Under the pieces are notes generated by a model. That model saw only the letters and a list, made by a program, of their open reading frames with translations, was not told the DNA's origin and did not search any database. Positions 1 to 55,784 of a stretch of DNA of 55,784 nt are shown here, piece by piece; the stretch's first letter is position 1; each line of letters begins with the position of its first letter. The translations under genes were made by a program, and so were the position numbers. Source of the stretch: Bacteroidales bacterium (GTDB lineage: Bacteria > Bacteroidota > Bacteroidia > Bacteroidales > UBA10428); NCBI GenBank assembly GCA_016938235.1, contig JAFGVA010000141.1, positions 1 to 55,784 on the forward strand. The letters are read 5' to 3'.

Positions 1-369
1 GGGAAAAGACGAAAAGTTGAGATAAGTAAAGCAGGCAAACAATTTTTTCCAACAACGCATTTTGACAATGCCTTTCGTTTCATTGACTCATTAATTTCGG
101 ATTATAGAAACTTATCAAAAGAGAACAATCTGCAGATAGCAGAGAAATTAGCAGAAATTTTGGATAATGTAAATTATCTGCATCCTTTCAGAGAAGGAAA
201 CGGGCGAGCGCAAAGAGAGTTTTTAAGATTATTAGCATTGGAAAAAGGATTAACATTAAATCTAAACCCACCCGACAATAAAAATGTTTACGACCAATAT
301 ATGCAAGGGACAATAAACAGTGATGTAAAAACCCTCACAAAATTGAATTTAGACCTGATTGAGACATAA
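1..369 (+). CDS. Fic/DOC family protein, 3' part only
   Basis: The window opens inside this gene; 122 codons and the stop are present. The Fic core motif HPFREGNGR is intact at about residues 60-68 of the visible part, followed by a helix typical of Fic domains. Fic enzymes usually transfer AMP (sometimes another nucleotide or phosphate) from a nucleotide to a target hydroxyl; the motif His is the catalytic base. No inhibitory (S/T)xxxE(G/N) helix can be seen in this part, so whether inhibition lies in the missing N-terminus or in a separate antitoxin cannot be told. The start lies outside the window; an internal TTG at 160 is not a credible start because the domain extends upstream of it. 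The target is unknown. Confidence 0.9.
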   Translation, partial: GKRRKVEISKAGKQFFPTTHFDNAFRFIDSLISDYRNLSKENNLQIAEKLAEILDNVNYLHPFREGNGRAQREFLRLLALEKGLTLNLNPPDNKNVYDQYMQGTINSDVKTLTKLNLDLIET

Positions 370-426
370 AGAAAATTAAAAAAAAAGGGCACAACAATTA
401 ATTCAGTTTAATCAAATTGTATTCAA

Positions 427-1347
427 TTGAAAAATCTATTTTCTATAACAGCTTTGGCAATTTTGATCCCATTGTCAGGAATTTCACAAAACACGCTTGA
501 TATTTTAACCCTGAGCGGCAAATACACTACCCCGCAAAATTACGACAGTACATACAATGGAAAAGCTCAGGAAAAAGGAAGTTTTATTGGCTTAACACTA
601 CCAATTCCCATAAACGATAAAACTATTATATATAACAGCCTGAATTACTTTTACTTTCATGTTGATAACGAAGCTGATATGCCTGATAATATTGTAGATC
701 CTATCAACCTTCATGGGTTTATTATCAGAACCGGGCTGGTGCAGAAGCTAAATAACGGCCAAAGTATTCAACTCCTGTTTTCTCCACGAATTATGACTGA
801 TATGCAGGGCGGAGGAACTGACAATTTGCAATTGGGTGGTTTAGCCGTGTATGAGAAAAAATTAAAAGAAAATCTTACTATGGGATTTGGTGCCATGCTT
901 AATAACGATTTCTTTGGTCCATATCTTGTACCTTTAATTAATCTAAACTGGAATATATCAGAAAAATTTTCAATCACCGGCATGTTACCTGTTTATGCTA
1001 AAATTAATTACAAGGTAAGCGATAAATTCACGTTTGGAATAAGCCATTTTGGATTAACCACTTCTTTTGGCCTCAATGGAGAAAATTACTCAACCGATTA
1101 CATTGAAAGACAAAGTATTGATCTGGGACTTTTTGCAGCCTATAATGTAGCAAACAATATTTATATAGAAGCAAGAATAGGCAAATCGATGTCGCGTGTT
1201 TATAAGCAGTACGCTGCTGATGATAAGCTGGACCTTGCTATGCCACTGGTTACCTTTGGCGATAACCGTACTGTGAAAAATGTTCAGTTTGAGGATGGTA
1301 TGTATTGCGAACTGAGACTAATTTACAGGATAAAAATTCCTGAATAA
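427..1347 (+). CDS. DUF6268-type outer-membrane beta-barrel protein
   Basis: A 306-residue protein with an N-terminal signal peptide (about residues 1-20, cleavage near SGISQ) followed by alternating hydrophobic and polar strands typical of an outer-membrane barrel. The whole length resembles the DUF6268 family of Bacteroidota, which has no known function. The start is taken as TTG at 427: an in-frame stop at 409-411 leaves no room for an ATG upstream, and TTG gives a clean signal peptide. It sits 57 bp after the Fic gene on the same strand, but nothing links their functions. It converges on marC with only 27 bp between the stops. Confidence 0.75.
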   Translation: MKNLFSITALAILIPLSGISQNTLDILTLSGKYTTPQNYDSTYNGKAQEKGSFIGLTLPIPINDKTIIYNSLNYFYFHVDNEADMPDNIVDPINLHGFIIRTGLVQKLNNGQSIQLLFSPRIMTDMQGGGTDNLQLGGLAVYEKKLKENLTMGFGAMLNNDFFGPYLVPLINLNWNISEKFSITGMLPVYAKINYKVSDKFTFGISHFGLTTSFGLNGENYSTDYIERQSIDLGLFAAYNVANNIYIEARIGKSMSRVYKQYAADDKLDLAMPLVTFGDNRTVKNVQFEDGMYCELRLIYRIKIPE

Positions 1348-1374
1348 TATGCTATACTATATCGCACCAACAAA

Positions 1375-1974
1375 TTAAACAAACAGGTTCTTAATACCGG
1401 TTACAACCATATCTATACCAATAGCGCCAATAAAAAAACCATTTAAGCGGAGCAACACTTCCATATTTTTATCAAAGGCAGTACGGAATTTTCGTTTCTC
1501 GATGGAGTCTCGTAATTTCTTAAGTACAAAGAGAATTATAAAATTAATAACGAAGATAACAACCAGCATTAATGTTCCGGTTGTATAATTCTGCTTTTGA
1601 GAGAGAAGAATACTCAAAGAAATGGAACCGGCACCCACCATAAATGGAAGTGCAATCTCAGATGCCAGATCGTTCAGGTCTTCTTTAATTAAAATTAATG
1701 CCTTTTGTCCCTTAACAATATAGAAATAGGCATACGAAAAAATAATTATTCCACCGAAAATCCGGAAAGAATCAAAGTTTATCTGGAAGATACTATTAAA
1801 AATAACATCACCGGAAAAAAAGAAGATTATACAAACTGTTAATGATATTATTGTTGCCTTAAGAATCACCATCATAAAATCCTTGTGGTTCAAATCCTTT
1901 CTTATAGGTTCAAGATATAGGAACAGAGCAAAAGGATTTAGCATTACTATAAATTCAAGCATATCGGGCAACAT
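1375..1974 (-). CDS. MarC family integral membrane protein
   Basis: 199 residues with about six hydrophobic segments. The first helix has the MarC-type pattern LNPFALFLYLEPIRKDL, and the segment IALPFMVGAGSIS (about residues 107-119) matches the conserved IPLLAGPGAI-like loop that begins the second half of the inverted repeat. MarC proteins sit in the inner membrane; the older link to multiple antibiotic resistance was withdrawn and the substrate is unknown (some members carry amino acids). A second Met at codon 5 could also be the start. The gene stands alone between a convergent barrel gene and the tRNA-Ser region. Confidence 0.85.
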   Translation of the reverse strand: MLPDMLEFIVMLNPFALFLYLEPIRKDLNHKDFMMVILKATIISLTVCIIFFFSGDVIFNSIFQINFDSFRIFGGIIIFSYAYFYIVKGQKALILIKEDLNDLASEIALPFMVGAGSISLSILLSQKQNYTTGTLMLVVIFVINFIILFVLKKLRDSIEKRKFRTAFDKNMEVLLRLNGFFIGAIGIDMVVTGIKNLFV

Positions 1975-2023
1975 ATCCTAAATAATATTCATTTATCATA
2001 CAAGTTAAAGCTTTAAAGGTACA

Positions 2024-2074
2024 AAACAAAAAAGCTTCCCGGTTATCGGAAAGCTTTCGCGGTGAGGGGGGGGG
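2024..2074 (-). repeat. Partial copy of tRNA-Ser 3' end plus its terminator
   Basis: About 50 bp here repeat positions 2178-2228 almost exactly (one base change and small length changes in the A and G runs). They cover the terminator hairpin and the 3' acceptor strand of the neighbouring tRNA-Ser. Beyond the acceptor the match stops: the next 80 bp cannot be folded into a tRNA. This is therefore a decayed tRNA-Ser or a duplicated tRNA end with a still-intact hairpin. Confidence 0.7.
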
Positions 2075-2181
2075 ATTATTCGACTTCCTGCGTCAGTCTC
2101 ATGAGGGCTTCGCCGTTCGAACCCGCCAACCCTTCTGTTCTCATCCCCCAAACCTTGCTGCTGTTTTAAATTTTTGGAAAC

Positions 2182-2212
2182 AAAAAAAGCTTCCCGGTTG
2201 TCGGAAAGCTTT
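2182..2212 (-). terminator. Terminator of tRNA-Ser
   Basis: Read on the minus strand: a 10-bp stem AAAGCTTTCC / GGGAAGCTTT (one T-G pair) with a 7-nt loop, followed by a run of T. It starts 3 nt after the tRNA 3' end. Confidence 0.85.
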
Positions 2213-2214
2213 CG

Positions 2215-2301
2215 CGGTGAGGGGGGGATTCGAACCCCCGGTACAGTTACCCGTACGTCAGTTTAGCAAACTGGTGGTTTCAGCCACTCACCCACCTCAC
2301 C
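2215..2301 (-). tRNA. tRNA-Ser (anticodon GCT)
   Basis: An 87-nt type II tRNA with a long variable arm. Acceptor strands GGTGAGG and CCTCACC pair, with G as discriminator; the anticodon loop TTGCTAA carries GCT (codons AGC/AGU); the T arm is the standard GGGGGTTCGAATCCCCC. CCA is not encoded, as is usual in this phylum. Confidence 0.95.
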
Positions 2302-2443
2302 AAATATTTATTTTCTTTCTTTTACAGCAACAACCAGCTCTTGTCAGTTTAATCCCGATGTGCATCGGGAGTGGTTTATTCATCCCTGCGGGATTCATGA
2401 ACTCGAACTACGTTCTCGGTTCAGCCTCCCAATAGTTATCGGG

Positions 2444-2455
2444 TCACCCACCTCA
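2444..2455 (-). repeat. Isolated copy of tRNA-Ser 5' end
   Basis: Twelve bases identical to the 5' part of tRNA-Ser (2288-2299), same orientation, about 155 bp upstream of it. The sequence between is not tRNA-like but contains a small hairpin (CCCGATGTGCATCGGG, 2353-2368). With the 3' copy at 2024-2074 it brackets the intact tRNA. Short enough that chance is possible. Confidence 0.4.
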
Positions 2456-2503
2456 TTTGTTGCTGCATATGCAGCTCAAAGCTTATTTTTGAGCAGCACA
2501 AAA

Positions 2504-2541
2504 GTATAAAAACAGGAATAAATTCCAAATAAATTCCTGTT
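2504..2541 (-). terminator. Terminator after floA
   Basis: On the minus strand AACAGGAAT and ATTCCTGTT form a 9-bp stem with a 13-nt loop, followed by a T-rich tract. It lies 11 bp past the floA stop. Confidence 0.65.
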
Positions 2542-2552
2542 AAAATCAATGC

Positions 2553-3542
2553 TTATTTATTCTTTTTGCCTTTATCTGCCGAACCTGCAATAGAATCGCG
2601 CATTGCGGTATCGGCATCAATGTTTTTCATGCGGTAATAATCCATAATTCCAAGATTACCCGACTTAAAAGCATCGGCCATAGCAAGAGGTACCTGAACT
2701 TCGGCTTCAATAACTTTTGCGCGTGCTTCCTGGGCTTTGGCTTTCATTTCCTGTTCAAGTGCTACAGCCATAGCTCTGCGTTCCTCGGCTTTTGCCTGGG
2801 CAATATTTTTATCGGCATTAGCCTGGTCCATTTGCAGAACAGCACCAATGTTCTTTCCTATGTCGATATCGGCAATATCAATCGATAATATTTCAAATGC
2901 GGTACCGGCATCAAGACCTTTATTCAAAACTACTTTTGAAATAGAATCCGGATTTTCCAGTACTTCTTTATGTGAATTCGATGATCCGATTGAAGAAACG
3001 ATACCTTCACCAACCCTGGCCAGAACTGTATCTTCACCTGCACCACCCACTAATTGTTTAATATTGGCACGAACAGTAACACGAGCTTTGGCAATAAGCT
3101 GAATACCATCCTTTGCAACAGCAGTTACAGGTGGGGTATCAATAACCCTCGGATTAACTGACATTTGAACAGCCTCAAGCACATTTCTGCCAGCCAGGTC
3201 GATAGCTGTGGCAGCTTTAAAATCGAGTTCTATATTTGCTTTATCGGCAGAAATTAAGGCTTTAACCACTGTCATCACATTACCTCCGGCAAGATAGTGA
3301 GCTTCAAGCTCATCACGATTCAGGTGCAGTCCGGCTTTTGAAGAATTTACCAGGGCACTTAAAATTATTCCAGGAGGAACCTTACGAATCCGCATACCAA
3401 TTAACTGACCAATGGGCACATAAACCTTAGCGAAAACAGCGCTTAACCAAAGGCCTAGTGGTATAAAATAGAAGAATAACCATAGGAAAATTACTACTAA
3501 TACTACAACTAAAACGATAATGCCAATACTAAAGCCTTCCAT
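2553..3542 (-). CDS. floA: Flotillin-like protein FloA
   Basis: 329 residues, the usual FloA length. A membrane-inserted hydrophobic hairpin near the N-terminus (about 5-50) is followed by an SPFH domain and an Ala/Glu-rich coiled coil (about 235-290, repeated A-K-A-E-E-R type heptads). FloA proteins scaffold membrane microdomains at the inner face of the cytoplasmic membrane and influence fluidity and assembly of membrane complexes. It is the last gene of a tight minus-strand group: the NfeD gene upstream ends 8 bp before it, and FloA and NfeD normally act as a pair. A second, different flotillin is encoded at 11431-12882. Confidence 0.93.
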
Positions 3543-3550
3543 GTGTTTAT

Positions 3551-4018
3551 TTAGTTTTTAGGTTCAACAAATATTTTGTTTTTTTCTATTCTGACTATTA
3601 CTACCTGTGTGTTACTATCTACATAATTCCCCATTGAACGGGCCTCAATAATCTCATCATTTATGAGTACCTTTCCTATTGGCGACAATTTTGAAACCGT
3701 ACTCCCGGTATCTCCAATTTTGAATTTATCCTGCTCCAATGCAGGTGCATGTCCAACAACTGTAGATTGCAAACCGAACTTTTGCCAGGTCTTGGTTTTA
3801 AAAGCAATACCTGTAATAATTACTATGAATAATACAGTTCCGACAGAGATATAGTTTGACACAGGAGGCTTGTGAAAATAATAGCCTGAAACTACACCGC
3901 CAACAATAAGCAAGGTACCTGCAATACCGGCAACCGTAATGCCCGGAATAACAAGAAACTCTATTAACAAGAGTACGATACCAAGAATGATTAAAGCTAT
4001 TATTATTCCTGTAGACAT
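3551..4018 (-). CDS. NfeD-like membrane protein (FloA partner)
   Basis: 155 residues: hydrophobic segments in roughly the first 85 residues ([20 protein letters not shown], a glycine-rich middle helix, and a third helix), then a small soluble OB-fold domain with G-x-x-G-x-x-x-S-x-L-x-P-x-G-x-V at about 104-120, characteristic of NfeD. It lacks the N-terminal serine protease domain of long NfeD proteins. Such short NfeD proteins are encoded next to SPFH proteins and are thought to work with them. It lies 11 bp downstream of clpS and 8 bp upstream of floA. Confidence 0.88.
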
Positions 4019-4029
4019 GCGAATTAAAT

Positions 4030-4317
4030 CTAATCGATTGTAGCCTCAAGGCCTTTTTCTATTAAAGCTTCTTTATATGGTTTCAAAATATCGTATGAGC
4101 CTTTTTTTACATCACACTTCCCTTTATAATGCACCAGATAGGTACATTGCTCCGCCTGAATTGAATCCATTTTAAAGACCTTAACCAGTGTTTCTATAAC
4201 ATAATCAAAAGAGTGAACCTCATCGTTATGCAAAATCAAGCACCTGCCTCCTTCTGAATCGATGTCCACAAATTCCTGGAAATCCGGTTTGTTCTTCAGA
4301 TATTCTTTATCACTCAT
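4030..4317 (-). CDS. clpS: ClpS-type Clp protease adaptor
   Basis: 95 residues matching the ClpS fold: the strand LILHNDEVHSFDYVI (about 27-41) holds the N-D-x-x-H/S-F-D-x-V signature that contacts N-degron residues, and H-Y-K-G-K-C (about 63-68) matches the conserved V-H-x-x-G segment. ClpS delivers proteins with destabilising N-terminal residues to ClpAP/ClpCP. clpA or clpC is not nearby; instead it heads the nfeD-floA group with 11 bp spacing, and it follows the TPR/PD40 gene by 59 bp. Confidence 0.88.
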   Translation of the reverse strand: MSDKEYLKNKPDFQEFVDIDSEGGRCLILHNDEVHSFDYVIETLVKVFKMDSIQAEQCTYLVHYKGKCDVKKGSYDILKPYKEALIEKGLEATID

Positions 4318-4376
4318 CTTCTAAGCTTATACAAATTAAACTCATAACAAAAATAGTAATAAACTTGGTAATGTTC

Positions 4377-6389
4377 TTATTCTGAGTCAAATTTTTCACC
4401 ATACTCCAGTTCGCGGGCAGCCTGTATTGTTATTTTCCGTCGATTATAATAGGGAACAATAAAGGCATCGCTGTATCCATAGGATTTTACTTTCTGCAAA
4501 GCATCGCGGGCCGCTTTCGAGCTTTTAAAGAGTCCAACATAATATTTAGTAAGGTTCTTGTCTTCAAGTATCTCAGCCGACAAAGGGCTCAGGCCTCCAA
4601 AAGCATCGAACGACAGGTCTTGAGAAAATGCTCCTAATTGAATTTTATATACAAGTCCCTGAGGCATTTCATTATTCCCGGGTATGGGCTTCTCTATCGA
4701 ATACGGGGAATTATCCAGTATGGTAAAATTATTCTCTACTCTTGATTCCTTAACTTCAATATTTATTTCCTCAAGGTTTTCTTCTTCTACCGGTAGCTGA
4801 ATGCTTGTTTTATAGGCAAATAGTTTAATTTTTCCTACACTCTTAACTGATTCAATATTTTCATTCTCCTGTGTTTCTGTTTCTTTACCCGAAGGTATTT
4901 CAGGTTCCGCTGCTGTTTCTGCAACAGGAGTATTGTCAGCCAACGAGGCTGTACCTTGCATTGTGAGATTGCCCGGATTCAAATTGTCTTCATTTTGCCT
5001 TATCCTATTTGCTTCGGCAAACAACTCGTCAGCAGTTTGCTGCGTTTCTTTCAATAAACTTTCATCTTTAGTAATATTGGCAATAAGTATTCGCCGGTTA
5101 TCAGCATTATTTTCAGCCAAAAGCTTATTTTTCTTTGAAATAATTTCAGCATTTAATGAGTCGCAGAAAAGTTGTTTATTCAAGGCTTGTTTTATGGTTA
5201 CTTCATATTCAGAGAAAACAATCTCACTTCGGGCGGGAGAAAGATTTTCAATAACAACCGGCACATTAAATTCTTCTGTTTTAACATTTAGTCCGGCAAG
5301 TTCTCTAACTTCATCTACCGATTTAGGGAAAAGAAAATCAGGAGATTCGGGAATTTCAACCTTGTAGGCAGTGAGCTTGCCATTTGCTTCCTTTCTGTTC
5401 GAAAGAAAAACAGCAGTTTTACCGGCAGTGTCGGGTACATATAAAAAATCATCAAAAGGCGAATTATAGGGGAACTCAAGTCTGCGCGGATTTTCAAAAG
5501 CGTCTGAACTTATATCGTATTTTGATGAGTAAATATCAAATCCACCCATACCGCCAGGTCTGTCAGATGCAAAATACAAAATGCTGCTGGCTTTATCAAA
5601 ATAGGGGTACTCTTCATCGGCTGCTGTATTTAATTCTTCAATAGCATCTGGCGCCGAATAGTCTATATCTGAAAGCTGCTTTACTACATACAAATCTTTT
5701 CCGGTACGCCTCGATGAACCGATTGAAGAAATATACAATTGATCTCCATGAGAAATTGAGGTGGGTAAATACATAACCCCCTGGTAATTTTCCTTTTTGT
5801 CATCCAAAATCATAAAAGATTCCGGCTTTGGAGCAAATCTTCCCGGAACATGCAAAGCATATATACTACCTAATTGATTTGACAAAATATTCTCGGTAGC
5901 AAGCACCTTTGCTTTACATGCCATAAGAGTTTCCTGACGAGCAGATTTTATTGATTCCTCCAATATTCCGGGCTTCAGTTTCTGGAAATCCTTTTTTGTA
6001 CCCAACACTTTATAATTCGCCAGCGCTAATTCCGCATCTTCAAACTGGTAATTTTTAAGATAAGCCTGCGAAAGATAATAATGTACATCTGTCGAATAAG
6101 TTTTTGAAGCAGCAAACCGCAAATATTGAATTGCACTTTCCAAATCGACATTGGAATGCAGATAACATCGGCCAAGGTAATAATTATAAGAAGGTTCCCT
6201 GGGATAAACCAAAAGCAAATCTTCGAATCCCTTTAATGCTTCGGAATAATTTTCTGAATTAAAAAATGCTATGGATTGTGCCTCTATTTCATCTTTTGAT
6301 AGTTCTTGTGATTTTAAAATCGTACTTTCCCCCAACAGGAAAAAAACCGCTACAATTTGAATTGTAAGTAATTGTTTTAAGCCTCTCAT
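4377..6389 (-). CDS. TPR / PD40 / SPOR-like envelope protein
   Basis: A secreted or periplasmic protein of 670 residues. The start is set at ATG 6389, which gives a signal peptide (MRGLKQLLTIQIVAVFFLL); the open frame extends 67 codons further but that part is unlike a protein N-terminus. Order: TPR repeats (about 30-120); a PD40/WD40-like beta-propeller part with ASDRPGGMGGFDIYSS (about 270-290); a long linker rich in Glu, Asn and Ser (about 380-570); and a C-terminal SPOR-like domain (YKIQLGAFS ... KYYVGLFKSSKAARDAL). SPOR domains bind peptidoglycan with denuded glycans; PD40/TPR proteins in this phylum often link outer-membrane machinery to the wall. The exact role is unknown. It may be the first gene of the clpS-nfeD-floA group. 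Confidence 0.82.
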   Translation of the reverse strand: MRGLKQLLTIQIVAVFFLLGESTILKSQELSKDEIEAQSIAFFNSENYSEALKGFEDLLLVYPREPSYNYYLGRCYLHSNVDLESAIQYLRFAASKTYSTDVHYYLSQAYLKNYQFEDAELALANYKVLGTKKDFQKLKPGILEESIKSARQETLMACKAKVLATENILSNQLGSIYALHVPGRFAPKPESFMILDDKKENYQGVMYLPTSISHGDQLYISSIGSSRRTGKDLYVVKQLSDIDYSAPDAIEELNTAADEEYPYFDKASSILYFASDRPGGMGGFDIYSSKYDISSDAFENPRRLEFPYNSPFDDFLYVPDTAGKTAVFLSNRKEANGKLTAYKVEIPESPDFLFPKSVDEVRELAGLNVKTEEFNVPVVIENLSPARSEIVFSEYEVTIKQALNKQLFCDSLNAEIISKKNKLLAENNADNRRILIANITKDESLLKETQQTADELFAEANRIRQNEDNLNPGNLTMQGTASLADNTPVAETAAEPEIPSGKETETQENENIESVKSVGKIKLFAYKTSIQLPVEEENLEEINIEVKESRVENNFTILDNSPYSIEKPIPGNNEMPQGLVYKIQLGAFSQDLSFDAFGGLSPLSAEILEDKNLTKYYVGLFKSSKAARDALQKVKSYGYSDAFIVPYYNRRKITIQAARELEYGEKFDSE

Positions 6390-6623
6390 AATTACCTGTT
6401 TTATATCGCCAAAATATAAGAATATTGTGGCTTGAAGTAAAAAAGAGTTATTCACAAGCGTTACTTTAAGAATTATTTTACCTTTGCCAACTGAATTAGC
6501 GAAATAATATTGAAGCCTGATAATTTGCAACAATTTAATTATCAATTTTTTATCGCTAATGTTTAGAAATACTATTTCTTTGAAATTCAAAATAAAATAT
6601 AAATAAATTTTAATTTTTTTAAT

Positions 6624-7340
6624 ATGAAAAACACATTTAAACTATTGATTGGACTGGCAATAACTGCTGGTTTCTCTGCTTGTACAAGTCAATCCGGAAA
6701 AGCTCCTCAACTTACAGACGATATTGATTCGGTTAGTTATGCTTTTGGTCTGTGGATTGCAAGTCAGCCAATGAATGGTCTTGGTGATAAAGAAATCATT
6801 GATCTTGATCTTGTTAAAAAAGGCATGATTGACGCTATTGAAGGAAATGATACCCTTATGAACAGAAATGCCGTTGAGAATATTCTTCGCTCGTATTCAC
6901 AAATTCAGATGGCTAAACAAGCCGAAAAAGATAAAGCCGAGCAAGATTCAAGAATTAAGGAAGGTGAAACTTTTCTGGAAGAAAACAAAGCCAAAAAGGG
7001 TGTAATGGTTACTGAAAGTGGTTTACAATACCGGGTAATTAAAGAGGGCGACGGTGCTACTCCTTTGGCAACAAATAAGGTTAAAGTGCATTACGAAGGC
7101 CGTCTTCTTAACGGAAAAGTATTTGACAGCTCAAAAGAAAATGGCACTCCGGCAGAATTTCGTCTGAACCAGGTAATTAAAGGCTGGACCGAAGGTTTAC
7201 AATTAATGAAAGAAGGTAGTATTTACGAACTTTACATACCATATAACTTAGCCTATGGTGAAAGAGGTGCTGGGGATGACATCAAACCTTTTTCTACTTT
7301 AATTTTCGAAGTTGAACTTATTGAAATTCTGGAACAATAA
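6624..7340 (+). CDS. FKBP-type peptidyl-prolyl isomerase lipoprotein
   Basis: 238 residues. A lipobox ending in AGFSAC puts the lipidated Cys at about residue 20. An N-terminal helical region (about 30-115, with K/E/Q-rich helix) resembles the Mip/FkpA dimerisation domain, and a full FKBP domain follows (about 125-236: [50 protein letters not shown]). It should speed prolyl isomerisation of proteins in the periplasm. The cyclophilin gene starts 2 bp after its stop and another FKBP follows, so this is a folding cluster. Start ATG 6624 gives the lipoprotein signal directly. Confidence 0.93.
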
Positions 7341-7342
7341 TA

Positions 7343-7798
7343 ATGAAAGCGCTAATTCATACCGCAAAAGGCCTGATGAAGGCTGAATTTTATGAGGATG
7401 ATGCACCAAACACTGTAGAAAATTTTGTTAAACTGGCAAAATCCGGCTATTACGATGGCTTAAGGTTTCACCGTGTAATTCCTGATTTTGTTATTCAGGG
7501 AGGCTGTCCTTATTCTAAGGATTCAGGCGATGCCAGAGTGGGTACCGGTGGTCCGGGTTATTCGATTGATTGTGAACTAGACGGAGATAAACAATATCAC
7601 GACAGAGGCGTATTATCGATGGCTCATGCCGGAAGAAATACCGGAGGATCACAATTCTTTATCTGTCATAGCCGCAACAACACCTCGCACCTCGACAGAC
7701 AACACACCTGCTTTGGAAAAGTTGTTGAAGGTCTTGATGTTATCGACGACATAAGAGCAGGCGACCTAATTAATAAAATAGAAATTTTAGAGGATTAA
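7343..7798 (+). CDS. Cyclophilin-type peptidyl-prolyl isomerase
   Basis: 151 residues, short bacterial cyclophilin without a signal peptide, so cytoplasmic. Catalytic-core motifs are visible: [13 protein letters not shown] (about 41-53), [27 protein letters not shown] (about 91-107) and [12 protein letters not shown] (about 116-127). The catalytic Arg lies in FHRV and the Q-F-F pocket is intact. It is translated immediately after the FKBP lipoprotein (2-bp gap), suggesting translational coupling although the two products work in different compartments. A strong terminator follows. Confidence 0.94.
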
Positions 7799-7821
7799 GT
7801 TTCTCAAATTGAAAAATACAC

Positions 7822-7856
7822 GAGGTAAGGCAGAAATTGCTTTACCTCTTTTTTTT
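7822..7856 (+). terminator. Terminator after the cyclophilin gene
   Basis: An 11-bp stem (GAGGTAAGGCA with TTGCTTTACCTC, one G-T pair) is followed by eight T. It separates the two-gene FKBP-cyclophilin unit from the third isomerase gene. Confidence 0.85.
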
Positions 7857-7876
7857 CTTAAAATTTCATAAGAGGG

Positions 7877-7906
7877 TTGTCTGAAGTAAAGTTTTGGATA
7901 CCTTTG
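7877..7906 (+). promoter_or_regulatory. Bacteroidota-type promoter for the second FKBP gene
   Basis: TTG (7877-7879), 19 bp, then TACCTTTG (7899-7906), fitting the phylum's -33 TTTG / -7 TAnnTTTG consensus. The -7 box lies 25 bp before the ATG, implying a short leader. It shows that this FKBP gene is transcribed separately from the pair upstream. Confidence 0.7.
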
Positions 7907-7931
7907 AGGGCTTACTAAACAACAAACAATC

Positions 7932-8633
7932 ATGATTAATAATTTAAGAATAATACTAACTTCAATTCTTGTAATAGTGGCGATCGGCCTTTTCGGACAA
8001 AACAAAAAAAAAGGATTGAAGCTTGAATCGGAATATGACACAGCAAGTTATATGCTGGGCGTTTATTTTGCAACCAGTTTTAAGGACCTTCCTGCAAAAA
8101 ATAACATGAATATTAAACTAATTCAAAGGGGGTTAACCGACAACCTTGAAGATACCCCTCAATTCACAATGGAAGAGGTTCAGACGTTTATGAATCAGTT
8201 TATGAAAAATCAACAGACTCTTGCTGATGAAGAAGCTAAATCAGAAGGCATAAAAGCAGAAAAAGAATTTCTTGATGCCAACAGGAAGAAAGAAGGAATA
8301 CATGAGACTGAAAGCGGACTACAGTATAGAATTATTAAAGAAGGAACAGGAATTTCTCCTGCTGAAACCGATAAAGTTGAAGTTCATTATACCGGTAAAC
8401 TTCTGGACGGAACCGTTTTCGACAGTTCAGTTGAAAGAGGAGAATCAATTGAATTTGGCTTAAACCAGGTTATTAAAGGCTGGACCGAAGGCGTTCAATT
8501 GATGAAAGAAGGTGCTGTTTATGAGTTTTATATACCCTATGATTTGGCCTATGGAAGTCGTAGTGCAGGAAATCTGATTAAGCCTTATTCAACTTTGGTT
8601 TTTGAAATTGAATTAATCAAAGTTATCGAATAA
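7932..8633 (+). CDS. FKBP-type peptidyl-prolyl isomerase, secreted
   Basis: 233 residues, a paralogue of the FKBP at 6624-7340: same layout of N-terminal helical domain and C-terminal FKBP domain ([50 protein letters not shown]). The N-terminus is a signal peptide (about 1-22, ending IGLFGQ) without a lipobox Cys, so this copy should be soluble in the periplasm rather than lipid-anchored. It has its own promoter. The pair probably arose by local duplication. Confidence 0.92.
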   Translation: MINNLRIILTSILVIVAIGLFGQNKKKGLKLESEYDTASYMLGVYFATSFKDLPAKNNMNIKLIQRGLTDNLEDTPQFTMEEVQTFMNQFMKNQQTLADEEAKSEGIKAEKEFLDANRKKEGIHETESGLQYRIIKEGTGISPAETDKVEVHYTGKLLDGTVFDSSVERGESIEFGLNQVIKGWTEGVQLMKEGAVYEFYIPYDLAYGSRSAGNLIKPYSTLVFEIELIKVIE

Positions 8634-8717
8634 AATTATATCCTAATTAACATGGCTTTTCGTCAGAAGACAAAAGACATGAGTTTGAAGTCCTCTGATT
8701 TAGAACGCCATATACAG

Positions 8718-8767
8718 ATTCCCGGATTTGGGTGAAACGATTTTTTAAACCTCGTAAATCCGGGAAT
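8718..8767. terminator. Inverted repeat, possible bidirectional terminator
   Basis: ATTCCCGGATTT and AAATCCGGGAAT form a perfect 12-bp inverted repeat with a 26-bp spacer, between the convergent FKBP and M64 peptidase genes. Only a weak T tract follows, so termination is inferred from position. Confidence 0.45.
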
Positions 8768-8776
8768 TTGTTTTAT

Positions 8777-10045
8777 CTATTCCGTAATAAAAAGTATCAT
8801 TTTTTCTATACTCCTTTCACATACAGGACAGAAGTTTCTCATAGCTGATGATTGCATTGCACAATTTCTGTAAGGGCGGTAAAAACCTTCGGCAACATAA
8901 TTTGCACCTTCAAACACGCCAACTGCATTATCATACAAAGATGTATCCGGGGTTGGGATGGGAACTGTATCGGGCACCATACTCATCCATTTTCTTTCAA
9001 AATCAACCAGGGTAGTAATGTTGGGTTGATAGGGTTCAGTGTTTAAATCTCCAAAATCCTCATACGCTACTTCCGAATTGAAATATTCATCTGCCAGTGA
9101 GGCAAATCCATGTCCAAATTCATGTAAAAACAGTAGCTCGGCATGATAATCATCGCTGGTAAAAATATTATAGTAATTATAGATGCCGCCACCACCATAT
9201 TTTGATGAATTAACTAGAACACAAACCTGATCTACAGGCACTGCATTCAGGTATTTATAAACCTTTCCAATATCAGGCAATGTAAGATATCGGTCGATGC
9301 CAAAAGTGCCAAAATGAGCATCTGCCAGGGTCTCAACCTCTAATCCTGTTGAAGGAATATCAACTCCCGTCTGAGGCGATGGTGCAAATACTGCCAGAAT
9401 ATTTATTTTGTCTTTGTAGTTTAAAAAAGGTTCCCACCCGAAAAGGTAATTCTTAAATCGCTCTACGTCTCTAAAAAATTTATCCTGCTCGTTCTGAGTA
9501 TATCCTTCAGCAAAAAACACAATGTCAACATTATTTTCAAAATTCCCCGATTTATGAATATCTCTGGCAGAAACGCCTTCCTGTAATATTGAATTGGCTA
9601 TCGATTCCGGTTCAAAATCTTTTTCAAAAACTTTGTGAAATCTATTTTGAGAATCCCGTTTTTCAATGCAAATTTTAAAATCTTTTCGAGGTTCAGGAAA
9701 CAGAATACAATCCGAAAATGTTTTTTCGTTTGTGTCCGCATCAGCTGTGGTCTGCCATTCTGAAAACAAATTACAATACCCACGTGAGTAAATAAGTTGA
9801 TTACTCTTTAGGTCGTATATTTTGAGAAAATACAAACCATACTGGAAAGTATCTATCAGGTTAACTTTTGACCCGCCCCAATACAAATCACGAACAATGC
9901 TTTTCTCTTCTATCTTCAAAGTACTTGCATCCCCGGTAATGGAGTACTCAAAGCGCAACCTGCTTTCCTTGAAAAATTTTTTATAGTTATATTTGATTGA
10001 ACAAGAAGGCAAAAGACTAATTAGAAAAAAGATAAGCAATCTCAT
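8777..10045 (-). CDS. M64 (IgA-type) metallopeptidase lipoprotein
   Basis: 422 residues. The start is placed at ATG 10045 rather than the longer frame: it gives a lipoprotein signal with lipobox LLPSC (Cys at about 15). The C-terminal half is a Peptidase_M64 domain with the zinc site HEFGHGFASLADEY (HExxH plus the downstream acidic residue), preceded by VDIVFFAEGYTQNEQDKF, the typical domain start. The N-terminal half is beta-rich and resembles the extra domain seen in Bacteroidota M64 proteins. M64 includes IgA-cleaving enzymes, but most members act on unknown substrates; a lipid-anchored, outward-facing protease is the safe statement. Confidence 0.88.
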   Translation of the reverse strand: MRLLIFFLISLLPSCSIKYNYKKFFKESRLRFEYSITGDASTLKIEEKSIVRDLYWGGSKVNLIDTFQYGLYFLKIYDLKSNQLIYSRGYCNLFSEWQTTADADTNEKTFSDCILFPEPRKDFKICIEKRDSQNRFHKVFEKDFEPESIANSILQEGVSARDIHKSGNFENNVDIVFFAEGYTQNEQDKFFRDVERFKNYLFGWEPFLNYKDKINILAVFAPSPQTGVDIPSTGLEVETLADAHFGTFGIDRYLTLPDIGKVYKYLNAVPVDQVCVLVNSSKYGGGGIYNYYNIFTSDDYHAELLFLHEFGHGFASLADEYFNSEVAYEDFGDLNTEPYQPNITTLVDFERKWMSMVPDTVPIPTPDTSLYDNAVGVFEGANYVAEGFYRPYRNCAMQSSAMRNFCPVCERSIEKMILFITE

Positions 10046-10102
10046 AACAAAAGCATATTTTAAAGTCAGAAAATTAATACAATTCAATTAAATGCCGGTA
10101 AA

Positions 10103-11362
10103 ATGGAAATAAAAACCATAAATAAAGTATCTGATATCCTGCAAACCTGGGGACTTACAGGAAACACCTTAGAAGTTTTAAGAATAGCTTCCGACGTTAT
10201 TATTATCATTCTAATTGCCTCGATAGCCGATTTTATTGCCAGGAAAGTTTTACTTCAGGTTTTCAAAAAAATGGCCATGCGTACCAAAAGTACCTGGGAT
10301 GATGTACTACTTGAAAAGAAGGTTTTTAACCGGATTGTACATATAATACCTGCACTTATTATTTACTATTCTATAGTACTTGTTCTTGCTAACCCTGTGT
10401 ATGAAACAGCTCTCAACCTTATTCTTATTGCTATTAAAATTTACCTGGTAATAATAATAATGTTAGCCATTGATTCAATAATCAATTCGTTTTATACAAT
10501 TTACAATAGTCTCGAAGTTTCTAAAACCAGACCCATTAAAGGCTATGTTCAGGTTGTTAAAATTATTGTATATGCAGTTACCATCATATTTATAATCTCG
10601 GTATTGCGCAATAAACCACCCGATAAAATTCTTGCAGGATTAGGAGCTATGGCTGCTGTTATCATGCTGGTTTTCAAAGATACAATTTTAGGATTTGTAG
10701 CCAGCATTCAGCTTTCTGCTAACGATATGGTTCGTCCGGGGGACTGGATTTCAATGCCCTCGCATGGTGCCGATGGAGATGTGATTGATATTACCCTGAA
10801 CACTGTAAAAGTTCAGAACTGGGACAAAACAATCAGTACTATTCCAACTTATGCTTTGGTTTCGGAATCGTTTAGCAACTGGCGGGGCATGGAAGAATCA
10901 GGTGGCCGGCGTATTAAAAGACATATTTTGATTGATATGAAAACGGTAAAATTCTGTACGGCTGAAATGATTGAAAAATTCAGAAAAATTCAACGACTGA
11001 AAGAATACATCGAAAAAAAGGAAAAGGAACTGAAAGAATTTAATGAGAAAAACAGAATTGATAATTCAGTAACTGTTAATGGCCGCAGAATGACAAACAT
11101 TGGAATATTCAGGGCATACCTTGAAGAATACCTGAAACACCATCCTAAAATTCATAAAGAAATGACTATGTTGGTCAGACAACTGCAACCTACGCAAAAT
11201 GGAATTCCTATTGAGATATATGTATTTAGCAACGACCAGGCCTGGGTAAATTATGAGGCTGTACAGTCTGATATTTTCGACCACATCCTTGCCATTATAC
11301 CGGAATTCGAACTTAGCGTTTTTCAGAGTCCTTCGGGCGAAGATTTTAAAAAACTGGTATAA
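10103..11362 (+). CDS. MscS family mechanosensitive channel (YbdG-like)
   Basis: 419 residues, close to YbdG-type miniconductance channels. The N-terminus has about five membrane helices (from residue 28 to 195), the pore-lining helix being followed by the MscS beta domain with VRPGDWISMPSHGADGDV (about 211-228) and VKVQNWDKTISTIPTYALV. A charged helical insert (about 290-320) and the C-terminal alpha/beta part match YbdG rather than short MscS. It should release solutes on hypo-osmotic shock from the inner membrane. It is transcribed alone, divergent from the M64 gene (57 bp apart). Confidence 0.9.
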   Translation: MEIKTINKVSDILQTWGLTGNTLEVLRIASDVIIIILIASIADFIARKVLLQVFKKMAMRTKSTWDDVLLEKKVFNRIVHIIPALIIYYSIVLVLANPVYETALNLILIAIKIYLVIIIMLAIDSIINSFYTIYNSLEVSKTRPIKGYVQVVKIIVYAVTIIFIISVLRNKPPDKILAGLGAMAAVIMLVFKDTILGFVASIQLSANDMVRPGDWISMPSHGADGDVIDITLNTVKVQNWDKTISTIPTYALVSESFSNWRGMEESGGRRIKRHILIDMKTVKFCTAEMIEKFRKIQRLKEYIEKKEKELKEFNEKNRIDNSVTVNGRRMTNIGIFRAYLEEYLKHHPKIHKEMTMLVRQLQPTQNGIPIEIYVFSNDQAWVNYEAVQSDIFDHILAIIPEFELSVFQSPSGEDFKKLV

Positions 11363-11374
11363 TCAACAAAAAAA

Positions 11375-11409
11375 GGCGTTAAAAGAATCGAGGTGATTCT
11401 TTTAACGCC
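11375..11409. terminator. Strong bidirectional terminator
   Basis: A perfect 15-bp stem (GGCGTTAAAAGAATC and its complement) with a 5-nt loop, A-rich on the left and T-rich on the right. It serves both the mscS gene and the convergent flotillin gene. Confidence 0.88.
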
Positions 11410-11430
11410 CTCATCTATTTTTATTTTGTA

Positions 11431-12882
11431 TTACTTCTTTTTGCTTTCTTTATCGTCTTTAACTTCCTGAGCATCTTCAATGTTTTCTTCGGGCTCTTTA
11501 GAAGAAGTTTTCTCTTCCTTTTTAGAACCTTTCAGATAATCCGGCAATTCCATGCCTGCCATCTTAAATAACTCTTCAAACGGAGGTATAGAACCTAACA
11601 TGCCTGACAAGAAATTAGCCGATGTGGGTGATTTTCCATCCTTACCGGATGACATATTGTCCCATACTGTAATCTTATCAATTTTAAGATTTTTAATCGC
11701 TTCAACCTGGGTCTTAACAAGCTCAGGAAGTTTGTCTGCAATCATAAGCATTACAGCACTGCTGGCGTCTCCCTTTGCTGCTCCTACCAGTTTATCAAAA
11801 CCTTGGGCCTGTTTGCTTAATATCTCAAAGATACCTTTGGCCTGGGCTTCCATTTTCATATAAATAGCATCGGCTTCACCTTTTGCGTGTCTGCGTGTCT
11901 GCTCCGCAATAGCCTCGGCAGCAATTTCAACCTTTTCTTTATCAACCTGAGCCGGCACAACAATATCGGCAGTCTGCGAGGCTTTATCTCTTTGCGCACG
12001 CACAATCTCTGCATTTTTCTCTGCCGCATAGGCTTCTTCCAGCGCTTTTGCCTGGCTCACTTTTTCTGCAGCAACTGCTAACCGTTCAGCTTCAGCTTCT
12101 TTTTCCCTACGATTGGCATTCGAATTTGCTACCGTAACTTTTGCTGTATTCTCACCTTCAACAGCTGTTGCATCGGCTCTTGAAACCTGAACGCGCTGTT
12201 CCTGCAGTGCATTTGCTTCACCAATAGAACCATCACGGTTTTTCTCGGCAACACTTTTCTTGGCATCGTTTATTGCTTTGGCGGCAGCTTCTTTACCTAA
12301 TGCTTCAATATAACCCGATTCATCATTAATATCGGTTACGTTAACGTTGATGAGTTTCAGACCAATTTTCTTCAATTCCGCTTCCACGTTCGAAGATACA
12401 GCGGCAAGAAATTTATCCCTGTTGCTGTTAATCTCTTCAATATCCATTGTTGCAACAACAAGCCTCAACTGACCGAAAATAATATCCTTTGCCAGGTTAC
12501 TTATATCCTGTTGCGATAATCCCAGAAGACGTTCGGCAGCATTGGTCATTACTCCGACTTCGGTAGAAATACCAACTGTAAATCGCGATGGCACGTCAAC
12601 CCTGATATTCTGCTTACTTAGTGCACTAGTCAGGTTAATTTCTATGGAAATTGGTGTTAAATCAAGGAATGAATAATCCTGAATAACCGGCCAGATAAAG
12701 GCGGCTCCTCCGTGAATACATTTTGCAGAGCGCGATTCAGCTGAAACTCCCTTACCTACTTTACCATACACAACGAGAATTCTATCGGAAGGGCAGCGTT
12801 TGTAACGGCGAAAAAATGAAACGATTAGAATAAATAAAAACAGTACAACGACTGCTATGAGAAGAGGTGCATATTGTCCCAT
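11431..12882 (-). CDS. Flotillin (FloT/YuaG-like)
   Basis: 483 residues. One N-terminal membrane anchor (about 5-25), an SPFH domain (about 30-205, starting YKRCPSDRILVVYGK), then the long flotillin domain with Ala/Glu/Lys coiled coil (about 210-370), and a charged Lys/Glu-rich tail (about 455-483). Flotillins oligomerise into membrane microdomain scaffolds. It lies 17 bp downstream of an NfeD-like gene, matching the yuaF-yuaG order of Bacillus. It is much longer than and different from FloA at 2553-3542, so this genome keeps both flotillin types. Confidence 0.93.
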   Translation of the reverse strand: MGQYAPLLIAVVVLFLFILIVSFFRRYKRCPSDRILVVYGKVGKGVSAESRSAKCIHGGAAFIWPVIQDYSFLDLTPISIEINLTSALSKQNIRVDVPSRFTVGISTEVGVMTNAAERLLGLSQQDISNLAKDIIFGQLRLVVATMDIEEINSNRDKFLAAVSSNVEAELKKIGLKLINVNVTDINDESGYIEALGKEAAAKAINDAKKSVAEKNRDGSIGEANALQEQRVQVSRADATAVEGENTAKVTVANSNANRREKEAEAERLAVAAEKVSQAKALEEAYAAEKNAEIVRAQRDKASQTADIVVPAQVDKEKVEIAAEAIAEQTRRHAKGEADAIYMKMEAQAKGIFEILSKQAQGFDKLVGAAKGDASSAVMLMIADKLPELVKTQVEAIKNLKIDKITVWDNMSSGKDGKSPTSANFLSGMLGSIPPFEELFKMAGMELPDYLKGSKKEEKTSSKEPEENIEDAQEVKDDKESKKK

Positions 12883-12899
12883 GATTGTTATTATATTAA

Positions 12900-13493
12900 T
12901 TATTTACCACTTTGTTTAACAAGAAGAATTTCATTATTGATAATCTCGACTACCTCAACAACACCGCCGGTTTTTATTTCTTCATCACTATCGGTTAAAG
13001 CATCAAGCGTTTGTAATCCTTGTACTTTTATCTGTACCTTACCCATACCGTTTCTTTTTGGAGGAATAGTAAGGTAAACACTGCCAACCTTGCCAATGGC
13101 ATGGTTTAATTCAAGTGTACCACTTTCGGTTAGCTTTCCCATAAAATACACAATGGCAGCCATTATTGCCATCATAATAAGGCCACACAAGGTGCTAATT
13201 AAAATAGACAGCCAATTGGCAAGTCCTGCATCGATACAGGTAATACCTGCCCAACCGAAGATGGTGAAAAAAGCTATCAGGTTTTTTAAACTAATAAACT
13301 GGAAAGATATTCCACTGTCGTGTTCGATTGAAAAATCAGCGTCTCCATCCACTCCAACAGCGTCCATATCTCCACCAAAAAAGGTTAAAACAAGCTGTAT
13401 AACAAATAAAAGAGAGAAGGGAATAGCGAAACACCAATATATTTTTTCGAGGAAAAGCATGGTCTGCCATGCTTCGGAGATTGTCATGTACAT
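12900..13493 (-). CDS. NfeD-like membrane protein (FloT partner, YuaF-like)
   Basis: 197 residues with an N-terminal helix (about 18-40), two further helices (about 70-120) and a C-terminal OB-fold domain with GKVGSVYLTIPPKRNGMGKV (about 132-151). The arrangement follows Bacillus YuaF, which is co-transcribed with flotillin YuaG. The function is probably to organise or stabilise the flotillin assembly at the membrane. It heads the two-gene unit; no clear -7 box was found upstream. Confidence 0.8.
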   Translation of the reverse strand: MYMTISEAWQTMLFLEKIYWCFAIPFSLLFVIQLVLTFFGGDMDAVGVDGDADFSIEHDSGISFQFISLKNLIAFFTIFGWAGITCIDAGLANWLSILISTLCGLIMMAIMAAIVYFMGKLTESGTLELNHAIGKVGSVYLTIPPKRNGMGKVQIKVQGLQTLDALTDSDEEIKTGGVVEVVEIINNEILLVKQSGK

Positions 13494-13645
13494 ATCAGGG
13501 TGATTGAATTAGTATTCCGAAAAATAAGAAAAATTCGCAACAACTAATTTACTTCTTGAAAAAAAAATAAAAACAGGATAATAAACAAAATTATTGAAAC
13601 GAATTTTCCCTGAGCTACAACCCTGAAGAATTCTTTTGATTAAAT

Positions 13646-13681
13646 AATAAAGGCATCCGCCAACTGGCGGATGCCTTTATT
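13646..13681 (-). terminator. Terminator after amt-glnK
   Basis: A near-perfect long stem (AATAAAGGCATCCGCCA and complement, 17 bp around a 2-nt centre) with flanking A/T runs, between the divergent flotillin unit and the convergent end of glnK. It probably ends the amt-glnK transcript. The rest of 13494-13738 shows no gene. Confidence 0.75.
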
Positions 13682-13738
13682 GCCAATAACTATTTAGCCA
13701 ACAGGCTAACTTTATAAATTAGGTTTCAGGTAAGCTAA

Positions 13739-14083
13739 TTAAATGGCTTGGCCGCCTTTTTCTCCTGTTCTGATTCTGATGCATTGTTCGAGGTTCGTAA
13801 TAAAAATCTTACCATCGCCTACACTACCTTCAGTACCCGATCTGGCAGCTTCAATAATTGTATCAACAGTTATGTTTACAAATTCCTCATTAACGGCAAT
13901 TTCAACCTTTACCTTTGGAATCAGATTTGGAACAACTTGTGTTCCTCTGTATATATCGGTATTTTTTTGCTGCCCGTGTCCCGATACTCTAACTACTGTA
14001 ATACGGGTAATATCGGCACTTAACAAAGCTTCACGAACTTCATCAAGTTTACTTTCATTTATAATGGCTGTTACTAATTTCAT
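13739..14083 (-). CDS. P-II family nitrogen regulator (GlnK-type)
   Basis: 114 residues with both P-II signatures: the T-loop region NTDIYRGTQVVPNLIPKVKVE (about 41-61) and the B-loop GSVGDGKIF (about 86-94), plus the C-terminal IRTGEKG ligand contacts. P-II trimers bind ATP/ADP and 2-oxoglutarate and block the Amt pore through the T-loop. It follows amt by 37 bp, the classic pairing. The Tyr uridylylated in E. coli (Tyr51) appears to be Val50 here, so control by GlnD-type uridylylation is unlikely; the neighbouring Tyr of YRG is kept. Confidence 0.92.
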   Translation of the reverse strand: MKLVTAIINESKLDEVREALLSADITRITVVRVSGHGQQKNTDIYRGTQVVPNLIPKVKVEIAVNEEFVNITVDTIIEAARSGTEGSVGDGKIFITNLEQCIRIRTGEKGGQAI

Positions 14084-14120
14084 ACTTCTGTGTTTTACAA
14101 GTTATAAAAATTAACTGTTA

Positions 14121-15419
14121 TTATCCAAGATTCAACATTCCGTATCCATGTTCACCATGATAACTGGAATCCATACCTTTCATCTCATCACGCTCATTTG
14201 AACGCAATCCGACAGTTTTGTTAATAACAACAACCAATATTAAAGTCATTACCGCAGCATATACTATAGCAATACCAACAGCTAATGCCTGAACACCAAG
14301 CTGACTCATAACTTCAGAGAAAGAATGTTCGCCACGCATAAAAAATACCAGGAAAATAGCGCCTACAATTCCACCAACACCATGAACACCAAACGCATCA
14401 AGGCTATCGTCATACCCTAATTTATTTTTCATGATTATTGCCATGTAGCAAACAATTGAAGCAATAGCACCCAAAGCAATGGCTCCTGCAGGTTGAACCA
14501 CGCCGGCTGCCGGAGTAACGGCAACAAGACCGGCAAGAATACCTGAAGCAAAACCCAGCGCAGTGGATTTACCCTGGTGAAATCCTTCAACAATCATCCA
14601 AACGATTGCACCCGAAGCAGCAGCAGCCTGAGTGGCTGTAAGTGCCTGCGCAGTGCTTAACCCACTACTAACAGAACTACCTGCATTGAAACCGAACCAA
14701 CCTACCCATAATAGTCCGGCACCCATCATTGTCATCACCAGGTTGCTTGGTGGCATCGCTGTTTTTGGATGGCCGCGTCTTCCACCTAAGTAAAGAGCAG
14801 CTACTAATCCGCTTACACCGGCAGAGATATGTACAACAGTACCTCCGGCAAAGTCGATAGCACCCATTTTAAACAAAAAACCACCCTCGGCCCACACCCA
14901 GTGGCACAATGGATTATAAACTAAAATACCCCAAACTGCAATAAAAACCACATAGCCTTTGAATGACACCCTTTCAGCAAATGCACCTGCAATTAAAGCG
15001 GGAGTAATAATAGCAAACTTACCCTGAAACATTGAAAACACATACTCCGGAATACCCGAAGAAGTAATGTTGTTATCAATACCTCTCAGGAAAAAATAAT
15101 CGCTGTTCCATCCGAACCAGCCTCCTAATACGTTATTACCAAAACTCATGGCATAACCTAAAACAATCCACAACACGGCCATAATTCCCATAGCTACAAA
15201 ACTGTGCATCATGGTACCAAGAACATTTTTGGTTCTTACCATCCCGCCATAAAACATAGCCAGACCGGGAACCATTAATAATACCAGCGCTGTTGAGGTT
15301 AGCATCCAGGAAGTAACTCCTGTATCGACCTCTGCTGTTTCCTGTGCGAAAATTGATTGTGTCCCGGCAAGAAGAAGAACCAAGACCAGACCTGGAAATT
15401 TAAAATAGTTTTTTTTCAT
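14121..15419 (-). CDS. amt: Ammonium transporter Amt
   Basis: 432 residues: cleavable signal peptide (about 1-25, ending SIFAQ) as in E. coli AmtB, then 11 membrane helices. Conserved parts include WMLTSTALVLLMVPGLAMFYGGMV near the first helix (quoted in part), WILVYNPLCHWVW, FAGGTVVHISAG with the first pore His, and DAFGVHGVGGIVG with the second pore His. It imports ammonium or ammonia across the inner membrane. It is co-transcribed with the P-II gene and lies beside asnA/asnB, which use ammonia or glutamine. Confidence 0.95.
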   Translation of the reverse strand: MKKNYFKFPGLVLVLLLAGTQSIFAQETAEVDTGVTSWMLTSTALVLLMVPGLAMFYGGMVRTKNVLGTMMHSFVAMGIMAVLWIVLGYAMSFGNNVLGGWFGWNSDYFFLRGIDNNITSSGIPEYVFSMFQGKFAIITPALIAGAFAERVSFKGYVVFIAVWGILVYNPLCHWVWAEGGFLFKMGAIDFAGGTVVHISAGVSGLVAALYLGGRRGHPKTAMPPSNLVMTMMGAGLLWVGWFGFNAGSSVSSGLSTAQALTATQAAAASGAIVWMIVEGFHQGKSTALGFASGILAGLVAVTPAAGVVQPAGAIALGAIASIVCYMAIIMKNKLGYDDSLDAFGVHGVGGIVGAIFLVFFMRGEHSFSEVMSQLGVQALAVGIAIVYAAVMTLILVVVINKTVGLRSNERDEMKGMDSSYHGEHGYGMLNLG

Positions 15420-15472
15420 ACAACCCCTGTTTGAATTAATACAACTGTTAATAAATCTTGTATTTTCTAGGG

Positions 15473-15503
15473 CAAATATATAAATTATTGAGGTATCAAC
15501 AAA
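15473..15503 (-). promoter_or_regulatory. Promoter of amt-glnK
   Basis: On the minus strand: TTTG, 19 bp, TATATTTG, a perfect match to the Bacteroidota consensus, 54 bp before the amt ATG. Upstream (15520-15600) are two inverted pairs, AATACC/GGTATT and CCCCTATA/AAAGGGG, which could be regulator sites; that is inference. Confidence 0.75.
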
Positions 15504-15611
15504 TTTTTTTTACTTTTTGTAAGCAAATACCCCCTTTTTTTAAGGTATTGGTTTTTTTATTTCACTTATTTGCACATACCCCTATATTTTAAAGGGGCTA
15601 TAGTTAAAAAC

Positions 15612-15642
15612 AAAAAAAAAGCACCTTTAGGGTGCTTTTTTT
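15612..15642 (-). terminator. Terminator after asnA
   Basis: Stem AAAAAGCACC / GGTGCTTTTT with a 4-5 nt loop and T run; 21 bp past the asnA stop. Confidence 0.85.
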
Positions 15643-15662
15643 ATCATATTTGAATTTTATTG

Positions 15663-16700
15663 TCATATCAGGACTATTCCCAGCTTTTTGCACTCAGAAA
15701 TCATATTTTCGGGCCAAATACTTGATTGTATCTCGCCAATATGAGCTTTGTGTAAAAAATACATACATAAACGGGATTGGCCTATTCCACCACCAACAGA
15801 CAAAGGCAGCTCATCATTCAATAACCGCTTATGAAAATAGAGTTCCTGCCTTTCCTGCATATTTGTTATTTCTAATTGCCTGAGAAGAGCTTCCTTATCA
15901 ACACGAATACCCATCGATGATATTTCAAATGCATTTTCAAGTATGGGGTTCCATAAAAGTATATCTCCGTTTAACCCTTTGTAGCCATCAGAATTTTCGG
16001 TGCTCCAATCATCATAGTCAGGTGCTCTTCCGTCATGTGGTTCCCCATCGCCCAATTTGCCACCTATTCCAATTACAAAAACTGCACCATGCTTTTTAGT
16101 AAACTCCGTTTCTCTTTCTTTAGCTGATTTACCAGGATATAACTTCCGTAACTCTTCTGCATGAATGAATGTAATATCGTCGGGCAGTAATGGTTTAATT
16201 TGTGGATAGTTTTGAAAAACCACAAACTCTGTACGCTTCAATACTTCGTATATCTTTCTTACTATAAATTTTAAATAATCGACATTACGCTCCCGCGATG
16301 ATAAAACTCTTTCCCAGTCCCATTGATCGACATACAGCGAATGCAAATTATCAAGTTCTTCATCGGGTCTTACAGCATTCATATCGGTATAGATGCCGTA
16401 CCCCTGGTTAATCCCGTAGTCGGCCAAAGCCATTCTTTTCCACTTTGCCAGCGAGTTTACAACCTCAGCATCTCTGTCTGCCAAATCTTTAATCGGGAAG
16501 GTTACTTTTCTTTCTGTTCCGTTCAAATCATCATTAATCCCCGTCCCTTTTAAAACAAAAAGTGGTGCAGTAACCCTTCGTAATCTTAATTCAGAAGAAA
16601 GATTTTCCTGAAAAGTGTCCTTGACCAGCTTTATTGCCTGTTCGGTTTGTTTTAGGTCCAATAAACTCTTGTAATTTTTAATTGGAAGTAATTTACTCAT
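15663..16700 (-). CDS. asnA: Aspartate-ammonia ligase AsnA
   Basis: 345 residues, slightly longer than E. coli AsnA (330). The fold is like class II aminoacyl-tRNA synthetases. Visible family motifs: the N-terminal LKGTGINDDLNGTERKV (about 50-66), LHSLYVDQWDWE (about 119-130), DGRAPDYDDW (about 222-231), and GGGIGQSRLCMYFL (about 302-315) near the end. It makes asparagine from aspartate, ammonia and ATP in the cytoplasm, and works with imported ammonium. It lies 147 bp downstream of asnB on the same strand, with a terminator-like hairpin between. Confidence 0.95.
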   Translation of the reverse strand: MSKLLPIKNYKSLLDLKQTEQAIKLVKDTFQENLSSELRLRRVTAPLFVLKGTGINDDLNGTERKVTFPIKDLADRDAEVVNSLAKWKRMALADYGINQGYGIYTDMNAVRPDEELDNLHSLYVDQWDWERVLSSRERNVDYLKFIVRKIYEVLKRTEFVVFQNYPQIKPLLPDDITFIHAEELRKLYPGKSAKERETEFTKKHGAVFVIGIGGKLGDGEPHDGRAPDYDDWSTENSDGYKGLNGDILLWNPILENAFEISSMGIRVDKEALLRQLEITNMQERQELYFHKRLLNDELPLSVGGGIGQSRLCMYFLHKAHIGEIQSSIWPENMISECKKLGIVLI

Positions 16701-16787
16701 GTTAATATTTTTAAATGTCTACGGAATAAATATATAAAAATATCGGAATGCAGCAGACAAAACCGGGAGTTATACAATTACCTGAAA

Positions 16788-16816
16788 ACAAAAAAGTCGC
16801 AATGACACTACGACTT
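16788..16816 (-). terminator. Possible terminator after asnB
   Basis: On the minus strand an 8-bp stem AAGTCGTA / TGCGACTT (one T-G pair) with a 7-nt loop and T run. It may separate asnB from asnA or attenuate read-through. Confidence 0.6.
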
Positions 16817-16847
16817 CTTGTTAACATTATTAATTGGCTGCCATTTT

Positions 16848-18515
16848 TTATTTATAACCCTGCACATGCACATTTTTCATAGATCTGCCCGATGGATCTG
16901 TATTGTTCTTGAAGGACTCGTCCCATTCGAGTGCTTCGGCTGTACTGCATGCGATAGAAGGCACAGATGGCACACATAAAGCTGCTGAATCGGAAGGGAA
17001 ATGTTCGCTAAATATTGAACGGTAATAATATTCTTCTTTAGTTTTAGGTGTATTAATAGGGAATCTGAATTTAGCATTTTCCATTTGTTTATCAGTAACA
17101 AGTTTACTTGTAACTTCTTTTAATGAATCTATCCAGCCATAACCAACACCGTCTGAAAATTGCTCTTTTTGCCTCCATGCCACACTTTCGGGCAGATAAT
17201 CTTCAAATGCTTTTCTTACAACCCATTTTTCAATTCTTCCATCCTTAATCATTTTGTCGGCAGGATTAAGGCGCATAGCTACATCAATAAATTCCTTGTC
17301 GAGAAAGGGAACACGACCTTCAACGCCCCAAGCGGCCAGCGTTTTATTCGCCCTTAAGCAATCGTACATATGTAACTTTCCTAATTTACGCACAGTTTCT
17401 TCGTGAAATGCCTGTGCATTGGGCGCCTTATGAAAATAAAGGTAGCCTCCGAAAAGTTCATCTGCACCTTCGCCCGATAACACCATTTTAATACCCATTG
17501 ATTTAATAACCCGGGCAAGCAGGTACATCGGTGTTGATGCCCTGATGGTGGTTACATCGTATGTTTCAATATGGTAAATCACATCACTTAATGCATCCAG
17601 CCCTTCCTGAACTGTGAAGTTTATTTCGTGGTGAACAGTTCCGATGGCATCTGCCACTTTTTTAGCTGCAGCTAAATCGGGCGAACCCACTAAACCAATA
17701 GCAAAAGAGTGAAGATTTGGCCACCATGCTTCTTTTTCATCGCCATCCTCTACTCTGGTTCTTGAATATTTCTTTGCAAGTGCAGATGTTACCGATGAAT
17801 CTAGTCCGCCAGAAAGCAAAACGCCATAAGGAACATCGGACATAAGCTGACGGTGCACAGCCTGTTCCAGTGCATTCCGAAGCTCATTTATATCGGCTTT
17901 ATTATCTTTTACTGCCTCGTATTTTTCCCAATCTCTTGCGTACCATTTTTTAATTTGTCCGTCTTTACTGTGAAGATAATGCCCGGGTTTAAACTCTTCA
18001 ATTTTATTACAAACACCCTCTAAGCCTTTTAACTCTGAAGAAACGTAGAAATTGCCAAACTTATCCCAACCAATGTATAATGGAATTATGCCAATATGAT
18101 CCCGGGCAATCAGATACTCATTTTTTTCTTCATCGTAAAGTGCAAAAGCAAAAATACCGTTAAGATCTTCAAGGAAATCAATACCTTTTTTCCGGTATAA
18201 TGAAAGGATAACTTCACAATCGGAATTAGTCTGAAACTCATAAATGTCTTCAGTCTCCTCTCTGAGTTTCTTGTAATTATATATCTCGCCATTTACAGCA
18301 AGAATGTGTTTGCGATCTTGGCTGTACAAAGGTTGATTACCCGATTGGGGATCAACTATTGATAAACGCTCATGTGCTAATATTGCTTTTTCACCACAGT
18401 AAATACCTGACCAGTCCGGACCCCTGTGGCGCAATTTTTTTGACATACTCAAGGCCTGCTGCCTTAAGCTGTCAGAATCTACTTTTAAATCAAATACCCC
18501 TATTATTCCACACAT
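16848..18515 (-). CDS. asnB: Asparagine synthase (glutamine-hydrolysing) AsnB
   Basis: 555 residues, the E. coli AsnB length. The mature protein begins MCGIIGVF, so Cys2 is the N-terminal nucleophile of the glutaminase domain (about 1-200; RHRGPDWSG, NGEIYNY). The synthetase domain follows, with the ATP-pyrophosphatase loop SGGLDSSV (about 231-238) and LSGEGADELFGGY (about 345-357). It transfers amide nitrogen from glutamine to aspartate. Having both AsnA and AsnB side by side gives ammonia- and glutamine-dependent routes. A divergent Lrp/AsnC regulator lies 227 bp away and is a likely controller (inference). Confidence 0.96.
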   Translation of the reverse strand: MCGIIGVFDLKVDSDSLRQQALSMSKKLRHRGPDWSGIYCGEKAILAHERLSIVDPQSGNQPLYSQDRKHILAVNGEIYNYKKLREETEDIYEFQTNSDCEVILSLYRKKGIDFLEDLNGIFAFALYDEEKNEYLIARDHIGIIPLYIGWDKFGNFYVSSELKGLEGVCNKIEEFKPGHYLHSKDGQIKKWYARDWEKYEAVKDNKADINELRNALEQAVHRQLMSDVPYGVLLSGGLDSSVTSALAKKYSRTRVEDGDEKEAWWPNLHSFAIGLVGSPDLAAAKKVADAIGTVHHEINFTVQEGLDALSDVIYHIETYDVTTIRASTPMYLLARVIKSMGIKMVLSGEGADELFGGYLYFHKAPNAQAFHEETVRKLGKLHMYDCLRANKTLAAWGVEGRVPFLDKEFIDVAMRLNPADKMIKDGRIEKWVVRKAFEDYLPESVAWRQKEQFSDGVGYGWIDSLKEVTSKLVTDKQMENAKFRFPINTPKTKEEYYYRSIFSEHFPSDSAALCVPSVPSIACSTAEALEWDESFKNNTDPSGRSMKNVHVQGYK

Positions 18516-18657
18516 AATTCTGTATGTTTTATTACTTTATTTTCTAAACTACTATTAAGGAAAAGATGTTAATTTATTATATTTTTCATGTTTTTAATTA
18601 ACAACCGTAAGTAATATGAGCAAAGATATCAAAAAATAAATTATACGCAAAAAATAC

Positions 18658-18688
18658 TTTATTATTTAACAAAGATTCCATAACTTTG
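18658..18688 (+). promoter_or_regulatory. Probable promoter of the Lrp/AsnC gene
   Basis: TTTA, 19 bp, TAACTTTG: the -7 box is perfect and the -33 box has three of four bases. It sits 54 bp before the chosen ATG. Confidence 0.5.
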
Positions 18689-18742
18689 CTTACAATTTGT
18701 AATGTTAAGCTTGTATTTAAATTTCATTTACCTTTTATAGCC

Positions 18743-19225
18743 ATGAAAAACGAAAACAACTATCAGATCGACGAATTAGATAAGAAAATTTTATCCATTC
18801 TGACTAAAAATGCCCGGATTCCATTTCTTGAAGTTGCCAGGGATTGTGGTGTATCAGGAGCTGCCATACACCAGCGCGTTCAAAGGCTTTCAAAGTTGGG
18901 TATCATTTCGGGTTCCCAGTTTAATATTGAGCCTAAAAAATTAGGCTATAACACTTGCGCCTATATTGGAATTTTTCTGGATAACGCTGCTATGTTCAAT
19001 GACGTATCGGAAAGCCTGACAAACATATCAGAAATCATTCAATGTCATTACACTACAGGACAGTACTCTATGTTCGTTAAAGTTTACACTAAGGACAATG
19101 AACACTTGAGAAGAGTATTAGCCGATAAAATTCAGGCGATTCCGGGAATTATGCGTACCGAAACGTTTATTTCGCTTGAAGTATTAGTAGACAGGCAGCT
19201 ACCAGTTTTAGAAGCTGTAAAATAA
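18743..19225 (+). CDS. Lrp/AsnC family transcriptional regulator
   Basis: 160 residues. The start is set at ATG 18743 (MKNENNYQIDELDKKIL); the 19 codons upstream in frame overlap the promoter region and look non-coding. N-terminal winged helix-turn-helix (about 8-60: DKKILSILTKNARIPFLEVA, VSGAAIHQRVQRL) and C-terminal AsnC/RAM ligand-binding domain (about 72-150). Such proteins form octamers that bind amino acids. Its place divergent from asnB suggests it reads asparagine or another amino acid and controls asnB/asnA and itself. Only the location supports that. Confidence 0.92.
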   Translation: MKNENNYQIDELDKKILSILTKNARIPFLEVARDCGVSGAAIHQRVQRLSKLGIISGSQFNIEPKKLGYNTCAYIGIFLDNAAMFNDVSESLTNISEIIQCHYTTGQYSMFVKVYTKDNEHLRRVLADKIQAIPGIMRTETFISLEVLVDRQLPVLEAVK

Positions 19226-19246
19226 AGTACCGTTTTTTATTACATG

Positions 19247-19283
19247 AAACTGCCGGCAGATTCTTTCTTCCGGCAGTTTTTTT
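19247..19283 (+). terminator. Terminator of the Lrp/AsnC gene
   Basis: Ten-bp stem AAACTGCCGG / CCGGCAGTTT, 13-nt loop, then seven T. Confidence 0.87.
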
Positions 19284-19416
19284 GTATGGTGTCATTTGCA
19301 AAATTAAAGCTATTCATATTTGAATTCCGAATTTATTTCTTTATTCTTGTAGTCTGATAGACTATTTTAAACCCTTACAACAGAAACTAAACGTCTTAAC
19401 CATTAATTCTGAATTC

Positions 19417-21018
19417 ATGAAAACATCTAATTCTGGTATTTACCTTGCACTTTTGACTCTTACGGCAACATTGGGAGGTTTACTTTTTGGGTACGATACA
19501 GCTGTAATTTCCGGAGCCGTGGGCTCACTTAAATCGTTCTTTATTGTACCTCTTACAAATGATGCAGAAGCCGCTGCAGCGGTAATTTCTCAATTTAAAA
19601 TTATTGGAGTTGTAAGCTTCATTTTTATTTGGGGTCTTATTGTTAGTTTTATTAAACGGCTTTTTATTACAATTGGAAAAACGGTTATTTACTCGCTAAT
19701 TTCCGGAGGATTAATCTATTTATTGGTTAATTATTTGTTCCTGCGTCATGGCCAGGTTTTAAACGAGTCATTAATAAATGTAATTCATGGATTCAATGTT
19801 TCCAGTGCCCTTATCGGATGTATCATAGGTGGTTCTATTGGCGGTTTTGTGAGTCAGAATTTAGGCCGGAAAAACGGCCTTATACTGGCAGCAGTATTGT
19901 TTTTAATTTCTGCTCTTGGTTCTGCCATTCCTGATAAAATAAATTTTCTTGGAATTGAGGTTCTTGGATCGTTTATGGTATACCGTGTAATTGGTGGTGT
20001 TGGTGTTGGTCTGGCTTCGATGCTTTCTCCAATGTACATTGCTGAAATAGCTCCGGCAAATATCCGCGGTAAACTTGTTTCATTTAACCAGTTCGCTATC
20101 ATTTTCGGTATGTTGGTTGTATATTTTGTAAATTACTTCATCGCCAAAGGTCAGGCTCCAGATTGGTTAGATACCATTGGCTGGCGCTGGATGTTTGCAT
20201 CAGAAATGATACCTGCAAGTTTATTCCTGATATTCCTGTTTTTTGTTCCGGAAACTCCAAGATATCTTGTTTTAATGAATAAGGAAGAAAATGCTCTTGG
20301 TGTTTTAAATAAAATTGTTGGTACTGAAAAGGCAAAAAAGGTTTTAGCTGATATAAAAGGCTCTCTGGTTGAGAAAAGAGCTCCATGGATGTCTTTTGGC
20401 GGACTGATTATTGTAATCGGAATATTCCTTTCTGTATTTCAGCAGTTTGTTGGTATTAATGTTGTTCTGTATTATGCTCCGGCAATTTTTGAAACTTTAG
20501 GCGCTGCGAAAGATGTACAGCTATTTCAAACCATTATTGTAGGCATTATTAACCTGTCGTTTACAGTAGTGGCGATTTTAACAGTTGATAAATTCGGCAG
20601 AAAACCACTGCAGATTATAGGTGCAGTAGGTATGGCAATAAGCATGACTGGCTTAGGCTTTGCTTTCTTCCTGGGACTACCCGGAATAGCTGCCTTAATA
20701 TTTATGTTATTATATGTTGCAAGCTTTGCCGTTTCCTGGGGTCCGGTTACCTGGGTGCTTTTAGCTGAAATTTTCCCTAACAGCATTAGGGGTGCTATGG
20801 GTATTGCTGTTGCTGCCCAATGGTTGTCAAATCTTTTGGTTTCTACAACTTTCCCCATGATGAATGACAGTACCTTTCTTACCGAAAAATTCCATAATGG
20901 ATTTGCATATTGGATTTATGCTGTAATGGGTATACTTGCCGCATTGTTTATGTGGAAATTGGTTCCTGAAACCAAGGGCAAAACACTCGAAGACCTTGAG
21001 AAAATCTGGAAGAAATAA
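19417..21018 (+). CDS. Sugar porter, XylE-like MFS transporter
   Basis: 533 residues; the family norm is about 460-490. First helix GGLLFGYDTAVISGAVG and ALIGCIIGGSIGGFVS plus NLGRKNGL match E. coli XylE closely; PETPRYL (about 275-281), QQFVGINVVLYYAP (about 346-359), DKFGRKP and the C-terminal PETKGKTLEDLE complete the sugar-porter signatures. It should carry xylose or another aldose by proton symport. An insert of about 70 residues (about 52-124), with two hydrophobic stretches, lies between helix 1 and helix 2. No sugar-catabolism genes are adjacent. Confidence 0.9.
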   Translation: MKTSNSGIYLALLTLTATLGGLLFGYDTAVISGAVGSLKSFFIVPLTNDAEAAAAVISQFKIIGVVSFIFIWGLIVSFIKRLFITIGKTVIYSLISGGLIYLLVNYLFLRHGQVLNESLINVIHGFNVSSALIGCIIGGSIGGFVSQNLGRKNGLILAAVLFLISALGSAIPDKINFLGIEVLGSFMVYRVIGGVGVGLASMLSPMYIAEIAPANIRGKLVSFNQFAIIFGMLVVYFVNYFIAKGQAPDWLDTIGWRWMFASEMIPASLFLIFLFFVPETPRYLVLMNKEENALGVLNKIVGTEKAKKVLADIKGSLVEKRAPWMSFGGLIIVIGIFLSVFQQFVGINVVLYYAPAIFETLGAAKDVQLFQTIIVGIINLSFTVVAILTVDKFGRKPLQIIGAVGMAISMTGLGFAFFLGLPGIAALIFMLLYVASFAVSWGPVTWVLLAEIFPNSIRGAMGIAVAAQWLSNLLVSTTFPMMNDSTFLTEKFHNGFAYWIYAVMGILAALFMWKLVPETKGKTLEDLEKIWKK

Positions 21019-21034
21019 GTATTGATTTAATAAT

Positions 21035-21075
21035 AAAAAAAAAGGCTTTCAGTAGTATATTGAAAGCCTTTTTTT
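21035..21075. terminator. Bidirectional terminator
   Basis: Stem AAAGGCTTTCA / TGAAAGCCTTT (11 bp, 9-nt loop) with A run left and T run right; between the convergent sugar porter and lipoprotein genes. Confidence 0.87.
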
Positions 21076-21088
21076 GATATTATGAATT

Positions 21089-21604
21089 TTAAACTTTTCC
21101 CATTGTAAGCTCAAAATACATTGACATAGAATCAGGATTCCCGTCTTCGTTTACATCCATTTCCTGAGAAGTGGTAAATCGAACAATAAGTTCATCTTTT
21201 GTTAACTTAACAACCTCCATTTCTGTTTCATCGTCGGTTCCTTTGTCGGTGGTAATAACATTACCATCATTATTTAGCTCCCAGGTGCCTGAATCGGTTC
21301 CACCTCCGTAATTTGCTGTATAGGTTCCATCAGATTTAAACTCAAAAGTTCCTGACATTTGTGACTTAAGTAACTGTGAAAATAACTCGGCATAAGCAGC
21401 AGCAACTGCCTCTGTTGTATCCATCGATTCAGCGATATAATCGACCAGCGATAAATCTCCTACACTAATATCCATTTCAGAACTGGTTATTGACCATTTT
21501 CCAACCAGATTGGATTCGTTATTATTTTTCTCGCACGCAATGCTTAATGATACAATTAGTCCGAAAACTAAAAACAATTTGCTTCCTTCTAAAAACTTTT
21601 TCAT
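21089..21604 (-). CDS. Lipocalin-like lipoprotein
   Basis: 171 residues with lipobox SLSIAC (Cys at about 24). The mature part starts with LVGKWSITSSEM and contains GTFEFKSDGTYTANYGGG and DSGTWELNNDG, the strand pattern of small lipocalin-like lipoproteins of Bacteroidota. Between them an acidic Ala-rich helical stretch (about 60-85) is inserted. No ligand is known. The three minus-strand genes upstream (GIN protein, PagL-like barrel) also act at the envelope, but a 143-bp gap argues against one tight operon. Confidence 0.7.
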   Translation of the reverse strand: MKKFLEGSKLFLVFGLIVSLSIACEKNNNESNLVGKWSITSSEMDISVGDLSLVDYIAESMDTTEAVAAAYAELFSQLLKSQMSGTFEFKSDGTYTANYGGGTDSGTWELNNDGNVITTDKGTDDETEMEVVKLTKDELIVRFTTSQEMDVNEDGNPDSMSMYFELTMGKV

Positions 21605-21747
21605 ACTAATAGTTTTATGTTTTATTTATTGAAGTTACGCATAATTGCAGAATTTGTTCACAACAATGTAAATAATCAAGGGAGCAAAATGAACTTTACC
21701 GGCTTGCTCGTTCAGAATCATGTATTAAACTAAAAATCAGATTAGTT

Positions 21748-22503
21748 TTAATGAACAATCAACCTGCCGGTAGAACTTGTATTTAGTTTCTCGATAGCTG
21801 GAGGCAAACCGTATAAATGTATATCACCTATGCCATCGATGCTGTAAGTGAGACTTTCAAGCACATTAACAATGCAATCACCCTGAGATTCGTTATAAAC
21901 ATGGGCTTGTTTTGCCAATAAGGCCTTTGCATCAACACTCATAATGGCAAAGTTTTGTAATTTGAGGTTACTAACCGAACCCGATAATAGGAGCCTCCCA
22001 CCACTAGAAAAATTATTATAGTACAAAAAAGAATTGCAATTCAACTCAAGATTTGCTTCAGAAACCTTGTTCAACAATAGTAACCTGAATGTTTCGGAAG
22101 TTATGGGTGTTAGGGTTTTAATATTTGAAGTTTCTTCTGCTTTTATCTCTTCGAGATGCATGGAATTTACCTGAACCTGAACCACATTATTCTCCGGCAT
22201 GGTCCAGAGCAGGTGACTGTTTATACCCAGAAACAATGTGCTGTCGATAATTTCAAATTCCAATTTCTGAAGTAATCTTTCATCGCCATATGCTTCAAGC
22301 CCATATGAATTACCTTCGTTGAGAGAAATATCGAAGGTGCTGTTTAATACAATTTTATTGAAAGGGGCAAGCTCTATATTTCTGCTTGTTAATTCCTTGT
22401 TATTCTCGCAGGAAACTATCATCAGCATGAAAATAAGCTGAAACAGAATTGATTTCAACCGACTAAAACCTTTTAATATAAATAATTCACCTTTTATTTT
22501 CAT
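21748..22503 (-). CDS. GIN-domain (DUF2807) lipoprotein
   Basis: 251 residues. Lipobox MIVSC (Cys at about 32) after a rather long n-region. The mature part carries the head GIN domain pattern: PFNKIVLNSTFDISLNEG, YGDERLLQKLEFEI, then right-handed beta-helix-like strands. Members resemble autotransporter adhesin heads and are probably surface or periplasmic; function is unknown. It starts 16 bp after the PagL-like gene and is likely co-transcribed with it. Confidence 0.78.
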   Translation of the reverse strand: MKIKGELFILKGFSRLKSILFQLIFMLMIVSCENNKELTSRNIELAPFNKIVLNSTFDISLNEGNSYGLEAYGDERLLQKLEFEIIDSTLFLGINSHLLWTMPENNVVQVQVNSMHLEEIKAEETSNIKTLTPITSETFRLLLLNKVSEANLELNCNSFLYYNNFSSGGRLLLSGSVSNLKLQNFAIMSVDAKALLAKQAHVYNESQGDCIVNVLESLTYSIDGIGDIHLYGLPPAIEKLNTSSTGRLIVH

Positions 22504-22519
22504 GTAATGCTATCTCAGA

Positions 22520-23641
22520 TTAAAAACGTACTCCCAAACCTAATTCAGGATAGTCAAGAATATGTAAATGTGATTTCATCGCCAGACGAACCGACAGTCT
22601 GTTGCTTAACCGGTATTTTAATATTCCCCTTGTATAAACCGGATAATTTTCAATCTGTTCTTTCAGGAAAATATAAACTCCTTCCTGAAAAGCTATGTTA
22701 AACCGATCGTAAACAAAAGATTGTGAAATGTGTAAGCCTGTCTGAAAGCTATCGTTGGTATTATAATTTCTGTCAGAATCATGAAACAGCGTTTCGATAG
22801 AAGAGTCGAAAAACACATCAGCTCCGGCACCAAGATGAATGGAACGGTTGATTTTATAATGCCATTCGATGGCAAATGATGATGTAAAGAAAACCTCAGC
22901 CGAGAGTGCCCGTGTATGTTTTCCTCCAAAACTCAGAATAGCATCGACATACGACTCCCTGGTAAATGCATCCGGTTCACGGATAATTTTCTCAGTTGTA
23001 TTACCTATCAGATAATTCAAACCGGCAAATACACTTGTTGAATTTATTCCCAGGTTTGGTTCACTCATGTTTGCATTAGAAAAATGATCGAAAGACAAGC
23101 CACTTTTTAGTTCAAAATTATCATTAAGCTTATATCCCACTCCCAGTCGTTGATTAAAATGAATATTAATATGTGAACCAACAGCAACATTCAAATAATT
23201 ATTTTCGATATCGAACTTTCGTGTAACATAACCCAACCCTACACCAGTTCTGTTGTATAAGCGAAACTTTTCTTTCTGAATAATATCCATTTTAAAAAAA
23301 ACCGTAACAGCAAATTCCTTCCCAAAAACCTTATCATTCCCCAGGCTCGAATGGTAAAAAGATATCCCATAATAAGGGTATTTATACAACTGTTCCCAAT
23401 AAGTTTTCCCAACGGTAGCTTTTGTTAAGCACAGGTCGAAAGCATGAAAAGATTCGTTGGTAATGTAATTCACAAACTGGTATTCGGGAAGTATATAGCC
23501 CGTCTGATAATTCAGTCCCAGAAATAAATTATCTGTAAAACTTACCTGTGCATTTACTTTAAAATTCTTTACAATGAATACAAACAAAAACAGAATAAAT
23601 ATTGCTTTTAATCTGATATACAAAATATTAGGTAGTGCCAT
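22520..23641 (-). CDS. Acyloxyacyl hydrolase / PagL-like lipid A deacylase
   Basis: 373 residues, larger than Pseudomonas PagL (about 170). A signal peptide precedes a beta-barrel. The segment LSFDHFSNANMSEPNLGIN (about 185-203) matches the PagL active-site strand, in which His and Ser form the catalytic pair and NPG-like residues follow. A C-terminal region (about 230-373) adds a second barrel-like part. PagL removes the 3-O acyl chain of lipid A at the outer membrane; this activity is inferred from the motif. It leads the GIN-lipoprotein unit. Confidence 0.75.
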   Translation of the reverse strand: MALPNILYIRLKAIFILFLFVFIVKNFKVNAQVSFTDNLFLGLNYQTGYILPEYQFVNYITNESFHAFDLCLTKATVGKTYWEQLYKYPYYGISFYHSSLGNDKVFGKEFAVTVFFKMDIIQKEKFRLYNRTGVGLGYVTRKFDIENNYLNVAVGSHINIHFNQRLGVGYKLNDNFELKSGLSFDHFSNANMSEPNLGINSTSVFAGLNYLIGNTTEKIIREPDAFTRESYVDAILSFGGKHTRALSAEVFFTSSFAIEWHYKINRSIHLGAGADVFFDSSIETLFHDSDRNYNTNDSFQTGLHISQSFVYDRFNIAFQEGVYIFLKEQIENYPVYTRGILKYRLSNRLSVRLAMKSHLHILDYPELGLGVRF

Positions 23642-23772
23642 TAAATTTTAAAACAGAAAAAAGTGTTTACTTACCAATATTACTATATCTTTTTTAAGTA
23701 TGACAACTTTGTTGTTAATAATTATGCCATGTTACTAATCATAATTCATGCTTAGAATAAAATATTTATGGG

Positions 23773-23786
23773 TGAATTCGTGGCTA
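23773..23786. repeat. Extra copy of the GxxExxY-flanking repeat core
   Basis: GTGAATTCGTGGCT is identical to the core of the right inverted repeat at 45081-45098. The surrounding 23642-23838 holds no gene. It shows the repeat also occurs away from the GxxExxY gene. Confidence 0.6.
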
Positions 23787-23838
23787 AAAATTTATGGGTG
23801 TTTTAATTTGGCGATGCAGAATTAAAACATTAAGAAAA

Positions 23839-24222
23839 TCAAACTTCGCAGAAGTAATTGAAAGTAGTTCTTTTGAGCCCTTGCTCAATAAGTTGACCAA
23901 GATCCAGATGTTCTTCATCGTCTTCTTCGAAATGCCAGGTAATATTTATAATTTTTACACGCTTATTTGATTCAATACGACGAGCTAATTCTAGAATATG
24001 AAATGTTCCGGTGGTATTAAGGTATTCAAGCCTAACAACCAGGTTAATGTATTCTCCGTCAAATACATCAACCCAATGAAACAAGGGTGAGAAAAAATCT
24101 GTTACATGATCATTAATTAACCTGCCAGAAATAGACAACTCTCCATTTGGTTTAAATACCACCTCCGGAAAGTTATTTGACGATTCAATAAAAAACAGAT
24201 CATTATTGGATAATGATTTCAT
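23839..24222 (-). CDS. SiaC-family regulatory phosphoprotein (DUF1987)
   Basis: 127 residues from ATG 24222; an upstream in-frame Met adds eight residues that do not fit the family. It matches DUF1987: FPEVVFKPNGELSISGR (about 18-34), VVRLEYLNTTGTFHILELAR (about 62-81) and NITWHFEEDDEEHLDLG (about 93-109). In Pseudomonas SiaC a Thr in the equivalent Y-x-N-T-S motif is phosphorylated by SiaB and dephosphorylated by SiaA, switching partner binding; here Thr70/Thr71 are the candidates. It lies 157 bp downstream of a PP2C phosphatase gene, the expected partner. No SiaB kinase or SiaD cyclase is seen in the window. Confidence 0.85.
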   Translation of the reverse strand: MKSLSNNDLFFIESSNNFPEVVFKPNGELSISGRLINDHVTDFFSPLFHWVDVFDGEYINLVVRLEYLNTTGTFHILELARRIESNKRVKIINITWHFEEDDEEHLDLGQLIEQGLKRTTFNYFCEV

Positions 24223-24379
24223 ATAATACAGATGTATTTGAAACAATTCAAATATAACAATTCGGGAAGTGCATTTTTTTTATTATTGATAAATAGTTTA
24301 TAACAATTGATGAAAGTTATTTTAAAATTGAGGACAAATAAACGATGCTTTAACATCCGATTTTCGTATGGCTAATTTC

Positions 24380-25933
24380 TTAGATTTTTATCCCGATAAT
24401 GCAGATATCATCAACCTGATCTTCGTTGCCTTTCCATTGCTCAAAAGTCGATTCAATTAATTTGTATTGCTTTTTCATTGGGAAATTTGCAATTTGGGAA
24501 AGCAAAGAATAAAATTGTTTTTTTGAATACTTTTTACAATCTGTTCCGCCAAACTGATCCTGAAAACCATCGGTAAACAAGTAAAAACAATCTCCGGGTT
24601 TAGTTGCTATCTTAACTGTTTCGAAGTATTTATTCTTCTGATACATATAAACGCCAATACTTTTTCTTGTGGGCTCAAACACTTTAATGCTGTTTTCACG
24701 CACCAAAAGCAAGGGTCGATTAGCCCCGGCATAATATATGGTATTTTCAGATTTATGATATGAAACAAGTACAATATCAATTCCCAGGGTATAGTTGTCT
24801 TTTTGTGTTTTAAAAGACTCCTTGAACTTGTTGTCGATAATCTGAAGCGCAGCACCTGGTTCATGATTATTTTGATTGCTCAAAACAAACTGGAATAATT
24901 CGTTACCCATAATACCCATAAATGCCCCCGGAACTCCATGACCCGAACTGTCTGCAACAGCAAGCGTAGTGGTATCGTCAAACTGATTATGCCAATAAAA
25001 ATCACCCGACACAATATCTTTCGGCTGGTAATAGATGAACCCATCTGAAAAAGATTTTAGCACACTTTCGCCCGAGGGAAGCAAAGCTCTTTGAATAATC
25101 TTGGCATACTCAATACTATCCGTAATTTCTTTGTTTTTCTCTGCTAGCAGCTTATTGGCTTGTTTTCGCTTTTTATTTATCAGGGCCAGAAAATAAACCA
25201 ATACAGAAACAACAAATAAAAAAGCTGCAGATATTAATATTATAATATGCTGATAATCTATTTTCTCACTTTGTTTGATAATCTCGTCGGTTTGCTGTTC
25301 AATAATTTCTTTTTGCCTTTCCGACTTTAATATTTCCTGTTCGAGCTGATAGCTTGTTGCCTGCAAAATTTTTTCCCAGTTCGATTCTGATAATACCCTG
25401 TTAGACGCATTTAAGAATTTATTGTCAATTTTACCTCCTTTACCCCAGATTGCATCAGGCTGCATTTCGAAATGAAGATTATTATTCTGATTAATAGCAA
25501 AATTCAACATAGAAGTACCGTACGGAAAATTCTCGGTGATAATTACATAAGGATAATCTCCCAAATTCTCGTCGATATCGCTAATTCTTATTTTGCTTTC
25601 ACCATTTACATAAAAAATATCGACCGGTTCGATAATGTTAGTTCGCCGGAAGTGAAAAACCCGAACTGGTTTATTCTGAATGTTTAATCCGGGACTTCTT
25701 GATTTAAGTGCTTTGTATATTTTATTGGTTGAAGTGTTTCTGCCATATATTCCTATTTTATAAAATTGAGATGTATCATTTAGGGGATAATAAATTTTGT
25801 TTGAGGCAAGTACGATAAAATCAACTTTTTTATCGATCAGTTCATCTTCATTCTGTGCTATCAGCGCTGATGCTGAAACACAAAAAATGGCTGTAAGAAT
25901 AAATTGTCGGAAAAATGTTTTTGGAATAACCAT
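24380..25933 (-). CDS. YfiR-domain PP2C (SpoIIE-type) Ser/Thr phosphatase
   Basis: 517 residues. Signal peptide (1-26), a periplasmic YfiR/DUF4154-like domain (about 35-190), a short coiled coil (about 195-225), one membrane helix (about 229-251), a linker, and a cytoplasmic SpoIIE PP2C domain (about 270-517). Metal-site Asps are intact: SGDFYW (D311), ADSSGHGVPGAFM (D328), FTDGFQDQ (D455) and QVDDICI (D508/D509). It should sense something in the periplasm and dephosphorylate a Ser/Thr protein inside. The downstream SiaC-like gene is the obvious substrate, in the manner of SiaA-SiaC, although SiaA uses a different sensor domain. Confidence 0.9.
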   Translation of the reverse strand: MVIPKTFFRQFILTAIFCVSASALIAQNEDELIDKKVDFIVLASNKIYYPLNDTSQFYKIGIYGRNTSTNKIYKALKSRSPGLNIQNKPVRVFHFRRTNIIEPVDIFYVNGESKIRISDIDENLGDYPYVIITENFPYGTSMLNFAINQNNNLHFEMQPDAIWGKGGKIDNKFLNASNRVLSESNWEKILQATSYQLEQEILKSERQKEIIEQQTDEIIKQSEKIDYQHIIILISAAFLFVVSVLVYFLALINKKRKQANKLLAEKNKEITDSIEYAKIIQRALLPSGESVLKSFSDGFIYYQPKDIVSGDFYWHNQFDDTTTLAVADSSGHGVPGAFMGIMGNELFQFVLSNQNNHEPGAALQIIDNKFKESFKTQKDNYTLGIDIVLVSYHKSENTIYYAGANRPLLLVRENSIKVFEPTRKSIGVYMYQKNKYFETVKIATKPGDCFYLFTDGFQDQFGGTDCKKYSKKQFYSLLSQIANFPMKKQYKLIESTFEQWKGNEDQVDDICIIGIKI

Positions 25934-26322
25934 ACATTAAATATAAAGAATTAGAAATTGACCACCAAACGGTTTTTATGTAAGTTAAGAATTGGAAAGT
26001 TTTAAAGCTATAACTTAAAAAGGCTTAAAGGTGTGAGCCCCTTTTATCTTTTGTTTTGCTTTAGCGAGAGAGAGTCCCGAAAGCTACCGCGTTGAATTCA
26101 TGACCTTCCCGATTTTGAAATCTGGGCCTTCCATGCTTTCTGTTGAATTAACCATTCCAGGTATTTGCGACTTTTATTTTTCTTTATCTCTTTCTCCCGC
26201 CTTATGGATTCTGCCTCTTGTGAAAACTATTTTGTATAGTCTGTTTTCCGATGACAATATGGTTTTGGTGATGGTGTGGATTCTGGATTGTGTTTTTTTG
26301 ATACGATTAATCAAATCACAGC

Positions 26323-26389
26323 AATAATCTCATAAAATACAATCTATTGTTTGACTCTAGAGAATATATACAAAATACATGAGATTATT
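26323..26389. repeat. Inverted repeat with 11-bp arms
   Basis: AATAATCTCAT (26323-26333) and ATGAGATTATT (26379-26389) are exact inverses 45 bp apart, followed on the plus strand by a T run. Possibly a terminator or a decayed element end. Confidence 0.5.
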
Positions 26390-26401
26390 TTTTTCAAAAA
26401 T

Positions 26402-26430
26402 AAAGGGAACAACTTTTAGCTGTTCCCTTT
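26402..26430 (-). terminator. Terminator of tRNA-Met
   Basis: Stem AAAGGGAACA / TGTTCCCTTT with a 9-nt loop; on the minus strand followed by ATTTTT. It lies 9 bp past the tRNA. Confidence 0.85.
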
Positions 26431-26438
26431 TTATTGTG

Positions 26439-26512
26439 TAGCGAGAGCGAGACTTGAACTCGCGACCTCATGATTATGAATCATGCGCTCTAACCAGCTG
26501 AGCTACCTCGCC
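26439..26512 (-). tRNA. tRNA-Met (anticodon CAT), elongator type
   Basis: A 74-nt cloverleaf: acceptor GGCGAGG with TCTCGCT (two G-U pairs), D arm GCTC-AGCTGGTTA-GAGC, anticodon stem CATGA/TCATG with loop TTCATAA, T arm GCGAG/CTCGC, discriminator A. The first pair G-U instead of an unpaired C1 argues against the initiator. A lysidine-modified tRNA-Ile with the same CAT anticodon is the alternative. Confidence 0.9.
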
Positions 26513-26709
26513 TTAATGGTTCGAGAGCAGTATACTGCGTCTCATTTTCGGCTTGCAAAGATATATTTCTTTTTTAAAAAAAGACAATTTTTTTTCTATT
26601 GTCCCTTAAAAAAAATTAAATCTTTTATTTTTGCAGCCCATTCAAATCGTTTTAGTTTTAAGATTTGATTTGTATATTGCATTTTTAACACGTTCTTAAA
26701 CATTTTTTA

Positions 26710-27081
26710 ATGAAACAAAAGCTAACTCTTGAATACACTATAAACTCTTCGCCTAAAGTACTTTACACGCGACTTAGCACCCCTGGCGGCCTTTCAGAGT
26801 GGTTTGCTGAAGATGTTAACCAAAAAGGTGATATTTTTACCTTTATTTGGGAAGGCAACGCGCAGCAGGCCGAAGCCGTTCTCAAAAAAGAAAACAGATA
26901 TATCCGTTTCAGATGGTTAGATGATCCTGAAGCCTTCTTTGAGTTCAGAATCAGTGTTGATGAAATTACTAAAGATGTTGCACTGGTTGTAACCGATATG
27001 GTTGATGATGATGAGATTGAAGACACTACCGAACTGTGGAATTCTCAGATTGCAGAACTGAAACATGTAATAGGATTGTAG
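26710..27081 (+). CDS. START-like domain protein
   Basis: 123 residues, a small SRPBCC/AHSA1-like fold found as a conserved single-domain protein in Bacteroidota. It begins LTLEYTINSSPKVLYTRLST and has GGLSEWFAEDVNQKG (about 26-40) and WLDDPEAFFEFRI (about 73-85). No ligand is known. A TATTTTTG -7 box (26626-26633) lies 77 bp upstream. The gene stands 154 bp ahead of the LptF/G gene in the same direction, an arrangement that may be conserved. Confidence 0.82.
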   Translation: MKQKLTLEYTINSSPKVLYTRLSTPGGLSEWFAEDVNQKGDIFTFIWEGNAQQAEAVLKKENRYIRFRWLDDPEAFFEFRISVDEITKDVALVVTDMVDDDEIEDTTELWNSQIAELKHVIGL

Positions 27082-27235
27082 AACTGGGGATATTATCTTT
27101 GTTCTAACTTTTTTCTTATTAAAAGTTAAAAATATTCTGTAGTACAAAAAAATTGCGCACAAGGAATTAACTTCGCACAATATGAGTTTAGTTGATGACA
27201 TTATACCAAATTATAAAGGATAAATCTTATAGCGT

Positions 27236-29308
27236 GTGAAAAAACTACACCTTCTAATATTGCGTTCGTTCTTTGGTCCGTTTTTTCTGATTTTCTTCAT
27301 CGTTTTATTTGTACTGCTTATGCAATTTTTGTGGCGGTACATTAACGAACTTGTAGGTAAGGGATTGGAATTTAACGTAATTGCAGAATTCCTTTTGTAT
27401 ACCTCCGCTACATTAGTCCCCATGGCGCTCCCGCTGTCTATTTTAATGTCGTCTCTGATGACTTTTGGGAACCTGGGAGAGCGATATGAGCTTTCAGCTA
27501 TTAAATCATCAGGAATATCACTGCAAAGAATAATGAGCCCGCTAATTATTCTGGTTGTATTTATAAGCATAGGTGCATTTTTCTTTGCCAATAATGTGCT
27601 GCCATACGCTAACCTGCAAATGCGATCTTTGCTTTATGATATACAACAGCAAAGACCAGAGCTGCAGATAAAATCAGGTGTATTTAGTAATCTTATTGAT
27701 AATTACAGCATCAGGGTGGAAAAAAAAGACCCTGTAACCAACACTTTGTATGGAGTTCAAATTTATAATCACACCGATGGAAATGGCAATGTGAGCGTTA
27801 CCGTTGCCGATTCGGGAACGATGATTATGACCGATGATGAAAAAAATCTGATTCTTACACTTCACCATGGAAGAAGTTACAACGAGCTTCAGGAAAAGCA
27901 ACATACCCCAAACCCAAGCTATCCACATCGATATGAAGAGTTTGAACAACAAAAAATCATAATAAGCCTTTCTGGCTTTAGCCTGGAGCGAACCGATCAG
28001 GATCTTTTTAAAAACCATTATGCTATGATGAATCTCGAACAACTTGGAGACAAGGAAGATTCATTAAAGAGTGAAATAATTGAAAAGCAGGAACAATTAT
28101 ACGTTAACCTGGTAAAAGGAAATTTCTTTAAAAAGCACGACAGGCCTTCTTCCAATATTCAGCCAGTAAAAGAATACCAGGAAGACCTAAAGCTTAGAAG
28201 AAGTAGTGGCAAAAAAAATATTATACAGGAAACCTCTACCCATAAAATCAAGCAAGATTCAAATTTACCCAAGAAAGAAACTGCTAGTGTTAAAATTGAC
28301 ACCGTTAAAACTATAAACGTAGACAGTATTTACAACCTGCTTACTTTAAGAGATAAAGATCGAATTTTAACTACTGCGGTAACTTATGCCCGAACATCAA
28401 AAAACATAGTCTCAAACTCTATGCAAACTGTCGATTTTAAAATCAGATATTTACGCCGGTTTGAGATTGAATGGCACAGAAAATTTACCATAGCCTTCGC
28501 TTGTCTTGTTTTTCTTTTTATTGGTGCACCCCTGGGAGCAATTATCAGAAAAGGTGGACTAGGTCTTCCCCTGGTATTATCTGTTCTTTTCTTTATCTTT
28601 TATTATATCTTATCGCTTACCGGCGATAAACTTGTTAGAGAAAGCGTTATGCCTGCATATCAGGGCATGTGGTTGTCTTCTGCAGTGTTTTTTGTAATTG
28701 GAATGTTTTTGACCTATAAAGCAACTACAGATTCGACCATGCTGAATCTGGATACCTACGTTAATTTTATTAAGAAATACCTCGGACAACGATATACTAT
28801 TATTGACAAACTCGAAGTAAAGCCTGTAGCCTTAGCTGATCATGAAGCCAAGGTGTCAAACATAAAAGCTTCATTAATCCGACTTCAGGATAATGTATAT
28901 GAGGTTTCGGCATGGAAAAAAAGCAACAGCAATATTTCCGATGTTATCTTCCAGATTTTTGCACTTTCTACCAGCCCGACTCTTATACAGTTCGAAAGAT
29001 ATTACAACAATACTTTCAGAATAATATTAAGCAATAAGGTGTTTGAAAATAAAAGTGTCAGGAGCAAAATATCTGAATTTCCATCCTTTAACAGCGATGA
29101 GTTTATCGACAAGAACTGGAAACTAATTCTTCGGATAATTCTGGCATGTATCCCTCCTCTTACTCTTCTGGTCTTATTCAGGCACTTCATCAAAATGCTG
29201 CTGCTTGAATCTAAACTAAAAAAAATTAAACAACTTATCCCCGAACTCGTATCAATTTTAAACATAACTTATCCGGATATTAGTAATGAGAATTCTTCAA
29301 GTATGTAA
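27236..29308 (+). CDS. LptF/LptG family permease
   Basis: 690 residues, nearly twice E. coli LptF/G. The N-terminus (three helices, about 8-118, with SILMSSLMTFGNLGERYEL) and central membrane block (about 412-492: FLFIGAPLGAIIRKGGLG) are typical; between them is a periplasmic region enlarged by a charged, probably disordered stretch (about 270-370). A C-terminal soluble part and one more hydrophobic segment (about 630-648) follow. LptF/G moves LPS from the inner membrane with LptB. The start is GTG 27236, with no ATG in reach. Its last 23 bp overlap the next gene. Confidence 0.88.
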   Translation: MKKLHLLILRSFFGPFFLIFFIVLFVLLMQFLWRYINELVGKGLEFNVIAEFLLYTSATLVPMALPLSILMSSLMTFGNLGERYELSAIKSSGISLQRIMSPLIILVVFISIGAFFFANNVLPYANLQMRSLLYDIQQQRPELQIKSGVFSNLIDNYSIRVEKKDPVTNTLYGVQIYNHTDGNGNVSVTVADSGTMIMTDDEKNLILTLHHGRSYNELQEKQHTPNPSYPHRYEEFEQQKIIISLSGFSLERTDQDLFKNHYAMMNLEQLGDKEDSLKSEIIEKQEQLYVNLVKGNFFKKHDRPSSNIQPVKEYQEDLKLRRSSGKKNIIQETSTHKIKQDSNLPKKETASVKIDTVKTINVDSIYNLLTLRDKDRILTTAVTYARTSKNIVSNSMQTVDFKIRYLRRFEIEWHRKFTIAFACLVFLFIGAPLGAIIRKGGLGLPLVLSVLFFIFYYILSLTGDKLVRESVMPAYQGMWLSSAVFFVIGMFLTYKATTDSTMLNLDTYVNFIKKYLGQRYTIIDKLEVKPVALADHEAKVSNIKASLIRLQDNVYEVSAWKKSNSNISDVIFQIFALSTSPTLIQFERYYNNTFRIILSNKVFENKSVRSKISEFPSFNSDEFIDKNWKLILRIILACIPPLTLLVLFRHFIKMLLLESKLKKIKQLIPELVSILNITYPDISNENSSSM

Positions 29309-30479
29309 CAAAGTTCCTGTACCGCCTAAAGACGGAGGCTCTGTGGCCATTTATAATCTTGCCAGGGGACTTGTTCTGGAAGGAAATGAGGTGGACATTC
29401 TTTCTATGGAAACATACAAACACAAAGATTCTAAGGATTTTGAACTTCCCGAAGGCTTGATTCACGAAAGTGTTTCGATCGACACAACCATTAAAAAAGC
29501 AGATTTAATACAGAATTTTCTGTTCTCAAAGATTCCATATAATGCGCAAAGGTTTATAAATGATGAGTTTACTCATGCCCTGGTATATAAATTATCGTCA
29601 AAGCATTACGATATTGTTCAGCTCGAGGGATTATATTTAACTCCCTATATTCCTGTAATCAGAAAACACAGCAAGGCAAAAATTGCTTTGCGTTCTCATA
29701 ATATTGAAAATGAAATCTGGAAGAGATTACATAAACATGAGAAATCAGTTTTCAAAAAGTTGTATTTGAAGTCCCTCTCAAATCGTGTTGAGAGGATGGA
29801 AAAAAAGGCTATAAATGAATATGATTTTTTAGTTCCTATTACCTACCGGGATGCTGTTGAATATCAAAAAATGGGAAATTCGAAGCCAAGTAAAGTGATT
29901 CAAACAGGTATTCCTTCCGGAGAAATTACTGAAAAAATTGAGCTAAGAAAAAAACGTAAACTTTATTTTATCGGATCATTAGACTGGCTGCCAAATCAGG
30001 AAGGAGTTTTATGGTTTGTACAAGAAGCCTGGTCAATGATTCGGAATACCCACGAAAATATAGAATTTCATATCGCCGGCAGAAATGCTCCGGAATGGTT
30101 TTCAAAAGAAGTCAAAAAACCAGGCATAACTTTTCATGGTGAAGTTGCCGATGCAAAGCTGTTTGCCCAGGAGTTTGATATTATGATTGTTCCCTTGCTT
30201 TCCGGCGGAGGAATGCGTGTTAAAATAGTTGAATCAATGTCGTTGGGCAAAGTTGTAGTTACTACCTCAATTGGTGCAGAAGGCCTTGATATAATTCCTA
30301 ATTACCATGCTGTAATTTGCGACCAGCCCGAAGAATTTGCCACAGGTGTTGAAATCCTTATTGATAATTCCGATTTTTACGAGAAGCTGGCAACCAACTC
30401 TGTACGTTTTATTAAAAACAATTATACCAACAGAGTGTTGGCACGTGAACTTTCTAACTTCTACCAAGCAAACAGCTGA
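29286..30479 (+). CDS. Glycosyltransferase family 4
   Basis: 397 residues, GT-B fold. N-terminal acceptor half starts MRILQVCNKVPVPPKDGGS, with LRSHNIENEIWKR (about 138-150); the C-terminal donor half contains KLYFIGSLDWLPNQEG (about 224-239), FHGEVADAKLFAQEFDI and GGGMRVKIVESMSLGK with the family E-x7-E-type nucleotide-sugar contacts. It overlaps the end of the LptF/G gene by 23 bp and the following GT2 by 1 bp, so the three are one translation-coupled unit. A role in surface polysaccharide or LPS glycan synthesis is likely; the sugar is unknown. Confidence 0.9.
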   Translation: MRILQVCNKVPVPPKDGGSVAIYNLARGLVLEGNEVDILSMETYKHKDSKDFELPEGLIHESVSIDTTIKKADLIQNFLFSKIPYNAQRFINDEFTHALVYKLSSKHYDIVQLEGLYLTPYIPVIRKHSKAKIALRSHNIENEIWKRLHKHEKSVFKKLYLKSLSNRVERMEKKAINEYDFLVPITYRDAVEYQKMGNSKPSKVIQTGIPSGEITEKIELRKKRKLYFIGSLDWLPNQEGVLWFVQEAWSMIRNTHENIEFHIAGRNAPEWFSKEVKKPGITFHGEVADAKLFAQEFDIMIVPLLSGGGMRVKIVESMSLGKVVVTTSIGAEGLDIIPNYHAVICDQPEEFATGVEILIDNSDFYEKLATNSVRFIKNNYTNRVLARELSNFYQANS

Positions 30480-31642
30480 TGATAATTTCTTTTTGGATAG
30501 CAGTACTTGTAATTATTTATTCTTATTTGGGATACACTTTGTTGTTGTTTGTTCTATCGCTTTTTTACAGAAAAAGAAAATTTACTGAATATACCGAAAA
30601 TGAATTCCCGGAAGTAACATTGCTGATTGCAGTATACAATGAAAAAGATATTCTCGAAGAAAAAATTAAGAACTCTTTTAGCCTGACTTATCCAAAAGAA
30701 AAGCTAAAACACCTTTGGATAACCGATGGAACAACAGATGGAAGCACAGAAATTCTGAAGTCTTATTCTCAATTCGAGGTCTTACATACAGATCAAAGAA
30801 AAGGAAAAACAGCCGCATTAAACAGAGCTATGAATTTTGTAAAAACACCATATACTGTTTTTACAGATGCAAACACCATGTTAAAACCCAACACCATCGA
30901 GCAATTAGTAAAACACTTCCAGGACAAAAGGGTTGGATGCGTTGCCGGCGAAAAGAAGATTATATCAACTGCAAAAGACAATGCTGCAGGTTCGGGCGAA
31001 GGTTTATATTGGAATTATGAATCATTATTAAAAAAGCTTGAAGCAAGGGTTGGTTCGGTACTGGGTGCCGCCGGAGAGCTTTATGCTATCCAAACCAAAC
31101 TTTATGAAGCTCCTGATGAAAAATTTGTGCTCGACGACTTTATTGTCTCAATGAATATTGCTCAAAAGGGATATAAAATCGATTATGAAGCAAAGGCCTG
31201 TGCTATTGAAAACGCATCATACAATATTACCGAGGAAATGAAAAGAAAGGTTCGGATCGCTGCAGGTGGATTCCAGGTACTTTTCAGTAAATTTTCTCTT
31301 CTGAATTTCACAAAACATTTCATGCTGAGTTTCCAATACCTTTCCCATAAAGTTTTACGTTGGTTTTTGGTTCCCTTTGCTTTTGTCTTTTTGTTTATTA
31401 TTAATGTCCTTATTGTAGTTCAAACCGGTGAATTCAATTTATATGCAATCCTGTTCATATTGCAGTTAATCTTTTACTTAGTGGCGCTGCTTGGGGGTAT
31501 ATATCAAAAACAAATTCTGGGTTTTAAAGTTTTATTTTTACCCTTTTATATCTGTGTAATGAATTATTCGATAATAAAGGGTTTTGTTCGGTTTCTTACC
31601 GGAAAACAAAAAGCAGCCTGGGAAAAAGCCCATAGAAATTAA
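30479..31642 (+). CDS. Membrane glycosyltransferase family 2
   Basis: 387 residues. One N-terminal helix (about 4-26), a GT-A catalytic domain (VTLLIAVYNEKDILEEKI at about 46-63; nucleotide-sugar site TDANTM at about 130-135; LDDFIVSMN at about 217-225), and three or four C-terminal helices (about 290-375). The layout is that of processive or undecaprenyl-linked GT2 enzymes, although the canonical QxxRW is replaced by K-V-R-I-A-A-G-G. TGATG joins it to the GT4 gene. It probably acts at the inner membrane on the same glycan as its neighbour. Confidence 0.88.
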   Translation: MIISFWIAVLVIIYSYLGYTLLLFVLSLFYRKRKFTEYTENEFPEVTLLIAVYNEKDILEEKIKNSFSLTYPKEKLKHLWITDGTTDGSTEILKSYSQFEVLHTDQRKGKTAALNRAMNFVKTPYTVFTDANTMLKPNTIEQLVKHFQDKRVGCVAGEKKIISTAKDNAAGSGEGLYWNYESLLKKLEARVGSVLGAAGELYAIQTKLYEAPDEKFVLDDFIVSMNIAQKGYKIDYEAKACAIENASYNITEEMKRKVRIAAGGFQVLFSKFSLLNFTKHFMLSFQYLSHKVLRWFLVPFAFVFLFIINVLIVVQTGEFNLYAILFILQLIFYLVALLGGIYQKQILGFKVLFLPFYICVMNYSIIKGFVRFLTGKQKAAWEKAHRN

Positions 31643-31716
31643 GGCCAATTTTACATAGCTTGTTAACTTTACAAGCAAACATGACATTTTTGTTATGTAA
31701 TTTGAACCACAAACCT

Positions 31717-31724
31717 TACTTTTG
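31717..31724 (+). promoter_or_regulatory. Candidate -7 box for ribBA
   Basis: TACTTTTG fits TAnnTTTG and is 24 bp before the ribBA ATG. The nearest TTTG upstream is 24 bp away, longer than the usual 19-21, so only the -7 element is proposed. The gap is too short for an FMN riboswitch. Confidence 0.45.
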
Positions 31725-31748
31725 CGAATTCATAGAATCGATAGAAAA

Positions 31749-32987
31749 ATGTCAGATAATTCAGATATAAAAAAGCGTTTAAATACAATTGAAGAAGCAA
31801 TCGAAGAAATCCGTCAGGGTAAGATAATTATTGTTGTTGATGATGAAGACAGGGAGAACGAAGGTGACTTTATTGCAGCGGCAGAATTTGCAAGCCCTGA
31901 AATGGTAAACTTCATGACTAAATACGGTCGTGGATTAATGTGTGCGCCGCTTACAGAGGAACGTTGCGCTGAACTTGAATTGGACTTAATGGTAAAGGTA
32001 AATACCTCATCTCATGCTACTCCTTTCACAATTTCGGTAGATCTTTTACCTGGTTGTGCAACCGGAATCTCTGCCACCGACAGGGCTAACACGATTAAAG
32101 CGCTTGTTGACGAAAACACGAAACCTGAAGATTTGGGCCGTCCCGGACATATTTTCCCCTTAAAAGCAATGACCCGCGGGGTTTTGCGCAGAGCCGGACA
32201 TACCGAAGCTGCCATTGATTTAGCCCGGCTTGCCGGACTGAAACCCGGAGCTGTTCTTATTGAAATAATGAACGACGATGGCAGCATGGCCCGTTTACCG
32301 GAACTAATAAAAATTGCCGACGATTTTAACCTTAAAATTATTACAATTAAGGACTTAATTGCTTTCCAGCTTAAACGAGAAAGTCTTATTATTAAGGGTG
32401 TTACAGCAAAACTCCCTACAGAATTTGGCGACTTTGATATTATTCCATATATACAAAAATCAAATAATGTTGAACACGTTGCTTTGGTAAAGGGCACATG
32501 GACCAAGGAAGATCCAGTTTTGGTCAGGGTACACTCATCGTGTATGACCGGAGATATTTTTGGTTCATACCGGTGCGATTGTGGTCCGCAGTTGCACGCA
32601 GCCATGCGCCAGATACACGAGGAAGGAAAAGGGGCAATAGTGTACCTCATGCAGGAAGGAAGAGGCATTGGTTTGTTTAATAAAATACATGCCTACAAAC
32701 TTCAGGAAGAAGGACGTGATACTGTTGAAGCAAATATTGATCTTGGCTTTAAAGACGACGAAAGAGACTATGGTGTAGGTGCAAGTATTCTGCATGACCT
32801 TGGTCTCGGTAAAATAAGGCTTATGACCAATAACCCGGTTAAAAGAGCTGGTCTTGAAGGTTATGGATTAAAAGTTATAGAAAATATACCTTTGGTTATT
32901 ACTCCTAACAAGTTCAATATCAATTACCTTGAAACTAAAAAGGATAAAATGGGACACGATTTAGAGTTTCCTGCAAGCAGCAAATAA
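31749..32987 (+). CDS. ribBA: Bifunctional DHBP synthase / GTP cyclohydrolase II
   Basis: 412 residues from ATG 31749; the nine in-frame codons before it overlap the promoter. N-terminal RibB domain (about 1-205) with [11 protein letters not shown] (about 31-41) and [13 protein letters not shown]-terminal RibA domain (about 206-412) with the zinc site [17 protein letters not shown] (three Cys) and [11 protein letters not shown] (about 300-310). It makes both riboflavin precursors, 3,4-dihydroxy-2-butanone 4-phosphate and the pyrimidine from GTP. No other rib genes are nearby. fmt follows after 7 bp. Confidence 0.95.
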
Positions 32988-32994
32988 AAATTGT

Positions 32995-33966
32995 ATGAGC
33001 CATTCCATTCGCATAGTATTCATGGGTACGCCAGACTTCGCTGTGGCTTCGTTAAAAGAGTTAATAAATAATAACATTAAGGTTGTTGGTATTATTACAG
33101 CCCCCGACAAACCCGCCGGAAGAGGAAAAAAATTAAAATTATCTCCCGTTAAGGAGTTTGCACTTGAAAACAATATCTCACCTATCCTTCAGCCTGCAAA
33201 CTTAAAATCACCCGAATTTCTGGATGAATTGAAAGCTCTTAATGCTGATTTGTTTGTTGTTGTTGCTTTCAGAATGCTCCCGGAAATAGTCTGGAGCATG
33301 CCTCGCTTAGGAACAATAAATCTGCATGCTTCTTTACTTCCCCAATACCGTGGGGCAGCGCCAATAAACTGGGCTATAATTAATGGCGAGAATAAAACCG
33401 GGGTTACCTGTTTCTTTATTGAAAAAGAAATTGATACCGGAAATATCATCAGTCAGGTAAGTATTGCAATTGAACAAAACGAGAATGCCGGTACTTTGCA
33501 TGATAAACTGATGATAATCGGGGCAGAAACTCTCGTTAAAACAGTTCAGACAATAGGAAACGGTTTCTTTGAAGCTATACCTCAAAATAAGCTGTCACTA
33601 AAAAAAGACCTTAAATCAGCTCCTAAGATATTTAAAGAAGATTGCCGGATAAACTGGAATCAAAACGTGAGAAATATTTATAATTTCATTCGCGGATTAA
33701 GCCCCTACCCTGCTGCATGGACCCAGTTATTTAATGCCGAAACAAATCAAATTTTAGATCTGAAAATTTTTGAAGCTGATTACGAGGAAGGATCTGCCTC
33801 AGCAAAAACCGGCAGTGTGTTTTATTCAGATAAGCAAATAAAAGTAAGCTGTAAAAATGGCAATATCATTGTAAAAGAGTTACAGACTGCAGGAAAAAAA
33901 CGAATGCCTGCCGATGCTTTTCTAAGAGGCTTTAACGAAACCAAGCAGTACACACGGGTATTATAA
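32995..33966 (+). CDS. fmt: Methionyl-tRNA formyltransferase
   Basis: 323 residues, the normal length. N-terminal formyltransferase domain with RIVFMGTPDFAV (about 6-17), INLHASLLPQYRGAAPINWA (catalytic Asn and His, about 106-125) and the catalytic Asp in KEIDTGNI; the C-terminal OB-like domain (about 208-323) contains IRGLSPYPAAW. It formylates initiator Met-tRNA using 10-formyl-THF. It is 7 bp downstream of ribBA and its stop overlaps the 3' end of the opposing glucosaminidase gene by 6 bp. Confidence 0.95.
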   Translation: MSHSIRIVFMGTPDFAVASLKELINNNIKVVGIITAPDKPAGRGKKLKLSPVKEFALENNISPILQPANLKSPEFLDELKALNADLFVVVAFRMLPEIVWSMPRLGTINLHASLLPQYRGAAPINWAIINGENKTGVTCFFIEKEIDTGNIISQVSIAIEQNENAGTLHDKLMIIGAETLVKTVQTIGNGFFEAIPQNKLSLKKDLKSAPKIFKEDCRINWNQNVRNIYNFIRGLSPYPAAWTQLFNAETNQILDLKIFEADYEEGSASAKTGSVFYSDKQIKVSCKNGNIIVKELQTAGKKRMPADAFLRGFNETKQYTRVL

Positions 33967-34986
33967 TTCAAACTCAATTATAAACTCATCATCCTGTACC
34001 GGTGCTTCTGTATCATTTTCTTTTTCTTCAGGTCTTTTCTCTTTAGGTTTATAAACCGTAACCACTTTTGTGCCTTTTCCTTTCCCTCTCAACAACAACT
34101 CAGCACCAACTTCTGGTTCCGCTTCTTCCGGAATATTGTTTCTTTCCCGGAGTTTCGATTCTTTTACTGCAAATTCCTGCGAAATACTGTTTAAAGTTTC
34201 TCCCTCCCTCACTACATAAGTTTTTTCTTTACCGTAGGTCCTGTTTCTTTTGGGTTGCAAATAAACAATATCTCCTGCATTTAGCCTGGTATTCGATGCC
34301 TGCTCGTTATACTTTGGAAGTTGCCAGCTAAACATATGCAATTCTTCTGCCAACTTTTCATAGCTATCGTTGCTGTCTGCCAAAATATATTTCACCCTGT
34401 TGTTGTATGCAATCTTTCGATTTTCCCCAATTTCAACATCAGAAATTCGAGAACCCGATTCAGTTTTTTTATCCTTTCTTTCGGCAAGTATCTGCTGATC
34501 GTAAATATAAAGTTCATTTTCTTCAATAACCGAAATAAGCGCCTTGGCATAGGTTGGACTAGTTGCATATCCTGCCTGTTTCAGACCTTTGGCCCAGCCT
34601 TTATAATCATCTGGTTTCAGCTCAAACAACGAGGAATACCTGCTTTTTGTTGTAAGAAAATCTGAGTGATCCTGATACGATTCTTCTACTGATTTATATT
34701 TTCTGAAACACTCATTTTTCGCATCATCGTCGTGTTTTATTTTAGGCCCCTCCCAGTCGTGGCATTTTATACCAAAATGATTATTAGCCTTTGTAGCTAA
34801 CCTGCTGTTCCCATCACCAGACTCAATTATGCCCTGAGCCAGAGTTATACTTGCGGGTATTCCGGTACGAACCATTTCATCCATGGCTATTTGCCTGTAC
34901 ATTTCTATGTATTCAGCTCTGGTTTGTTTCTGTCCAAAAGTGAAAACATGAGTTAATATGATGGCTATTAAACAACTGTATCTCAT
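33961..34986 (-). CDS. Glucosaminidase (GH73-type) with LysM domain
   Basis: 341 residues. A short signal peptide (about 1-19), a FlgJ/GH73-like glucosaminidase domain (about 22-160) with ITLAQGIIESGDGNSRLA carrying the catalytic Glu, and NNHFGIKCHDWEG; then linkers, a LysM-like segment (about 245-292: YVVREGETLNSISQEFAV) and an acidic tail. A region before it (about 200-240) looks like a degenerate second LysM. It should cleave glycan strands of peptidoglycan during wall turnover. It converges on fmt. Confidence 0.88.
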   Translation of the reverse strand: MRYSCLIAIILTHVFTFGQKQTRAEYIEMYRQIAMDEMVRTGIPASITLAQGIIESGDGNSRLATKANNHFGIKCHDWEGPKIKHDDDAKNECFRKYKSVEESYQDHSDFLTTKSRYSSLFELKPDDYKGWAKGLKQAGYATSPTYAKALISVIEENELYIYDQQILAERKDKKTESGSRISDVEIGENRKIAYNNRVKYILADSNDSYEKLAEELHMFSWQLPKYNEQASNTRLNAGDIVYLQPKRNRTYGKEKTYVVREGETLNSISQEFAVKESKLRERNNIPEEAEPEVGAELLLRGKGKGTKVVTVYKPKEKRPEEKENDTEAPVQDDEFIIEFEL

Positions 34987-35227
34987 GCTAAGTATATATT
35001 TGATAAAACTAACAGAAAAGTGTACCGGAATAGTATAACATCATCTATAATTTATCAACACTACCTCCCTTAAAACAATAGTTTCTGATGTATTGACATT
35101 AAAAGCCACCCTGCTTTTTCTTATCGGATTTATTTATCAATAAAATACTTTTTTTTATTATCTTAACAACTAGAATGTTTGTATAGTATATTTATACCAC
35201 AATTCGATTAAACCCAAATCAGGATAA

Positions 35228-37264
35228 ATGGCTAAATACCTTAGTTTTAAGTTAAAGGGCAAATTATTATTTATTTCCATAGTTACTACAATTATCATTT
35301 TCTTTCTGTTTAACACAGCTGTATATCTCGTAATCAGGAAACTCTCATTTGAACAGGCTGTTGAAACTTCTTCTACCTATGCCAACAAATATGCCATGTC
35401 TGCCAAAAATGTTTTTGACTACGATATGGGCTTAACAAAAGGTATTGCAAATCTGGCTCAATACAAAGGTAATTATAGCGAAAACAAACGCGATTCAATC
35501 TATACCGGAATGATGATTGAAATCTGCAAAATGAATCCGGAATACATATCTGTATGGTTGAGTATGGAACTCAAGTATTTTCAGGAAGGATACAAAACGA
35601 ATCACGGAAGAAAACTAATTGCAACTGTTCGCAAAGGCAGTGGTTTTAGTGTCGATGTATATCACAGAGACATGGAAAGTCCAAATATTGGAAGCGATTA
35701 TTACCAAATCAAGGCAGATAATGTCCCGGTTCTGGCAGAACCATATATCGATAGTGAATTAGGCAATTTTATGATTACCAGCCTGATTTATCCTATAAAA
35801 AACGAATCGGACTCTGCATTTGCCGGCGTTGGTGGCATTGATATTCCTTTAAGCAGACTGCAGGGAATGTTTGACCGAATGGATCTCCTTCCAGGTTCAA
35901 AAGCATTTATCATATCAAACACTGGAATCATCGTAAGCCACACAGATCAAAGATCCGTAGGTAAAAATATTACTGAACTCTATTCAGAATTAAATAACCA
36001 GTATAACCTGATTGATAAGATTAAAAGCGGAAAATACATTCAACCTTTCAAACAAAACATACTTGACGAAGATTATTTAACCAGTGTTATGCCCTTTAAG
36101 GTTGAGGAAACAATTGCTCCCTGGGCCGTATTCATCTCTATCCCGGAATCAATTATTTTCGGAAAATTTGAAAAAATCAGAACCAATTTTATAATATTTA
36201 GCTTTTTAGGGCTCTTGTTGATTTTAGGCGTTTTTGTTATGTTTTCAAACAACATAGAAAAGATAATTGAAAGAGTTACCCATGCTATAAACACCTTGGC
36301 TGATGGCAATTTAAATGTTAGCCAGGATTTTAAAGATAATTCTAATGGAAAACTTAGGAAACTTAACGACTCTTTAAAACTTCTTGTCTCAAAACTAAAA
36401 TATACTGCCAATTTTGCGCAGGAAATCGAGAAAGGAAATTTCGATGCCGATTTTGAACTCCGAAGTGAAGATGATCAGATGGGCAAAGCACTTATGAACA
36501 TGAGGCTTGGTTTGTTAATGGCTAAAAGTGATGAAGAAATGCGTCGCGAAAAAGATACCCGTTCTGCCTGGATATCTGACGGACTGGCACGATTTGCTGA
36601 TATACTCAGAAAAGACAGTACCGATTTCGAGGTTTTTTCTGTGAAACTTATTAGTGAGTTGGTAAAATATATCGATGCCCATGTTGGCGGCATTTATGTT
36701 GTTGATGATTTTACACCAGGCGAAATATTTATCAGGCTCACGGGCTCCTACGCATACGAGGGCGAAAAACTCCTGAAAAAAAGAATTGAGATGGAAGAAG
36801 GCCTGATTGGTGCCTGTATTAAAGAAGGATCAATTAAGCAAATTAATGATATACCGAAAGGATACCTGTCAATTTCATCCAGTTTAGGTGAAAGAATCCC
36901 GAAATCACTAATTATTCTTCCACTAAAAACAAAAACAGAAATAATAGGTGCATTGGAGTTGGCATCGCTCAAAGAATTTAACAGTTCCACTTTAGAGTTC
37001 CTTGAAAAGCTGGCTGAAAGTATTGCAGTTAGTTTCATTTCAATAAAAATGCAAAAGAAAACCGAAGAGTTACTGGAACAAAGTAAACTTCAGACAGAAC
37101 AAATGATGGCTCAGGAAGAAGAAATGAGGCTGAATATGGAAGAAATGATGTTGACCCAGGAAGAAATGGAACATAAAGAAGAACAATTGAAACTTATTCT
37201 TGAGGAACTTGAGATACAGGAAGAAGATATGAAAAAAAGAATCGAAAGTATTAAGAAACTTTAG
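35228..37264 (+). CDS. Cache-HAMP-GAF-coiled-coil membrane sensor without output domain
   Basis: 678 residues. Membrane helix (about 16-36), an extracytoplasmic dCache-type domain (about 40-315, with VGGIDIPLSRLQGMFD and GSKAFIISNTGIIVSHTD), a second helix (about 320-340), HAMP-like helices (about 341-440), a GAF domain (about 455-605) and a Glu/Met-rich coiled coil to the end. Similar proteins usually continue into a PAS, kinase or phosphatase domain; this one stops after the coiled coil. It can sense a small ligand outside and probably another inside, and pass a conformational signal in trans. The hydrogenase-like gene begins 27 bp later, so the two are probably one module. Confidence 0.85.
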   Translation: MAKYLSFKLKGKLLFISIVTTIIIFFLFNTAVYLVIRKLSFEQAVETSSTYANKYAMSAKNVFDYDMGLTKGIANLAQYKGNYSENKRDSIYTGMMIEICKMNPEYISVWLSMELKYFQEGYKTNHGRKLIATVRKGSGFSVDVYHRDMESPNIGSDYYQIKADNVPVLAEPYIDSELGNFMITSLIYPIKNESDSAFAGVGGIDIPLSRLQGMFDRMDLLPGSKAFIISNTGIIVSHTDQRSVGKNITELYSELNNQYNLIDKIKSGKYIQPFKQNILDEDYLTSVMPFKVEETIAPWAVFISIPESIIFGKFEKIRTNFIIFSFLGLLLILGVFVMFSNNIEKIIERVTHAINTLADGNLNVSQDFKDNSNGKLRKLNDSLKLLVSKLKYTANFAQEIEKGNFDADFELRSEDDQMGKALMNMRLGLLMAKSDEEMRREKDTRSAWISDGLARFADILRKDSTDFEVFSVKLISELVKYIDAHVGGIYVVDDFTPGEIFIRLTGSYAYEGEKLLKKRIEMEEGLIGACIKEGSIKQINDIPKGYLSISSSLGERIPKSLIILPLKTKTEIIGALELASLKEFNSSTLEFLEKLAESIAVSFISIKMQKKTEELLEQSKLQTEQMMAQEEEMRLNMEEMMLTQEEMEHKEEQLKLILEELEIQEEDMKKRIESIKKL

Positions 37265-37291
37265 ATTAAATCGCCGTTAAACAGATTTGAG

Positions 37292-38713
37292 ATGAAATTG
37301 TCCAGAATTTTAACTATTGATGAAGATAAATGTGTGAACTGCCATCAATGCATTGCTGTTTGTTCAACAAAATTTGCAAATAATGGCTCAGGAGATTCTG
37401 TTTTCATAAACGATGACTTATGCATTGGTTGTGGAGAATGTATAAAGGCATGCACGCATAATGCCCGTATTCCAATTGACGACTTTGAACAAGCAATGGA
37501 AAGTCTCAAAAAGAAAGAAAATATTGTTGCCATAGTTGCTCCTGCTGCAGCTTCAAATTTTCCGGGGAAATACCTCCAGTTAAACGGATGGCTCAAATCA
37601 ATTGGAGTAAAAGCTGTTTTCGATGTAAGTTTTGGTGCCGAACTTACCATTAAGTCATACATTAATCATATTCAAAAAAATAATCCTAAGACTGTTATTG
37701 CCCAACCTTGTCCGGCACTGGTAACCTATATTGAGGTATACCGACCGGAACTTTTACCCTACCTGGCTCCGGCTGACAGTCCCATGATGCATACAGTTAA
37801 AATGATCATGGAATATTACCCAAAATATAAAGACCATAAAGTTCTGGTTGTATCACCCTGCATAGCTAAGAAAAGAGAATTTGATGATGTCGGATTAGTA
37901 GATTTTAATCTTACAATGAGAAGTCTTGAAAATTATTTCGAACAGGAAAAAATTGATCTGGCCAGTTTTGAGAAAGTTGAATTTGATAACGACCCCGCAG
38001 AACGGGCTGTTCTGTTTTCTACTCCCGGTGGTTTATTAAGCACAGCTGAACGTGATGTAAGCAGCATCAGAAATGTTACCCGTAAAATTGAAGGCCCTCA
38101 TACAGTTTATCGTTATCTCGATTTGCTGAAAGAACAAATTGATAAGGGTAGGGCTCCTTTACTAATTGATTGCCTGAACTGCGAAAACGGATGTAACGGA
38201 GGTACCGGAACCACCATGCAGGATACTTCTGCCGATGAACTGGAATATCTCATCAACGAACGCAGAAAAGATATGCAGTCCAGGTATAAGTCTGAAGATA
38301 ATAACGAAGAATCGCTCAATAAAATTCAGGATACTGTTTCAAAATACTGGAAAGAATCTCTCTACATCAGGAAATATCAAAACAAGCATAAACTTTTTAC
38401 AAATAATGTGAAAACACCTGATAAAGAAGAACTACAAGAGATATATGAATCGATGCACAAATACAGCGATGATGATATGTATAATTGTGCAAGTTGCGGA
38501 TACAACTCTTGCGAAATGATGGCTATAGCTATTTTTAACGGGTATAATAAACCGGAAAACTGCCACCACTTCCTGGCAAATGAAAACGAAGAAAAAACAA
38601 AAGACCTTCGGGAAAAGAACCTTCAGATTCAGAAACAAAAAAACGAATTAATCGAACAATCAGAAAGTCTGCTTGAATTTATCGGTAAAATAAGAGATTA
38701 TGCTAAAAAATAG
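37292..38713 (+). CDS. Sensory-type [FeFe]-hydrogenase-like protein
   Basis: 473 residues. Two ferredoxin [4Fe-4S] motifs (Cys14/17/20/24 and Cys44/47/50/54) precede an [FeFe]-hydrogenase H-cluster domain (about 78-325). The four H-cluster Cys are kept: Cys140 (QPCPALV), Cys190 (SPCIAKK), Cys297 and Cys301 (CENGCNGG). The usual TSCCP loop is altered so that Pro139 replaces the proton-relay Cys, and Ser replaces Met before the second Cys. A further four-Cys motif (C399, C402, C407, C424; NCASCGYNSC) and a C-terminal coiled coil (about 432-465) follow. These are traits of HydS-type putative sensory hydrogenases rather than H2-producing enzymes. No maturases (HydE/F/G) are in the window. Confidence 0.87.
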   Translation: MKLSRILTIDEDKCVNCHQCIAVCSTKFANNGSGDSVFINDDLCIGCGECIKACTHNARIPIDDFEQAMESLKKKENIVAIVAPAAASNFPGKYLQLNGWLKSIGVKAVFDVSFGAELTIKSYINHIQKNNPKTVIAQPCPALVTYIEVYRPELLPYLAPADSPMMHTVKMIMEYYPKYKDHKVLVVSPCIAKKREFDDVGLVDFNLTMRSLENYFEQEKIDLASFEKVEFDNDPAERAVLFSTPGGLLSTAERDVSSIRNVTRKIEGPHTVYRYLDLLKEQIDKGRAPLLIDCLNCENGCNGGTGTTMQDTSADELEYLINERRKDMQSRYKSEDNNEESLNKIQDTVSKYWKESLYIRKYQNKHKLFTNNVKTPDKEELQEIYESMHKYSDDDMYNCASCGYNSCEMMAIAIFNGYNKPENCHHFLANENEEKTKDLREKNLQIQKQKNELIEQSESLLEFIGKIRDYAKK

Positions 38714-38737
38714 TTAACAAAAAAAATATTCTGGTTG

Positions 38738-39424
38738 TTATTTTACTGTCAGGTTCGACCATAAAGGCTCTTCCTTGGGAGTTTTTGCCACAATTGAAAT
38801 TTGTTCTTTACTAACCGGATGCGTAAATTCTATTTTGTAGGCATGTAATGCTATTCCGCCGTAGTTGTTTGAACGTGGATAACCATACTTTAAATCACCT
38901 TTAATAGGGCATCCCATCTGAGCTAATTGAGCGCGAATCTGATGATGTCTGCCTGTTTTTAAATTAACTTCGAGCTGATAAAACGATTCCGTTCTTCCTT
39001 TAAGAGTATATTCAAGCTCAGCCCGCTTAGAATCTTTTACCTGCTTATCATAACAATATGACTTATTCTGTTCCGAAATCTTTTTCATATAATGAACCAG
39101 GGTTCCACTGTCGTTCTGAGGCAATTCTTTAACAAGTGCCCAATAAGTTTTTTTTACTTTATTTTCGCGGAACATTTCGTTTAGCCTGCTGAGAGCCTTA
39201 CTTGTACGGGCAAATAAAACTACTCCGCTTACAGGTCGGTCTAAACGATGCACAACTCCCAAAAAAACATCGCCTGGTTTATTGTGCTTTTTCTTAATAT
39301 ATTTCTTTACTCTGTCATCAAGAGATTCATCACCTGTTATATCACCCTGAACCAGGTCATGATTACCTTTATTTATAGCAATTATGTGGTTGTCTTCGTA
39401 GAGAACTTCAAGCTTGTTTTGCAT
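38738..39424 (-). CDS. RluA-family pseudouridine synthase
   Basis: 228 residues without an S4 domain. The catalytic motif HRLDRPVSG (Asp at about 62) and the C-terminal LKTGRHHQIRAQLAQMGCPI (about 154-173) are characteristic. Such short RluA-type enzymes modify rRNA or tRNA uridines; the exact target (for example RluC-, TruC- or RluA-like) cannot be assigned. Its stop faces the hydrogenase-like gene with 24 bp between, and panB is 21 bp upstream on the same strand, so they may share a transcript. Confidence 0.9.
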   Translation of the reverse strand: MQNKLEVLYEDNHIIAINKGNHDLVQGDITGDESLDDRVKKYIKKKHNKPGDVFLGVVHRLDRPVSGVVLFARTSKALSRLNEMFRENKVKKTYWALVKELPQNDSGTLVHYMKKISEQNKSYCYDKQVKDSKRAELEYTLKGRTESFYQLEVNLKTGRHHQIRAQLAQMGCPIKGDLKYGYPRSNNYGGIALHAYKIEFTHPVSKEQISIVAKTPKEEPLWSNLTVK

Positions 39425-39445
39425 GTTTAATATTACTACAAAAAA

Positions 39446-40261
39446 TTAATATTGTTCCCTTTCATTTGGGAAATCTAAGTCTTTTACATCTTTTATGTAG
39501 CTTTGAACAGCCCCAAGCATTTCCTGGTGTAGGTTATGGTATCTGCGTAAAAATCGTGGAGAGAATTCCTGGGTAATTCCAAGCATATCGTGCAATACCA
39601 GTACCTGTCCATCAACCTGGTTGCCGGCACCAATCCCAATAATTGGCGTTTTAACACTTCTGGCAACTTCGCCGGCAAGCCTTGCCGGTATTTTTTCAAG
39701 CACAATACCAAATACACCGGCATTATCTAATAAAATTGCATCCTCTTTGAGTTTCATTGCCTCTGCCTCTTCCCGGGCCCGCACTACATAGGTTCCAAAT
39801 TTATGAATTGACTGGGGAGTTAATCCCAGGTGGCCCATAACAGGAATTCCGGCAGATAAAATACGTTCAACCGACTCTAACACCTCTCTTCCACCCTCAA
39901 GTTTAACAGCATGAGCACCCGTTTCTTTCATTATTCGAATCGCCGAGTTAAGAGCTTCCTTTGAATTCCCCTGATAGGTACCAAAAGGTAAATCTACAAC
40001 AACAAGTGCTCTGGTTACTCCTCTTACAACCGATGAACCATGATATATCATCTCATTCAATGTAATAGGTACTGTTGTTTCATGACCTGCCATAACATTC
40101 GAAGCAGAATCGCCAACCAGAATTACATCAATGCCTGCCTGATCAACAATTCTTGCCATTGAATAATCGTATGCAGTTAACATGGAAATCTTTTCATTCC
40201 TAAGCTTCATTTCGTGTAAAACATGTGTTGTTACTCTTTTTACCTGATTGTGTACCGACAT
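39446..40261 (-). CDS. panB: 3-methyl-2-oxobutanoate hydroxymethyltransferase
   Basis: 271 residues, standard PanB length. TIM-barrel motifs are visible: [19 protein letters not shown] (about 25-43), [16 protein letters not shown] (Mg-binding Asp, about 49-64), VKLEGG (about 118-123), LGLTPQSI and [17 protein letters not shown] (about 210-226) near the end. It makes ketopantoate from 2-oxoisovalerate and methylene-THF, the first step to pantothenate and CoA. No panC or panD is nearby. It leads a unit with the pseudouridine synthase. Confidence 0.95.
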
Positions 40262-40910
40262 GGCTATTGTTTTTAATTATTTTGCAAAGTTTAAAAAAAC
40301 TTTTAAACCAGCCTCCCATAAATGTTAAATAATGGCTTTTAAGTGTTGAAATCGGGAATTGGGTTTTTAATAAAAGGGGAAAATAGTGTTTTTCAATCGT
40401 AAAATTCTTCCAATGACTCATTGAGCTAAAATCCTTCGAAATGAAACTATAGGACTTATCCGCCACAACTATTTAAAGCTTTATGGAAGTGACTAGGAGT
40501 CTAAAGTATTTGATGAAAAACTAAAACAACCGGAATATTATGGATGTTTAATTACAGATATTCAGCCATAATTCTATTAGTATATTGCAACATATCGTTG
40601 ATTAAGGCATTTCAATTTCGTATTTTTGGGTAAATATTTCAGACTGTTGCTGATAGCCGGCTTATCTTCTCACCTGCTTTATAGTCCACATTCTCCAATT
40701 TCACTATCTCAGTTTTAATTGTTTAACATTCAAATTGTAATGCTATGAAACAAGCATTAAAAAATTCATCATTATTTTCACGGTTGCAGTAAAAAGTCGT
40801 TGGGGATTGCGCGTTGCGGTCGTATCCCGGTGCAAGGGATACGATACGGGCAGTGAAGCCAGCAATACAACTAAACCCCCAATGCTTTTTAATGCGGGTT
40901 GCCACCAGTA
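40262..40910. other. 649-bp stretch without a supported gene
   Basis: No conserved protein was recognised in any frame; the short open frames are AT-rich noise. The only structure seen is the strong hairpin listed at 40820-40844 near the end of the PorT-type barrel gene. Confidence 0.55.
40820..40844. repeat. Hairpin, perfect 9-bp stem
   Basis: TCGTATCCC, loop GGTGCAA, GGGATACGA. It lies about 65 bp past the stop of the minus-strand barrel gene inside a locally GC-rich patch (about 40800-40890) within AT-rich DNA. No T run follows, so it is not a typical terminator. Confidence 0.55.
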
Positions 40911-41564
40911 TTATTTGATCTTATATCCAATTGTCAAGTTGACAGCAAAAGTGTTAGCGGTCACTTCTCCACTGTTTCCAGTACTTTCAATTGTCCAATC
41001 CGCTACTTTTGTGAAATCAAGATAATAATCTGCTTGTATTCCAAACTGAAGACTAGAAATATTATATTTTAATCCACCACCAAATATTAATCCAATAGTT
41101 GATTTTTTTAATCCGTCAAGATCTTCCAATCCATCAAATTGTCTACTGTAATTTACTAAGAAATCAACACGTGGACCAACACTTATAAAGGGAGAAAATT
41201 TTTCTTTAATTCTATATCGTAAATCAATCGCTGTATTAATTGATAAATAATTTAAGGTAGGTTTATCTGTGTATGTTCCACTTGATGGTTGTCCATCCTC
41301 AAAATACAATTGAATTTCCTCTTTGCCACCTTTTCTAATCATACCGATATTACTTGATAGGTTAAAATATTGCATGTCAAAATAATCTAAACCTCCAAAA
41401 ACTGAATATCCAATCAGCGGCTCGTCATAAAGTGGGTCAATATTTACTCCATGTAATTGCCAATGAAGTGTCGAAATTGAAGTTCCTCCTTGGAGCTTTA
41501 TAGTCTGTCCGTTTAATAAAGCTGCTATTGACAATACGATTAATAATAATCCTGTTTTTTTCAT
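40911..41564 (-). CDS. PorT-like outer-membrane beta-barrel protein
   Basis: 217 residues: signal peptide (about 1-19, ending ALLNGQ) and eight or so amphipathic strands ending with the aromatic/basic C-terminus LTIGYKIK. The pattern GGTSISTLHWQ near the start and NTAIDLRYRIKEKFSPFISVGPR (quoted parts about 108-130) match the small OMP_b-brl_2 barrels of Bacteroidota. The function is unknown. It stands alone, with gene-poor DNA on both sides. Confidence 0.8.
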   Translation of the reverse strand: MKKTGLLLIVLSIAALLNGQTIKLQGGTSISTLHWQLHGVNIDPLYDEPLIGYSVFGGLDYFDMQYFNLSSNIGMIRKGGKEEIQLYFEDGQPSSGTYTDKPTLNYLSINTAIDLRYRIKEKFSPFISVGPRVDFLVNYSRQFDGLEDLDGLKKSTIGLIFGGGLKYNISSLQFGIQADYYLDFTKVADWTIESTGNSGEVTANTFAVNLTIGYKIK

Positions 41565-41673
41565 TTTTCTCGATTATTAATTATTAATGTAGGTTGTGTC
41601 TTTATTGGTGACAACAAACAAATATGATTAATTTTTTAAGGCGGTTACATCCGACCTTAATAAATAAAAATAA

Positions 41674-41946
41674 ACGGATGAAAACAGCAATTTTAATCAG
41701 GAATGGACACTGAATTTTGCCGGTTATAATTACCTCAGAAAAAACGAAACAGATAAAGCCATTCAGGTATTTGAGCTAAACACTCAATTATTTCCGGATT
41801 CATTCAATACCTGGGATAGCCTGGCTGAAGCTTATTTGAACAAAGAGGATAAGGAGAAAGCTATCAAATATTATAAAAAATCACTTGAGCTAAATCCCCT
41901 TAACGAAAATGCAAAGCAAAAATTAAAAGAACTAAATAAAAAATAA
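41674..41946 (+). pseudogene. Remnant of a C-terminal TPR domain (serine hydrolase type)
   Basis: Reading from 41674 gives about 90 codons with no start codon after a stop at 41671-41673. The text includes NFAGYNYLRKNETDKAIQVF, FPDSFNTWDSLAEAYL and SLELNPLNENAKQKLKEL, the TPR tail commonly found at the C-terminus of secreted beta-lactamase-like hydrolases in this phylum. The catalytic domain is missing. It is too well conserved to be chance, so it is a truncated gene end. Confidence 0.75.
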
Positions 41947-41993
41947 ACTTCAACACATATCACTGCATATACTTGTTTTTCTGAATATTAGCT

Positions 41994-42015
41994 CTGTTCT
42001 GAAACTGTTCTGAAA
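41994..42015. repeat. Tandem 11-bp direct repeat upstream of tetR
   Basis: CTGTTCTGAAA occurs twice head to tail with no spacer, about 42 bp upstream of the -33 box of the TetR promoter. It may be a regulator site. Confidence 0.65.
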
Positions 42016-42031
42016 CAAAACTAATGTGATT

Positions 42032-42054
42032 ACGTATTAATATTCAATATACGT
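42032..42054. promoter_or_regulatory. Candidate TetR operator
   Basis: Inverted half-sites ACGTAT and ATACGT are separated by 11 bp and end 2 bp before the -33 box. The size and position suit a dimeric TetR regulator controlling its own operon; binding is inferred. Confidence 0.45.
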
Positions 42055-42056
42055 TT

Positions 42057-42087
42057 TTTGTTTTTTTATATTTTATTCGTATATTTG
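42057..42087 (+). promoter_or_regulatory. Promoter of the TetR-export operon
   Basis: TTTG, 19 bp, TATATTTG: perfect consensus. The -7 box ends 17 bp before ATG 42105, so the leader is very short. That rules out the in-frame TTG at 42096 as the start. Confidence 0.75.
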
Positions 42088-42104
42088 GTTAGAATTTGTA
42101 TGTT

Positions 42105-42704
42105 ATGAATCGGGAACAAGACAATCCAAAATACCAGGACATTGTAAGAACTGCACATAAGCTATTCTGGAAACATGGAGTAACCAGAGTGAGTATTGAA
42201 GAGATTTGCAGAGAATCAAAAGTCAGCAAAATGACCTATTACAAGTTCTTCTCAAATAAAAAAGAGCTGGCCATCACGGTTATTGATGATATGTTTGATG
42301 ATATGCAAGCGCAATATGAGAAGATTATGAATGCTGATATTCCCTTCGAAGAAAAAATTAAGCGCCAGTTATTGGCAAAATTCGAAGGCACAAAAGAAAT
42401 AAGTAAAGAATTAATTTCAGACATTTATGCAAACAGCCATCTAGGCTTGCATGAACACTGGGAAGCCAAAGCAAATCAAATGACCAAACGTGTTGTTGAT
42501 GATTACAAAAAAGCTCAAAAAGAGGGCTTAATCCGTCAAGATGTTAATCTTGGTTTTATTATGCACTTCAACGCAAAAATGGCAGAAATGATTTATGACT
42601 CAAATCTCTCTTCGATGTATAACTCAACACAAGACTTAATCATGGAAATTGCTAACCTGTTTTTTTATGGCATATTAACTAGAGAAAATAAAAACGGTGA
42701 TTAA
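42105..42704 (+). CDS. TetR family regulator
   Basis: 199 residues from ATG 42105. N-terminal helix-turn-helix (about 10-55: IVRTAHKLFWKHGVTRVSIE, ICRESKVSKMTYYKFF) and an all-helical ligand-binding C-terminus. The ligand is unknown. The last 8 bp overlap the outer-membrane protein gene, so it is part of the export operon and probably represses it until a substrate binds. A tandem repeat and an inverted repeat precede its promoter. Confidence 0.92.
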   Translation: MNREQDNPKYQDIVRTAHKLFWKHGVTRVSIEEICRESKVSKMTYYKFFSNKKELAITVIDDMFDDMQAQYEKIMNADIPFEEKIKRQLLAKFEGTKEISKELISDIYANSHLGLHEHWEAKANQMTKRVVDDYKKAQKEGLIRQDVNLGFIMHFNAKMAEMIYDSNLSSMYNSTQDLIMEIANLFFYGILTRENKNGD

Positions 42705-43854
42705 AAATACGCTTATATTATTATTGTTTTTATCGTTCGCTTTTACCAGCAAGGCACAAACTGATAAAAAAATAACCGGAGATTCCCTTAAAATTAAAGG
42801 TCAGCTTTCTGTCTGGACACATTATAATGCAAACAACAACCTGGAGTGGTGGAACGGAGGCCGGTATATTCCCCAGCTTAATTATGAAATAAAAAACCAA
42901 TCTGACAAAATGTTAGATTTCGAAGCTTCTGCTAATATATATGGAAACTTTGGAACTGTACCTTTTGATACAATCAACAGCTCCCGAAAAATAAAGCCCT
43001 ACAGGCTATGGACAAGATATTCCGGGGAACAATTTGAAATCAGGCTTGGCCTTCAGAAAATAAATTTTGGTTCAGCATCCCTGTTAAGACCGTTAATGTG
43101 GTTTGACCAGATGGATCCACGAGACCCCCTGCAACTTACCGATGGTGTTTGGGGCGCTTTAGGCCGGTATTATTTCCTTAATAATGCCAATATCTGGCTT
43201 TGGACTCTTTATGGTACAGAAAAGTTGAAAGGCTGGGAAATGTTTCCCACAAAAAATAAAACCCCGGAATTTGGTGGTCGCATTCAGGCACCTGTACCTA
43301 AAGGAGAAGCAGCTATATCATATCATCATCGCAATGTTGACATTTCAGTGCTATCCAGCCGTTGGAAAAAATATTTTTATACTCCGGAAAACCGATTAGC
43401 AGTTGATGCCCGTTTCGATTTAGTTGTTGGCTGTTGGCTTGAAGCATCATGGATTAATAAGCAAGAAAATATTAGACGTCAAACTAACTTGGAGATAATA
43501 AATATTGGAGCTGATTACACTTTCGGAATTGGAAACGGACTTTCATTAATTTTTGAACAACTTATTTTTGCAGCAGATGAAGAAGCATTTGAATTCAAAA
43601 ACACAGCAACATTTTCCCTCCTAAACCTGGGGTACCCCATTGGCCTTTTTGACAATCTGAGTGCCATTGTTTATTACGATTGGGCTAACAATAAAACCTA
43701 TAACTTTCTGAACTGGCAAAGGCAGTATAACAAATTTACATTCTTGGTTATGGCATATATGAATCCCAAAGATTATAACATACCTACTCAACTAACCGAA
43801 GAAAACCTGTTTGCCGGAAATGGCATTCAGTTTATGATAGTTTTCAATCATTAA
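42697..43854 (+). CDS. Outer-membrane protein of the export operon
   Basis: 385 residues; start GTG 42697 inside the end of tetR gives a clear signal peptide (about 1-20, ending SKAQ). The rest is rich in aromatic amphipathic strands (for example IRLGLQKINFGSASLLRPL and YYDWANNKTYNFLNWQRQYN), and it ends in IQFMIVFNH. I do not recognise a named family; it looks like a 14-18-strand porin-type barrel. Its position before an ABC exporter suggests an outer-membrane exit or receptor, which is inference. Confidence 0.75.
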   Translation: MIKNTLILLLFLSFAFTSKAQTDKKITGDSLKIKGQLSVWTHYNANNNLEWWNGGRYIPQLNYEIKNQSDKMLDFEASANIYGNFGTVPFDTINSSRKIKPYRLWTRYSGEQFEIRLGLQKINFGSASLLRPLMWFDQMDPRDPLQLTDGVWGALGRYYFLNNANIWLWTLYGTEKLKGWEMFPTKNKTPEFGGRIQAPVPKGEAAISYHHRNVDISVLSSRWKKYFYTPENRLAVDARFDLVVGCWLEASWINKQENIRRQTNLEIINIGADYTFGIGNGLSLIFEQLIFAADEEAFEFKNTATFSLLNLGYPIGLFDNLSAIVYYDWANNKTYNFLNWQRQYNKFTFLVMAYMNPKDYNIPTQLTEENLFAGNGIQFMIVFNH

Positions 43855-43882
43855 GAAACATGTAATCCTTAATATACAAAAC

Positions 43883-44575
43883 ATGGAAAATAACATGATT
43901 ATAACAACCGAGAAACTCACAAAACGTTTCCCAATGGGTAAAACGGAGTTCACTGCCCTGAAAGGCATTGATTTAAAGCTCGGAATGGGCGAATTTGCCG
44001 GACTAATTGGTCCCAGCGGTTCAGGAAAAACAACTTTACTAAATATTGTGGGATCTCTCGACACGCCCACCGAGGGTAAAGCCCTGGTTCTTAACCAAAG
44101 CATTGGTAATCTTAACGCTAAACAGGCTGCCAGGCTAAGAAAGGAACAGTTGGGTTTCATTTTCCAAAGCTATAACCTGTTGCAGGTACATACAGTTTTT
44201 GAAAACGTAGAGTTTCCACTTTTACTACTTAAATACTCAACAACCGAGAGAAAGAAAATGGTTATGGATGCCTTGGATTGGGTAGGATTAACAGACAAAG
44301 CTAAACAAAAACCGTCTCAATTATCAGGAGGTGAATGCCAGCGTGTTGCAATTGCAAGGGCAATGGTTAAGAAACCGTCATTAGTGCTGGCCGATGAACC
44401 AACAGCAAATCTCGATGCTGCAAACTCACACAACATATTGCAGACCATGGAGAAACTTAACCAGGAACTAAAAACGACATTCCTCTTTGCCACTCATGAC
44501 GAAAAAGTCATAGGTTATCTTAAGAGAAAGATATTCTTAAAAGATGGAATGCTCGACAAAGACGAAATTCTTTAG
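43883..44575 (+). CDS. ABC transporter ATPase, LolD/MacB type
   Basis: 230 residues. Walker A GPSGSGKT (about 43-50), Q-loop FQSYNLL, signature LSGGECQRVAIARA (about 147-160), Walker B LVLADEPTANLD (about 169-180) and the H-loop FATHDEK are all present. The type matches LolD and MacB ATPases that power FtsX-type permeases working on substrates in the outer leaflet of the inner membrane or in the periplasm. Its permeases follow about 540 bp later, separated by the GxxExxY insertion. Confidence 0.93.
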   Translation: MENNMIITTEKLTKRFPMGKTEFTALKGIDLKLGMGEFAGLIGPSGSGKTTLLNIVGSLDTPTEGKALVLNQSIGNLNAKQAARLRKEQLGFIFQSYNLLQVHTVFENVEFPLLLLKYSTTERKKMVMDALDWVGLTDKAKQKPSQLSGGECQRVAIARAMVKKPSLVLADEPTANLDAANSHNILQTMEKLNQELKTTFLFATHDEKVIGYLKRKIFLKDGMLDKDEIL

Positions 44576-44591
44576 CCACAAATTCACGAAT
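44574..44591. repeat. Left inverted repeat flanking the GxxExxY gene
   Basis: AGCCACAAATTCACGAAT; its reverse complement matches 45081-45098 at 17 of 18 bases. It starts within the stop codon of the ABC ATPase gene. Confidence 0.75.
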
Positions 44592-44623
44592 GAAATAATA
44601 AGAAAACTTAACACGAATAATAA

Positions 44624-44998
44624 ATGACAAGCATTGTACATAAAGAAAAAAGTTATCAGATAATTGGTGCCTGTATGGAGGTTCACAATAACCTTGGCCC
44701 GGGATTTCTTGAAATAGTGTACAAAGATGCTTTGGAATATGAATTCAAAAAAGCAGGAATTGAATATGAAAGAGAGAAACTATACGAGGTAAATTATAAA
44801 GACATTATACTTCCTCATCAATTTTTTGCCGATTTTGTTGTTTTCGATAGGATTATTCTGGAAGTTAAGGAAACCTCAGGTATTGATAAATCATTCGTTT
44901 CACATGCTTTAAACTACTTAGCTGTTTCCAAAAACAAGCTTGCACTCATAATAAATTTTGGTGAACAGAAATTAAACTATAAAAGAATCATTAAATGA
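44624..44998 (+). CDS. GxxExxY protein
   Basis: 124 residues, the family's usual length. The naming motif is seen in GPGFLEIVYKDALEYE (about 25-40), followed by FADFVVFDRIILEVKE (about 67-82), an arrangement with conserved acidic and Lys residues suggestive of the PD-(D/E)XK nuclease fold. No function is established. It sits inside an ABC operon in the same direction, bounded by 18-bp inverted repeats, and looks like an insertion rather than an operon member. Confidence 0.88.
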   Translation: MTSIVHKEKSYQIIGACMEVHNNLGPGFLEIVYKDALEYEFKKAGIEYEREKLYEVNYKDIILPHQFFADFVVFDRIILEVKETSGIDKSFVSHALNYLAVSKNKLALIINFGEQKLNYKRIIK

Positions 44999-45080
44999 GA
45001 CTGCGAATTCATTTAAAAACAAATAATTTATTCTTGTATTCATGAAATCATAAACATATAACTCGAATATTAAATAAACT

Positions 45081-45098
45081 ATTCGTGAATTCGTGGCT
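45081..45098. repeat. Right inverted repeat flanking the GxxExxY gene
   Basis: ATTCGTGAATTCGTGGCT, inverse of 44574-44591 with one mismatch. Its 14-bp core also occurs at 23773-23786. No target-site duplication is evident outside the two repeats. Confidence 0.75.
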
Positions 45099-45113
45099 CA
45101 AAATATTAAAAAC

Positions 45114-46289
45114 ATGAAACTGGCAATAAAACTTGCATTCAAGAACCTCATTGGGGCAGGACTCAGAACCTGGCTTAATGTGATAGTTTTGTCCTTCTCC
45201 TTTGTTATAATTATCGCTGCAAAAGGAATTTTGGTTGGATGGGACAGACAGGCAAAGAACGATATGACCGACTGGGAAATTGGCGAAGGACAGTACTGGA
45301 ATGAAAACTACGATCCATTTGATGCATTTACTTTAAACGATGCACATGCTGCTATCCCAACAGAATTTAAATCTGATATAAAAAATGGCGATATGGTTCC
45401 TACTCTTATAACTCAGGGAACAATTTACCCCGAAGGAAGAATGATTTCAATCTTATTAAAAGGCATTCCGCCCCAACAAACATTGCTCAAACTTCCCACA
45501 CACAAGCTAGATACTGTTGTTGGTGTAATACCGGCAATTATAGGCTCGAACATGGCACGCTCCAACAAATTAAATATTGGCGATTATGTAACAATCAGAT
45601 GGCGCGATGTAAATGGCACTTTTGATGCAACAGATATTTTTATCGCAGATATCTTTACTTGTAATGTTCCTACGGTTGACGCTTCTCAGGTTTGGTTGCC
45701 ATTAGACAGCCTGCAGTCTATGACTTTATTAAAAGACGAAGCAACGATTTTAACCTTTGCAAATGAAGAGAACATTCAGCAAACTCCTGAAAATTGGACA
45801 TTAAAAACTTTCGATGCCCTGGTTAAAAATATTGACGATATGATTCAAACCAAATCTGTCGGACAATCAATTTTCTATGGCATACTTTTAATTCTGGCGC
45901 TTCTGGCAATTTTCGACACCCAGGTATTATCAATATTCCGGAGACAAAAAGAAATTGGTACTTATGTTGCCCTCGGGTTTACAAAATACCAGGTGGTTGG
46001 CCTTTTCACCATTGAAGGAGCTATGCATGCAATACTTGCAGCAATTGTAGGGGCTGCATATGGAATTCCGTTTCTATTATGGTTTGCAAAAACCGGAATT
46101 AGCTTAGGTGCCTCATCGGCAGACTACGGGATTGTTATGGCCGAAACCATGTATCCGGTATATAGTCTGGGACTTGTAGCAGGTACTACCCTGGCCGTTC
46201 TGCTTGCCACATCTGTTGTAAGCTACTGGCCATCCAGAAAAATTGCAAAAATGAATCCAACTGAAGCTTTAAGGGGGAAATTACAATGA
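45114..46289 (+). CDS. ABC permease, FtsX/LolC-E type (first)
   Basis: 391 residues from ATG 45114. An in-frame GTG at 45093 lies inside the inverted repeat and is not used as the start. One N-terminal helix (about 15-37), a large periplasmic MacB-type domain (about 40-250) and three C-terminal helices (FtsX domain, about 265-385, with FRRQKEIGTYVALGFTKYQV and ending ALRGKLQ). It pairs with the second permease, whose ATG overlaps its stop (ATGA), to form a LolCE-like heterodimer. Confidence 0.9.
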   Translation: MKLAIKLAFKNLIGAGLRTWLNVIVLSFSFVIIIAAKGILVGWDRQAKNDMTDWEIGEGQYWNENYDPFDAFTLNDAHAAIPTEFKSDIKNGDMVPTLITQGTIYPEGRMISILLKGIPPQQTLLKLPTHKLDTVVGVIPAIIGSNMARSNKLNIGDYVTIRWRDVNGTFDATDIFIADIFTCNVPTVDASQVWLPLDSLQSMTLLKDEATILTFANEENIQQTPENWTLKTFDALVKNIDDMIQTKSVGQSIFYGILLILALLAIFDTQVLSIFRRQKEIGTYVALGFTKYQVVGLFTIEGAMHAILAAIVGAAYGIPFLLWFAKTGISLGASSADYGIVMAETMYPVYSLGLVAGTTLAVLLATSVVSYWPSRKIAKMNPTEALRGKLQ

Positions 46290-47566
46290 TAAGATTTTTA
46301 ATAAAAGGACTTTTAAGGGACCGAAGCAGAAGCCTGCTCCCCCTTATCGTAGTGGCCATAGGTGTTATGCTTGCTGTTTTTATGCGCGGCTACATAAATG
46401 GCCTGGTGGTTGACTTAATAGAGCTAACAGCACGTTTCAGCTCCGGGCATGTAAAAGTGATGACAAAGGCCTATTCTGACAACATTGACCAGATACCTAA
46501 CGATCTTTCTATTTTAGATGCCAGCAAACTAAAAAAAGAGCTCGAAACAGCATACCCTGATATGAGTTGGGTTAACCGAATTAAGTTTGGCGGTTTAATT
46601 GATGTGCCCGACGAAAATGGAGAAACACGCAGCCAGGGTTCTGCAATTGGTTTTGGCATCGATTTATTTTCAGAAAATACCGAAGAAATAGAAAATCTTA
46701 ACCTGCAAAAATCGCTGGTGAGAGGGAAAATACCCAATAAACCCAACGAGGTACTTTTAAGCGAAAAATTTTCGCAAAAACTAAAAGTAAACCCGGGTGA
46801 GCGGGTTACTTTAATAAGTTCTACCATGTTTGGCGGTATGGCAATTTATAATTTCACGGTTGCTGGTACGGTACGATTCGGAACAGAGGGACTTGACCGC
46901 GGAACTATAATCGCTGATATTACTGATGTGCAAATGGCTCTTGATATGCCTGATGCTGCTGGTGAAATTCTTGGATTCTTCAAATCGGGATATTATTCAG
47001 ATGAAGGGGCAGAACCTGTTCTGGCAAAATTTGAACAGGATTTTAGTAATTCGGAAGATGAATATGCTCCTGTAATGCTAAGATTAAGAGACCAGGAAGG
47101 AATGGGATTATATGTAGATTTAGCCAACAGCATGAGCTGTATCGTTACCCTTATTTTTATGATTGCAATGTCGCTTGTGCTCTGGAATGCCGGTTTGTTG
47201 GGTGGTTTGCGCCGATATGGCGAAATAGGCATCAGAATAGCTATAGGTGAAGAAAAACGACATATTTACAGCTCTATGATTATTGAATCTATGGCGATTG
47301 GTATAATAGGAACAATAGTAGGTACAGGAATAGGCCTGACTTTTTCCTGGCTTATGCAAACCTATGGTTTAGACATCAGTGAGTTCACACAGGGGCAGAC
47401 TTCCGGTATAATGATGCCTAATGTTGTAAAAGCCCGAATTACACCTCCAGATTTCTATATCGGATTTATACCGGGAGCTATCTCAACAGTCGCCGGCACA
47501 ATGCTATCGGGTATTGGAATTTTTAAACGGAAAACAGCACAGCTTTTCAAAGAACTGGAAGCCTAG
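46286..47566 (+). CDS. ABC permease, FtsX/LolC-E type (second)
   Basis: 426 residues: N-terminal helix (about 16-35), periplasmic domain (about 40-285), three further helices with GGLRRYGEIGIRIAIGEEKRH (in part, about 310-328) as the FtsX coupling region. Coupled to the first permease by a 4-bp overlap. With the ATPase it forms a complete MacB/Lol-type exporter. A 160-bp gap with a repeat-like sequence separates it from the LolA-like gene. Confidence 0.9.
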   Translation: MIRFLIKGLLRDRSRSLLPLIVVAIGVMLAVFMRGYINGLVVDLIELTARFSSGHVKVMTKAYSDNIDQIPNDLSILDASKLKKELETAYPDMSWVNRIKFGGLIDVPDENGETRSQGSAIGFGIDLFSENTEEIENLNLQKSLVRGKIPNKPNEVLLSEKFSQKLKVNPGERVTLISSTMFGGMAIYNFTVAGTVRFGTEGLDRGTIIADITDVQMALDMPDAAGEILGFFKSGYYSDEGAEPVLAKFEQDFSNSEDEYAPVMLRLRDQEGMGLYVDLANSMSCIVTLIFMIAMSLVLWNAGLLGGLRRYGEIGIRIAIGEEKRHIYSSMIIESMAIGIIGTIVGTGIGLTFSWLMQTYGLDISEFTQGQTSGIMMPNVVKARITPPDFYIGFIPGAISTVAGTMLSGIGIFKRKTAQLFKELEA

Positions 47567-47640
47567 AAAAAATTTAAAATTTTGAATTATAAATTGTGAG
47601 TTATCTCTTTTCACTAAAAATAATTCTCTGCAACGCAACG

Positions 47641-47674
47641 ACGTCATTCCGAGGAGGAACGACGAAGGAATCTG
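47641..47674. repeat. Intergenic repeat-like sequence
   Basis: A GC-richer tract (starting ACGTCATTCCGAGGAGGAAC) with inverted ends ATTCC/GGAAT, unlike the AT-rich surroundings. It resembles interspersed repeats known from many Bacteroidota genomes; only one copy is visible here, so this is tentative. Confidence 0.4.
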
Positions 47675-47726
47675 TTAATAGTACATAGGTTATAGCTTAT
47701 AACCTTTATCTTAAAAATTTATTAAA

Positions 47727-48461
47727 ATGAAAACAACAATAACAACGCTATTCATATGTCTGTTGAGTTTAACAATTACAGCCCAATCAGCAGATGAAAT
47801 CCTCGACAAAGTTGACAAAAACATGTCTTCAAAAAACAGAGTGTTTGAATCAACAATGACTATTTATGGAAAACGAAACAGTCGCACAATTACATCAAAG
47901 TCATATTCAGTAGGTGACAAACAGGCCTATACCGAATATTTATCGCCTGCAAGGGAACAGGGAACAAAAATGCTGAAACTTGAAGATCAACTCTGGATTT
48001 ATTCTCCGTCAACTGACCGAACAATACAAATATCGGGTCATATGCTCAGGCAATCGGTTATGGGTTCCGACCTCTCATACGAAGATATGATGGAAGACAG
48101 AAAACTCACTGAGGTATACAATGCAAAGGTAAAAGGCAAAGAATTAGTTGATGGTCGGGAAACTTGGCTTTTGGAACTGACAGCAAAAGTTCAGGATATT
48201 GCCTATGCAACCAGAAAAGTCTGGATTGATACAGAAAGGTACGTACCACTCAAGGAAGAACTATATGCCAAGAGTGGACAGCTTTTAAAACGCTCCACTT
48301 TGAGCGATGTAAAGCAAATTTCCGGACGATGGTTCCCCACAAGAATAGTATATAAAGATATGCTCAAACAAGGCGATGGAACAGAATTTAAAATGAATAG
48401 TATTAAGTTCAACCAGGAGATACCTGACTATATTTTCACCAAGGCAGCACTTAAGCAATAA
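47727..48461 (+). CDS. LolA-like outer-membrane lipoprotein-sorting protein
   Basis: 244 residues with a signal peptide (about 1-19, ending TITAQS). The mature protein fits the LolA-like (PF17131-type) fold: ADEILDKVDKNMSSKN at the start, DQLWIYSPSTDRTIQISGH (about 88-106), WLLELTAK and KVWIDTERYVPLKEE (about 164-178). LolA-type proteins carry hydrophobic cargo across the periplasm. As last gene of the TetR-OMP-ABC cassette it probably shuttles the exported molecule from the permeases to the outer membrane. Confidence 0.88.
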   Translation: MKTTITTLFICLLSLTITAQSADEILDKVDKNMSSKNRVFESTMTIYGKRNSRTITSKSYSVGDKQAYTEYLSPAREQGTKMLKLEDQLWIYSPSTDRTIQISGHMLRQSVMGSDLSYEDMMEDRKLTEVYNAKVKGKELVDGRETWLLELTAKVQDIAYATRKVWIDTERYVPLKEELYAKSGQLLKRSTLSDVKQISGRWFPTRIVYKDMLKQGDGTEFKMNSIKFNQEIPDYIFTKAALKQ

Positions 48462-48534
48462 TAAATTATTTCTAAAGAAACAACATTAACAGTCGGAAAA
48501 TATATTTTATAAGTTTGGAGAAAAATAAAACAGC

Positions 48535-48776
48535 ATGAAAGTATTTCTTACAGGTGGAACCGGATTTATTGCTTCCCATATCCTTATAAAACTTTTTAAT
48601 GAAGGTTTCCTGGTAACAGCTTTAGCCCGTAGCAAAAATAAAATACCGAAAATAAAAACTTTCCGAAAAATCCGCTCATGCTTGATGTTATTGATATTAA
48701 AAACGATTTTGGATTGGAATTCAGTGCCTCAGTTAAATTAAAAACCCATTTAGAATATATGCTTCAACTGTCATAA
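48535..48776 (+). pseudogene. Remnant of an NAD-dependent epimerase/dehydratase
   Basis: The first 40 codons read MKVFLTGGTGFIASHILIKL and onward, a Rossmann NAD-binding start with GGTGFIAS. Then the frame shifts near 48660, and another frame gives MLDVIDIKNDFGLEFSASVK and THLEYMLQLS to the stop at 48774-48776, like an epimerase C-terminus. Roughly 200 central residues are missing. The gene has thus lost its middle and has a frame break; no function remains. Confidence 0.7.
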
Positions 48777-48907
48777 AATACAAAAAAAAACAAAACTTAT
48801 AGTTGTTTTGACTATATTTAATTCCTGTTATGTTTGTATTTAAAAATCTTTACTTAACTTAGATTGAAACACGAAAATTCCTTTATACATTTTAAATATA
48901 ATTAGCG

Positions 48908-51379
48908 ATGAAAAAGACTTTCTTTGGCTTGTTAAGTTTATTCCTTTTCTTCAACCAGGCATATTCAACCGAAAATAATTTAATCCTCAACGATTCTTCC
49001 TATTTTGAACAAAGAGGATTAAACATCCTTGTTTTCAACAACTGGTATAACAATAGTTTCGACGACTCAAAAATGAGTGGAATTGAGATTATTCACCATG
49101 GCGTACGCACAGTTACAAATGGTGATGTTCGACTCAATGCCACTCCAATGCAATGGGATCCGATTCCTTCATTTATTAAAAAAGAAGTTGACAAAGAAAA
49201 TAATATTATCAGGGCATGGCTCAAATACCCTGAGTTTGAGTATATGATTCAAACCGAATTATCCGGCGACGGAATTAAAATAAGTGTTCACACCGACCTG
49301 CCTATACCCGAATCGATGGCAGCCAAAGTTGGTTTCAATATTGAATTTCTTCCATCAGCCTATTTCGGCAAGGCCTTTCTAATGGATTCGAAACCCGGAT
49401 ATTTTCCGCTGTATCCTTCGGGATCTACCACTATACTTGAATCGGGTGAAACAGAGCCCCTCCCAATTGCAAAAGGAAATTCAATCATTATTGCCCCGGA
49501 AAATCCGGAAAGAAATATTTCGATTTCATCAGATAATGAATTGCTTTTATACGATGGAAGAAATAAAGCTCAGAATGGCTGGTTTGTTCTTCGCACAATT
49601 CTGCCTGTCGGGAAAACCGGAAAACTCATTGAATGGAAACTTGAAGCCTCAGCAGTACCCGACTGGCTGCGTAAGCCGGTAATTAGTCATTCGCAGGTAG
49701 GGTATCACCCCTCACAAAAAAAGACAGCTGTTGTTGAACTGGATAAGTATGACAGTCTGCTTTCTACAGCAACAATTTATAAAATTGACAAAAATGGTGC
49801 ATCAATAAAAGTTCGCGATGCTGAAGTTAGTTATTGGGGAATGTATCAGCGTTACAAATACGGTAAAATAGATTTTACTGATTTGGAAGAGGAGGGCATC
49901 TATTCAATTGAATACAATAAAATTAAAACCAAACCAATTAGAATATCAGCAGATGTGTATAAGGAAGCCTGGCACCCAACCAATGATATATACCTGCCGG
50001 TACAAATGGACCATGTACTTGTAAATGAAGCCTACCGTGTCTGGCACGGAGCTTCGCATCTCGATGATGCTTTGCAGGCACCTGTTAATCATGAACATTT
50101 CGATTTGTATGCGCAGGGACCCACAACCGACACTCCCTTTGAGCCCGGGGAACATATTCCGGGTCTGAATATTGGTGGCTGGTACGATGCCGGCGACTAC
50201 GACATTCGCACTCAAACACAATATCAAACAGTAAGAAATCTTGTTCATGCCTGGGAAGATTTTCAAATTAACCGCGATGAAGTTCTTGTGGATCAAAATG
50301 CAAGATATGTAGATTTACACCATCCCGACGGAATTGCAGATATTATTCAGCAGATTGAACATGGCACTCTTGCACTAATTGCTCAACACCGAGCCGTGGG
50401 TCATGCCATTCCCGGTATTATTGTCTCCGACTTATCGCAATATACCCACCTTGGCGATGGGATCACGATGACCGATAACCTTATCTATAAAAAAGAACTT
50501 GAAGGACAAGAATCTGATGGATTCTACAGTGGAAATTTTGATGACAGATGGGCATTCACGAGCAAATCTTCGGCACTAAACTATGGTTCTATAGCTGCAT
50601 TAGCTGCTGCAAGCCGCGTACTCAGGGGGACAAATTACGAACTCGCTGAAGAATGCCTCAAGACAGCCATTGAAGCCTGGGAAGAGGAAAAATCGCATGC
50701 TCCCAACACGTTCAGGTTCGGAAATACTACTGGTGGTAATCTCGTTTCGGAGGAACTGGGTGCTGCAACAGAGCTTCTAATCTCAACCGAAAACCCCAAA
50801 TATGCAGAAAGAATAAACGAACTTTGGCCTGATCTTGAAAACAGGTTCTTTATGCACCTTGGTGAGGTGTTAAGAGCTGTTCCTTTTATGGATTCTGATT
50901 TTAAAGCGAAAGTGCGTTTAAAAACCGTAGAATATGTTAATGGACTTCATAATACAGATGCAATAAACCCATTCGGTGTTTATATTACAGAAGGAGGTTG
51001 GGCAGGAAATGGTTTTGTGATTATGATGGGTATCAACAATTATCTTATTCATAAAACATTCCCCGGAATTATAGATAAAGATTATGTTTTAAGAAGTCTG
51101 AATTACCTCTACGGCTGTCACCCTGATTCTGATATCTCCTTTGTGTCTGGAGTAGGATTGCATTCGAAAAAAGTTGCCTATGGGATGAACCGGGCCGATT
51201 TTTCATTTATTGCCGGCGGTATTGTTCCGGGTGTTTTAATCCTTAAGCCCGATTTTCCGGAGAATAAAGAGGACTGGCCGTTTCTTTGGGGAGAAAACGA
51301 GTATGTTGTTGGACTGGGAGCCTCTTACATCTACCTTGTAAATGCTGCCGAACAAATACTGAAAGATACAGCTGAGTAA
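48908..51379 (+). CDS. Glycoside hydrolase family 9 (cellulase-type)
   Basis: 823 residues. Signal peptide (1-20), an N-terminal beta-rich region of about 230 residues that I do not recognise, an Ig-like cellulase N-domain (about 257-345: VISHSQVGYHPSQKKTAVVE), and a GH9 (alpha/alpha)6 domain (about 350-820). The catalytic Asps are in GGWYDAGDYD (D427, D430) and the acid Glu in GENEY (E798). GH9 enzymes cut beta-1,4-glucans and related chains with inversion. No SusC/D or other glycanase genes are beside it, so the substrate is open. Confidence 0.9.
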   Translation: MKKTFFGLLSLFLFFNQAYSTENNLILNDSSYFEQRGLNILVFNNWYNNSFDDSKMSGIEIIHHGVRTVTNGDVRLNATPMQWDPIPSFIKKEVDKENNIIRAWLKYPEFEYMIQTELSGDGIKISVHTDLPIPESMAAKVGFNIEFLPSAYFGKAFLMDSKPGYFPLYPSGSTTILESGETEPLPIAKGNSIIIAPENPERNISISSDNELLLYDGRNKAQNGWFVLRTILPVGKTGKLIEWKLEASAVPDWLRKPVISHSQVGYHPSQKKTAVVELDKYDSLLSTATIYKIDKNGASIKVRDAEVSYWGMYQRYKYGKIDFTDLEEEGIYSIEYNKIKTKPIRISADVYKEAWHPTNDIYLPVQMDHVLVNEAYRVWHGASHLDDALQAPVNHEHFDLYAQGPTTDTPFEPGEHIPGLNIGGWYDAGDYDIRTQTQYQTVRNLVHAWEDFQINRDEVLVDQNARYVDLHHPDGIADIIQQIEHGTLALIAQHRAVGHAIPGIIVSDLSQYTHLGDGITMTDNLIYKKELEGQESDGFYSGNFDDRWAFTSKSSALNYGSIAALAAASRVLRGTNYELAEECLKTAIEAWEEEKSHAPNTFRFGNTTGGNLVSEELGAATELLISTENPKYAERINELWPDLENRFFMHLGEVLRAVPFMDSDFKAKVRLKTVEYVNGLHNTDAINPFGVYITEGGWAGNGFVIMMGINNYLIHKTFPGIIDKDYVLRSLNYLYGCHPDSDISFVSGVGLHSKKVAYGMNRADFSFIAGGIVPGVLILKPDFPENKEDWPFLWGENEYVVGLGASYIYLVNAAEQILKDTAE

Positions 51380-51397
51380 ATCTGAAAACCAATAGGG

Positions 51398-51460
51398 TAC
51401 GTCATCTTCGGGTAAGGAACGAGTTCCGAAAGCTTTCGGAACGGAGATCTTCGGCTTTTG
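51398..51460. repeat. Palindromic intergenic repeat
   Basis: Contains GTTCCGAAAGCTTTCGGAAC (51423-51442), a perfect 20-bp palindrome, inside a tract GC-richer than its surroundings, 40 bp past the GH9 stop. Its opening bases (CGTCAT) resemble the repeat at 47641. Confidence 0.5.
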
Positions 51461-51557
51461 AATGCGCATTATCATCATCTTTGCGAAAGCAGTAAAACCC
51501 AAAAATCTCCTGCATCAGAATTAGCTTTACCCTATTGCAAAAATTAATCACAGAACA

Positions 51558-51650
51558 ATGACAGGCTCATACTGCATTTTTCTGTCATGTTGTCATAAGA
51601 ATTATTTGCTTTCCGATCGAAAGTCAGGGATTGACAGTCAAATATGACAT
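51558..51650. promoter_or_regulatory. Cluster of TGTCA/TGACA sites upstream of dnaK
   Basis: Five short sites: ATGACAG (51558-51564), CTGTCAT (51582-51588), TTGTCAT (51590-51596), TTGACAG (51631-51637) and ATGACAT (51644-51650). The first two are exact inverses. They lie just upstream of the sigma-54-like promoter, as activator sites would. Confidence 0.45.
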
Positions 51651-51660
51651 AAATCTATTA

Positions 51661-51675
51661 TGGCACAGTCATTGA
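51661..51675 (+). promoter_or_regulatory. Sigma-54-like promoter of dnaK
   Basis: TGGCACA, 4 bp, TTGA: the GG and the -12 dinucleotide are 10 bp apart as in sigma-54 promoters, but the invariant GC is GA here. It is 50 bp before the dnaK ATG. No good TAnnTTTG box was seen in this gap. Confidence 0.45.
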
Positions 51676-51724
51676 ACAAATGAGTGCATAAAATGAGAAA
51701 AATTAAAAAGATAAAATAATTATT

Positions 51725-53635
51725 ATGGGTAAAATAATTGGTATAGACTTAGGAACAACCAACAGCTGCGTTTCGGTAATGGAAGGTAACGAGCCTGTGG
51801 TAATTCCTAACAGCGAAGGGAAAAGAACAACCCCCTCAATGGTTGCATTTGTTGAAAACGGCGAGCGTAAGGTTGGAGATCCTGCTAAACGACAAGCGAT
51901 TACAAATCCTGAGAAAACCGTTTATTCAATAAAAAGGTTTATGGGAGAAACACACGATAAAGTAACAAAAGAAATTAGTCGTGTTCCCTATAAAGTTGAA
52001 AAAGGCGAAAACAATACCCCACGTGTAAAAATCGATGATCGCCTTTATACTCCACAGGAAATTTCTGCAATGGTACTTCAGAAAATGAAAAAAACTGCCG
52101 AAGATTATCTCGGACAGGAAGTAACCGAAGCCGTAATTACCGTTCCTGCATACTTTAACGACTCTCAGCGTCAGGCAACTAAAGAAGCCGGAGAAATTGC
52201 GGGGTTAACTGTAAAACGTATTATAAACGAGCCAACTGCAGCATCACTGGCTTATGGTCTGGATAAAAAAGACCGCGACATGAAAATTGCAGTTTTCGAT
52301 TTAGGTGGCGGTACTTTCGATATATCAATACTTGAATTAGGTGACGGCGTTTTCGAGGTGAAATCTACAAACGGTGACACGCACCTTGGTGGTGACGACT
52401 TTGATGGAGTAATTATTGACTGGTTGGCAGATGAGTTCAAGAAAAACGAAGGTGTTGATCTGAAAAAAGATCCCATGGCACTTCAGCGTTTAAAAGAGGC
52501 TGCCGAGAAAGCCAAAATTGAACTTTCAAGCTCTACTTCAACAGAAATAAACCTGCCATATATTATGCCTGTTGATGGTATTCCTAAACACCTAGTTAAA
52601 ACATTAAGCCGTGCTCAGTTTGAACAATTAGCAGATAAACTTATACAGGCTACAATGGAGCCTTGTAAACTTGCTTTAAAAGATGCAGGCCTTTCTGCTT
52701 CAGAAATTGATGAAGTAATTCTTGTTGGTGGTTCAACCCGGATTCCTTCTATTCAGGATATAGTTGAAAAATTCTTTGGAAAGAAACCTTCAAAAGGAGT
52801 TAACCCTGATGAGGTTGTTGCAGTTGGGGCCGCTATACAAGGAGGAGTTTTAACCGGTGAAGTTAAAGACGTTTTATTATTGGATGTTACACCTCTTTCA
52901 TTAGGTATTGAAACTATGGGTGGTGTAATGACCAAACTTATCGAATCCAATACTACCATTCCAACTAAAAAATCAGAAACTTTTACCACTGCAGCCGACA
53001 ATCAACCATCGGTAGAGATACATGTATTGCAGGGCGAAAGACCAATGGCTTCCGGAAACAAAACTATTGGCCGCTTCCACCTTGACGGAATTCCACCGGC
53101 ACCACGTGGCGTACCACAAATCGAAGTTACTTTCGATATTGATGCAAACGGTATACTGCATGTTCATGCCAAAGATAAAGGAACCGGAAAAGAACAAAGT
53201 ATAAGAATTGAAGCATCATCAGGCTTGAGCGACGATGAAATAAAACGCATGCGCGACGAAGCTAAAGCCAACGAAGCAACTGATAAAGAAGCTAAAGAAC
53301 GTATAGATAAACTGAACTCTGCCGACAGCCTCATATTCCAGACTGAAAAGCAACTTAAAGAATTTGGCGATAAAATTCCTTCCGATAAGAAAGGACCAAT
53401 AGAAAAAGCATTAGCCGACCTTAAAGAGGCTCATAAAAGTCAGAATATTGAAGCCATTGACAAAGCTTCGGCCGAATTGAACACAGTTTGGCAGGCAGCA
53501 TCACAAGACCTTTACAATGCAAGCCAGCAGGCTCAACAGCCTGGTCAAGATGCACAAGCCAACACAGGTGGATCATCTGAACAAAAAGGTGGCAATGATG
53601 AAGTGACAGATGTTGACTTCGAAGAAGTAAAATAA
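51725..53635 (+). CDS. dnaK: Chaperone DnaK (Hsp70)
   Basis: 636 residues, standard length. ATPase domain (about 1-385) with [49 protein letters not shown] and [11 protein letters not shown]; substrate-binding beta domain (about 390-500, [13 protein letters not shown]); helical lid; and the C-terminal EEVK-type tail ([13 protein letters not shown]) that marks general DnaK. No grpE or dnaJ is adjacent. The upstream 200 bp carry repeated TGTCA sites and a sigma-54-like promoter, suggesting stress control. Confidence 0.98.
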
Positions 53636-53659
53636 AAAGACAATACATTTTATAACTGA

Positions 53660-53688
53660 AAGCCTCTGCTTCTTGCAGGGGCTTTTTT
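53660..53688 (+). terminator. Terminator of dnaK
   Basis: Ten-bp stem AAGCCTCTGC / GCAGGGGCTT (one T-G pair), 5-nt loop, T run; 24 bp past the stop. Confidence 0.88.
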
Positions 53689-53695
53689 ATTTTAG

Positions 53696-54210
53696 CTATA
53701 CTCCAAAGTATTGCAAACCAGCAAACAAACTAGCAATATTTATAATCTCTCTAAATTACTCCTCTGTATGAAAATTCAACTGATTTTAATATTATTGCAA
53801 TGTATATGTGCCAATTAAACCAGAAGAAAAACAAGAATTCGGGGAAACATAGCTATTATTAGGTGTATATGGGGATTTTTTTTGTTAACAGTTTAAATTT
53901 ATAATATAAAATCAAAATCAAACCTATTCTGCGCAGCAAGGCAATTCTGCTTTGACTCGGTAAAGCATTGTTTATTTTTTCTTATCACAAATTTTTAGGC
54001 TTAAACTAGTTCTCCATTATATTAGAAAAAGCAATGTGCCTAAACCAATATTGGATACAATAAAACTATATGTATATTGTTTTAACATGAAAGGATGTGA
54101 ATCAGAAGTTCATTATGAACCTTACTTTTTACAGACTCAAGGAGTAATGTAAATAAACCTAGTTTTTAAAAACAAAACCCCATTCCATGTATGACCGCGA
54201 AATCATTTCC
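53696..54210. other. 515-bp stretch without a supported gene
   Basis: Very AT-rich sequence with no conserved reading frame and no strong hairpin that I can see. It leads into the repeat and IS66 remnant at 54211-54454. Confidence 0.5.
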
Positions 54211-54300
54211 GGAATGAGGTATTAAACAAATGTTTAACATTATAAAATTTTACTTTAGCAAAAATACATTCCGTCCGTAGCTTTAAACTACGGACAACAC
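54211..54300. repeat. Hairpin repeat, copy 1 (order A-B)
   Basis: Part A (54211-54249, GGAATGAGGTATTAAACAAA and on) is followed by part B (54246-54300), which includes TTTACTTTAGCAAAAATAC and the hairpin GTCCGTAG-CTTTAAA-CTACGGAC. The same two parts recur at 55621-55711 in the order B-A, as if cut from a tandem array. Confidence 0.7.
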
Positions 54301-54301
54301 A

Positions 54302-54454
54302 GATGAAAACGCAGTTATAATGTATTCTCTGCTCGGCCGTTATAAAGCCGACGAAATAAACCCCAGGGAGTAACTTACTGATAACCTGACAAGAATCCCG
54401 GAATATAATTGCAACTACACCATGGATCTGTCCGAGCTATTGCCACATAACTAA
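54302..54454 (+). pseudogene. IS66-family transposase C-terminal remnant
   Basis: Read from 54302, 50 codons give ENAVIMYSLLGRYKADEINP, an in-frame stop (54371-54373) where Trp is expected, then LTDNLTRIPEYN and MDLSELLPHN before the final stop. This matches the end of IS66-type transposases (YSLLGTCKxxxVNPxEWLxDxLxRI ... LLPHNW). No other part of the element is visible nearby, so it is a relic of a past insertion. Confidence 0.75.
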
Positions 54455-54636
54455 AAATCAGAAAAAGAATCTCAAAAAATTTTAATTGGGTAATTAGAAC
54501 CACTGGAATTAGTTGGAAAAACTTGTACTCCTTCTAATCTTTTTCAAAAAAAACAAAGTCATCTGTTGTGAGATTTAAAGGTTATGTAGTTGCCCTTATG
54601 TTTACGATGATTAAATTCCATTCTACCGACAGATCC

Positions 54637-55464
54637 CTAATTTTCGGCCTTAAAAGAAAAGCCAATTGCGGCACCAGGGTACCAAAAATTTAATGGCTCT
54701 TCGTGAAATAACAAAAACTTTCGACCAGTCTCAAATGAAAATTCCGATAATTTTGTTGTACAATGAGCATTATCGCCAAGAATGACTGCTTTATCGCCCA
54801 GCATATCTTTGATAGTACAATATTCCTGGTATTCGTAATCTTCCGAATGGTCGCTATCGTTTATAAATAAATCAATTTTTTTATCAAACTTTTTCAGGCT
54901 TTCAATCGAATCGCCATATAATACTTCTCCAACTTCCTTATACTTTCCGCTAAGCAAATATCCTGCTTTTGGATTTATATCGGTTCCATAATACCTTCCA
55001 TCAAAACCTTCTTTCTTATTGCGCAACAATGCTGCACATAAAATAATTGATCCCAATCCTTTGTCAATTCCTGTCTCAATTACCACCTTTGGTTTTAGAA
55101 TTCTAACCATGGCATACCAACCTAATCTTCGTCCAAAACGGACTTCCTTGTCAGCATATCTTCCTTCGGGCGATTGATTTATAGCAGAAATAATAGCCGA
55201 TTTAAGTTCTTCATCCGACTCAACTTCGTAGATATAATTCATTATGGTTGTGAAATCAACATTAGTAACAACGGCTAAAGTCTGAGCAAGGTACTGTACG
55301 TTTCCGGGTGTTAAATAATAAGTAAAATTGGTATACTCATTTGAAGTAAAGCCCCACTGAAGTATCTGAAAATATTTTTTATTAAAATATCTCGAAGCGC
55401 TAAGAATGCGTCTTATAGCATTGAAAAAATATATTCTTTTGAAAAATCTTAAAATAAATCTCAT
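54637..55464 (-). CDS. Class I SAM-dependent methyltransferase
   Basis: 275 residues. The central part has a Rossmann methyltransferase core: VVIETGIDKGLGSIILCAAL (motif I, about 131-150), YYGTDINPKAG (about 163-173), DLFINDSDHSEDYEYQEY (about 202-219) and AVILGDNAHCT (about 229-239). The first 110 residues are helical and basic and are not shared with the core family. It resembles Methyltransf_24-type enzymes found in surface-glycan clusters, but no glycan genes are adjacent and the substrate is unknown. Hairpin repeats lie on both sides. Confidence 0.82.
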   Translation of the reverse strand: MRFILRFFKRIYFFNAIRRILSASRYFNKKYFQILQWGFTSNEYTNFTYYLTPGNVQYLAQTLAVVTNVDFTTIMNYIYEVESDEELKSAIISAINQSPEGRYADKEVRFGRRLGWYAMVRILKPKVVIETGIDKGLGSIILCAALLRNKKEGFDGRYYGTDINPKAGYLLSGKYKEVGEVLYGDSIESLKKFDKKIDLFINDSDHSEDYEYQEYCTIKDMLGDKAVILGDNAHCTTKLSEFSFETGRKFLLFHEEPLNFWYPGAAIGFSFKAEN

Positions 55465-55521
55465 GGTAATTGAATGTTTTCTGAAGAATTAACCCGTTCC
55501 TTGTAGAATAAAAAAATAAAT

Positions 55522-55560
55522 GTTGTCCGTATGGCTTTGCCTAAGGACTTTTTTTAGCAA
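55522..55560. repeat. Hairpin repeat, diverged copy 3 (inverted)
   Basis: GTTGTCCGTA, a hairpin around GGCTTTGCC, then GGAC and TTTTTTTAGCAAA: this parallels the reverse complement of part B of the other copies (GTTGTCTGTA ... GGACGG ... TTTTTGCTAAA). It faces copy 2 in inverted orientation about 60 bp away. Confidence 0.5.
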
Positions 55561-55620
55561 ATCTACAATATTAAAATAGTTGGACTATAGTCTCATGTTG
55601 CGGACCTTATTTTAAATAAT

Positions 55621-55711
55621 ATTTTACTTTAGCAAAAATACTCCGTCCGTAGCTTTAAGCTACAGACAACACTGAATGAGATATTAAACAAATGTTGAAC
55701 GTTACAAAATT
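55621..55711. repeat. Hairpin repeat, copy 2 (order B-A)
   Basis: Part B (55621-55672) with TTTACTTTAGCAAAAATAC and the imperfect hairpin around CCGTAGCTTTAAGCTACAGAC (in part), then part A (55673-55711, TGAATGAGATATTAAACAAA and on). It is about 90% identical to copy 1 parts. The remainder of 55465-55784 shows no gene. Confidence 0.7.
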
Positions 55712-55784
55712 AACAAAATGCACATAAAATGATACCGATAGTTTGCTTTTTCTAATCCTTTTCTCGAAACCATAGTTGCTTCCA

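Follow-up and report, generated by a model that had tools for sequence, protein, structure and literature searches.

The window analysed here is the whole 55,784-nt stretch of contig JAFGVA010000141.1 (positions 1-55,784, forward strand) in assembly GCA_016938235.1 of a Bacteroidales bacterium (UBA10428). Two open reading frames, separated by a gap of 27 bp, encode a membrane sensor of 678 amino acids and a stand-alone sensory-type [FeFe]-hydrogenase (HydS) of 473 amino acids (Table 1). Since both flanking genes (33961-34986 and 38738-39424) lie on the opposite strand, the sensor and HydS form a two-gene unit. Promoters of Bacteroidota follow the pattern TTTG-N17-24-TAnnTTTG, for which no match was found in the gap at 34987-35227; the window in total holds 8 matches, with 6.0 expected. 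The first-pass annotation had described a Cache-HAMP-GAF sensor with a bare coiled coil, followed after this short gap by a HydS with a C-terminal coil, and this description was confirmed. It had also stated that neither protein has an output domain; Pfam found none, and both structure models end in a helix.

Table 1. Features of the sensor-HydS unit, in coordinates of the window.
Feature	Position	Strand	Basis or remark
Membrane sensor gene, 678 aa	35228..37264	+	TM-dCache-TM-(degenerate HAMP)-GAF-coiled coil; output domain not found
Extracytoplasmic dCache-type ligand region, residues 37-247	35336..35968	+	PDB 3lib match; Pfam dCache_1 below cut-off
GAF domain, residues 465-601	36620..37030	+	GAF_2 45.9 bits
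Sensor C-terminal helix / coiled coil, residues 586-677	36983..37258	+	AlphaFold2 model; heptad test
Tail of the sensor (residues 647-676), possible docking site for HydS	37166..37255	+	Tail profile; PAS-for-tail comparison
Stand-alone sensory-type [FeFe]-hydrogenase (HydS), 473 aa	37292..38713	+	Domains, cluster ligands, model
Two [4Fe-4S] ferredoxin motifs, C14,17,20,24 and C44,47,50,54	37313..37465	+	Pfam, alignment
H-cluster domain; C140, C190, C297, C301, K193 kept	37520..38203	+	Pfam, alignment
C-terminal [4Fe-4S] motif Cx2Cx4Cx16C, C399, C402, C407, C424	38480..38566	+	PF04060; motif as in the available text of PMC8163306
Terminal helix of HydS, 48 residues (425-472), possible partner of the sensor coil	38564..38707	+	Helix profile, heptad test, model

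In the sensor, the Pfam scores of GAF_2 and GAF (32.0 bits) are both above their cut-offs; dCache_1, at 38.4 bits, stays below its cut-off of 45, and HAMP, at 12.6 bits, below its cut-off of 25. Although dCache_1 misses its cut-off, the solved structures 3lib and 3li8 match the extracytoplasmic part with E-values of 3e-12 and 1e-10, and by the 3lib match this part has the double Cache fold of dCache receptors. Downstream of the GAF domain no output domain was found with Pfam. The signalling hairpin of chemoreceptors (PF00015) and the HisKA/HATPase_c domains of sensor histidine kinases are absent by Pfam, which places the protein in neither class. The AlphaFold2 model (mean pLDDT 77.3) has one terminal helix, with a pLDDT of 50-60 at its end. 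The heptad periodicity of the C-termini exceeded that of shuffled sequences in all seven sensor-HydS pairs described below, both for the sensors (p 0.0002-0.014) and for HydS (p 0.026-0.047). A bare coil as a mark of pairing with HydS was rejected because a 550-aa GAF-coil protein of the same genome, unlinked to HydS, also ends bare.

HydS contains two 4Fe-4S motifs, the H-cluster domain (Fe_hyd_lg_C, 124.5 bits) and an FeS domain (PF04060, 27.3 bits) according to Pfam. The cysteine ligands of the H-cluster are present in the alignment together with K193, which we take to be the CN-binding lysine of the H-cluster. Compared with CpI, C299 is replaced by P139, M353 by S188 and M497 by L295, and the loss of the proton path (E279/E282) and of C299 is typical of sensory-type enzymes, as is the C-terminal cluster motif. 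A Met-Glu-Glu segment kept in two canonical enzymes of the same genome is missing from the aligned stretch of HydS. This genome also encodes the maturase HydG and two further proteins to which the H-cluster family model gives scores of 316 and 323 bits. The C-terminal PAS domain of group C (M2f) is not found in HydS by Pfam, and the model (mean pLDDT 92.4) contains only helix after residue 425. No kinase, chemoreceptor or phosphatase, the linkages by which HydDB defines C1, C2 and C3, is fused to HydS or present in the two-gene unit. Serine at M353 and leucine at M497 are the residues printed for TamHydS in the available part of PMC8163306, and the sensory role of HydS-type enzymes is termed putative in that of PMC8924675.

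The sensor-HydS pair is a conserved module in the close HydS family. A GAF-coil sensor immediately precedes 7/7 intact stand-alone HydS (gaps of -1 to 297 bp), compared with 0/77 output-fused HydS that have an upstream ORF in view (85 fused HydS in total), 45 of the 77 being co-directional with it. If all HydS without a fused output are counted, the proportion is 7/9, the two exceptions being chemoreceptor fusions interrupted by a stop or frameshift. Fisher's test gives p 6.7e-9 for 7/9 against 0/77 with relatedness ignored, and the seven pairs represent about five lineages. This count set aside 17 rows, namely fragments, contig-cut entries, scores below 80 bits, canonical enzymes and L221, a low-scoring, more distant HydS that also stands alone in the window's genome and has no GAF-coil sensor upstream. 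The idea of a module, which the first-pass annotation had made dependent on homologues of the two genes being neighbours, thus passed this comparison. Neighbours were read for selected loci, which include 80 kept from a set of 149 related loci; the matches outside this selection have open frames of 755-1355 aa. Among these 80 loci, no fusion of HydS to a GAF-coil sensor was seen. A genome of the same genus (G042) yielded only a chemoreceptor-type HydS. The relatives are 40-58% identical over the aligned HydS part, and 13 of the 15 fused ones scanned by Pfam carry MCPsignal (nine), PAS-HisKA-HATPase (two) or PAS-SpoIIE (two); one more, cut by a contig end, shows PAS only, nothing was found in the last, and the remaining fused HydS were classed by length alone. 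No earlier description of the pair was found in open PMC full text, the subscription literature being mostly outside this search.

The paired sensors as one lineage were rejected, as a one-clade constraint was worse by 116.6 lnL units (p-AU 0.0004), in a tree with long branches and unsettled bootstrap in which the tested group was chosen in the light of a first tree and the long-branch sequences L142, L148, L173 and L175-L178 were left out. Therefore, different sensors sit beside similar HydS. The N-terminal inputs of the HydS-adjacent sensors also differ, being dCache, Cache_3-Cache_2 or a region in which no Cache was found. For the paired HydS, a single clade was not rejected in the tree of 52 rows (1.49 lnL units worse, p-AU 0.465); it appeared in 2% of the bootstrap trees there and in 31% in another tree of 59 out of 97 rows, with the Syntrophomonas group thinned. 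The kinase-fused HydS L218 joins the group of the window HydS in the 52-row tree.

A comparison within operons points to the part of the sensor that could contact HydS. In L058, L059 and L060, the HydS-adjacent sensor and its operon neighbour are 83-98% identical in the GAF domain and 93-98% in the coil, but only 12-26% after the coil, where the PAS domain gives way to a tail of about 30 amino acids. A profile of the sensor tails ranked 5/7 tails first and in place (those of the window, L058-L060 and L214); the best match in L041 was elsewhere in the coil, and the tail of L040 ranked 55th. With a leave-one-out profile of the HydS C-terminal helix, searched against about 1,250 proteins, a paired HydS or the close group L058-L060 ranked first in 7/7 cases, with L214 ahead only narrowly (13.8 vs 13.4 bits). 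The leading candidates for docking elements are this tail of the sensor and the C-terminal helix of HydS. The earlier proposal of a contact between both C-terminal coils is strengthened, but not proved, by the swap of PAS for tail and by the shared helix. Since the paired HydS are mutually related, the shared helix may instead reflect inheritance.

The genes for output near the pairs of relatives vary and include a hybrid kinase, CheR/CheB and a cyclase. The earlier expectation that the output enzyme is encoded elsewhere fits the window, where no output is linked, but the corresponding operon of L058 and L059 begins with a hybrid kinase (Pfam scan of the L058 copy). In the genome of L060, the probable head of the array lies on another contig (L155) and shows no kinase. 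An orthologue of the relatives' dCache_2 hybrid kinase did not turn up in the window's genome among the 150 of 221 candidates scored; the 93 matches of the hybrid-kinase search fell nearly all on the kinase and receiver parts, with one weak match to input residues 236-381. The YfiR-PP2C protein at 24380-25933, proposed earlier as a possible output, is unsupported, as it has no GAF domain and no link to the pair was found. Better unlinked candidates are the GAF-coil proteins on two other contigs of this genome, where related modules lie in operons with CheR/CheB and PP2C (C80) and with CheW/CheR/CheB and kinases (C17). Methylation of the coil by CheR/CheB is only suggested, by neighbouring genes.

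The unit is probably a trans-acting H2/redox input to a coil-based membrane receptor. The Cache domain would sense an extracytoplasmic ligand, and its signal would run via the HAMP-like and GAF segments into the long cytoplasmic coiled coil. H2, which we infer to be the ligand of HydS, would bind at the H-cluster without the usual proton path, and the state of HydS would pass via the C-terminal 4Fe-4S domain to the long C-terminal helix. By physical contact, this helix would dock on the bare coil tail of the sensor in place of the absent output domain, so that both inputs may merge in the sensor coil; the output enzyme reading them there would differ by lineage. In relatives of HydS, a chemoreceptor, kinase or phosphatase part follows at the position of this helix in the same chain, so signalling by the window HydS most likely runs in trans, via the coil of the sensor. 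The C-terminal cluster of TamHydS is not reduced by H2 according to the available text of PMC13104023, which counts against the route from cluster to helix. A broader reading, which we put forward tentatively, is that HydS may be a portable co-receptor for H2: the C-terminal helix of a single HydS lineage would dock on a short tail that several distinct membrane sensors have acquired instead of PAS, making dual ligand and H2 coincidence sensors with exchangeable outputs.

Alternatively, the sensor and HydS could be co-expressed and functionally linked but not docked, each signalling independently through its own homodimeric coil to the same kinase, phosphatase or chemosensory complex. Chemoreceptors and PAS/GAF sensors mostly function as homodimers, siblings of the sensor in relatives are encoded in operons that also contain a hybrid kinase, and the GAF-coil proteins of this genome have CheR/CheB, CheW, kinases and PP2C as neighbours. 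However, independent feeding needs no exchange of PAS for a tail in the HydS-adjacent sensor, and this explanation is considered unlikely.

The loss of the proton-path residues and C299, the fusion of relatives to signalling domains and the presence of two other H-cluster family proteins in the genome make it very improbable that HydS functions as a slow hydrogenase in metabolism or electron balancing, co-transcribed by chance and with a coil for plain dimerisation, even though it retains intact ferredoxin motifs and H-cluster ligands and sensory-type enzymes do turn over H2 slowly, as stated in the available parts of PMC8163306 and PMC10055695. The least probable explanation is a functionless remnant of a larger operon of the L058/L059 type that lost its kinase and sibling sensors. 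The longer kinase-led operon of relatives does end in the same two genes, and the lack of a kinase orthologue among the 150 candidates scored would agree with such a loss. Nevertheless, both frames are open and of full length, the cluster ligands have been kept, L040, L041 and L214 carry the pair in other settings, and the sensor of the window falls outside the group formed by sensors of the kinase-led operon.

Sensory [FeFe]-hydrogenases are known from spectroscopy. The pair offers a concrete candidate partner for HydS, a candidate interface of about 30 and 48 residues, and PAS-bearing siblings that are expected not to bind HydS, which makes the question of which protein receives the HydS signal directly testable. 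If HydS acts as a trans-acting input to the sensor, bacteria have a means of integrating an external ligand with the H2 or redox state in a single receptor.

In kinase-led operons (L138/L058, L141), Cache-HAMP-GAF-coil-PAS sensors share the TM-Cache-TM-HAMP-GAF-coil build of the HydS-adjacent sensors but end in PAS instead of a bare coil tail. HoxJ is the kinase partner of the regulatory [NiFe]-hydrogenase. There, as proposed for the pair, a hydrogenase sensor signals in trans to a separate protein with a PAS-like domain, whereas the metal site is unrelated and the partner is a kinase instead of a membrane receptor without output; this hydrogenase and its HoxJ subunit are named in the available text of PMC8163306. 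TamHydS of Thermoanaerobacter mathranii (group D, M2e) resembles the window HydS in its two N-terminal [4Fe-4S] clusters, H-domain, C-terminal Cx2Cx4Cx16C motif and lack of PAS, as far as described in the available parts of PMC8163306 and PMC13104023. It also shares the changes of M353 to serine and M497 to leucine and the lost proton-path residues, in a comparison by features, the trees being built without TamHydS and TmHydS references. However, the gene for TamHydS is reported to precede those of a heterotrimeric group A hydrogenase and to have a histidine-kinase-like ATPase and an AraC regulator as its flanking genes, whereas the window HydS stands alone with a membrane sensor. Group C enzymes (TmHydS; in HydDB C1 kinase-linked, C2 chemotactic and C3 phosphatase-linked) have the same core layout, going by the available text of PMC5037454 and PMC10055695. 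In contrast to them, the window HydS has no fused PAS or output domain and lies beside a separate membrane sensor of the Cache-GAF-coil type. This linkage is absent from C1-C3 as printed in the HydDB table (PMC5037454, PMC10055695).

The pairing of a stand-alone sensory-type [FeFe]-hydrogenase (HydS), which carries no fused output domain, with a GAF-coil sensor recurs beyond the window. HydS relatives were collected at order level (18 of 198 genomes pass E<=1e-60, and with the HydS of L058, a paired relative, as query 27 of 392 pass E<=1e-100), phylum level (6 of 395) and class level (2 of 395), all counts including the window's own genome, and 80 of 149 loci were kept from a named genome collection. 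Counting identical proteins once, 106 loci were examined and 17 rows set aside, giving nine HydS without and 85 with a fused output. Immediately upstream, 7/9 unfused HydS have a GAF-coil sensor, versus 0/77 fused ones with an upstream ORF in view, this ORF being co-directional in 45 of the 77 (Fisher p 6.7e-9, relatedness ignored; the seven paired loci represent about five lineages). The first-pass annotation had made its two-gene module depend on such neighbourhood in related genomes, and there the association held. The two unfused HydS that lack such a sensor (L072 and L083) are broken chemoreceptor fusions, interrupted by a stop or frameshift. L214 has the widest gap, 297 bp; in the other six pairs the genes are -1 to 33 bp apart. 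L221, a distant stand-alone HydS of the own genome and one of the rows set aside, has no GAF-coil sensor directly upstream; its neighbours are presumably small ATPase-like and DRTGG-like genes. On the same contig, the HydS-like protein L226 aligns with 0/4 H-cluster cysteines and is encoded divergently from a gene resembling Rex. It reads as an H-cluster-less relative and may be solely a redox sensor.

In the window, the unit is flanked on either side by genes on the opposite strand. The sensor, originally read as Cache-HAMP-GAF, has two transmembrane stretches (read from sequence) and a dCache-type outside domain (top match PDB 3lib, E 3e-12). It also has a GAF domain and a C-terminal helix of ~92 residues, the end of which is modelled with low confidence; dCache_1 and a degenerate HAMP (12.6 bits) score below the Pfam cut-offs. 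The H-cluster protein with a C-terminal coil noted just behind it is indeed a HydS, predicted at a mean pLDDT of 92.4; Foldseek matches the model to experimental [FeFe]-hydrogenase structures with E values as low as 1.8e-18. Two ferredoxin-type clusters, the H-domain and a C-terminal 4Fe-4S domain precede a final helix (425-472).

Coordinates of the pair and of related loci
Feature	Position	Strand	Remarks
Sensor gene	35228-37264	+	co-directional with HydS gene
HydS gene	37292-38713	+	27 bp after sensor gene
Kinase-led array, Cache-GAF-coil-PAS sensors	L138:12014-17977, L058:1-9392	+	YgjP-like peptidase gene separates kinase from sensors
C80 operon L219	5897-13754	+	CheR, GAF-coil-PAS protein, CheR, CheB, GAF protein, GAF-PAS-PP2C
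L150 GAF-coil protein, 550 aa	locus 6197-9150		own contig C211; bare C-terminal coil, after aminotransferase gene
L221 stand-alone HydS, second in own genome	11464-12810	+	own contig C204; upstream of hydrogenase cluster
L226 PAS-bearing HydS-like protein	6711-8567	-	own contig C204

In the paired loci L058, L059 and L060, the HydS-adjacent sensor is 83-98% identical to the preceding sensor in the GAF domain, 93-98% in the coil and 53-59% in the Cache part. High identity ends at an ATQEE motif, beyond which it falls to 12-26%: the preceding sensor continues into a PAS domain (L058 by Pfam; L059 and L060 by alignment), whereas in the HydS-adjacent sensor a tail of ~30 residues, 60-72% identical across the operons, follows the motif. 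In a tail profile search, the tails of the window, L058-L060 and L214 rank first in place; the top match of L041 lies elsewhere in the coil, and the L040 tail ranks 55th. With leave-one-out profiles of the HydS C-terminal helix, the top rank goes each time to the HydS left out or to its close group (for L214 only narrowly); this is weaker evidence for docking because these HydS are related.

The sensor input beside similar HydS is dCache in the window and L058 and Cache_3-Cache_2 in L040; no Cache domain was found in the L041 and L214 sensors. Constraining the seven sensors to a single clade lowers the log-likelihood by 116.6 units (p-AU 0.0004; long branches, bootstrap unsettled), versus 1.49 units (p-AU 0.465) for the seven HydS, so HydS may be one lineage whose sensor body was exchanged. 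This HydS clade occurs in only 2% of bootstrap trees, and the window group also takes in L218, a kinase-fused HydS.

Among 15 fused relatives scanned, nine carry an MCP signalling domain, including the own-genome paralogue on contig C234, two PAS-HisKA-HATPase (one with receivers and Hpt), two PAS-SpoIIE and one PAS only; in L068 nothing was recognised. Stand-alone HydS have the helix alone where fused relatives have output parts. On the simplest reading, HydS would have exchanged its cis output for a partner in trans, namely the adjoining sensor's bare coil. HydS would take in H2 or redox state and the Cache domain an outside ligand, and we infer that both signals merge in the sensor coil.

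The output partner is not fixed across loci. In L058 and L059, a hybrid kinase (dCache_2-PAS-HisKA-HATPase-REC in L058) and a small gene (YgjP-like in L058) precede three PAS-type sensors, followed by the bare-coil sensor and HydS. The L060 contig stops within the array, and L155, on another contig of that genome, is an apparent array head without the kinase. L141 has the kinase-led array of L058 and L059 without HydS. Adjoining sensors in the L138/L058 array appear partly homogenised, as by gene conversion. CheR and CheB follow the L040 pair, a Y_Y_Y-type kinase the L041 pair and a class III cyclase the L214 pair; the window's two-gene unit contains no output gene. Related-coil proteins occur in the own genome with CheR/CheB and GAF-PAS-PP2C (C80) and with CheW, CheR, CheB and kinases (C17), and these operons are candidates only. 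The C80 genes are chemosensory-like, with the phosphatase last and no MCP among them. The YfiR-PP2C protein (24380-25933), initially suggested as a possible but unlinked output, was rejected, as it shows no comparable feature. In L151-L153, the counterpart of the L150 protein is preceded by a gene (388-398 aa) comparable in length to the aminotransferase gene of L150.

No earlier account of the sensor-HydS pair was found in open-access PMC full text. The putative sensors C1-C3 of HydDB are described as kinase-linked, chemotactic and phosphatase-linked (PMC5037454, PMC10055695), and the window pair matches none of these linkages as described there. Aligned with two canonical-type hydrogenases of its own genome, one of which (L001, contig C17) has the L1 motif TSCSPGW, in which Ser aligns with the CpI ligand C300, the window HydS retains the H-cluster ligands C140, C190, C297 and C301 and lysine K193. 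In CpI numbering, proton-relay C299 is replaced by Pro139, M353 by Ser188 and M497 by Leu295; the proton path has lost its Glu segment, and the C-terminal motif is exactly Cx2Cx4Cx16C. In the published descriptions, C299 and the proton path are lost in both sensory subclasses, Pro occupies the C299 position in ~10% of sensory sequences, and Ser at M353 with Leu at M497 is given for the group D enzyme TamHydS (PMC8163306, PMC10055695). The window HydS therefore resembles group D, as described there, in layout and residues, and the gene setting given for TamHydS resembles that of L221.
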